Positions 1 to 35,986 of a stretch of DNA of 35,986 nucleotides are shown in pieces (within the stretch, counting starts at the first letter, position 1; each line of letters starts with the position of its first letter). The position numbers and the translations under genes are program-made. The notes below the pieces were generated by a model. It was given only the letters and a program-made list of their open reading frames with translations. It ran no database searches and was not told where the DNA came from. The DNA comes from Treponema sp. (GTDB taxonomy: Bacteria; Spirochaetota; Spirochaetia; Treponematales; Breznakiellaceae): contig JAITQK010000055.1 in assembly GCA_031288975.1 (NCBI GenBank), positions 1 to 35,986 on the forward strand. Direction: 5' to 3'.

Positions 1-325
1 GGGGAAGCCGAGACGTTGCCGGCCTGGAAAGGGGTTACTCACTAACCCTGGACTGGTGGTCTTGACGGCCGTTATCGGGCGCATGAATTAAAACTGCCGG
101 TAACATTGTTAATATTATATCAGTTGACTTATTCATTTCTATCAAGTATACTCTATAAATAATAATCATCTTTTTGATTGTTAATATTATGCGTATTAAC
201 CATTATTGCCTGGTATAGGCACGTGTAGGTTTAAACCGAATAAAAGGGCTTAAAAGACGATTTTTTGATTTTTTACGAGAAATCTCTTGATAAAAAAATG
301 TAAATACGCATATAATGAATTTCGG
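1..325 (+). repeat. Leader block copy A (cut by the window start)
   Basis: This non-coding block recurs at 1517-1763 (copy B) and partly at 2719-2860 (copy C). Bases 1-98 match 1517-1613 with only a few changes. Bases 180-282 match 1617-1719 with one difference. An 80-base segment (about 99-179) is absent from B but present in C. It carries a candidate promoter (TTGACT 124-129, 17 bases, TATACT 147-152), an inverted repeat GTTAATA/TATTAAC (180-186/194-200) and a perfect palindrome GGTTTAAACC (228-237). Bases 79-94 read GCGCATGAATTAAAAC, like the 3' end of a type I-C CRISPR repeat. No gene is visible in 1-458. Confidence 0.8.
287..316 (+). promoter_or_regulatory. Sigma-70-type promoter of the first metallopeptidase module
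   Basis: TTGATA (287-292) and a perfect TATAAT (311-316) are separated by 18 bases. The spacer contains ATGTAAATACGCAT, an imperfect palindrome ending at the -10 box, which could be a repressor site. The same arrangement occurs at 1724-1753 in copy B. The leader to the start codon at 459 would be about 135 bases. Confidence 0.6.
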
Positions 326-398
326 TGGTTCCCAGGGCGTTGCCGTTGGGGACGGCTAGCTGAGACTGGTTTGGTAGGGAAGGGGAGACTAGACTACA

Positions 399-429
399 GC
401 TCGCGTCCGTTGGACGTGTGGATTGAATC
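399..429 (+). repeat. CRISPR-repeat-like hairpin in the 5' leader
   Basis: The last twelve bases, GTGGATTGAATC, differ by one base from the GTGGATTGAAAC end of the solitary repeat at 8017-8048. They are preceded by a short hairpin, GCGTCC-GTT-GGACGT, with one G-T pair, the layout of type I-C repeats. It lies between the promoter at 287-316 and the ribosome binding site at 445-451. The equivalent place in the second module (about 1796-1812) keeps TCGCGTCCGTTGG but loses the 3' half. Descent from a CRISPR repeat is an inference; a plain leader hairpin is the alternative. Confidence 0.35.
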
Positions 430-458
430 AAGCAAGTAAACTATGGGGAGGTTAAGAC

Positions 459-671
459 ATGGCTAAAGACCGCAATCTTCGAGATGAAATCAAAGAGCTT
501 GGTATTTTCTCGATTGAGGGGAGTGGTCTGCTTACGGAAAAATCGGTATTCTCTGCCCTTGATGCCATTAAGGAGAGTAATAGCCGAAGAAGTGAGGAGA
601 GCGAATGGGAACATATCAAAGAGTTGCAAGCGCAGAAGACACAACGGATGCAAGGTACTCTAAGTGATTAA
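459..671 (+). CDS. Small hypothetical protein, upstream partner of a metallopeptidase-like gene
   Basis: This 70-residue charged protein has a strong ribosome binding site (GGGGAGG, 445-451) eight bases before the ATG. I do not recognise a family. It is rich in Glu, Lys, Arg and Ser, probably helical, with no signal peptide, membrane segment or clear helix-turn-helix. Its stop overlaps the GTG start of the next gene by eight bases, so the two are probably translationally coupled. The order small protein then HExxH protein matches toxin-antitoxin or regulator-protease pairs, and the same order recurs at 1825-2639 behind a duplicated leader. An antitoxin or substrate role is inferred from position only. 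Confidence 0.6.
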   Translation: MAKDRNLRDEIKELGIFSIEGSGLLTEKSVFSALDAIKESNSRRSEESEWEHIKELQAQKTQRMQGTLSD

Positions 672-1452
672 GTCTCACAAATATCGGAAAGATGTAATAG
701 CGGCGGTAAAAATTTTTAGGCCGGTATTGATCGCGCTTAAGATGAGATATCCGATGCATGGTCGAACTGTTTTTCTGGCGGGATTTGATCATCTCCACCT
801 GCTTGATCTGGATTTTTGTTCTATTGAAATCCTCATCGCCGATCTTAATGAATGTACCGGAATGCTTATTTCTTCGTACACCAAAAGCGGCTTATTGCGA
901 AATTACATTATTCTCAATAAGTCGCTCCTTAATAGTTCTGGACCAGTGGCCGAGAATCAACTAAAAATAGTCGGTGTTCATGAGTTTTGTCATTTTATTG
1001 CGATTCTCTATGCCGCTACTGTGGTCAGTATTGAGGCTTTGAAGGAAAGCATACTTCATCGGCTAAATGGGCGAATAGATAAACTTCCCAAAGAAACACT
1101 GATAAACCTTTATAATCTTCTTGCGAATAAAGCGTCTGATGAATACCCATTGCTTGATGAATTGACCGATAGGCATTTTAGATTAGATGTTGAAGGCGAT
1201 ACTCCCGATTATAATATTCTCTTTTATCATTTCATGTTTTCAAAAGATTTGTTTGAGACTGATTTTACGCCAGTAAAACAAGCCGAATTCAAACGTCTCG
1301 TGGAAACGAAAGATACGCAAAATTTGAAAACGGCTGTCCAGTTATTGGTAAAATCTATAGAAACTGTCTCAAAAGCAAAATGCGTACCGTACAAGCTTGC
1401 GTTTAATCAGGTTTCAAAGTGGGTCCATTCATATGTGTCTACCACCGCTTGA
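664..1452 (+). CDS. Metallopeptidase-like protein with HEFCH motif
   Basis: This 262-residue protein starts at GTG (664), with AAGG at 653-656 as a likely ribosome binding site. A zinc-binding HExxH motif (His106, Glu107, His110) lies in VGVHEFCHF. A later segment, DYNILFYHFMFSKDLF (from about residue 182), resembles in spacing the third-ligand helix of ImmA/IrrE-type peptidases, with Asp182 a possible ligand. The family's usual ExxAN wording is absent, so assignment to ImmA/IrrE is tentative. There is no signal peptide, so it is probably cytoplasmic. It overlaps the small gene before it. ImmA/IrrE-type proteases usually cut or are controlled by a repressor partner. Here the partner shows no DNA-binding domain, so a toxin or stress-sensing protease is only a guess. 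Confidence 0.65.
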   Translation: MIKSHKYRKDVIAAVKIFRPVLIALKMRYPMHGRTVFLAGFDHLHLLDLDFCSIEILIADLNECTGMLISSYTKSGLLRNYIILNKSLLNSSGPVAENQLKIVGVHEFCHFIAILYAATVVSIEALKESILHRLNGRIDKLPKETLINLYNLLANKASDEYPLLDELTDRHFRLDVEGDTPDYNILFYHFMFSKDLFETDFTPVKQAEFKRLVETKDTQNLKTAVQLLVKSIETVSKAKCVPYKLAFNQVSKWVHSYVSTTA

Positions 1453-1516
1453 GGTAGTCTGACTCAAGATTGAGCAGAAGGTCTCCGCATAATGCCGCCC
1501 GTGGATGCGTGAGGGC

Positions 1517-1763
1517 GGGGAAAGCCGAGACGCTGACGGCCTGGAAAGGGGTTACTCACTAACCCCGGACTGGTGGTCTTGACGGCCGTTATCGGGCGCA
1601 TGAATTGAAACTGATTGTTAATATTATGCGTATTAACCATTATTGCCTGGTATAGGCATGTGTAGGTTTAAACCGAATAAAAGGGCTTAAAAGACGATTT
1701 TTTGATTTTTTACGAGAAATATGTTGACAAAAAAATGTAAATATACATATAATGAATTTAAGT
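1517..1763 (+). repeat. Leader block copy B
   Basis: This is the second copy of the block at 1-325, lacking its roughly 80-base middle segment. It contains nested inverted repeats (GCCG/CGGC; GGGGTTA-CTCAC-TAACCCC), GCGCATGAATTGAAAC at 1596-1611 (like a type I-C CRISPR repeat 3' end), GTTAATA/TATTAAC at 1617-1637 and GGTTTAAACC at 1665-1674. Together with the flanks it fills the gene-free gap 1453-1824. Its closeness to copy A points to a recent duplication or gene conversion. Confidence 0.8.
1724..1753 (+). promoter_or_regulatory. Sigma-70-type promoter of the second metallopeptidase module
   Basis: Perfect TTGACA (1724-1729) and TATAAT (1748-1753) boxes are 18 bases apart. The spacer has the near-palindrome ATGTAAATATACAT, better preserved than in copy A and a candidate operator for autoregulation by the module. 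Confidence 0.7.
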
Positions 1764-1824
1764 GGTTCTCAGTTTAGAGAAGGATGTACTATAGTTCGCG
1801 TCCGTTGGGCATAAGGAGGAAGTT

Positions 1825-2076
1825 ATGAACATGACTGATGTCTCATATAAAGTTGATACTATTGTGAATGATCTGTTTCTTTCTCTGGACAAAAGTCAGG
1901 TTGAATCAGTATTCAGACGTCATGAAGTTGACGACCATCGAGAACGGGTCAATCTGCTCAGAAAGTGCATGAAGGTTATCCATCTTTCAAACACGATGGA
2001 TGAGCTAACTATTGAAGACGAGTACAACGATGAGATTGAGATATTCGTTAAAGCTTCATGGAGATTCCTCATCTGA
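1825..2076 (+). CDS. Small hypothetical protein, partner of an ImmA/IrrE-like peptidase
   Basis: This 83-residue acidic protein has a textbook ribosome binding site (AAGGAGGA) just before its ATG. It is not recognisably related to the 70-residue protein at 459-671, although both hold the same place behind the same leader. It is predicted mostly helical, with an acidic C-terminal stretch (about residues 58-72) and no evident DNA-binding motif or membrane segment. Its TGA overlaps the downstream ATG as TGATG, a classic coupling arrangement. Position suggests an antitoxin, inhibitor or substrate of the next protein. The function is unknown. Confidence 0.6.
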   Translation: MNMTDVSYKVDTIVNDLFLSLDKSQVESVFRRHEVDDHRERVNLLRKCMKVIHLSNTMDELTIEDEYNDEIEIFVKASWRFLI

Positions 2077-2639
2077 TGAGTAACGGTATAGATGCGGAAA
2101 TCTCGAACAGTTTTCAGGTATCACAAGATACCATTGAGCGTTACAATAAGCTTTATCAGGATATTATAAAACCAAAGATAAAACGGCGGTTTCTCTCACA
2201 CTTGATAACAACCATTGAAGACCTGATTAACGACCGCCGCTTAAAGAATCGACTTGAAGGTATCAAGAATATAGATAACAATACCGCGCAAATGGTAAAT
2301 CTCATGCAACACCGGAATGTTCGTCTTTACTCTATCTTGCTTGAACCGACAAATATAAAGCGTAGAGCAACAACGCGGTGTCATGAGTTCGGGGCGACTG
2401 TTTATTATAATTCAAGCTATGAAGATAAACAGATACGCATACTGATAGCCCATGAATTGGGACACATTATTAATAAGGAATTGCTCGAAGGCGCTGATAG
2501 TGAAAATACCGCGAACCTCTTTGCCTATATCGCGATGAAAGATAAAAATCATTTTTATGAAAAAGAGTGCAAGAACTTTGTGATTCATGGCGATTTATCT
2601 ATCCTGCATGAGATAGAGAATATATGCCCCCTCAAATAG
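2076..2639 (+). CDS. ImmA/IrrE-family metallo-endopeptidase-like protein
   Basis: The protein has 187 residues from the ATG that overlaps the previous stop. An in-frame ATG at 2058 would add six residues but has no ribosome binding site. It carries AHELGH, the zinc HExxH motif, followed about a dozen residues later by ENTANLFAYIAM. That matches the family's ExxANxFAxxLLM helix, whose Glu is the usual third ligand. ImmA/IrrE peptidases are known to cleave or derepress phage-type or mobile-element repressors, and some are stress sensors or toxins. No repressor with a helix-turn-helix is adjacent, which is unusual. It is cytoplasmic, with no signal peptide. The substrate is unknown; the small protein upstream is the obvious candidate. 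Confidence 0.75.
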   Translation: MSNGIDAEISNSFQVSQDTIERYNKLYQDIIKPKIKRRFLSHLITTIEDLINDRRLKNRLEGIKNIDNNTAQMVNLMQHRNVRLYSILLEPTNIKRRATTRCHEFGATVYYNSSYEDKQIRILIAHELGHIINKELLEGADSENTANLFAYIAMKDKNHFYEKECKNFVIHGDLSILHEIENICPLK

Positions 2640-2718
2640 GTATCAATAAAGAAACGACTGGTTGAGACGGTGAAGTGAAGGGTATCGGCGGAACCTATCC
2701 CGAAGGTTTCCCGTGGGT

Positions 2719-2860
2719 GCGTGGATTGTAAAACTGCCATTAACATTGTTAATAGTATAGTGGTTGACATATTTATTTTTATCAAATATCTTCTATAGTA
2801 ATAATCATCTTTTTGATTGTTAATATTATGCGTATTAGCCATTACTGCCTTAATTGGGCA
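2719..2860 (+). repeat. Leader block copy C, orphan
   Basis: This is the third, partial copy of the leader. It opens with GCGTGGATTGTAAAAC (2719-2734), like a CRISPR repeat 3' end with one extra base. It keeps the middle segment seen in copy A, including TTGACA (2764-2769), 17 bases, TATCTT, and nearly the same run through TTGATTGTTAATATTATG. It breaks off before the second promoter, and no plausible gene follows. Bases 2640-2718 hold only short inverted repeats. Confidence 0.7.
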
Positions 2861-2920
2861 CGTCCGGGTCTGTGGGGGCTCCGGGTGGGTAACTGCCCGG
2901 TTCTACCCGGCAAGTATCAC

Positions 2921-3048
2921 AAAGGTGCACAAAGTAAGAGGGCGACAGAAATACTTTGTGTTACTTCGTGTAACTTAGTGGTTACTGTTCCTTTATTACT
3001 GAACGGAAATCCGCGTTAATCCGCGTAATCCGCGGACGATCCTCTTCC
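2921..3048. repeat. Intergenic repeat-like sequence
   Basis: This gene-free stretch contains GTTACTTCGTGTAAC (a 5-base stem), AAAGTA/TACTTT, and a tandem run of TCCGCG/TAATCCGCG words near 3010-3034. Such low-complexity motifs are typical of dispersed intergenic repeats. It also lies 3' of thrC and could hold a weak transcription stop, but no T-run terminator is visible. Confidence 0.35.
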
Positions 3049-3063
3049 CGTGGGTACCATGAG

Positions 3064-4368
3064 TCAATAACAGCTTGCAATAGCCCCCTCCAAGGCTGCG
3101 AGCTGAGGATCAATGATAGCGATAGGGTCGGTTTTTTTCCGTAAGCGCATGAATTGTGCAGGGATTTCCACGGATTGGCCGGTTGTTTTTTCCACCAGGT
3201 CTGCCGCTTTTGCCGGATGCCCTGTGGCAAGTATAACCAGATGGCCGTTAAACTCAGGGGACGCGGCAAAGCGTTCCGCTGCGGCAAAGGCGACCCCTCC
3301 GTGGGGATCCAGGAGGATGCCGTACTTTTTCCAGAATCGTTCCATGGCATGCTCAGTCGCCCTATCGTCAATGGAGGCGGGGAATACCATGTTCCGCATC
3401 ACTGCCGGGGCTTCTTCATAAAAAGCGGCCAGCCGTTCATAGTTGGCAGGGAAACTCACATCCAGGGCCGGCGAATTGGTGCTGATCAGGCGCCGGGGTT
3501 TAAATGCCTTGCCCTGGATAAAATCGCCGAAGGCGTTATTGGCGTTCATCGCCGCGATAAAGCCGTTTACAGGCATACCGAATTTCCAGGCATACAGCCC
3601 GGCTATTAGGTTGCCGAAATTGCCTGAGGGCACACTGAACACCAGATCTCCTTTTAGGTATTTCTTGATCTTTACAAAGGCAAAAAGATAATACAGCGCC
3701 TGGGGTAAGAGGCGTCCGACATTGAGGGCATTAGCAGAGGTGATGCTGTACCGTTCAGCAAAGGGCCGGTCCCTTATGATTTCCGTAACCAAGCGCTGAC
3801 AATCATCGAAGGTTCCTCGAACCTGAATGGGAATGATATTACCCCCTTGGGTGACAAACGTTGCGGGATCAAGTCCCCGAATAGGCCCAGAGGGATAGAG
3901 CATGACCGAGGTGATATGCGTGCGCCCATAAAACGCCCTGGTCATACTGACCCCGGTATCCGTCTGCGTGGCAGAGAGCACCATGGCCCGTCCACTGTTT
4001 TTCAGCAGTTGTTCCATGACCGCGGCGAGAAAGGCGATGCCAAAGTCCTTAAAAATACCGGTTGGCCCATGGAAGAGGTTGAGTACGGAAACACGCTCGT
4101 CCAGTTGTATGAGTTCGGGTTCAAAATTAAAGGCACTTTCGGCAACCTGGGAGGCAGAAAAAGGGTTCAATTCACCTTGGAGCAGCACTGGCGCAACCGT
4201 GGCTACTAATTCATGATAGGCGGTACCGGAATCCATATACAGAAAAAACTGCCGCATATCCATCACAGAGGCCGGGACATATAACCCGCCCTCTGGGGGC
4301 AAACAGCGGAGTACCGCGTCTTTGAAGGAAACCGAAGACTTACTTGAATGGGTAGACTTGAATTGCAT
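3064..4368 (-). CDS. thrC: Threonine synthase (PLP-dependent)
   Basis: The product converts O-phosphohomoserine to threonine in the cytoplasm. Its 434 residues match the long threonine synthase class: N-terminal EGGLYVP, the PLP lysine in GPTGIFKDFG (Lys107), SANALNVGRLLPQ, the phosphate-binding VPSGNFGNL, and DPHGGVA near the C-terminus. One feature is odd: the usual ATSGDTG motif reads ATQTDTG (134-139), which changes two residues next to the cofactor and substrate phosphate, and the segment after it is also divergent. It may be a slow, altered or re-purposed enzyme. The start has a good ribosome binding site (AAGGATGAG). It is divergent from a DtxR-like regulator, with no other threonine genes nearby. 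Confidence 0.88.
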   Translation of the reverse strand: MQFKSTHSSKSSVSFKDAVLRCLPPEGGLYVPASVMDMRQFFLYMDSGTAYHELVATVAPVLLQGELNPFSASQVAESAFNFEPELIQLDERVSVLNLFHGPTGIFKDFGIAFLAAVMEQLLKNSGRAMVLSATQTDTGVSMTRAFYGRTHITSVMLYPSGPIRGLDPATFVTQGGNIIPIQVRGTFDDCQRLVTEIIRDRPFAERYSITSANALNVGRLLPQALYYLFAFVKIKKYLKGDLVFSVPSGNFGNLIAGLYAWKFGMPVNGFIAAMNANNAFGDFIQGKAFKPRRLISTNSPALDVSFPANYERLAAFYEEAPAVMRNMVFPASIDDRATEHAMERFWKKYGILLDPHGGVAFAAAERFAASPEFNGHLVILATGHPAKAADLVEKTTGQSVEIPAQFMRLRKKTDPIAIIDPQLAALEGAIASCY

Positions 4369-4393
4369 GGCTCATCCTTTATGTAATGATACC

Positions 4394-4403
4394 GTAAATT
4401 TAC
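4394..4403. promoter_or_regulatory. Palindrome GTAAATTTAC between thrC and the DtxR-like gene
   Basis: This perfect ten-base palindrome lies in the 56-base region upstream of thrC, where a promoter for thrC must lie. It is a possible operator, perhaps for the adjacent regulator. That link is inference. Confidence 0.25.
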
Positions 4404-4505
4404 ACCCTTTTTTTCAAATGTGCAATGTTACGAGGGGAGCTGCGCCAGGTACCAATCAAAAAATCATTTGACAAAATAGGAGCCATCCTTCAGAATAATA
4501 AAGAT

Positions 4506-4868
4506 ATGACTCAATCGTTAGAAGATTATCTTGAAATGGTGAGTTTCCTGTCCGATGAAGGGGTGGTCCGGGTTACCGATATTGCAGCCCGGTTGGGGGT
4601 TTCAAAGCCTTCGGTACTAACCGCCCTGAGAGTGCTGGAAGAACAGGGCCTTTTGGAACATGAACGGTACCGTACCGTCTCATTAACCAAAAAGGGCGCA
4701 ATCCAGGCAGCGGAAATCAGGGAACGTCACAGCTTCCTTACGGCATTTCTTCAAAATATAGTCAAAGTTAGCCCTGATACAGCGGAAAAAGACGCGTGTA
4801 AAATGGAACATCTCCTTTCTGAAGAAACATTGCAAAAAATGAAGGCTCTGGTTACTACTCGGCGATGA
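4506..4868 (+). CDS. DtxR/MntR-family metal-dependent transcriptional regulator
   Basis: The likely start is the ATG at 4506 (MTQSLEDYLEMV), giving 120 residues. The frame opens at 4425, but the extra 27 residues lack family resemblance. A winged helix-turn-helix spans about residues 20-65 (VTDIAARLGVSKPSVLTAL). A metal-site helix follows, with His75 and Cys98-x-x-Glu101-His102. That spacing copies the primary site of DtxR (Cys, Glu, His), and it lacks the C-terminal SH3 domain as MntR/TroR-size proteins do. It probably senses Fe2+ or Mn2+. TTGACA at 4468-4473 lies so close to this ATG that the transcript would be nearly leaderless, so the start is not settled. Its target is unknown; no metal transporter is in the window. 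Confidence 0.8.
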   Translation: MTQSLEDYLEMVSFLSDEGVVRVTDIAARLGVSKPSVLTALRVLEEQGLLEHERYRTVSLTKKGAIQAAEIRERHSFLTAFLQNIVKVSPDTAEKDACKMEHLLSEETLQKMKALVTTRR

Positions 4869-4893
4869 TCCGTTTCCTGCAGGTCACGGTTAC

Positions 4894-5259
4894 TTATAAG
4901 CCCTTGGGAGGTCCTAAAATTTCCGCCCATACCACCCCGCCCTTGAGGGGCGGCAGGGACGCAAGGCGCGTGGCTCGTTTTTTTTCTTTACCAGGTACCG
5001 GCTTCCTCATGTCCTTGAGGGGAGCCGGTTCCGGCGCAGTCGCCAGGACTTTCCCGTTTAGATCTGACTGCTCCCTACGGAAAAGCCGCTTTTGAGGCGT
5101 GGTGGATGGTTCTGGCTCCTCTGTTGCTGAAGCCTCCAGCATAGACGCCAGCACCTGCTGTTCCGCTGCTGCTGCCCGTTTTTTCCGTTCCATGAAGATA
5201 CGAAGCCCAATGATAAGCAGCACCGGAACAAACGGAATAAGGCTTTCAATATTGAACAC
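4894..5259 (-). CDS. Small single-pass membrane protein of the floA operon
   Basis: This 121-residue protein starts at GTG (5259) with AGGAGG seven bases upstream. Residues 1-24 contain one hydrophobic segment (SLIPFVPVLLIIGLRIFME), followed by a basic, alanine-rich and then proline-rich, low-complexity tail that would be cytoplasmic. I do not recognise a family. It begins 15 bases after the floA stop on the same strand, so it is very likely co-transcribed with nfeD and floA and may be an accessory of the flotillin scaffold. No catalytic motif is visible. Confidence 0.6.
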   Translation of the reverse strand: MFNIESLIPFVPVLLIIGLRIFMERKKRAAAAEQQVLASMLEASATEEPEPSTTPQKRLFRREQSDLNGKVLATAPEPAPLKDMRKPVPGKEKKRATRLASLPPLKGGVVWAEILGPPKGL

Positions 5260-5274
5260 GGTACACCCTCCTCG

Positions 5275-6252
5275 CTACGCATCCTTGCCAATGGCGGCTC
5301 GCATATCCGTATCGGCCTGGATGTTCTTGAGCCGGTAGTAGTCCATGATGCCCAGGTGTCCGCTCCTAAAGGCTTCCGCAATGGCCAGGGGTATTTCAGA
5401 TTCTGCGAGAACCACTTTGGCCCGGTTCTCCTGGACCAGGGCAATCATCTCCTGTTCCCGGGCCTGAGCCGCGGCCCGCCGCTTCTCTGCCTCTGCCTGG
5501 AAACGCCACTTATCCGCCTCTGCCTGGTCGGCCTGGAGTTTAGCCCCCACGTTGGCCCCTACATCGATATCCGCTATATCAATAGAAAGAATCTCAAAAG
5601 CCGTGCCCGCGTCCAGTCCCTTTTCCAGGACCCGCTTGGAAATGGTGTCTGGGTTTTCCAGCACGGTCTTATAGCTCTCCGAAGACCCGATGGTGGTTAC
5701 GATCCCCTCACCCACACGGGCAATGATGGTTTCCTCGGTGGCCCCTCCCACGAGACGTTCGATGTTTGCCCGCACCGTTACACGGGCCTTCACCTGGAGC
5801 TGGATACCGTCTTTGGCCACTGCATCAATGGTATGCTTCCCCTTGGTCGCATCAGGGCAGTCGATGACCTTGGGATTGACACTGGTCCGCACCGCCTCAA
5901 GCACATCCCGGCCTGCCAGGTCAATGGCGGCGGCCCGCTGGAAGGGCAGGGGAATGTTGGCCTTATTTGCCGCCACCAGGGCGCGGCTCACCTTCATCAC
6001 ATCTCCACGTGCAAGAAAATGGGTTTCCAGCATATCCGAATCCACATCAATGCCCGCCGTGGAGAGCATGATCCGGGAATCCACAATAATTCCAGAGTTC
6101 ACATGGCGCAGCCACATCCCCACGAGTTTCCCCATACCCACGTAGGACCCGGAAAGCAAGGCCCGGAACCACAGCCCGAAGAACCGGAAAAACAGGATCA
6201 AGAACCCAAAGGCACATAATCCAACCACAATCATTAAAATCAGCGTTCCCAT
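5275..6252 (-). CDS. floA: Flotillin-like protein FloA (SPFH domain)
   Basis: This membrane-anchored scaffold protein of functional membrane microdomains has 325 residues from the ATG at 6252, eight bases after AGGAG. A GTG at 6261 is less likely because the ribosome binding site would touch it. It has an N-terminal membrane segment (about residues 2-25), then the FloA-specific NSGIIVDSR region. The SPFH body includes [33 protein letters not shown] and [14 protein letters not shown] long coiled coil rich in Ala, Glu and Lys follows (about 230-290), and a C-terminal [13 protein letters not shown]. Length and motifs fit the family closely. It lies 32 bases downstream of nfeD, the conserved partner. 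Confidence 0.93.
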
Positions 6253-6284
6253 ACCTACCACTCCTGACTATACAAATTTGACGA

Positions 6285-7838
6285 TCATACTGACCGTACC
6301 AGAATTCTGTTTCCCCATACCCGAATAACCTGAACACTCCTCCCCGGTTCGATAAACAGGTTATCCGCTTCTACCGAATAAAGCTGCCCTTCAATGAGGG
6401 CTTTTCCAGCAGGTCTGAGCGTTGAAGTGGCAGTCCCGGTCTTGCCCACCAGTCCTGCATAATCCCCTTCAGGCGTGTAGTCCGGGTCGGGACCGCCGGC
6501 AGTACCGGTGATCTTGGTCTTGAGGGTAAGGCGATCAAAGAGCCGTATCCTGGGACCCAGGAGGGCAATGACCGCAATCCCTGTAATGGCCACGAGGATA
6601 CCGATACAGACCACCTGCACATTCCGGCCCAGGAGCTTCCATTCCCAGTCAAACTGGGGTACCACAAAATCCTGCATGGAAAGCACCAGGGAAAGGCCTA
6701 TCAGGATAATACCTGCAATGCCCATCACCCCGAAACCGGGGATGACGAACAGTTCCACTGCCAACAGGCCGATACCCCCCAGAAAGAGGATGAGTTCCAG
6801 GGACCCCACCCGCCCCAGGAGGGCGCCGGAACCAAAGACCACCAGAAAGCAGATCACCGCCACGGTTCCCGGTATGCCAAAGCCTGGGGTGTTGATTTCC
6901 AGGAACAGCATCACCAGGCCCAGGATTATCAAGAGGGCCTGCACCGGACCTGAGCTTAATACCGCGATGATCCCATCTGCAACACTGGGGGTACTTTCGG
7001 TGAATTCCCCAGAGGCGCCGAGGGCCTCAAGGATGGCCTTCCGATCATCGGCAAGCCCCGTGGCAAGCCCATACCGGTAGGCTTCCCCTGCGGTGAGGGA
7101 GAGGAGCTTTCCTTTGGGGGAGATGAGTTCCCGGCGTTCAACCTGGGGAGCGCCGGATTGGGCTGCAGCCTTTTCAAGCCCTTCCAGTTCGGCGAGGGCC
7201 ATGACCCGGGACGTTCCATCGACCAACACATCCCATAACTCCACATCATAATCAACCATAGCCAGGGCAAGCCCCGTGGGATGCCCGTTGCGTTCTGCCA
7301 GTGCTGCCATTTGGGAGCGGACCGCCGCAACGGTCTTTTCGCCGGTAGCGGTAGTCGAACCATCGGCCCCCATGGTAACTGGCGCGGCAGCTCCCATAGA
7401 GGTCCCGCCAGCCATGTAAATAGCGTCGCAGGCAAAGGCAATCAAGGCCCCAGCAGACCAGCTTACCCCCATGGATTCCTCACTATTATGCACCCAGGCA
7501 ATGGTCCGGGGATGCTGGGGGGCCATATTTTTAATTGATATGATAAAAGAGGTTATCTGCAAGGCCGAATCCACCCGTCCTCCAAAGGTATCGATCTCAA
7601 AAACGATGAACGCCGCCCCACCGGCAAGGGCCTTCCGGGCTTCCCGGCGTACAAAAGCGGTCATAGAAGGCTCAATATCTCCCCGGATGGAGATAAGCCA
7701 AGCCATCCCCGGGGAACCCTCTTGCCCAGTAAGCGGCAGGACGGGAATCATGCCTAACACCCAGATCCCCAGGACACAATGCAATCCCCACATTATCCGT
7801 TTTTTTAACCTAATGTTCAGTAACCTATTGTACAACAT
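6285..7838 (-). CDS. nfeD: NfeD-family membrane-bound serine protease
   Basis: The protein has 517 residues. An N-terminal hydrophobic segment (about 15-37) leads to a ClpP-like protease domain (about 45-240). TFGGRVDSA is near 84, followed by a Ser128-Ala-Gly-Ala nucleophile motif and GGTSMGAAAPV. Lys168, forty residues after Ser128, fits the Ser/Lys dyad of long NfeD proteins. Then come several membrane segments (about 290-425) and a C-terminal OB-fold NfeD domain (about 450-517). Long NfeD proteins are co-transcribed with FloA or stomatin partners, as here. The ATG at 7838 has a weak ribosome binding site; an internal ATG at 7793 is possible. Confidence 0.9.
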   Translation of the reverse strand: MLYNRLLNIRLKKRIMWGLHCVLGIWVLGMIPVLPLTGQEGSPGMAWLISIRGDIEPSMTAFVRREARKALAGGAAFIVFEIDTFGGRVDSALQITSFIISIKNMAPQHPRTIAWVHNSEESMGVSWSAGALIAFACDAIYMAGGTSMGAAAPVTMGADGSTTATGEKTVAAVRSQMAALAERNGHPTGLALAMVDYDVELWDVLVDGTSRVMALAELEGLEKAAAQSGAPQVERRELISPKGKLLSLTAGEAYRYGLATGLADDRKAILEALGASGEFTESTPSVADGIIAVLSSGPVQALLIILGLVMLFLEINTPGFGIPGTVAVICFLVVFGSGALLGRVGSLELILFLGGIGLLAVELFVIPGFGVMGIAGIILIGLSLVLSMQDFVVPQFDWEWKLLGRNVQVVCIGILVAITGIAVIALLGPRIRLFDRLTLKTKITGTAGGPDPDYTPEGDYAGLVGKTGTATSTLRPAGKALIEGQLYSVEADNLFIEPGRSVQVIRVWGNRILVRSV

Positions 7839-7869
7839 AAAAATATATAGTAGGGTATATTAAGAGAAA

Positions 7870-7942
7870 GGTCCAGTAGCTCAGGGGATAGAGCGGCCGC
7901 CTCCTAAGCGGCAGGTCGGCAGTTCGATTCTGCCCTGGATCA
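7870..7942 (+). tRNA. tRNA-Arg (anticodon CCT)
   Basis: A full cloverleaf folds. The acceptor stem is GGTCCAG/CTGGATC (one G-T pair), the D arm GCTC/GAGC, the anticodon stem GCCGC/GCGGC with loop CTCCTAA, and the T arm GGCAG/CTGCC with loop TTCGATT. The discriminator is A. It is 73 bases long, and the CCA end is not encoded. It reads AGG. A TATATT -10 box lies at 7856-7861. Confidence 0.97.
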
Positions 7943-8016
7943 AAGCCACCACGAGGTTTTTTCCCGAATGTCCACTTATTCCCTTGAGGTATTAAACCCC
8001 ACTGTGAAGGCGCTGA

Positions 8017-8048
8017 GTCGCGCTCCCTATGAGTGCGTGGATTGAAAC
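8017..8048 (+). CRISPR. Solitary type I-C-like CRISPR repeat (relic, no array)
   Basis: This element has exactly the 32-base length and form of type I-C repeats. It starts GTCGCGCTCCC, has a stem GCGCTC/GAGTGC around a CCTAT loop, and ends GTGCGTGGATTGAAAC. There is no second repeat at spacer distance and no cas gene in the window. It could be a terminal remnant of a lost array or a free-standing crRNA-like unit. Confidence 0.5.
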
Positions 8049-8059
8049 AAATAAGGGTA

Positions 8060-8096
8060 TTGACAATTTGACGCCACAGATGTTAAATACTATCAT
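8060..8096 (+). promoter_or_regulatory. Promoter region of the small gene at 8125
   Basis: Two overlapping options exist: TTGACA (8060-8065), 17 bases, TTAAAT (8083-8088); and TTGACG (8068-8073), 17 bases, TATCAT (8091-8096). Either would start transcription just before the ribosome binding site AAGGAG. The first -35 box begins twelve bases after the CRISPR-like repeat. Confidence 0.55.
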
Positions 8097-8124
8097 TATA
8101 CTGAATTATTAAGGAGAAAATGGT

Positions 8125-8316
8125 ATGAGGCAGGATGTATCATTACAGTTGGTATTAGGGGACAAGCGGGTTACCCTTGGGGTTGATTATGTGGGGGCCT
8201 ATATGCGTAAGGACGGCACGACGAAATTCTCGGTTACGGCTACTTGTCTTAATAGAGATGATGCTCGCATTTTAGCACAAGCTTTGGGTGAACTGGGGGT
8301 GAAAGATCCACAATGA
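8125..8316 (+). CDS. Small hypothetical protein
   Basis: This 63-residue protein is preceded by AAGGAGA, about seven bases before ATG, and by a good promoter, so it is probably a real monocistronic gene. The sequence alternates short strands (VSLQLVLGDKRVTLGVDYVG, then TKFSVTATCL) and ends in a helix (NRDDARILAQALGELG). That suggests a compact beta-beta-alpha fold. There is no signal peptide, cysteine cluster or membrane segment. I do not recognise a family. It stands alone between tRNA-Arg with a CRISPR-like repeat and the convergent csrA gene. Confidence 0.6.
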   Translation: MRQDVSLQLVLGDKRVTLGVDYVGAYMRKDGTTKFSVTATCLNRDDARILAQALGELGVKDPQ

Positions 8317-8532
8317 TGAAAAGGGTACGTCCTGTTCACAGTACGTTAGATTTTTAATTGTAAAAAATCTGCCTTCATCGCTTTTCTTATCCACGCTCCT
8401 TATTATATAAATTTTTCATCTCACCGTATACCTATTCATGCTGATTGAATTGTGGGGGTAGCATGATGATCTGGCTAAAAGGAGTGAGCAAAACCATTAG
8501 GATGAAATCACCGGTCAATCCCTGTCCAAAAC

Positions 8533-8766
8533 TTATAACAATTCTCGGCGGACGGGCAGGTTAAATTCGGGCAATATCGGGATAGATTCTGCGGCGGCTT
8601 TATTCTCAGCCTTGATTGTGTCAAACACTTCCTGCCTGAACACCTTTATCGCCTTAGGCGCATCCACACCGATTCGAATATGATCCCCCTGGATTTCTAT
8701 GATTGAGATGGAAATATCATCTCCTATCATTATTTTTTCATTGACCTTTCTGGATAATATCAGCAT
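8533..8766 (-). CDS. csrA: Carbon storage regulator CsrA
   Basis: This RNA-binding post-transcriptional repressor has 77 residues with the canonical order MLILSRKVNE, IMIGDDISISI, HIRIGVDAPK and FRQEV. Arg44, which contacts GGA motifs in target mRNAs, is present. The C-terminal tail (about 20 residues) is longer than in the E. coli protein, as is common for CsrA of bacteria that use FliW. Its ATG overlaps the fliW stop. In such bacteria CsrA represses flagellin translation and FliW relieves it, tying hook-filament assembly to filament protein supply. Confidence 0.97.
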   Translation of the reverse strand: MLILSRKVNEKIMIGDDISISIIEIQGDHIRIGVDAPKAIKVFRQEVFDTIKAENKAAAESIPILPEFNLPVRRELL

Positions 8767-9209
8767 GGGACAATGCTCCCGGCCCCCAACTCTGCCATGA
8801 TGTCGTGTTTGGTTTTCCAGCGAGGGTCGGATACTATCAGTTGTTTGCCGAACCGGGTGTTCCGGTTGATGATAAGCGGCCCCTGTAAATTAGCGGTCAT
8901 AGGCCCGCCATCAGGGGGGATCGTAACGATTGAAAAAATCAGGGCTTTTTCCGGCCCGGACAGATCTATCTCCTGGAGTTCTTCATTATCAATGGTAAGT
9001 TCATAATCAGGTCTGAACGTAAAAGGATTGATCACAATAAAGGCCAACCCTTGACGATCCGCTGATTGGAGCCAGTAGAAAGGCTGCTGTTCCGCATCGA
9101 GGAGCAGATAGTCCTTATAGGATTCAAATCCAAAGAGTCCCTGGGGAAAGCTGATCTTTTGATGCTCATCCACGTCGATGAGGCCATACGCCTTGGTCGC
9201 AACCTTCAC
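8760..9209 (-). CDS. fliW: Flagellar assembly factor FliW
   Basis: This 149-residue protein antagonises CsrA and binds flagellin. Family features seen include FPQGLFGFE near residue 22, LAFIVINPF, PDYELTIDNEEL and the conserved NLQGPLIINRNTRFGKQ near 108. The start has a ribosome binding site (AAGGAG). The stop overlaps csrA by seven bases, so the two partners of the switch are made in coupled fashion. It lies 31 bases downstream of flgL. Confidence 0.95.
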   Translation of the reverse strand: MKVATKAYGLIDVDEHQKISFPQGLFGFESYKDYLLLDAEQQPFYWLQSADRQGLAFIVINPFTFRPDYELTIDNEELQEIDLSGPEKALIFSIVTIPPDGGPMTANLQGPLIINRNTRFGKQLIVSDPRWKTKHDIMAELGAGSIVPC

Positions 9210-9240
9210 ATACTGCTCCTTTTGTGTTGACTACCCTGCT

Positions 9241-10491
9241 CTAACGCAGGAAATCCAGTAAAGTCGGCGACAGGACCTTGGCGGCGGTCTGGAGACTCGC
9301 CTTGTGGGCAAATTCCAACATCCCCAAATCCGTGGCAGCCTTGGCAAAGTCCAGAGACGATTCCCTGCTCAACGCGGCAGTAACATTGGGAATCTCCGCA
9401 TTGATCCGCTTCCAGGTCATTTCCGCCCGTTCCTGGCGGCTGCCTATTTCAGCGAGACGGCTCTGGACATTGTTCAGCGCCAGATCAATTCCTCCGATTC
9501 CCTGGGTGCCCACAAAATCGTAATCCCCTCGGAACAAAGCGTCTCTGAGACGTATTACCATATCGAAGGCAGAGCCTCCGGAAACCCGGGATGCCGCCGT
9601 ATTCCAGTTCGGCGCACCAGCATCGGCGTTCGCCCTGATAAGCCCCAAATCCTGGAGTACCTGGGAACCCTGCTGATCTTCCATGCGGATAAGATGCGGG
9701 TTGGTCCCTTCCAGGGCAAGGCCATTGGTTTCAGGATCGATAAAGGCCTTAACCGGTGCCGGAGACTCGTTTATTTTTGCCACAATCGTTTGAAGCGTAT
9801 CCCCTGGGTTGAGGCTAATCTCTTCTCCATCCACATAAAAGGCCGCCTGAGCGGTAACCCGATACGCTGAAGCATCAAAACCGGAAAAGATCTGCATTTT
9901 TTCCGCCCAGAATGCCTCGCCGCCGCCTATATCCAGGGTCGAATAAGTCCCATCGGTAACTTCGGTTTTCCGGGAAGCGCCAGCGCCCCGGTATTCCACC
10001 CGGACCACCATGTTCTCCCCACCGCCCTCGACCATGCCTTCCACAATACGGAAAGGCTCGGTAAAGGCTTTATCCCCGGCGAAAAGCTGCCTGCCGTCAG
10101 GTCCCACCGCATTGGCCACTGCAACGATATCCTTGAGGAGTTCGTTGACCTCCACGGCCATGTATTTCATATCCTCCGGGACCATGGTACCATTAGCCCC
10201 CTGAACCGAAAGTTCCCGGATCCGCTGCAGCACATCGTTCACCTGCTTGAGGTACGTGTCGGTCTGGTTAAAATGATCCCGCGCATAGAGGGTGTTTTGT
10301 TCAAACCGTTCAAGCCGCGCCAGGTATGATTCATACCGCACTGCATGAGACGCGGCCAGGGGATCGTCCCGCAGTTCCTTGATCTTGGTCTGCCCCGCGA
10401 TCTTCGCCTGGATGTTTGCAAGTCCTTCCTCCTGTCTTCTGAGGTAGTACTGCATATCGTTATTCGGCATATCCGTGGAAATTCGTCTCAT
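9241..10491 (-). CDS. flgL: Flagellar hook-associated protein 3 (FlgL)
   Basis: This hook-filament junction protein has 416 residues. The N-terminal flagellin-like helix region (MRRISTDMPNNDMQYYLRRQ, then a heptad-rich stretch to about 110) includes DDPLAASHAVRYESYL and QRIRELSVQGANGTM. The C-terminal helix (RQERAEMTWKRINAEI and ESSLDFAKAATDLGMLEFA) is the other half of the coiled D0/D1 domain. The central domain is variable. It is exported by the flagellar type III system without a cleaved signal. It follows flgK by seven bases. In spirochaetes the filament is periplasmic. Confidence 0.95.
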   Translation of the reverse strand: MRRISTDMPNNDMQYYLRRQEEGLANIQAKIAGQTKIKELRDDPLAASHAVRYESYLARLERFEQNTLYARDHFNQTDTYLKQVNDVLQRIRELSVQGANGTMVPEDMKYMAVEVNELLKDIVAVANAVGPDGRQLFAGDKAFTEPFRIVEGMVEGGGENMVVRVEYRGAGASRKTEVTDGTYSTLDIGGGEAFWAEKMQIFSGFDASAYRVTAQAAFYVDGEEISLNPGDTLQTIVAKINESPAPVKAFIDPETNGLALEGTNPHLIRMEDQQGSQVLQDLGLIRANADAGAPNWNTAASRVSGGSAFDMVIRLRDALFRGDYDFVGTQGIGGIDLALNNVQSRLAEIGSRQERAEMTWKRINAEIPNVTAALSRESSLDFAKAATDLGMLEFAHKASLQTAAKVLSPTLLDFLR

Positions 10492-10498
10492 AATCTAT

Positions 10499-12376
10499 TT
10501 ACACTCCCATTCGGTTAATAATCGTATCCAGCATGGAATTCACGGTGGTGATAAACCGTGCCGCCGCTGCATAGCCGTGCTGATACTTGATCATGTTGGA
10601 CAGCTCTTCGTCCATATTGACCCCGGAAACCGACTGCCGCATGTCTTTGAGCTGCTTCATCACGAGGTTCTGGGTTTCAAGGGCCCGATTACTCTGTTCC
10701 CCCAAAAGTCCGACCCGACCTACGGCATCGGCAAAGTAATCGTCAAAGGTTTCGAGCCTTCCCACCATGACCGGTGTGTTTCGTATGGCCGCGATGGCCA
10801 TGGCAGCCTCACCATTCCCTGGATTGGCAGGCCGGCCGTTTTCCCCAAACCCTGCAACCACCGAGCCTGGGTCCTTGATGAGCGCCGGATTCACCTCGAT
10901 CCAACCTGCAGGATGAGCCACTGGCGCGGTGGAGAAATCCGCCACACTCCCCTGGAGAGACGCGACCGCATCGGGCCTGGCCCAGTCGTATGCCCCATCA
11001 GGTCCTGAGCCATTCAGCACACCCGCATAGCCCTCAAGGAAGCGGCCTGAATCCTCAATATGGCGGATAACAAAGTCCGGCTTATCCCAATCCGCCGAGG
11101 GGATACCCTTGAGGGAGAGATGCCCTTCCCGGTTGAGCCGGGCCGCTACATCGGCGCCAGAATTGTTGATCCGAGCTATGATATCCGCCACCGTATCTGT
11201 GGGATAATAGGGCACCGCCACATCCCCGTCTGAAGATGCAAGGGTAATCGTCCCCGCAAGTCCTACCTGTGCCCGTTCTTCCAGGGCATTCGTACCGGTG
11301 ATGCGGAAAATAAAACTGGAATCATAGGCCCCATCCCCGTCCCGGTCGTAGTTTCCATTCACATTGGTCACAAAATGATGTTCCGTGAAGAAATCCTGCC
11401 CTGTGGTACCGTTGATGCCGTAACCAGCCCGGTGTGCTTCGTTCACCAGATCGATGAAATTCATGGTCATGGTATCGAGTTCCCGGATTTCTGATTGAAT
11501 GACCTTATCCCGCAGATCCACTAGGGCCGCGAGGCTGCCGTTACGGAACTGGATATCCTCACCGGTTTCTGCCCAGACGATCCGGGAATAGCCCTCGGTT
11601 TCAATGCCCCGTTCCAGGTTCAAGTGCCGTCCGATAGCCCCTTGGACCAGGATCATACCGGCGGTGTGCACCATGAATTCATCGGGGTCCCGGCTATTCA
11701 CCGTGACGTCAACTATCGACGACAGCTTATCGACCAAGAGGTCCCGGCGGTCCAGCAGGTCATTGGGATTATCCCCTTGGGCCTTGATCCGCTGAATATC
11801 GGCGTTTAACCCGGCGATTTGCCGGGAAAGCTCATTCACCCGGTTCACCGTGAGGCGGATATCCTCCTCGGTCATGTTCTGAAAGCCTTTGAGCTGGTTA
11901 TACCGGTCATGGATACCGTCAATCAGGGTTTGTCCCCGTTCGATGACCGAGGTCCGGGGAGCACCATCCGCAGGATATATTGAAAGTTCCTGCCACGCAT
12001 CCCAGAAGGCATCCATCTTCCCCCGAATGGAATCACCCCCTGGTTCCAGGTACACCTGTTCCATCATACGGATATACGGGTCCTTGGTTCCCCAATACCC
12101 CTCACCCCCGGCCTGGGCAACGATACGCTGGTCCAGCAACTGATCCCGCTGGCGTTCTATCCGCTCCACCACCGTCCCCTGTCCGATTTGTCCTGGTGTC
12201 TCCGCCCGGTTGAGGCCGGGCAGAAAAATCGGTTCAAACGCGGAGAATTCCACCCGCTGCCGGGAATACCCTTCAGTCGAAGCATTTGAAAGATTGTGCC
12301 CCGTGGTATTCAGCGCCTGTTCATGGGCGGCAACCGCCCGTTTTCCAATTTCTATGCCTAAAAAAGTCGATGTCAT
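10499..12376 (-). CDS. flgK: Flagellar hook-associated protein 1 (FlgK)
   Basis: This 625-residue junction protein joins hook to FlgL. The N-terminus carries the rod/hook signature (ALNTTGHNLSNASTEGYSRQ). A long helical D1 region with LTVNRVNELSRQIAGLNADI follows, and the C-terminus ends in MDEELSNMIKYQHGYAAAAR and TVNSMLDTIINRMGV, typical of the axial family. The start has GGAG seven bases upstream. It sits between flgN (13 bases) and flgL (7 bases) in a tight operon. Confidence 0.96.
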   Translation of the reverse strand: MTSTFLGIEIGKRAVAAHEQALNTTGHNLSNASTEGYSRQRVEFSAFEPIFLPGLNRAETPGQIGQGTVVERIERQRDQLLDQRIVAQAGGEGYWGTKDPYIRMMEQVYLEPGGDSIRGKMDAFWDAWQELSIYPADGAPRTSVIERGQTLIDGIHDRYNQLKGFQNMTEEDIRLTVNRVNELSRQIAGLNADIQRIKAQGDNPNDLLDRRDLLVDKLSSIVDVTVNSRDPDEFMVHTAGMILVQGAIGRHLNLERGIETEGYSRIVWAETGEDIQFRNGSLAALVDLRDKVIQSEIRELDTMTMNFIDLVNEAHRAGYGINGTTGQDFFTEHHFVTNVNGNYDRDGDGAYDSSFIFRITGTNALEERAQVGLAGTITLASSDGDVAVPYYPTDTVADIIARINNSGADVAARLNREGHLSLKGIPSADWDKPDFVIRHIEDSGRFLEGYAGVLNGSGPDGAYDWARPDAVASLQGSVADFSTAPVAHPAGWIEVNPALIKDPGSVVAGFGENGRPANPGNGEAAMAIAAIRNTPVMVGRLETFDDYFADAVGRVGLLGEQSNRALETQNLVMKQLKDMRQSVSGVNMDEELSNMIKYQHGYAAAARFITTVNSMLDTIINRMGV

Positions 12377-12389
12377 GCCAATACTCCAC

Positions 12390-12965
12390 TCAGAAACTTT
12401 GATTCAGCACCATGCTCCGCACATCCGTGGGGATCTGCGTTCCCAGCCGGGAATACATCCGTCCCTTACGCTCAGGAAGCGCAGCCTCAAGGAAGGTATC
12501 CACCGTGGTTCTCGCTTCGTTAAGGTAGGTCATAAGGGAATCATTAGTCATCCGCAGCTTGAGGGTTCTCAGTTTTACGTTCCGGTACATTTCGGTGAGT
12601 TCTTTCCGATCTGGTTCCGGAAGCCTGGAGACAAGGGTATAAAAGCCAGCCTCGCTTTCCCCCTTCTTTTCAGCGCCCTTGCGTTCAGCATATTCCTGTT
12701 CAGCATAAAAACGGGCGAAAAGCGCCACCCGTTCTGCTTCCAGTGCCTCAAACCGCTCGCTATATGCTTTCATGGAACCGAGGAGTACCTCAAAATCAGT
12801 CCACTCCCGATAGATAACCGCATCCCGCACCGATTCCTGAATCGCGGCAATCTCTCCCAGGAGTTCGGCTTCCAGATTTAAAATAACCAGATTCCTTGCA
12901 TTAAGGGTGTCCTCTCGTTCCCCTGAGGTATTTCGCACAATAGGATCCTGTACATTCGCTTTCAT
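12390..12965 (-). CDS. FlgN-like flagellar export chaperone
   Basis: This 191-residue, almost all-helical protein sits directly upstream of flgK, the usual place of flgN. Residues 20-100 form long charged helices around LEAELLGEIAAIQESVRDAV. The C-terminus contains NEARTTVDTFL and ends GTQIPTDVRSMVLNQSF, resembling the FlgN/FlgK-binding end. FlgN holds FlgK and FlgL in the cytoplasm before export. The start has GGAGG upstream. The assignment rests on size, helical composition, tail and context. Confidence 0.8.
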   Translation of the reverse strand: MKANVQDPIVRNTSGEREDTLNARNLVILNLEAELLGEIAAIQESVRDAVIYREWTDFEVLLGSMKAYSERFEALEAERVALFARFYAEQEYAERKGAEKKGESEAGFYTLVSRLPEPDRKELTEMYRNVKLRTLKLRMTNDSLMTYLNEARTTVDTFLEAALPERKGRMYSRLGTQIPTDVRSMVLNQSF

Positions 12966-12983
12966 ACCATGCCTCCAATTTAC

Positions 12984-13011
12984 CTATCGGCTTATAAGCG
13001 GACCATATTGA
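12984..13011 (-). promoter_or_regulatory. Possible sigma-28-like promoter of flgN-flgK-flgL-fliW-csrA
   Basis: On the minus strand GCCGATAG (12991-12984) matches the flagellar sigma-28 -10 consensus GCCGATAA at seven of eight bases. It lies about 20 bases before the flgN start. The -35 region (TCAATATG) matches poorly, so this is tentative. It falls in the only gap between accA and the flagellar genes. Confidence 0.35.
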
Positions 13012-13016
13012 GGGAA

Positions 13017-13961
13017 TTATGTTCCGAGGCCCCCCTCGTTCCAGTGACCTATCTTGAGGATCTTTTGATTCCGGTAACGAACCAGTACCGAGGGGTTGCG
13101 TCCGCACAGATCATGTAATTCCTTTGTCAGGACCTGCTTGATGCTCACCGCAGCAGCCTCCGGGTCTGTCTGGGCGCCTCCTGGAGGCTCAGATATGATG
13201 CCGTTGATCACCTTGAAGTCCAGGAGATCCGCGCTGGTGATCCTGAGCATGGCCGCCGCGTCCTTTGCCCTGCTGGCATCCCGCAGCAGTATTGAGGCGC
13301 ACCCTTCAGGGCTGATGACCGAATAGATGGCATTCTCCAGCATATAAATCTTATCCCCCACACAAAGCCCCAGGGCGCCGCCTGAGCCACCTTCACCAAT
13401 GATGATGCAGATTATCGGGGTTTTAAGCTGACTGAAATCCCTGAGATTCCGGGCAATGGCTTCTCCAATGCCCCGTTCCTCAGCCCCGAGTCCAGGGTAG
13501 GCCCCGGCAGTATCCACAAAGGTAACAATGGGCCGTCTGAACTTCTCAGCCTGCTTCGCGAGGCGCAGGGCCTTACGGTACCCTTCGGGGTTGGCCATGC
13601 CGTGGTTGCGGTGCATATTTTCTTTTAAGGTACGACCCTTCTGATTCGCCAGGATGGTAACAGGCCGGCCTTCAAAAAAACCAAGCCCCCCGATAAGGGC
13701 CGGATCATCCCCAAAAGAGCGGTCCCCGTGGAGTTCGATAAAACCGTCAAAGATGCGGTGTATGTAGTCCAGCGCGTAAGGCCGGTCAGGATGACGGGCA
13801 AGTTCAACCCGCTTCCAGGTCGATTCAGTCTTAGACCGGGCCTGTATCTTTTCTTCCAGATGCTCCAGTTCTTCGGAAGCATCAATCCCCGATTCTCGGA
13901 TGAGTTTTTTCAGTTCTTCAATTTTTTCCTGAAGATCATTGGAATGTAGCGGGGTATTCAT
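13017..13961 (-). CDS. accA: Acetyl-CoA carboxylase carboxyltransferase subunit alpha
   Basis: This subunit transfers the carboxyl group from carboxybiotin to acetyl-CoA, giving malonyl-CoA for fatty acid synthesis, in a complex with AccD. Its 314 residues carry an N-terminal coiled region (EELKKLIRESG), ARHPDRPYALDYI, FIELHGDRSFGDDPALIGG, TFVDTAGAYPGLGAEERG and the oxyanion loop GEGGSGGALG, followed by NAIYSVISPEGCASIL. The length is close to E. coli AccA. The start overlaps the accD stop by four bases (ATGA), so the subunits are coupled. No biotin carboxylase or AccB gene is in the window. Confidence 0.97.
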   Translation of the reverse strand: MNTPLHSNDLQEKIEELKKLIRESGIDASEELEHLEEKIQARSKTESTWKRVELARHPDRPYALDYIHRIFDGFIELHGDRSFGDDPALIGGLGFFEGRPVTILANQKGRTLKENMHRNHGMANPEGYRKALRLAKQAEKFRRPIVTFVDTAGAYPGLGAEERGIGEAIARNLRDFSQLKTPIICIIIGEGGSGGALGLCVGDKIYMLENAIYSVISPEGCASILLRDASRAKDAAAMLRITSADLLDFKVINGIISEPPGGAQTDPEAAAVSIKQVLTKELHDLCGRNPSVLVRYRNQKILKIGHWNEGGLGT

Positions 13962-14815
13962 ACCGAGCGCTCCTCATCTTGGGTATCACCGGCACGAACG
14001 CCGCTTTTGTGGAGGTCTATCAGCGCCGAGATAATCCGCCGCTGCTCTTTTCGAGGGGCAATGAGGTCTACAAAGCCCTTGTCCTGTTGAAATTCCGCCC
14101 GCTGGAAACCCTCGGGCAGGGACTGCCGTATCGTCCCTTCAATCACCCGTGGCCCTGCAAAACCGATAAGTGCCCTTGGTTCGGCCATAGTGATGTCCGC
14201 CAACATGGCGAACGACGCGGTCACCCCTCCGGTGGTGGGATCGCAGAGGACGATAAAGAAGGGTATCCCCGCCTTATGCAGTTCCGCCGCGGCGCTGGCA
14301 GTCTTGGCCATCTGCATGAGGGAGAAGATCCCCTCCTGCATCCGGGCGCCTCCAGAGGTGGTGTAGAGCACTACCGGCAGCTTTTCTTCAGCCCCCTTGA
14401 GCAAAGCCCGGCTGACCTTCTCTCCAACAACGGAACCCATGGACCCACCCATAAATTCAAAGGACATAAGCCCTAAAATGAGGGGTTTTCCCTCAATAAG
14501 ACAGACACCGGTGATGATCGCGTCCTTCATCTGGGCCTTGGCTTCAGCTTCAGACAGTTTTTCCTCATACCCTGAAAGGTCGATGGGATTGAGGGACATG
14601 AGGTTCCCGGAGAATTCCGTGAAGCTGCCTGGATCCGTGAGGTAGCTGATACGTTCTGCCGGTTCCATACGGTAATGATAGCCACAGGAAGGGCAGGTTT
14701 TGAGGGCCTGATTTATAAGTTCCGCAGGATGTTGAGCGCCACAGGTCGGACAAGAGTTCACTGTTTTTATTTTTGTGGCCCCAATTGGGGCATTAATAAG
14801 GTCTGGATCATTCAT
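13958..14815 (-). CDS. accD: Acetyl-CoA carboxylase carboxyltransferase subunit beta
   Basis: The preferred start is the ATG at 14815, giving 285 residues. The frame is open from a TTG at 14863, but that TTG has no ribosome binding site and its first bases look like part of a promoter. The N-terminus holds a four-cysteine zinc ribbon (Cys22, Cys25, Cys41, Cys44: CPTCG...CPSCG). The crotonase-like core has GGSMGSVVGEK, YTTSGGARMQEG, DPTTGGVTASFAMLAD and GFAGPRVIEGT. It forms the carboxyltransferase with AccA, the next gene. Confidence 0.94.
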   Translation of the reverse strand: MNDPDLINAPIGATKIKTVNSCPTCGAQHPAELINQALKTCPSCGYHYRMEPAERISYLTDPGSFTEFSGNLMSLNPIDLSGYEEKLSEAEAKAQMKDAIITGVCLIEGKPLILGLMSFEFMGGSMGSVVGEKVSRALLKGAEEKLPVVLYTTSGGARMQEGIFSLMQMAKTASAAAELHKAGIPFFIVLCDPTTGGVTASFAMLADITMAEPRALIGFAGPRVIEGTIRQSLPEGFQRAEFQQDKGFVDLIAPRKEQRRIISALIDLHKSGVRAGDTQDEERSV

Positions 14816-14825
14816 GTATAGTGCA

Positions 14826-14854
14826 AATATACCTTGTAACGAGGTATTTTTCAA
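14826..14854 (-). promoter_or_regulatory. Candidate promoter before accD
   Basis: On the minus strand TTGAAA (14854-14849), 17 bases, TATATT (14831-14826). Transcription would begin about four bases before the ATG at 14815, giving a nearly leaderless message. It lies just after the pyrB stop. Confidence 0.35.
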
Positions 14855-14869
14855 GTTTGTCAAACTATA

Positions 14870-15808
14870 TCAGTCTAGTACCCCTAAGATTGACGCCAAC
14901 AGCGCCATTCTGATGTACATACCATATTGGGCCTGTTTGAAGTAACTCGCACGGGAGTCTATGTCCACTTCCGGGGCGATCTCATTCACCCGCGGCAGGG
15001 GATGGAGGATGATCAGGGTTTTCCGGGCTGGTTTCATCTTTTCCATGTTGAGGATGTAGCTGTCCTTGAGACGGATATAATCTTCCTCGTTGAAAAACCG
15101 TTCCCGCTGTACACGGGTCATGTACAGGACATCAAGATCGCCGATTACCTTTTCAAGACAATCGACTTCCTGGTATTCAATGGCCTCTTTGTCAAGAATC
15201 CCCGTTTTGATGTATGCAGGCACCCTCAGTTCCGGTGGGGAGATAAACACCATTCTGATATGGGGATAGCGGGACAGGGCCTTTGCCAGGGAATGGACAG
15301 TACGGCCAAATTTGAGGTCCCCGCAGAAGCCCACGGTGAAATCACCGATGGCTCCCCAGATCTGCCGGATGGTCATGAGGTCTGTCAGGGTCTGGGTGGG
15401 ATGGTGGTGGCCGCCGTCCCCGGCGTTTATCACCGGTACCTGGGCATAACGGGAAGCCAGCAGTGCCGCCCCCTCCTTGGGGTTCCGCATGACAATGGCG
15501 TCGGTATAGCAGGCTACGGTCCGTATCGTGTCCGCAAGACTCTCCCCTTTTGCCGCTGAACTAGAACTGGGTTCCGCGAAGCCCAGGCAGTTCCCCCCCA
15601 AACGCAGCATGGCCGCCTCAAAACTCAGCCGGGTCCGGGTGCTCGGTTCAAAGAACAGGGTGGCCAGTAGTTTCCCCCGGCAGCTTTCCCGCAGATACAC
15701 CGGGTCATCCTCGATTTCTTCCGCCAGGGTAAAGAGTCTATCCATTTCATCAAGGGTAAAATCCCCCGGTTCGATGAGATGCCGTCCGCTGAGTCTGGTT
15801 GCATACAT
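14870..15808 (-). CDS. pyrB: Aspartate carbamoyltransferase catalytic subunit
   Basis: The enzyme joins carbamoyl phosphate and aspartate, the first committed step of pyrimidine synthesis. The 312-residue protein has the carbamoyl phosphate motif [13 protein letters not shown] (near residue 52), [10 protein letters not shown], the [17 protein letters not shown] stretch, [10 protein letters not shown] and HPLPRVNEI. The length is typical. The start has GAGGT upstream. No regulatory PyrI chain or other pyr gene is nearby. It follows the transglutaminase-like/TPR gene by eleven bases. Confidence 0.96.
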
Positions 15809-15819
15809 AATTACCTCGC

Positions 15820-17307
15820 TTACTTTTTTTTAATCGCCTTTTCTATCAGTTCCAAGTCTGCGCTCAGATGGCGGTTACCGGGAAACTCTTTCAGTGCGTC
15901 GAGGATAAACTGATGGGCGCCTTCGTAATTCCTGTGGTTAAATAAATCCACAAAGGTATTGTGAAGCTCCACAACCCGGTTAGTACGGAATACCTGGAGG
16001 CTATTCTCAAGCTGGGAATTTTTGCCATACCGGGTTATGGCAGCCTCGATGAATTTGAGGGCTTCAAGGGAGCTTTTTTCCAGGGCTAAAAGCTCTGCCG
16101 CTTTGAGCAAAACAAAGGTTCGCAGTTCCTCGATCCGGCCAGCCGGGAGTATTTTTACCTCATCAAGAAGCTTCAGCACCGCTTCTGCGTCGTCTGAACT
16201 TCTGATCCGGGAACTCTGCTGTACTAAATCAGCATCCACAATCATGATCCTAAAGGCAGCAATATTTCCAGGACTGAGACGGGACAGATTCGCGTTGAGC
16301 AGGTCCTGGGCTTCGGAAATCCGCTGATTTTGCAGCAGCTGCACCAGGCGGGTATTCACGACGGTGTATATAAAGTCCTGCCACTCCTCATCAGGATACC
16401 GGGCTTCCGCCAGGCCTGCCCAGCGGAGGGCCGCTTCTTCCTTCCCCGCCTTGACCAAGGAATTCCCGAAGTTGAGCAGCACATCCATCAGGTCCTTGCG
16501 GGGGTCTGAGAAAAACAATGATGCCGCAGGATTCCGGCGCTGGGAAAGCAGGGCCACCCGGTTCACTGCCAAGGGCACGGCTTCATTAAACCGGTTTCGG
16601 GATTCCAATTCGGTAATCCGGTTGGTGAGCATGAGGGAGACCAGTTCTAGTTGACTTATGGAAGCCCGATCCCGGGAATTCCGGGCCGGTACATAGGTAA
16701 ACCCCGTAACGGTGCGGAAATTATCGTGGAATTCCCGGCGGGTTCCGGGATCAAAGCCCAGGGGATTAGAGGTCTCCACATCAAGGATAAGGGAACCGCC
16801 AGCATTGACCATTACAAAAGCATGATCCCTGGTCATCATCCCCTTCACATCAAGTCCCACGGAAACGGCGAGGATCATGTACAGCACTGCTGAAGAGACG
16901 CAATTATAGGTTCCAGAAGTCAAAAGGGTGTCGAGTTTGGCCTGGTAGGGAGCATAGGTCTTGAGGAATTTCTTATGCATGAAGGCCAACACAAAGGCCC
17001 CCTTCTCCCGGGGATACAAGGGCAGAGAGGGAGACATCCGCAGCTCATCAACCGCCCCCCGGATGAGTCCCTCGAAGAAAGGCTGCCGCTTTCCCGCGGC
17101 AGAGGCATCTGCCCCGGATGCCCAGAGGCTTAATTCAGTCAGGGTCTGCCAGGAATACCCAGCCTGTTCTTGGCGGGCATATTCATAGGCTTTTGGATCC
17201 GCCTCAAGGGTGGGAAAGGAGACCGCTGTTTGGGCCTTGAGACACACCATCCCTGCTACCATGAGGAGGATAAAAAACCTGGTAAAAACCGTCTTGTTCA
17301 TTGGCAT
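15820..17307 (-). CDS. Exported transglutaminase-like protein with TPR-type helical repeats
   Basis: The protein has 495 residues. A signal peptide (about 1-26, [15 protein letters not shown]) sends it to the periplasm. A papain-fold transglutaminase-like region follows, with Cys136 in [13 protein letters not shown], His162 in RDHAFVMV and Asp176 in LILDVET. That order and spacing fit a Cys-His-Asp triad. The rest (about 220-495) is helical repeats resembling TPRs. The activity is unknown: it may cut or cross-link a peptide or only bind. It lies 16 bases downstream of an LPP20-like lipoprotein gene. The ribosome binding site is weak, and ATG at 17301 is an alternative start. Confidence 0.7.
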
Positions 17308-17323
17308 CCAAAGGGATCAGGCA

Positions 17324-18475
17324 CTATTTCAATAAAGCTGAAAAATACCCGGATAATACCCCTCCATAAGAATCGCTGATCTTCTTTTCTGCCGTCGCAA
17401 CAGCCCGGTTCATCGCTTCAGAAAGCGTAACATGCCCCTCCCTGCCGTTAATATTGAAGGGCAGCAGTATGCTATTATCCATCGTATCCGTCAGATTCGC
17501 ATCAACCACCCATCGGGCAAATTTATTGGTATTATTGGGATATTCCACCGGATCGAGCGTCACTTTTACCCTCAGCATATACCGGGAATTGGTTCCGCCA
17601 CTCTTGAACCCTGCCTTGTAAATCACCTCGGCAAAGGCCCCTTCAATCCGGCTCGACTGGTCATTCGTTACGACTACCCCAATCGGGAGGTTTTTAACGA
17701 TATTTGCCGCTTCCAGGCGATAGCTATTACCGGTTTTGAGGTCCCCAGGCACAATATTGGAGGTATTACCCACCAGAGAGAGAACCTTGCCATAGACCTC
17801 GTTTGCATCGGCGATGATGGCGGCCAGTTGATACCGGGAATACCCCTCAAGACCGTTCTTATCCAGCGCAGACATGGCAAGCAGCTCATCGATCATCCGC
17901 TGATTTGACCGTATCATATCAGGGTAAATGGTTGAGGTATTGGCCTTTTCCAGGATCGCGACGGCGTAATACGTGCGCTTATTGTCGTACCATACCTCCC
18001 CGATCTCGGCTCCCACGAGGGACTGCATCTCCACGATGATGTTGATCGCGTTTTGAACCGAGCTGTTTTTTGATACCTCAGTTCCTCCCTTGGTTACCGA
18101 TTCCGAGTAACCAGACAAGGTATCGAGCTGGGATTTTATGTTTTGACCAAAAAACGAGGTAAGCGCCACCAGGGCACTTTTTTCCGCTATGCTCCGGTCG
18201 GATCCATACCCAACAGCAGCGACATAGTCATTTTTACTATACGCCGTATAGGGGTCCGCAACCCAAGCGGGTTCCTTTCCCCCGCGAACCGGTGGCTTCT
18301 GGGCTGATGAACCGCTAGGAGTAGCCGGGGGCCTCGGTTCCCCGGTCATTTCGGCAACCGCGTCCCGTGCCGCAGCTTCCGCCTCTGCATCGGCATGAGA
18401 AGAGGGCGTACTTCCACACCCCACCAAGGTTCCCATAATACCGGCCACGAGGACTAAAGACACTACTTTAAACAT
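17324..18475 (-). CDS. LPP20-family lipoprotein
   Basis: This 383-residue lipoprotein has a lipobox TLVGC (Cys20), then a low-complexity Ala/Glu/Pro stretch to about 65. An LPP20-like domain follows (PAWVADPYTAY, VAAVGYGSDRSIAEKSALVALTSFFGQNI, repeated helices and strands to about 190). The C-terminal half includes VVVTNDQSSRIEGAFAEVIY, similar to FlgT/LPP20 accessory domains. It overlaps the COG3014-like gene by 13 bases. The trio LpoB-like, COG3014, LPP20 occurs together in many Gram-negative genomes. The precise job is unknown, probably in the outer membrane or periplasmic face. Confidence 0.8.
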   Translation of the reverse strand: MFKVVSLVLVAGIMGTLVGCGSTPSSHADAEAEAAARDAVAEMTGEPRPPATPSGSSAQKPPVRGGKEPAWVADPYTAYSKNDYVAAVGYGSDRSIAEKSALVALTSFFGQNIKSQLDTLSGYSESVTKGGTEVSKNSSVQNAINIIVEMQSLVGAEIGEVWYDNKRTYYAVAILEKANTSTIYPDMIRSNQRMIDELLAMSALDKNGLEGYSRYQLAAIIADANEVYGKVLSLVGNTSNIVPGDLKTGNSYRLEAANIVKNLPIGVVVTNDQSSRIEGAFAEVIYKAGFKSGGTNSRYMLRVKVTLDPVEYPNNTNKFARWVVDANLTDTMDNSILLPFNINGREGHVTLSEAMNRAVATAEKKISDSYGGVLSGYFSALLK

Positions 18476-19806
18476 ACCGTCTCCGTTAAATTAAGTTTAT
18501 TTGCCTCAACCTTTACCTGATCGTACCGATAGGAAGCGACAATACCGCCGTTTCCATAGTAATTCACCGTAAAGGAATAAGTGCCTGGATCAAGATTGAT
18601 ACCCCCCACAAATGCATACTGGGGAAAATACCGGGACATACGAATATCCGCCTGCTCACTAACATCAGAGGCCACCTTAGAGAGGATACCCACCAGGAGG
18701 CCCATCCCGCTGCCACCTTGCTCCTCAGCGGCATTGGTCGCCACTGAACTGCCAATGGCCTTTATAAAAGTACGGAGAAAGGTTTTAAGAAAGATCAATG
18801 AATACTTCGCCTTAAAGGTCTCAAAGGCGACTGAACCCATATCTTCCAGTAAATCAAGCTCAAATTGTTCTCCTCCGTCAATACGCACCACCACCCGCTC
18901 AACCATGGAGGGGCGGGAAACCATTTGGGGAAGCGCCAATTTAGCCAGATTGTTCGGGAAGGGCAAGCCCGGAAGGGGTATCTGGATCGCCAGTTCCTGT
19001 TTTACCGGAGACAAACCTGCAAAGCTGATAACATTGAGCCGCGCCTTCCCCGGAGGAATGGCCAATTCCTCACCGGTTTCATACCCTTCTTCCCCTTGGG
19101 GAACCAGGGACCGAGGCAAGGGATTTGTATAGACCGAAGGGGCTTCATTATAGGCTTTCTGTATCTCTGCAAAGTCGATACGGGCATCATCGGCGTCACC
19201 ATTACCGCGATAAAAAAGCACCCCCAGATACCGGGCCAAAGCGGAATTTGAAAAATTCACCTTGCCGCTGGGAACCTCACCTGTATCAACCTGCCGGGCA
19301 CTCTGGGCTTTAGCACGAGCCGCCTCGTACTTATCCGATAAGCCCTGTAGTTTTTCATTGACCTTGCGGATTTCGACCAAAGCCCCTTCCAGGTCTCCCT
19401 GGTGATAATAATTCAAGGCGTTGAAGACATTGATGTACAGATCCTCATAATCTTCACCCCCATAGTCCCTAGTATTATCATTGGCAATATAGGAAGCAGC
19501 TTCCTGGATGATACTTTTCGTATAGGCTTCCTGGATTAAGCGTTCCCCTTCCTCTAAATCCTGGGAAGAATCATCGTATTGCCCGGCATAATGTTCAATA
19601 ACCCCTTTATCAAGGTACAGCATGACCGCATTTTTTTTCGGGTAAATAGGCTTTCTGGTCTCCTGCTGTTTTTCAATAACCACAACCGCCTGTTCAAAAG
19701 ACCCTTCCCCTACCCCAGCATCCACCTCCCGGTACACATCCGGGTTAGTGGCACAGGAGAAAAAGAGAAATCCAGCGATTACAATCAACCCAACTCTTTT
19801 AAACAT
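18463..19806 (-). CDS. COG3014-family lipoprotein
   Basis: This 447-residue lipoprotein has a relaxed spirochaetal lipobox (FFSC, Cys18). An N-terminal helical region with TPR-like character (AVMLYLDKGVIEHYAGQYDDSSQDL, YINVFNALNYYHQGDLEGALVEIRKVNEKL) precedes a beta-rich domain containing VVVRIDGGEQFELDLLEDMGSVA. A final GTYSFTVNYY strand ends the protein. Size and layout fit the COG3014 family of unknown function. It lies 56 bases after the LpoB-like gene and overlaps the LPP20-like gene. Confidence 0.78.
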   Translation of the reverse strand: MFKRVGLIVIAGFLFFSCATNPDVYREVDAGVGEGSFEQAVVVIEKQQETRKPIYPKKNAVMLYLDKGVIEHYAGQYDDSSQDLEEGERLIQEAYTKSIIQEAASYIANDNTRDYGGEDYEDLYINVFNALNYYHQGDLEGALVEIRKVNEKLQGLSDKYEAARAKAQSARQVDTGEVPSGKVNFSNSALARYLGVLFYRGNGDADDARIDFAEIQKAYNEAPSVYTNPLPRSLVPQGEEGYETGEELAIPPGKARLNVISFAGLSPVKQELAIQIPLPGLPFPNNLAKLALPQMVSRPSMVERVVVRIDGGEQFELDLLEDMGSVAFETFKAKYSLIFLKTFLRTFIKAIGSSVATNAAEEQGGSGMGLLVGILSKVASDVSEQADIRMSRYFPQYAFVGGINLDPGTYSFTVNYYGNGGIVASYRYDQVKVEANKLNLTETVCLK

Positions 19807-19862
19807 TTTTATTTTTTTCTCCTTTTCTCCTTAAAAAAATCAATTAAAAACCACTCGTTACC

Positions 19863-20489
19863 CTACAGTTTAGCCTTGGCCTGCTGAATAACCTTCTTGA
19901 TGTCGCTATTCTGATCTGACCACAATATCCGGTTAGTTCCAATATTGGTTAATTGGGCATCCACAAAATAAGAACGCACCGAGGTATTCCCCTGCTTCTC
20001 CACAATAGCCTTGACCGAACCGGTCAGGAGGAAATTCGCCCCTGTCTCATTCCCTATGGCCGCAGCAGTTTCTTCACTGGCATTACCCTGCTGATCCTGC
20101 CGCTCCGTCCGGATCTCTGACCGGGTATCGCCGCCGGCGACAAAATCCAACTTACCACTATTAATGATGGCGTTTTCCATCATCTTAGAAATAATGGAGG
20201 TATCAATATGCTCACTGCTGGTGTTTTTGAAGGAACCGACCAACACCGTCGGAATCTCACCATTGTGCTCAGAAGCATACTCCTGGATGTATTGAGACAC
20301 CCGTTGAGACGTAAGACACGCGTTGATGAGGCTCTCAGAGACTTGCCGCACATCCGTGTCATTCCAACGGCCGCTTAAATCAACCTGGGTATCCGCATCA
20401 ACCCGGGTGACCTTGGGACTGGAACTACAGCCGGCCATCAGGGCCATCCCCAGGATACCGGCAACCAAAACAAAAATACGCTTTTTCAC
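19863..20489 (-). CDS. LpoB-like lipoprotein (penicillin-binding protein activator family)
   Basis: This 208-residue lipoprotein starts at GTG with a GGAGG ribosome binding site; its lipidated Cys21 follows MAG. The body matches the LpoB/COG3417 pattern: SGRWNDTDVRQVSESLINAC, PTVLVGSFKNTSSEHIDT, NSGKLDFV, ETGANFLLTGSVKAIVE and TNRILWSDQ near the end. LpoB in enterobacteria activates PBP1b from the outer membrane. A true activator role in a spirochaete is inference. It heads the long minus-strand run. Confidence 0.85.
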   Translation of the reverse strand: MKKRIFVLVAGILGMALMAGCSSSPKVTRVDADTQVDLSGRWNDTDVRQVSESLINACLTSQRVSQYIQEYASEHNGEIPTVLVGSFKNTSSEHIDTSIISKMMENAIINSGKLDFVAGGDTRSEIRTERQDQQGNASEETAAAIGNETGANFLLTGSVKAIVEKQGNTSVRSYFVDAQLTNIGTNRILWSDQNSDIKKVIQQAKAKL

Positions 20490-20513
20490 GTAATCCTCCT
20501 CAGTACAACCATC

Positions 20514-20542
20514 ATATTAGACTGGAAAAAAAAGAAAATCAA
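20514..20542 (-). promoter_or_regulatory. Promoter of the lipoprotein operon
   Basis: On the minus strand TTGATT (20542-20537), 17 bases that are mostly T, then TAATAT (20519-20514), about 25 bases before the LpoB-like start codon. It probably drives the lipoprotein genes and perhaps reads on towards pyrB. Confidence 0.5.
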
Positions 20543-20697
20543 GCGATCAAACCTCTTTGAATAAAAAAAATCAAGAAAAAAAATGGAAAAAAGGTATAAT
20601 CGGGCCATAAAGAGCTTATCCCCAAATAAATATTGCCAACAAGAGGGATAAAGGAGAACCATGATACAAAAGAAGGCATGAGAGATAACCGGCGGGT

Positions 20698-21348
20698 GGT
20701 GATCCACAAAGTATGCTGAGGCATCCGACCTTCATTGATGTAAAAGAATATCGCATCAAATACCTTCCGATGGATGATTCGCTTTTTTGAAAAACAACAT
20801 GTCTTCAAAACTCTGCCAATCATCAGTCGCAATGCGATCATAAGTAATGCCTAAACGTTTGAGTTTCTTTTTTAATTTTTGTGCTGTTTTTAAGTCCCGT
20901 TTCCCCCAAGCATACGCCACAATCTCCCCGGAAGCACGATGATAGGCATAAATAAGCCATATTTTATTCGACTTTTTTCCAAGATATGTCCAAAATTCGT
21001 CGATTTCAAGGACATCATAGTGTTTTTTCTTTGGTTTTATTTTATATTTAAGAGATTTGAGTATTTTTAAGACTTTGGTTATACTGATACAGAGGATGGC
21101 GCTTGGACGCCACAACCACGTACCACCATGCGTTTCACGAGGGTGAGTATATCAGACCGGCCTATACGTCAGTTCCCGCTCATCGATAAACTGACGTCCG
21201 CAATCCTTGCATCGATAATTTTGTTTCCCATTGCGTTTTTCATACTATGACAATGGGGGCAGTAGAGTTTTATGCTAATAGTCATTTTTCTATACTCTCT
21301 TTCTGCCTTTTTTGTCATCTACTAGTCCAGCATACTTTCTGGATCACC
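20698..21348 (-). mobile_element. Degraded IS1-family insertion sequence
   Basis: The terminal inverted repeats are GGTGATCCACAAAGTATGCTGA (20698-20719) and the reverse complement of 21327-21348, alike at 20 of 22 bases. Both begin GGTGAT as in IS1. The element is 651 bases against about 770 for intact IS1, consistent with an internal deletion of about 120 bases inside the transposase gene. No target duplication is evident in the flanks. With its flanks it fills the gap 20490-21507. Confidence 0.85.
20716..21285 (-). pseudogene. IS1-family transposase, broken
   Basis: Read on the minus strand from the ATG at 21285, the frame begins MTISIKLYCPHCHS and shifts to NYRCKDCGRQFIDEREL (together the zinc-finger half). 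It has a stop at the TGA following RPV, then continues as LWRPSAILCISITKVLK and EIDEFWTYLGKKSNKIWLI...RIATDDWQSF. The first two catalytic acidic residues are there. An internal deletion after DDWQSF removes the segment that normally carries the third catalytic Glu (GIEGNN) and shifts the frame. The usual C-terminus TCCFSKKRIIHRKVFDAIFF follows in another frame. It is clearly inactive. Confidence 0.85.
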
Positions 21349-21416
21349 TCCCATTTTTTTTATCGTGAAGGTGCACAAGACAAAAAGGCAGTAAATGCGG
21401 CTGGACTATGATCGCC

Positions 21417-21446
21417 TTGTTTTTCCAGGTGGGTCCCGGTTATAAT
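21417..21446 (+). promoter_or_regulatory. Candidate promoter of pheS
   Basis: TTGTTT (21417-21422), 18 bases, perfect TATAAT (21441-21446), about 60 bases before the start codon. It lies outside the IS1 remnant. Confidence 0.45.
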
Positions 21447-21507
21447 CATCCAGAGTAATACGCAATATTGAACGTATGTTTGATTTATCTTTTTTAAGGC
21501 AAATACT

Positions 21508-23100
21508 ATGGATATTCAAAGTGTGGTGAAGCATCTGCATCCCCTGGAGGTCCGGGTCCTCCGGTCGTACCGGCGCGGGGATGAACTTACTATTGAGAAG
21601 GTTGAAGCTGATCTGAGTTTTAAGCCGGGAAATGGCAACCAGGCCCTGTCTTGGCTGGCTGGTAAGGGTCTGGTCAGCGAGGTGCGCCGGGAGACGAAGG
21701 TTTTTTTTGAATTGACCAATTTGGGCCGGGAGTGGAAGGAAAAGGGTACCCCAGAGGAGCGGATCATCGAGCTGGTCCGCATTAAACCGGGGCTTCGGCT
21801 CCCGGATATTGCCCAAACCCTGGGGCTTGATAATAAGGATGTAGGAAGCGCTTTTGGCGCCCTCTCCAAGCTGGGGGCCTTTGCCCTGGACGGGGATAAG
21901 CGGGTAAGCGCTACCCTGCCTCAGGATCAGGTAAAGAATGGCCGGCCTGCGAAAGGACATGCCGCCGAACACCTTGCCCTGCTCCGGGGGCTTTTAGACA
22001 AGGCGGTCGCAGCGGAAGGGGGCCTCCTCGCCCAGGATGCATTATCCGAAGCGGAGCGGGCCAGTATGGGGGGCATTGCCAAGAAGCGGGGGGCTGCTGG
22101 TTCCGCATTCCGGGCGGTGGATCGAGAGACGGTCGTTTTCGGCGTTACCCCTGACGGAGACGCAGTGGCCCAGGCTCTGCAAGCGGCGGGGATCACCGGG
22201 GAAGAAATCGGTGCTCTCACCCCGGAGATGCTGGCCACGGGAACCTGGAAGGGGAAGCGGTTCCGTTCCTATAATGTGCAGGTTCCCCCCACGCGGCTCA
22301 CCGTGGGCCGGACCAATCCCTACGCGAAATTTCTGGAGGATGTGAAGGATAAACTCGTATCCCTGGGTTTTGAGGAATTCGACGGTCCCCTGGTGGAGAC
22401 GGAATTCTGGAATTCCGACGCCCTCTTCATGCCCCAGTTTCATTCTGCCCGGGACATCCACGATGTGTACCATGTTGGGGAACCAAAGCAGGCCAAGGCC
22501 ATCGAGGAACCCTGGCTGAGTCAGGTGGCTGCCGCCCATGAAAACGGCGGAAAGACCGGCAGCCGGGGCTGGAACTACCCCTTTGACCAGGAGTTCACAC
22601 GGCGGCTCATTCTGCGGAGCCAGGGTACCGTGCTCTCTGCCAAACAGCTCCCCACAGCGAAAATCCCCGGCAAGTACTTCGGCATAGTCCGCTGTTTCCG
22701 CTACGACCGGGTGGATGCCACCCACCTCTCGGACTTCTACCAGACCGAGGGTATTGTCCTTGGCGAAGAGGTGAACCTCAGAACCTTGCTGGGCTTCCTG
22801 GAGATGTTCGCCCTAGAAGTGGCCGGCGCCAAGGAAGTGAAGTACGTTCCCGGGTATTTCCCCTTTACCGAGCCTTCGGTGGAGGTCCACATCAAACACC
22901 CGGTGCTTGGCTGGTTTGAGCTGGGAGGCTCCGGGATTTTCCGGCCTGAAGTAACAGCCTCCCTGGGGGTGAACGTACCGGTAGCGGCCTGGGGCATCGG
23001 CATTGACCGCATGGCCCTCATGGCCCTGGGGCTTAACGATCTGCGGGAACTGTTCAGTTATGATATTGAGAACGTGCGGCGGCGGCGGCAGGTACAGTGA
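21508..23100 (+). CDS. pheS: Phenylalanine--tRNA ligase alpha subunit, archaeal/eukaryotic type
   Basis: The enzyme charges tRNA-Phe. Its 530 residues are much longer than typical bacterial PheS (about 330-350). The N-terminal third contains winged-helix DNA/tRNA-binding-like modules (LHPLEVRVLRSYRRGDELT; LRLPDIAQTLGLDNKDVGSA) as in archaeal and cytosolic enzymes. The class II core follows: DGPLVETEFWNSDALFMPQ, RSQGTVLSAKQLP, CFRYDRVDATHLSDFYQTEG, FPFTEPSVEVHI and the motif 3 region WGIGIDRMALMALGLNDLR. Spirochaetes are known to carry archaeal-type PheRS, probably by ancient transfer. pheT is not in this window. Confidence 0.96.
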   Translation: MDIQSVVKHLHPLEVRVLRSYRRGDELTIEKVEADLSFKPGNGNQALSWLAGKGLVSEVRRETKVFFELTNLGREWKEKGTPEERIIELVRIKPGLRLPDIAQTLGLDNKDVGSAFGALSKLGAFALDGDKRVSATLPQDQVKNGRPAKGHAAEHLALLRGLLDKAVAAEGGLLAQDALSEAERASMGGIAKKRGAAGSAFRAVDRETVVFGVTPDGDAVAQALQAAGITGEEIGALTPEMLATGTWKGKRFRSYNVQVPPTRLTVGRTNPYAKFLEDVKDKLVSLGFEEFDGPLVETEFWNSDALFMPQFHSARDIHDVYHVGEPKQAKAIEEPWLSQVAAAHENGGKTGSRGWNYPFDQEFTRRLILRSQGTVLSAKQLPTAKIPGKYFGIVRCFRYDRVDATHLSDFYQTEGIVLGEEVNLRTLLGFLEMFALEVAGAKEVKYVPGYFPFTEPSVEVHIKHPVLGWFELGGSGIFRPEVTASLGVNVPVAAWGIGIDRMALMALGLNDLRELFSYDIENVRRRRQVQ

Positions 23101-23115
23101 AGGAGTGCCTGCTGG

Positions 23116-24150
23116 TCAATGCTGATCCGAGAGGGAGAGGCCGCTGAGGATCAGGATTTCCGGGCGGTATTCAAAGTGCATGGTGTCAAAAAAAAGCCAT
23201 TTCCCGCCCCACACAAAACCATACGCCTCGAATGCTTTGATGACCGCCTCCGGGGGATGGAGCCGCTTTTCGTAGGGAACTGCCCACCATTCAGGATAGG
23301 CCTGGGAGGTCCAGAGCCAGTAGGTCTGAAAGCCCCGCTGGGATTTGGGCAGCAGATCAAGGGCCGCGCCATAGGCGTGAAAACTCCTATTTTGGGTATC
23401 GGCGATGTCTCGCCAGTTCCAGGCGCTAATGGTGTTCAGCTCGTTGATCCACTGCCGCACCTGGACACTGGTCTGGGCTTCCCTTTGGATCCGCTCTTCC
23501 ACCAGGGCGAGTTCTTCCATAATCGCATAATGGACGAGCATATCCCGCCCCAGAAAGCGGATGGTCTTGACCCGGTTATAGGCTTCCTCCTTGGTATGGG
23601 CACGCCAGAGGGTGTCAAAGAAGCGCTGAGAGCGTCTCGATGACTGCCGGTTTCGGCGTTCCATCTGACGCCGTAACCGGTCGGCCTCTTCCGGGCTTGG
23701 CGCCTTCCAAGGGGGCAATTCTGCCGGGTAGGTATAGAAGGGCTGGGGATCATAGTCCGTGTCCTGCTTCCGCAATTCCTCTGGCAGGAGCCTACCCCCG
23801 GCATAATAGAAAAAGACCCCTTGAATCGCCACAGCCCAATCCCCGTCCCGGTATACTGCCGGGGATATCCGGTCGGGGTATGCGGTTGCTAGGGCCTTCA
23901 TGACGACTTCGGCCCTGTTGGGCGATTCCAGAGGGGACCCCTGGAACGAGCCTGCAGCGGTTTCAAGCTTGCCACCCTGGGCAAAGGGATCAATGCCCTG
24001 GGGACTCACTTCCGCTTCGGTGAGCGCCGATGGCTGGCCCGGTGATACCTGGCCCTTCTGCCACTGTCCGCTCCCCAGGGCGAAACCACCATTAAGGCCC
24101 GAAATACATAAGGTAATACAAACAATCGGGTACTTTGCGATGTACAACAA
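23116..24150 (-). CDS. Exported M15-family D,D-carboxypeptidase-like protein
   Basis: The protein has 344 residues from TTG at 24150 (TTG at 24147 is possible), with GGAGG about eleven bases upstream. An N-terminal hydrophobic segment (IVCITLCISGLNGGFAL) indicates export. The C-terminal half carries the M15 zinc motifs: SFHAYGAALDL (near residue 255, His and Asp ligands) and HFEYRPE (near 325, His ligand). WVGGKW-like WGGKWLFFDTM lies just before. M15 peptidases trim peptidoglycan stem peptides. The N-terminal part (about 30-190) is unfamiliar. It is convergent with pheS, leaving only 15 bases between them. Confidence 0.8.
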   Translation of the reverse strand: MLYIAKYPIVCITLCISGLNGGFALGSGQWQKGQVSPGQPSALTEAEVSPQGIDPFAQGGKLETAAGSFQGSPLESPNRAEVVMKALATAYPDRISPAVYRDGDWAVAIQGVFFYYAGGRLLPEELRKQDTDYDPQPFYTYPAELPPWKAPSPEEADRLRRQMERRNRQSSRRSQRFFDTLWRAHTKEEAYNRVKTIRFLGRDMLVHYAIMEELALVEERIQREAQTSVQVRQWINELNTISAWNWRDIADTQNRSFHAYGAALDLLPKSQRGFQTYWLWTSQAYPEWWAVPYEKRLHPPEAVIKAFEAYGFVWGGKWLFFDTMHFEYRPEILILSGLSLSDQH

Positions 24151-24273
24151 CAGTGATCATTCCTCCTGCTCTTTGTTATACCATAAAATTGTTTTTTGTT
24201 ACATTAATGCCCTGGGCTTTTCAGAGACAGACGGGGAATTCCGATAATGTAAACATATACAGGAGAGATCGAT

Positions 24274-25887
24274 ATGGCGGCAATTCGTGAACGGCTGTTG
24301 ATCCTGGGAGCAGGGGTAATGCAAGGACCTGCCATCAACATCGCCAAAACTTTGGGCCTTGAAACAGTGGTAGTGGATGCGGACCCCCAGGCGCCTTGTG
24401 TTTCCCTGGCGGACCGCTTTGAACAGGTTGATTTGAAAGACAAGGCCGGGGTCGTGGCCCTGGGCCAGGAACTGAAGGCGGCAGGGGGACTCGCCGGCAT
24501 CATGACCGCAGGGACCGATTTCTCCGCCACCGTAGCCTGGGCTGCGGAAAAGCTGGGGCTTCCGGGTATTCCTTACGAGGCAAGTCTCAACGCCTCGGAC
24601 AAGGAACGGATGCGGCAATGCTTCAAGGCCGCAGGGGTTCCTTCCCCGGAATTCGTTGTGCTGACTGGCGACAAGGACCTGAATGTGCCGCTTCCGTATC
24701 CTGTGGTGGTGAAGCCTGTGGACAACATGGGGGCCAGAGGCTGCCGCCGGGTGGATACCCCGGAAGCGCTGCCCGTCGCGGTTTCCGATGCCCTGAGCTT
24801 CTCCCGGTCAGGCAGGGTCATTGTGGAAGCCTACATGGAGGGGCCTGAATTCTCGGTGGATGCCATCGTGTATAAGGGGGAGCTTATTATATGCGGCCTT
24901 GGGGATCGGCACATCTTTTTCCCCCCTTATTTTATTGAAATGGGCCATACCATGCCCACGAATGTGGATGCCGGCACTGTTACGGCGCTCCTTGAAACCT
25001 TTATCCAGGGGATCAGGGCATTGGGGCTTGGCGATCCTACTGCCGTGGGAGCGGCCAAGGGGGATATCAAGCTCACCCCCAGAGGTCCCATGATAGGGGA
25101 AATTGCGGCCCGGCTTTCCGGGGGCTACATGTCGGGCTGGACCTACCCCTATTCCTCTGGGGTGGAACCCACCAGGGGCGCCATCCTCGTTGCCCTGGGG
25201 AAACGCCCCGAAGGGCTGGAACCCACCCGCTTCTGGACCAGTGCCGAGCGGGCCTTTATCTCCATACCGGGGAAGGTCCGTTCCATTCAGGGTATTGAAC
25301 GCGCCAAGGCCCAGGTGAAGGACCTTTTCCTCCGCATTGAGCCGGGAACCCAGGTCCAATTCCCCGAAAACAACGTTACCAAGTGCGGCAACGTCATCAG
25401 CGCAGCCCCTTCGCGGGAACAGGCTGTGGACGGGGCAGAACAGGCGGCCCGTTCGGTCCTGATACGCCTCGAAGCCCCAAATGATGCAACTGAGAGATTC
25501 CTCTCGCTGTCTGACACGGGCTACCCTCCAGATGCCTTTACCCTGCCGGCACAGCTCCGGGCGCTTCTCTCCAAGTTCCCGGAACCGGAAGTCTCAGGTA
25601 ATCCGGGCCTGCAGCCAGAAGTGGTGGAGGTGGCGCTCCTTCCGTTCCCGGAATTGACTGGTTCCGGGCTTAAGGATTATATGGGCAGGACCGTGGAAGA
25701 AAGCATTGAGGCGGTCCGCCTGGTTACAGGCCGTGCCCTTCCCTATCGGGAAGTTCCCTATCGGGAAGCGTCCGATGCCCGGAACACCGGCACCCTGATC
25801 CTGGGCCGCCGCTTCTGGGCTGCCCTGATTCGGGGAGGCTATCAAGGCGCCGCTTACATAGTAGACAGGTTTGTGCAAAAAACGTGA
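24274..25887 (+). CDS. ATP-grasp domain protein of unknown substrate
   Basis: The protein has 537 residues, with ribosome binding site GGAGAG. An N-terminal Rossmann-like pre-grasp domain (LILGAGVMQGPAINIAKTLG, TVVVDADPQAP, IMTAGTDFSATVAWAAEKLG) is followed by an ATP-grasp fold. Lys147 is in YPVVVKPVDNMGARGC, VEAYMEGPEFSVDAIV follows, and the metal-binding GEIAARLSGGYMSGW is near 280. The layout is like PurK/CarB-type carboxylate-amine ligases. A C-terminal domain (about 390-537) is not recognised. It is followed, with a GTGA overlap, by a cell-wall amidase, so an envelope precursor or small peptide may be the product. That is inference. Confidence 0.8.
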   Translation: MAAIRERLLILGAGVMQGPAINIAKTLGLETVVVDADPQAPCVSLADRFEQVDLKDKAGVVALGQELKAAGGLAGIMTAGTDFSATVAWAAEKLGLPGIPYEASLNASDKERMRQCFKAAGVPSPEFVVLTGDKDLNVPLPYPVVVKPVDNMGARGCRRVDTPEALPVAVSDALSFSRSGRVIVEAYMEGPEFSVDAIVYKGELIICGLGDRHIFFPPYFIEMGHTMPTNVDAGTVTALLETFIQGIRALGLGDPTAVGAAKGDIKLTPRGPMIGEIAARLSGGYMSGWTYPYSSGVEPTRGAILVALGKRPEGLEPTRFWTSAERAFISIPGKVRSIQGIERAKAQVKDLFLRIEPGTQVQFPENNVTKCGNVISAAPSREQAVDGAEQAARSVLIRLEAPNDATERFLSLSDTGYPPDAFTLPAQLRALLSKFPEPEVSGNPGLQPEVVEVALLPFPELTGSGLKDYMGRTVEESIEAVRLVTGRALPYREVPYREASDARNTGTLILGRRFWAALIRGGYQGAAYIVDRFVQKT

Positions 25888-26996
25888 GGAGTGAGGTAAG
25901 CTGTTTTTATAGTATGATATATCTTTATCTGTTCTTCTTATGGGTTACCCCGCTGGTCTTTGCCGAAACCACAGGGCAGAGCGCCGAAAAGAACCTTTCC
26001 CTGGAGGAAGCCCTCAAGGGCATGGATGCGTTCCGGGCAGATGCCAATGCGGAATTCCGGTGGGACCCCTTCTTCCAGTCAGGGGTATTTTCCGCTTCAG
26101 GACATTCGGTCGTATTCCGTGCAGGAACTCCGGGGGAACCGGGCATTGCCATAATTGACGGCAAAGAAATACTCAATATCCCTTCACCGTATATTGAAAA
26201 GGGCATCCTCATGTTCCCTGAAGCCTTTCTCACGTCGGTTAAGCAGGTCTTAATCCCCCGTATGCAGGAGGACTATGCTCCCTTCCGTATTGCCGCGATT
26301 ATTGTGGATCCCGGCCACGGCGGTAAAGATGCAGGGGCCATCGGAACCCACAAGATCAACGGGAAGACCCTTAGAGTGGTCGAAAAGGACATTACCCTCA
26401 AGGTTTCACAGGGGCTTCATGCCCGGCTGGTCCAGGGCTTCCCGGATAAACGGATTATACTCACCCGGAAGGATGATACCTATCCCTCTCTGGAGAACCG
26501 GGTAGCCAACGCCAATTCCGTTCCCCTCAAGGATAATGAGGCCATCATCTTCATTTCCATCCATGCTAATGCCTCGTTCAATAAAACCGCCCGGGGGTAT
26601 GAGATCTGGTACCTCAGCCCGGAAATCCGCAGAACCGTCATAGATACGGATAAATACGATGAGCCTGCGGATGTCATGGCCATACATAACGCTATGCTGG
26701 AAGAGGAGTTTACCACTGAAAGCATCATCATTGCCCGGTCCATCCTGAAGCGGTTTGATGAAACCATCGGCAAGTCCATTCCCTCACGGGGGATCAAGCC
26801 GGAGGAATGGTTCGTGGTACGGAACACCCGGATGCCCTCGGTTCTGGTGGAGCTGGGTTTTGTTACCAATGAAGCGGATGCCCTGTTCATGACCGATGAT
26901 GAGTACTTGAAAAATTTCTCCGAAGCGTTATATAAAGGTATAAGGGATTTTATTACCCTATTTGAACAGACCGGAGGATTCATTGCTATCGAATGA
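25884..26996 (+). CDS. N-acetylmuramoyl-L-alanine amidase (Amidase_3)
   Basis: This zinc enzyme cuts the bond between muramic acid and the stem peptide. It has 370 residues from a GTG that overlaps the previous stop (GTGA). An ATG at 25914 would start directly at the signal peptide MIYLYLFFLWVTPLVFAET. The catalytic domain has AIIVDPGHGGKDAGAIG (His145), VVEKDITL (Glu167), FISIHANASF (His227) and VLVELGFVTNEAD (Glu323, catalytic). The region before it (about 30-135) may be a regulatory or cell-wall-binding domain. It is periplasmic and followed by an overlapping GerMN gene. Confidence 0.92.
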   Translation: MRSEVSCFYSMIYLYLFFLWVTPLVFAETTGQSAEKNLSLEEALKGMDAFRADANAEFRWDPFFQSGVFSASGHSVVFRAGTPGEPGIAIIDGKEILNIPSPYIEKGILMFPEAFLTSVKQVLIPRMQEDYAPFRIAAIIVDPGHGGKDAGAIGTHKINGKTLRVVEKDITLKVSQGLHARLVQGFPDKRIILTRKDDTYPSLENRVANANSVPLKDNEAIIFISIHANASFNKTARGYEIWYLSPEIRRTVIDTDKYDEPADVMAIHNAMLEEEFTTESIIIARSILKRFDETIGKSIPSRGIKPEEWFVVRNTRMPSVLVELGFVTNEADALFMTDDEYLKNFSEALYKGIRDFITLFEQTGGFIAIE

Positions 26997-27534
26997 AGGC
27001 CGCATGAGGGGCCTCGTACAGGAGATTCCCGCCCGAAGGCGCTTTCGGTGGGGCATTGTTCGCCGTTTTTTATATCTCCTGGTCCTGGGTGCCCTGGCCT
27101 TGATTGATTTCAGGCATTCGGAGCTGGTCCGGCGGACCTTTGTGTTTTATGCCCGTGCCGATGGGGCGACGGTGGTGGAAGAGCGGATGCTTAAGCGTGC
27201 ACAGCCGCCTTCCCTGGAGTCTGAAATACGGCGCTATGTGGAAGAGGTCTTGTTAGGGCCGATTTCACCGGATTCGGCGCCTCTGTTCCCTGGGGAAACC
27301 AGGCTCCGGTCCCTGTTGTTCCGGGACGGGGTTCTGTACGTGGACCTGTCGGAAGCGGCGGCCTTGCCCCTGCTGGACGGATCCCCCCGAGGAACGGGTG
27401 TTTTTTCGAATATCTATACCCTCAATGAGGGAATTCGGCGGAATTTTGCCGTAGTAAAGGAGGTTAGATTTTTTATTATTGGTCGTCAAATTTTTCGGGA
27501 AAATTTTTCTGAGATATTTGTCAGTAAAGTTTGA
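26983..27534 (+). CDS. GerMN-domain membrane-anchored protein
   Basis: The protein has 183 residues from TTG at 26983, which has GGAGG six bases upstream. The frame is open from a TTG at 26962 without such a site. It has an N-terminal membrane anchor (about 24-40, FLYLLVLGALALIDF), then a single GerMN domain: SLESEIRRYVEEVLLGPISP, LFPGETRLRSLLFRDGVLYV and NIYTLNEGIRRNFAVVKEVR. GerMN domains occur in spore germination protein GerM and in other envelope proteins, often beside amidases. It overlaps the amidase gene by 14 bases. Here it is presumably a periplasmic cell-wall partner, since spirochaetes do not form spores. Confidence 0.82.
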   Translation: MLSNEGRMRGLVQEIPARRRFRWGIVRRFLYLLVLGALALIDFRHSELVRRTFVFYARADGATVVEERMLKRAQPPSLESEIRRYVEEVLLGPISPDSAPLFPGETRLRSLLFRDGVLYVDLSEAAALPLLDGSPRGTGVFSNIYTLNEGIRRNFAVVKEVRFFIIGRQIFRENFSEIFVSKV

Positions 27535-27553
27535 GAAAATACGATAAAAGCGG

Positions 27554-27581
27554 TTGACAAACTAAATATATTTCGTATACT
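27554..27581 (+). promoter_or_regulatory. Strong sigma-70-type promoter of flaA
   Basis: Perfect TTGACA (27554-27559), 16 bases, TATACT (27576-27581), about 50 bases before the flaA start and just after the GerMN gene. Confidence 0.75.
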
Positions 27582-27631
27582 TTCTTATTAGCTAGTTTTT
27601 AGGATTATTGTGAATTCGAAAGGAGCTGTGA

Positions 27632-28705
27632 ATGAAACGAATCTTCATTCTTGTCGCCATTACATTATTGGTAATGGGCTCGTTGTTTGCTGAGGAAAAG
27701 GTGCTTATCGATTTCTCCAAACTGACGGCCGATATCATGCCTAATGATAATGACGAGCCTACTCAGAATCGTGCGACCTTTATGGATTTTTCCAATAGTA
27801 GGGCCGCTCGCAATTTCACCGACGACCAAAAATCGACGATGAAAACCTCTCTTGCTATAACCAACTGGGATGTGGTGCTTTCGTCCTCGTCACGGAATGT
27901 GACGACCAAGGGCTTGAGTTATACCAAAGAAGCCCCCTCCGCTCAGTGGGAAAAAGTCATGGGTGTCCGGGTTCATTTCCCGGTGGAATCTTTTAATTCC
28001 TCGGCTATTATTAAGCCGCCCTTTGATATTCCTGCGTTTGAACCTCCTGCAGAGGTTGATGACGACGGAAACATTGCGGAACCCGAGGAAGGTGCTTCCA
28101 ATGGAATCACCGGTCCGAGCCGCTTTGAAGGTCCCGCTGATGAGGAAACTGGAAAACCGACTGGTGGTTATGGGGTCATAAAGAACGTGGGGACGATTAA
28201 GTCCATCGCGGTGAATGTTTATGGCCTTAATTTCCCCCACGGCCTTTCCGTTATCCTCATCGATGACCAGGGAAAAGAGCGCCGCGTATTCATGGGGTAT
28301 GTCAACTATGATGGTTGGGGAGAACTCCGCTGGGATAATCCCGCGTATGTCTCTGAGGTTCGGAACCGTGAGTTACGGATCTACCCCATCTATCCTGATT
28401 CAACTCCCTTTGTGAAGTTCGGTGGTTTCATTATTCACCGGAACGCTGAACATAAGGGCGGCGATTTCATTGGGTATTTTAAAGATGTCAAGGTCATTTA
28501 TGATCAGGCAGTCCTTGAGACTGACCGGGACATCCAGGATGAATCCCTGTGGAATATCGTCAAAGATCGGGAAACCACCCGGAAGACCAATGAAATGGAG
28601 CAGTTTGGCTTTAACCAGGTTCAGCGGTATCTGGATGGTGCGCGTCAGGCTACTGAACGAGATTTTACCCCCACACCGGCTTCTGAAGAAGGTGGCGAGG
28701 AATAA
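27632..28705 (+). CDS. flaA: Flagellar filament outer layer (sheath) protein FlaA
   Basis: This spirochaete-specific protein coats the FlaB core of periplasmic flagella and affects filament stiffness. It has 357 residues, with AAGGAG upstream. A cleaved signal peptide (MKRIFILVAITLLVMGSLFA) shows Sec export, unlike the FlaB core proteins. The mature part contains LIDFSKL, SFNSSAIIKPPFDIPAFEPP and the conserved GVIKNVGTIKSIAVNVYGLN. GYVNYDGWGELRWDNPAYV, RELRIYPIYPDSTPFVKFGG and YFKDVKVIYDQAV follow. It has its own promoter and terminator, so it is monocistronic. Confidence 0.95.
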   Translation: MKRIFILVAITLLVMGSLFAEEKVLIDFSKLTADIMPNDNDEPTQNRATFMDFSNSRAARNFTDDQKSTMKTSLAITNWDVVLSSSSRNVTTKGLSYTKEAPSAQWEKVMGVRVHFPVESFNSSAIIKPPFDIPAFEPPAEVDDDGNIAEPEEGASNGITGPSRFEGPADEETGKPTGGYGVIKNVGTIKSIAVNVYGLNFPHGLSVILIDDQGKERRVFMGYVNYDGWGELRWDNPAYVSEVRNRELRIYPIYPDSTPFVKFGGFIIHRNAEHKGGDFIGYFKDVKVIYDQAVLETDRDIQDESLWNIVKDRETTRKTNEMEQFGFNQVQRYLDGARQATERDFTPTPASEEGGEE

Positions 28706-28735
28706 ACTGGCTACGTACCCCGTAGGGTAAACGAA

Positions 28736-28780
28736 AAGCTGTCTGAATAAGCCATTGGTGATGTTCAGACAGCTTTTTTT
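28736..28780 (+). terminator. Rho-independent terminator of flaA
   Basis: A perfect 12-base stem, AAGCTGTCTGAA (28736-28747) with TTCAGACAGCTT (28764-28775), a 16-base loop and a following T run. Confidence 0.93.
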
Positions 28781-28806
28781 ATATTTTTATCAATAAGGTC
28801 GTGAGG

Positions 28807-30048
28807 ATGAGTCATATCAAGTTGCCTGATCAGAATACCCTCCGAAATCACTATGAACAGTACGCTTCGGTGAGGGCTTTTATCGTTAAGGATATAGAGA
28901 CCCGCATCGAGAAGACCGTGGCGGTCCTTGCCTCTCGTCCAACCGTTAAAGGCAGGGTGAAGAATTTTGAGAGCTATTATAAAAAATACATCAAACTCCT
29001 TAATCATCATGTCGCTGGATCCAACCCCCCGCTTATTACCGATTTAATCGGCATCCGGATCGTATGTCCTTTTTTTGATGATCTAACCACGGTTGAAGGG
29101 CTGATTAAAAAAGCTTTTGAGGTTATTGAGGTTGAACGCAAAGGTTCAAGTCATTCCTTTAAAGAATTTGGGTATGAATCGACCCATTTGCTGATCGGTA
29201 TCCCCGAGGACATGACCGAAAAGTGGGGACCCTGCGGCTGTGAGGTCGCTGAAATTCAAATTCGTACCATACTGCAGGATGCCTGGGCAGAGGTGGAACA
29301 TGAACTGGTGTATAAGGCTGAATTTACCCCCTTTGATGAACCTATGAAGCGTAAACTCGCGGCAATTAATGCCAGCCTTTCCCTGGCGGACACTATTTTT
29401 CAGGAGATCCGGACCTATCAGCGGCAGCTTAATGCAGAACTGGGGAAGCGGCGGGATTCCTTTTTCAAGAAGATAGAAGAATCCACTGATGCCCTCCTGT
29501 TTACCGATGATACACCAGAAAACGCCCCCCTGGAACTCCCGGCGGTTCCGTTGCTTCCACCGGTTTCAGCCCGTAAATCCATTGATGACCAACTGCTTAA
29601 TGCCCTGTATGCTCATAACCGGGGTCAATTCAATGAGGCCATCGCTTTTTATACCCATATTCTGGCAATGGATCCGGATAATACCATCAAATCCCTTATC
29701 TATAAACACCGGGGTATGGCTCATTTTGCCCGATCCCACTATGAAGCGGCCATTGATGATTTTACCCAATCCCTTGAACTGGACCCCAAATCCTATAAGG
29801 CGTTCTATTATCGGGGGGTGGTCCAGGCGGTACTGCAATGCTTCACCCAAGCCATCGATGATTTTACCAGTTCCCTGGACATCAACCCCTATCAAGCCTT
29901 CTGCCGGTATCGCCGGGGATTGATCTATTACCATATTGATGATTATCCCCAGGCCCTGGCGGACTGCGAAGCGGCGCTGGCATTGGACCCCAATGCTGAA
30001 CCGGCCCGGAAATTCAAGGTCCTGCTCCTCGATAAGCTGAAAATGTAG
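28807..30048 (+). CDS. RelA/SpoT-domain alarmone synthetase with C-terminal TPRs
   Basis: The likely start is the ATG at 28807, eight bases after TAAGG; a GTG at 28801 adds two residues. The protein has 413 residues. The synthetase core has KGRVKNFESYYKKYIKL, ITDLIGIRIVCPFFDD (catalytic Asp in DLIGIR), FGYESTHLLIGI and EIQIRTILQDAWAEVEHEL, the nucleotide-binding signature. No HD hydrolase or TGS/ACT domain is present, so it resembles small alarmone synthetases. Residues about 265-410 form at least three TPRs (NRGQFNEAIAFYTHILAMDP; HYEAAIDDFTQSLELDPKSY; DDYPQALADCEAALALDPNA). The TPRs could sense a protein partner. It makes (p)ppGpp or a relative; the exact product is not visible. Confidence 0.85.
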   Translation: MSHIKLPDQNTLRNHYEQYASVRAFIVKDIETRIEKTVAVLASRPTVKGRVKNFESYYKKYIKLLNHHVAGSNPPLITDLIGIRIVCPFFDDLTTVEGLIKKAFEVIEVERKGSSHSFKEFGYESTHLLIGIPEDMTEKWGPCGCEVAEIQIRTILQDAWAEVEHELVYKAEFTPFDEPMKRKLAAINASLSLADTIFQEIRTYQRQLNAELGKRRDSFFKKIEESTDALLFTDDTPENAPLELPAVPLLPPVSARKSIDDQLLNALYAHNRGQFNEAIAFYTHILAMDPDNTIKSLIYKHRGMAHFARSHYEAAIDDFTQSLELDPKSYKAFYYRGVVQAVLQCFTQAIDDFTSSLDINPYQAFCRYRRGLIYYHIDDYPQALADCEAALALDPNAEPARKFKVLLLDKLKM

Positions 30049-30110
30049 CGCGCTGTTTTTGATGAGGAGTCTTCGTGGTAAATTTTTCGTGTTTTGCCAA
30101 GTATTTGCCA

Positions 30111-30139
30111 TTGACAGAAAATAACAAATTGGGTATAAT
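30111..30139 (+). promoter_or_regulatory. Sigma-70-type promoter of the chemotaxis receptor gene
   Basis: Perfect TTGACA (30111-30116) and TATAAT (30134-30139) with a 17-base spacer. The leader to the ATG at 30227 is about 80 bases. Confidence 0.8.
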
Positions 30140-30226
30140 GGAGACACTTTATTAAAGCAATAATCAACGATGTACTTCGGTCAAATAAAAATAAAATAGT
30201 AGAGGACAATTTTAAGGAGTTATAGT

Positions 30227-32047
30227 ATGAAGTTTTTTAACAATCTGTCTATTGGCATGAAATTCTTGTGCAGTTCTCTGCTTATTGTCGGGGTTCTGAC
30301 AATTATTTGTTGGCAGAGTATAAACACGATAGAAAACTGCCATCATGCCTGCGGTATGCTTATAGGCGGAGCCGTTACGACAAAGTCGCTGGCGCAGAGC
30401 GCGCAAACCTCGTTCTACGCGCTTACCGAAACCGCGAATCAGTCCCTGCTCTACGTTCATGCCGGTGATTCCGCGAAAGGCGCCGAACTCACGCGAAAAT
30501 TTAACGCAGACGCCCAGGCTCTTACCGCTTCACTTGATACGGTACTGCGGGCGCTTAACGCAGACCCCCTGGTGGATAAATCTATCATCAGTCCTCTCAC
30601 GGCAAAGGCGGATAGCGCAAAGTCTGCGTTGAATAATGAGTATGTGCCGCTCATTGGTGCACTTGCCGGCGCTCAAGAGGGCACCGCGGATTTCACGCGG
30701 TCGGTGGCTCTTTCTGAAAAAATCGCACTGGATATTGACGCGGTATTTCAGGGCATTGCCACAGCCGGCAATGATGTTTATAATGGCTATGTTAATTTTC
30801 TGCTCGGAACCATTGTGAAGCTGAAGATATTTGTCATTATCGCTATCCTGTTTTCGATTATCCTCGTGCTTTTTCTGTCATTTATCATTAAAAAGCCTTT
30901 CCAAAACATGATGGATACTTTGGGAGCAATCGCCGCGAAATGGGATATGACAAAACAGTTTGACAGCAATAGTAAGGATGAAATCGGTAAACTGGCTACA
31001 TTTTTTAATCTTACCTTTGAAAAAATGAAAGAGCTTCTTTTTGTCATAAAGCAGATGTCTATATCCCTGATTGATACCGGTGCCACCCTTACAGCAAACG
31101 CACACCAAACCGCCTCGTCAATCAACGAAATCACCGCTTCTATACAAAGCATGAAAGAACAGGTGATTACCCAGGCATCGGAGGTAAATCAAACCGGCGG
31201 TGCTATGGAACGGATTATGTCCCAGGTTGATAAGCTCAATGAGCACATCGTGGTACAGTCGGAAAGCGTGAATCAATCATCAGCGGCGATAGAAGAAATG
31301 TTAGCTAATATTCATGCGGTGGCAGAAACCTTATCCAAGAACGCGGCGAATGTCGTTACCCTATCGGAAGCCTCTGAAGCGGGCAAGCATGATCTGCAAA
31401 CCGTTTCTGCAGATATTCAGGAAATCGCCCATGAATCCGAGGGGCTTTTGGAGATCAACGCAGTAATACAGAACATCGCAAGTCAGACTAATCTATTGAG
31501 CATGAACGCCGCCATTGAAGCTGCTCACGCGGGAGAAGTGGGCAAGGGCTTTGCGGTAGTAGCCGACGAAATCAGAAAGCTGGCGGAAAATTCCAGCGAA
31601 CAATCAAAAACCATCAGCAGCATACTGCAGAAGATCAAGGTTTCCATAGATACGATCACCAAATCCACTGGCGTAATGACTAAGGGTTTCGAGACAATTG
31701 AGGCAGGAGTGAAAACGGTATCCAATCAGGAAGCCTCCATCCGTACCGCAATGGAAGAGCAGGAAAATGGAAGCCGCAGTATTCTTGAAGAGATAACCAA
31801 GCTCAAGAATATCACCGGACTGGTAAAAACTTCTTCCGCCGGGATCGCCGCCGAAGGACAAGCGGTAAAACATCAGAGCACGAATCTTGAGCAAATAACC
31901 GATGAAATTAAAAACGGTATGAACGAAATGTCGGTGGGCGCCGAATTGATCAGTATTGCGGTAAATCAGGTTAACGATATAAGCGGGGCCAACAAGCGAA
32001 ATATCGACACCCTGAGCGCGGAAATCTCAAAATTCAAGGTGGAATAG
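30227..32047 (+). CDS. Methyl-accepting chemotaxis protein
   Basis: The receptor has 606 residues, with ribosome binding site AAGGAG. It has a short cytoplasmic start, TM1 (about 12-32), and a helical periplasmic sensor of 4HB type (about 35-193). TM2 is about 195-222 ([20 protein letters not shown]), followed by a HAMP linker and a long signalling coiled coil. The hairpin tip is near 427-448 ([20 protein letters not shown], then [14 protein letters not shown]), which docks CheA/CheW. No che genes adjoin it. The ligand is unknown. It ends 38 bases before the restriction-modification gene, without a visible terminator. Confidence 0.93.
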
Positions 32048-32085
32048 TAAAAGGAACATATCGGCTGCTAGTCGGAAAAAAAGCA

Positions 32086-35000
32086 ATGAACCAAAACCAT
32101 GAAATAGATACGTACCTTAGTGAGATTGACAAAATATACCGCTCAGGCAAAGGCACGGAACACAGTTACCGTCCCGCGCTCAAAACCCTTTTTGAAGCGA
32201 TTACTAGCGGCTTGACCATAACCAACGAGCCAAAGCGTATAGCCTGCGGCGCGCCCGATTACATCATAACCCGCAACGACATACCCATAGGATACATTGA
32301 GGCAAAGGACATTTCCGTAGGGATATATAATAAAGCAAACAAAGAACAGTTTGACCGATATAAACAATCCCTTAACAACCTCATTATTACCGATTACCTT
32401 TCATTTCAATTATTTGTCGATGGCGCCGAAGTTGTTACCATAACTATAGCTAAAGAGAGTGGCGGCGGTATCGCTCCTGACAAAAAACAATGTGATGCAT
32501 TTATGGAATTGGTTCAGCAATTTACAGACTTCAGGGGCAAGAGCATCTACCAGTCCGAACAATTGGCAAAGATGATGGCGGCGAAGGCAAAACTCCTTGC
32601 CGGAATAATTGAGAAAGCCCTGCACGATACCGAAGCGGAAAATGACACCTTGTCAGGACAGTTGGAAGGTTTCCGCAAAATCCTGATACACGACCTTTCT
32701 ATCCCCGCATTTGCCGATATGTATGCACAGACCCTTGTCTACGGGATGTTCGCGGCGCGTTTGAATGATCATACCAACGATAAATTTTCACGATTAAAAG
32801 CGGCTGCTCTCATCCCCCCGTCAAATCCTTTTCTGAGAAGGTTTTTTTATTATATTGCCGGACCGGATCTTGACGACCGGATTTGCTGGATTGTGGACGC
32901 GCTTGCCGATATTTTTAACTGTGTTGCCGTAGAAGTGTTGTTTGAAGAATTTGGAAGGGCAAATCAGGACCCCTATTTACATTTTTACGAGACATTCCTT
33001 GCCGAATACAATCATAAATTGCGCGAAGAACGGGGAGTCTACTACACGCCGCTTCCCATTGTCAAATTTATAGTCCAGGCGGTTGATACCATTTTACAAA
33101 ATGATTTTCACATAGCCAAAGGGCTGGCCGACAGCTCAAAAGACGAGGGGTTTCATAAAGTTTACATTCTCGAACCCGCGACTGGAACAGGTACTTTTCT
33201 TGTTGAAGTAATCGAAAATATTTATAAACGGTTTGTGAATCAAAAAGGAATGTGGCGCGATTATTGCAAAGAACATCTGCTGCCGCGATTGAACGGCTTT
33301 GAAATCCTCATGGCGCCCTACGCGATGGCGCACTTTAAACTTGAGATGAAACTTAAAGAGACGGGGATAAATACAGCGGAATTAAAAGACCGCTTCCGCG
33401 TATATCTTACGAACAGTCTTGAAACCGCCGCAGACAACAATCCTGTTTTGCTTATGGAAAAATGGCTTTCCGATGAGGCCGATGAAGCAAACAGGGTTAA
33501 GCGCGATGCCCCCGTCATGGTTGTTCTGGGGAATCCACCCTACAGTGGGGAGAGCGCTAATAAAAATTGTTTGGTGGATTTATTGGAAGACTACAAAAAA
33601 GAACCGGGCGGAATAGAAAGGCTGCAAGAGAAAAATTCCAAGTGGCTTAACGACGATTATGTCAAATTCATCCGTTACGGACAATCGCTTGTTGTAAAGA
33701 ACGGTAGCGGAATACTGGCTTATGTCAACAATCACAGTTTTCTGGACAATCCCACCTTCCGGGGTATGCGCTGGAATTTGCTTCAAACCTTTGACAAAAT
33801 ATATATTCTTGATATTCATGGAAACGTAAAAAAGAAGGAAAGCGCGCCAGATGGCAGCAAAGATGAAAATATTTTTAATATACAACAGGGTGTAAGTATA
33901 AATATCTTTGTAAAAACAAAGAAGAAAAAACAAGATGAGTATGCAAAGCTATACCATTACGATTTATACGGAAGCCGAAAAGCTAAATATACATACCTGC
34001 TTGAAAATACGCTTACCACTGTAAAATGGGTTGAACTTTCACCAAACACCCCGCAGTACTTTTTTGTGGAAAAAGATTTTACCAATCAAGCGGAATATGA
34101 AGAAGGATTTAGCGTGCAGAAATTGTTTCCGGTAAATTCGGTTGGGATTGTAACCGCCCGTGATGATTTTACTATTCATAATTCAGTGCAAAGTGTAAAA
34201 AATATTATTAAGGAATTCTTGTCACTTGATGACGAAACAGTCCGTCAACGCTTTAATTTAGGCAAGGATGTGCGAGATTGGAGTGTAGCAGGCGCCAGAA
34301 AAGATTTAGTTCCGGCTGATTTTTCGCATATCGTAAAAATCAATTACCGTCCTTTCGATATACGATATACCTATTATACAGGTCATTCAAAAGGTTTCCA
34401 TTGTATGCCGCGAGGTGAAGTCATGCGACATTTTCTTGCTGGCAATAATAATGGTTTAGTGATAGGAAGGCAGGGGCAAGTTGTTGGCTCTATGCCATGG
34501 AATTTAGCTTTTGTAACGTCCCAAGCTATTGATTTTAATCTTTATTACCGGGGAGGTGGATATATTTTCCCCCTCTACCTCTATCCCGAATCCGACAATT
34601 TGGACAGCACCGCCCAGCGTCGCCCAAACCTGAATAAAAATATAGTTGATGAAATAGCCCAACAAACAGGCTTGCGTTTCACCGAAGAAAAAGAAGATGG
34701 TGATGCTACATTTTCTCCTTTAGATTTACTCGACTATATCTACGCTGTTTTATACAGCAATAATTACCGTGCAAAATATAAAGAATTCCTCAAAATAGAC
34801 TTCCCCCGTGTACCGTATCCAGAGAACAAAGAACCATTTCAGAAATTATCCAAATATGGCGCCGCTTTGCGGAACCTGCATCTGCTGGAAAATGTTGAGC
34901 CTCTTATGGACATGGCACTATATCCGATAGAAGGAAATAATTGTATAGACAAAATAGTATATAAAAACGGCAATGTATATATCAACAAAACCCAATATTT

Positions 35001-35184
35001 TGAAAATGTTCCTCTTGAAGTATGGGAATATTATATCGGCGGCTATCAGCCTGCACAAAAATGGCTCAAGGATCGTAAGGAGCGGGAATTAGATTATGAC
35101 GATATATCACATTATCAAAAGATAATCACCGCATTATCATTGACGATTGAGGTGCAGGCGCATATTGATACAATACTCAAATAA
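32086..35184 (+). CDS. One-polypeptide restriction-modification enzyme (type ISP-like / type IIG-like)
   Basis: This 1032-residue enzyme has an N-terminal PD-(D/E)xK nuclease (Asp58 in GAPDYI, Glu72-Ala-Lys74 in GYIEAKD, then QFDRYK). A helical coupler follows, then an N6-adenine methyltransferase with SAM motif LEPATGTGTFLVEV (about 362) and catalytic NPPY (483-486). The C-terminal half is a target-recognition region ending in DLLDYIYAVLYSNNYRAKYKEFL...FPRVPYP, seen in type ISP C-terminal domains. No helicase motifs are visible, unlike the longer LlaGI-type enzymes, so it may cut like type IIG. Translation signals are weak. The gene is AT-richer than its neighbours, which suggests transfer. 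A truncated copy of its nuclease domain follows at 35303-35677. Confidence 0.85.
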   Translation: MNQNHEIDTYLSEIDKIYRSGKGTEHSYRPALKTLFEAITSGLTITNEPKRIACGAPDYIITRNDIPIGYIEAKDISVGIYNKANKEQFDRYKQSLNNLIITDYLSFQLFVDGAEVVTITIAKESGGGIAPDKKQCDAFMELVQQFTDFRGKSIYQSEQLAKMMAAKAKLLAGIIEKALHDTEAENDTLSGQLEGFRKILIHDLSIPAFADMYAQTLVYGMFAARLNDHTNDKFSRLKAAALIPPSNPFLRRFFYYIAGPDLDDRICWIVDALADIFNCVAVEVLFEEFGRANQDPYLHFYETFLAEYNHKLREERGVYYTPLPIVKFIVQAVDTILQNDFHIAKGLADSSKDEGFHKVYILEPATGTGTFLVEVIENIYKRFVNQKGMWRDYCKEHLLPRLNGFEILMAPYAMAHFKLEMKLKETGINTAELKDRFRVYLTNSLETAADNNPVLLMEKWLSDEADEANRVKRDAPVMVVLGNPPYSGESANKNCLVDLLEDYKKEPGGIERLQEKNSKWLNDDYVKFIRYGQSLVVKNGSGILAYVNNHSFLDNPTFRGMRWNLLQTFDKIYILDIHGNVKKKESAPDGSKDENIFNIQQGVSINIFVKTKKKKQDEYAKLYHYDLYGSRKAKYTYLLENTLTTVKWVELSPNTPQYFFVEKDFTNQAEYEEGFSVQKLFPVNSVGIVTARDDFTIHNSVQSVKNIIKEFLSLDDETVRQRFNLGKDVRDWSVAGARKDLVPADFSHIVKINYRPFDIRYTYYTGHSKGFHCMPRGEVMRHFLAGNNNGLVIGRQGQVVGSMPWNLAFVTSQAIDFNLYYRGGGYIFPLYLYPESDNLDSTAQRRPNLNKNIVDEIAQQTGLRFTEEKEDGDATFSPLDLLDYIYAVLYSNNYRAKYKEFLKIDFPRVPYPENKEPFQKLSKYGAALRNLHLLENVEPLMDMALYPIEGNNCIDKIVYKNGNVYINKTQYFENVPLEVWEYYIGGYQPAQKWLKDRKERELDYDDISHYQKIITALSLTIEVQAHIDTILK
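32197..32332 (+). repeat. Direct repeat, copy 1 (inside the nuclease domain)
   Basis: These 136 bases match 35471-35606 at 132 positions. They encode the active-site part of the nuclease, from AITSGLTITNEPK to VGIYN. Just upstream this copy lacks twelve bases (four codons) present in the second copy. Confidence 0.9.
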
Positions 35185-35470
35185 AAAAGCATTAAGGATG
35201 CGCAGGATCAATCCCTGAATTATTTATGACCACACCTATAAACGACTCAAGAGTGGCAAATTCTCGAATTTATCATATTTCGGCGCTATATATGGTGTTT
35301 TAATGATACAAAAATACCCTATATATAGTGTGATCTTGCGAATTTGCGACTCACAAGTAAACGAGATACAGCGGTATATTGCCGAGCTTGACCGGATATA
35401 CTGGCAGGGTAACGACATGGAACACAGCTATCGCCCTAGTCTCAAAACCCTTTTTGAAACGCTTGTAAGC

Positions 35471-35606
35471 GCGATTACTAGCGGCTTAACCATAACCAAC
35501 GAGCCAAAGCGTATAGCCTGCGGCGCGCCCGATTACATCATAACCCGTAACGACATACCCATAGGTTACATTGAGGCAAAGGACATTCCCGTAGGGATAT
35601 ATAATA
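35471..35606 (+). repeat. Direct repeat, copy 2
   Basis: Partner of 32197-32332, with four mismatches in 136 bases. Its 3' boundary coincides with the start of the hairpin at 35606. Confidence 0.9.
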
Positions 35607-35634
35607 GCGTTCTATGGGGGTTTGATAGAACGCT
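35606..35634. other. Perfect hairpin at the duplication breakpoint
   Basis: AGCGTTCTAT (35606-35615) and ATAGAACGCT (35625-35634) form a perfect 10-base stem around a nine-base loop, exactly where similarity to the intact enzyme gene ends. It could be a recombination scar, the end of an insertion, or a terminator for the convergent gene. No clear T run follows in either direction. Confidence 0.6.
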
Positions 35635-35686
35635 ACCGGTGTCACGGCGCTTGTCTTCACAGTCCGCTAAAAAATAAGGGGGCTTC

Positions 35687-35986
35687 CTAAAACCGGATTG
35701 TGAGGGAAAGGCCGGTGTCCCACACGGCATATCCAACTCCGGCATCTTGTGTGGTAGACTTAAAACTACTTTGATACATCGCACCACGGACTCCGTTGAT
35801 AGACCGGTAGGCCCCATGGAGCGATATACTCAGCCATTGGCAGGGTGAAAAGGTAAAGTCCAGCCTCGGTTCAAGAAAGAGGCCACCAGACATATAATCG
35901 TTGTATCGTGTCTTGGTGGTAAGATGATCATCCTGGTCGTTGCCAAAAACCACCGGGCCTATGCGGAACGATGCTTCCAGGGAAAG
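35687..35986 (-). CDS. Outer-membrane beta-barrel protein, C-terminal part (possible omptin)
   Basis: Only the last 99 codons lie in the window; the frame stays open to the window edge. Alternating aromatic and polar strands (SLEASFRIGPVVFG, MSGGLFLEPRLDFTF, WLSISLHGAYRSING, AGVGYAVWDTGLSLTIRF) and the C-terminal Phe are the signature of outer-membrane barrels inserted by BamA. The spacing and DTGLSLTIRF end recall omptin-family proteases of treponemes. The catalytic residues would lie mostly outside the window, so the family name is tentative. Confidence 0.6.
   Translation of the reverse strand, partial: LSLEASFRIGPVVFGNDQDDHLTTKTRYNDYMSGGLFLEPRLDFTFSPCQWLSISLHGAYRSINGVRGAMYQSSFKSTTQDAGVGYAVWDTGLSLTIRF

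What the first reader, a model, noticed from the sequence alone, without database searches (positions are those of the whole stretch)
32086..35677. Restriction enzyme followed by a near-identical spare nuclease segment
The nuclease core is repeated 3.3 kb downstream at 132 of 136 bases, with a 12-base difference just outside it. Such high identity next to an intact gene suggests recent duplication, a remnant of a replaced paralogue, or a donor for gene conversion that could switch nuclease activity while sparing the methylase.
Basis: partly seen in the sequence, partly recalled or inferred. Interest (0 to 1): 0.58.

Follow-up and report, generated by a model that had tools for sequence, protein, structure and literature searches.

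The report
Restriction gene beside broken mosaic copy
An intact one-protein restriction-modification gene is followed by the front end of a second, related gene that a small mobile element has interrupted and that is cut short; the near-identical stretch shows that the two genes recombined in the past, but nothing suggests that the remnant does anything today.

Summary
The repeat is real: 132 of 136 bases, 3,274 bp apart, with a 12-nt indel just upstream. Gene A (32086-35184) is a complete 1032-aa single-chain Type IIG enzyme, closest in structure to DrdV. Downstream lies the 5' end of a second gene, B. B's start codon is at 35226. A 112-bp MITE-like element (35246-35357), flanked by the duplication TAAACGA, splits codon 7, and B's coding homology stops at 35606. 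B's first 36 codons are synonymously saturated against A (dS 2.2), whereas the next 45 codons have dS 0.10. B is therefore a mosaic: its own 5' end joined to a piece almost identical to A, the trace of recombination between paralogues or alleles. B lacks half of the nuclease fold and all of the methylase and specificity domains. Recombination between the repeats would delete the methylase and specificity regions too, leaving a 105-aa stub, so it cannot switch the nuclease while sparing the methylase. Verdict: an ordinary decayed restriction gene. The mosaicism among related alleles is mildly interesting.

The parts
32086..35184 (+). Gene A: intact single-chain Type IIG restriction-modification enzyme, 1032 aa: N-terminal PD-(D/E)XK nuclease about 1-150, N6-adenine methylase about 299-577, specificity (Type_ISP_C) domain 679-1019
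   Evidence: ORF; Pfam; PADLOC PDLC03610, 1096 bits; PDB 7lo5, 4xqk, 5ffj; N-terminal fold matches the nuclease part of DrdV
32183..32332 (+). Repeat copy 1 (inside the nuclease domain of A)
35226..35245 (+). Start of gene B (ATG plus five further codons and two bases) left of the inserted element
   Evidence: Reading across the empty site gives MTTPINEIQRYIAELDRIY..., like relatives
35239..35245 (.). Left target-site duplication TAAACGA
35246..35357 (.). 112-bp MITE-like element with imperfect terminal inverted repeats (CTTGTGAGTCGCAAATTC type); 6 near-identical copies (this one included) and 2 diverged 124-bp copies in the genome
35358..35364 (.). Right target-site duplication TAAACGA
35365..35606 (+). 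Remaining coding homology of gene B: own 5' part to about 35452-35470, then the A-like core
35457..35606 (+). Repeat copy 2; its 12 extra nt (TLVS) lie just before the 136-nt core
35605..35635 (.). Hairpin at the right breakpoint (stem TAGCGTTCTAT / ATAGAACGCTA); a related sequence lies beside the same downstream gene in G002
   Evidence: fold; pattern match; synteny
35687..35986 (-). Downstream flank: 3' part of a gene that runs off the contig, syntenic with G002:C29

Best explanation
The locus holds one working-looking Type IIG enzyme gene (A) and, 41 nt downstream of its stop codon, the 5' remnant of a second gene (B) of the same family. Shown from the sequence: B had its own start codon; a 112-bp non-autonomous element inserted in codon 7 and left a 7-bp target duplication; B's coding homology stops at 35606, where flanking intergenic sequence begins; and B is a mosaic whose 5' end is old and diverged while its last 45 codons are almost A's own sequence. 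Inferred: a recombination event between tandem or incoming alleles (gene conversion, unequal crossing-over, or single-crossover integration followed by deletion) put A-type core sequence next to B's 5' end. The rest of B was then lost, and the remnant is now non-functional and decaying.
For: Leaving out the element and one TAAACGA copy, reading starts at 35226 with MTTPINEIQRYIAELDRIYWQGND, matching the N-termini of relatives. All 6 near-identical copies of the element have exact 7-8 bp duplications, against 0 of 2 diverged copies. B vs A: dS 2.22 in the first 36 codons vs 0.10 in the 45-codon core; Fisher test on nt identity (67/99 vs 131/135) p = 7e-10. Among 33 sequences compared with A, B's core is 131/135 and the next best is 109/135. 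The nuclease fold of A continues with a helix at 83-95 (Q88, Y92) and strands to residue 131, all missing from B, which stops at the equivalent of residue 82. No other part of B was found in the genome. The left flank is syntenic with G001 only up to the MCP stop codon (32046), with no restriction gene after it there, and the right flank with G002 only from about 35607. Mosaicism is general here: A vs L156 has dS of 1.3 or more in residues 1-300, 0.27-0.52 in 301-680 and 2.0 in 681-798; A vs G002 goes from dS 2.0 at 749-800 to 0.14 at 951-1032.
Against: The shared tract is short (45 codons, 31 synonymous sites), so its exact ends are uncertain. An 18-nt identical run left of the 12-nt indel means the indel may lie inside the tract. 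No genome with an intact B was found, so B's original 3' part and the order of events are unknown. B is open in frame apart from the element, so decay is shown by the insertion and truncation, not by stop codons. No reads or isolates were available.
Confidence: 0.83

Rival explanations
1. A simple recent partial tandem duplication of gene A, followed by decay of the copy.
For: 132 of 136 nt identical and close by.
Against: The 5' side is only 67/99 nt identical with saturated synonymous sites. The copy has its own different start (MTTPIN, not MNQNH), so it did not begin as a copy of A's 5' end. A duplication of the core alone into an existing B remains possible and is a version of the best explanation.
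Confidence: 0.07
2. A silent donor cassette: gene conversion from the fragment switches A's nuclease off or on while the methylase stays active.
For: Direct repeats with 59 nt of uninterrupted identity could recombine.
Against: Three of the four core differences are synonymous and the fourth gives the family-typical proline; D58, E72 and K74 are identical in both copies. The 12-nt insertion lies in a loop that varies in length among relatives. A crossover between the repeats deletes 3,274 bp including methylase and TRD. The arrangement was found in 1 of 28 genomes with the domain (195 searched).
Confidence: 0.03
3. Assembly artefact: a chimeric contig joined through the repeat.
For: The genome is a fragmented draft (248 contigs) and the fragment lies 0.4 kb from the contig end.
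Against: The longest exact run shared by the copies is 59 nt, shorter than the k of 119 suggested by the names of most related records (this record's own k is not shown). The element has a clean target duplication. Each flank is syntenic with a congener.
Confidence: 0.05
4. The fragment encodes a short protein with a role of its own, for example a partner or inhibitor of A.
For: An open frame of 124 aa remains, with a start inside the element.
Against: It lacks the second half of the nuclease fold. Its original start is cut off by the element. No counterpart was shown outside full genes: the short N-terminal hits G003, G103:C96, G069, G078, G156 and G157 lie at contig ends; G140 and G162 were not resolved.
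Confidence: 0.02

Closest known systems
DrdV (PDB 7lo5/7lvv), single-chain Type IIG restriction-modification enzyme
   Same: About the same length (1029 vs 1032 aa); methylase/TRD match by sequence (E 7.5e-39); the N-terminal nuclease model matches DrdV best (Foldseek E 2.9e-06)
   Different: Low sequence identity in the nuclease (about 20%); target sequence of A unknown. That DrdV is classed as Type IIG is recalled
Type ISP enzymes LlaBIII and LlaGI
   Same: Methylase and C-terminal specificity domain (Pfam Type_ISP_C; PDB 4xqk and 5ffj)
   Different: No helicase domain was detected in A, and A is about 550 aa shorter than LlaBIII's chain
Domain movement between restriction specificity genes (DOMO) in Helicobacter pylori (PMC3077401, passages read)
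   Same: Recombination at short repeats shuffles parts of restriction genes and leaves truncated genes
   Different: There it moves specificity domains in S genes; here the exchanged tract lies in the nuclease part and the product is a truncated relic
MITEs of bacteria (general knowledge)
   Same: Short, no coding capacity evident, inverted ends, 7-8 bp target duplications, several copies
   Different: No matching full transposon was found in this incomplete genome, so the parent family is unknown

Membership tests
Type IIG restriction-modification enzyme (gene A) | Nuclease and methylase in one chain | tested here: met
   HSDR_N-like D..ExK motif with DrdV-like fold and N6_Mtase in one 1032-aa ORF
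Type IIG restriction-modification enzyme (gene A) | Own target recognition domain | tested here: met
   Type_ISP_C 679-1019, E 3.5e-85
Type IIG restriction-modification enzyme (gene A) | Cleaves at a fixed distance from its site, no ATP needed | not testable with these tools
   needs purified protein
[quoted passage not shown]
   No helicase family in Pfam at E 0.001; only about 180 residues between nuclease core and methylase
Restriction gene relic (gene B) | Homologous to a full gene, interrupted and truncated | tested here: met
   112-bp element in codon 7 with TSD; homology ends at the equivalent of residue 82-84 of 1032
MITE | Terminal inverted repeats, target duplication, several near-identical copies | tested here: met
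   6 of 8 copies 112 bp with exact 7-8 bp TSD; the five others of these are 92-97% identical to the window copy
MITE | Mobilised by a related full transposon | tested here: inconclusive
   No longer element with these ends recognised among 22 pattern matches; genome 80% complete
Gene-conversion donor cassette (pilS-like) | Donor carries variant sequence that changes the expressed protein | tested here: not met
   Core differs by one amino acid, towards the family norm

The most novel reading that the evidence does not exclude
In these termite-gut treponemes, Type IIG genes keep tandem 5' remnants as recombination landing sites, so that incoming alleles are captured by crossing over in the conserved nuclease core or methylase and the resident specificity is replaced; the fragment would be the scar of the latest capture.
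Probability: 0.08. Interest if true: 0.5.

Novelty: new member of a known kind. Interest (0 to 1): 0.17.

Why it matters
It shows how a suspicious repeat beside a restriction gene resolves into three ordinary events: a second gene, a recombination tract and a MITE insertion. The jumps of synonymous divergence within gene A against two related alleles are a small, testable case of module exchange in single-chain restriction enzymes of uncultured treponemes.

Tried and rejected
Rejected: a nuclease switch that spares the methylase (product; same catalytic residues); stand-alone nuclease fragments as a recurrent gene (the short hits checked lie at contig ends; G140 and G162, also with short frames, were not resolved); the 12-nt indel as a deletion in A (most relatives have A's length); the right-hand hairpin as a genome-wide repeat (1 match each in G000 and G002, 0 in G001); an Rfam RNA (0 matches); intrinsic terminators or promoters (15 promoter-like vs 10.2 expected, 1 terminator-like vs 5.2 expected: no clear signal); an exact core copy in viral contigs (0). 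An early idea that the 12 nt mark a microhomology join was dropped: an 18-nt identical run lies left of the indel, and the loop varies in length naturally (G107, G078). Paper searches listed nothing whose title or abstract start describes this arrangement (one returned none); searches were for background. A fold search gave DrdV only at E <= 0.001.

Full report
What was claimed. A nuclease core repeated 3.3 kb downstream at 132 of 136 bases, with a 12-base difference beside it. Both are exact. In the genome held (G000, 2.80 Mb in 248 contigs, 79.9% complete; the window is the whole contig C185) only these two copies were found, by DNA and by protein.

Gene A. 32086-35184 encodes 1032 aa. Pfam finds an HSDR_N-like nuclease motif (56-119, below the curated cut-off), N6_Mtase (299-521) and the Type ISP specificity domain (679-1019). 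PADLOC calls it a Type IIG enzyme with 1096 bits. Solved relatives by sequence are 7lo5 (titled DrdV) and the Type ISP enzymes LlaBIII and LlaGI. A model of residues 1-183 (mean pLDDT 85.1) has DrdV chains as its only Foldseek hits at E <= 0.001 (8 of 8). No helicase family was found, so it is not a Type ISP enzyme in the strict sense. The 12 aligned N-termini keep D58, E72, K74, Q88 and Y92 as invariant columns; reading these as the catalytic set of the PD-(D/E)XK fold is recalled knowledge.

The element is 112 bp (35246-35357). One search found 5 further copies at 92-97% identity and one at 68%; one search added a diverged one on C77. One search examined 8 copies: all 6 near-identical ones are 112 bp with exact target duplications of 7 or 8 bp (the window's is TAAACGA), and the 2 diverged 124-bp ones have none. 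The element folds far better than its shuffles (z -3.8). Reading across the empty site gives MTTPINEIQRYIAELDRIYWQGNDMEHSYRPSLKTLFETLVSAITSG... from an ATG at 35226, 41 nt after A's stop codon. Relatives begin similarly, e.g. TTPAAEIAAYLKEIDKLYRAG in G003. So the 'spare segment' is the front of a second, once ordinary gene with its own start, broken by a MITE-like insertion in codon 7.

Mosaic. Against A, B's first 36 codons have pS 0.71 (dS 2.2), and the following 45 codons have 3 of 31 synonymous and 1 of 104 non-synonymous sites changed (dS 0.10). Identity is 67/99 nt before and 131/135 within, p = 7e-10. One search compared A with 33 sequences including B: core identity is 131/135 for B and at most 109/135 for the rest; one of them, L128, has no core and is uninformative. 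One shared history does not give both values, so B's 5' end and its core have different origins relative to A. Which gene was donor is not known. The 12-nt insertion lies where G107 and G078 are five residues longer than A, in a loop; most relatives have A's length.

Where B ends. After 35606 the sequence is flank: a hairpin whose core is shared with G002 just before the same downstream gene (1 match each in G000 and G002, none in G001); that gene region is 90.5% identical from 35683 on. On the left, synteny with G001 (94.4% over 7,874 nt) stops at 32046, the end of the chemotaxis gene, and the sequence that follows in G001 is different. The A-plus-B stretch is therefore a variable segment in this genus (3 genomes). 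A's relatives appear in 14 of 58 genomes searched, own included, and the N-terminal part in 28 of 195 family genomes, own included. Only G000 and G103 had two matches, and G103's lie on different contigs. These are drafts, so absence is weak evidence.

Function. B stops at the equivalent of A's residue 82, just before the helix 83-95 and the strands up to 131, and has no methylase or specificity part. A crossover between the repeats removes 3,274 bp and leaves a 105-aa stub: it would delete the methylase and specificity regions rather than toggle the nuclease. Copying B's core into A would change one residue, Ser to the family-typical Pro. The known phase-variable Type IIG gene (Campylobacter cj0031, PMC4889913, passages read) switches by a polyG tract; I saw no long homopolymer tract when reading 29500-35986, but did not scan for one.

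Beyond the finding. Gene A itself looks mosaic. Against L156 (Treponema Po218_bin51) dS is 1.3 or more for residues 1-300, 0.27-0.52 for 301-680 and 2.0 for 681-798. Against G002's gene (Po218_bin31, only residues 749-1032 present because its contig ends) dS falls from 2.0 to 0.14 towards the C-terminus. Five more distant relatives are saturated in all three parts (pS 0.75-0.86), so the jumps are not explained by a methylase part that is always slow. This fits the exchange of parts between alleles described for H. pylori specificity genes (PMC3077401, passages read).

Verdict. Real observation, ordinary explanation: a decayed second restriction gene with a recombination tract and a MITE insertion. 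Interest is low.

Noticed in passing
window 35246-35357; G000 C15, C129, C163, C186, C204 (and diverged C212, C77): A 112-bp palindromic MITE-like family with 7-8 bp AT-rich target duplications; no parent transposon found in this incomplete genome; a single 31-nt match in G002.
   Followed up: partly
window 32086-35184 vs L156 and L163: Abrupt changes of synonymous divergence within the Type IIG gene: methylase shared with one allele, C-terminal part with another; suggests module exchange among termite-gut treponemes (the termite-gut origin is inferred from recalled record series).
   Followed up: partly
window 28801-30048: RelA/SpoT-type alarmone synthetase domain fused to TPR repeats; G001 holds two copies (C195, C132).
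   Followed up: no
L156 1060-5001 and L049 about 1286-1360: In L156 the restriction gene sits directly behind what look like oxaloacetate decarboxylase genes (naming recalled); in G002 a short reading frame resembling its small subunit precedes the hairpin beside the window's downstream gene.
   Followed up: no
window 35634-35667 and G000:C153:9107-9140 (L005): A 34-nt stretch, 88% identical, shared between the right flank and a region near a gene that looks like an Rpn-type transposase (recalled resemblance).
   Followed up: no
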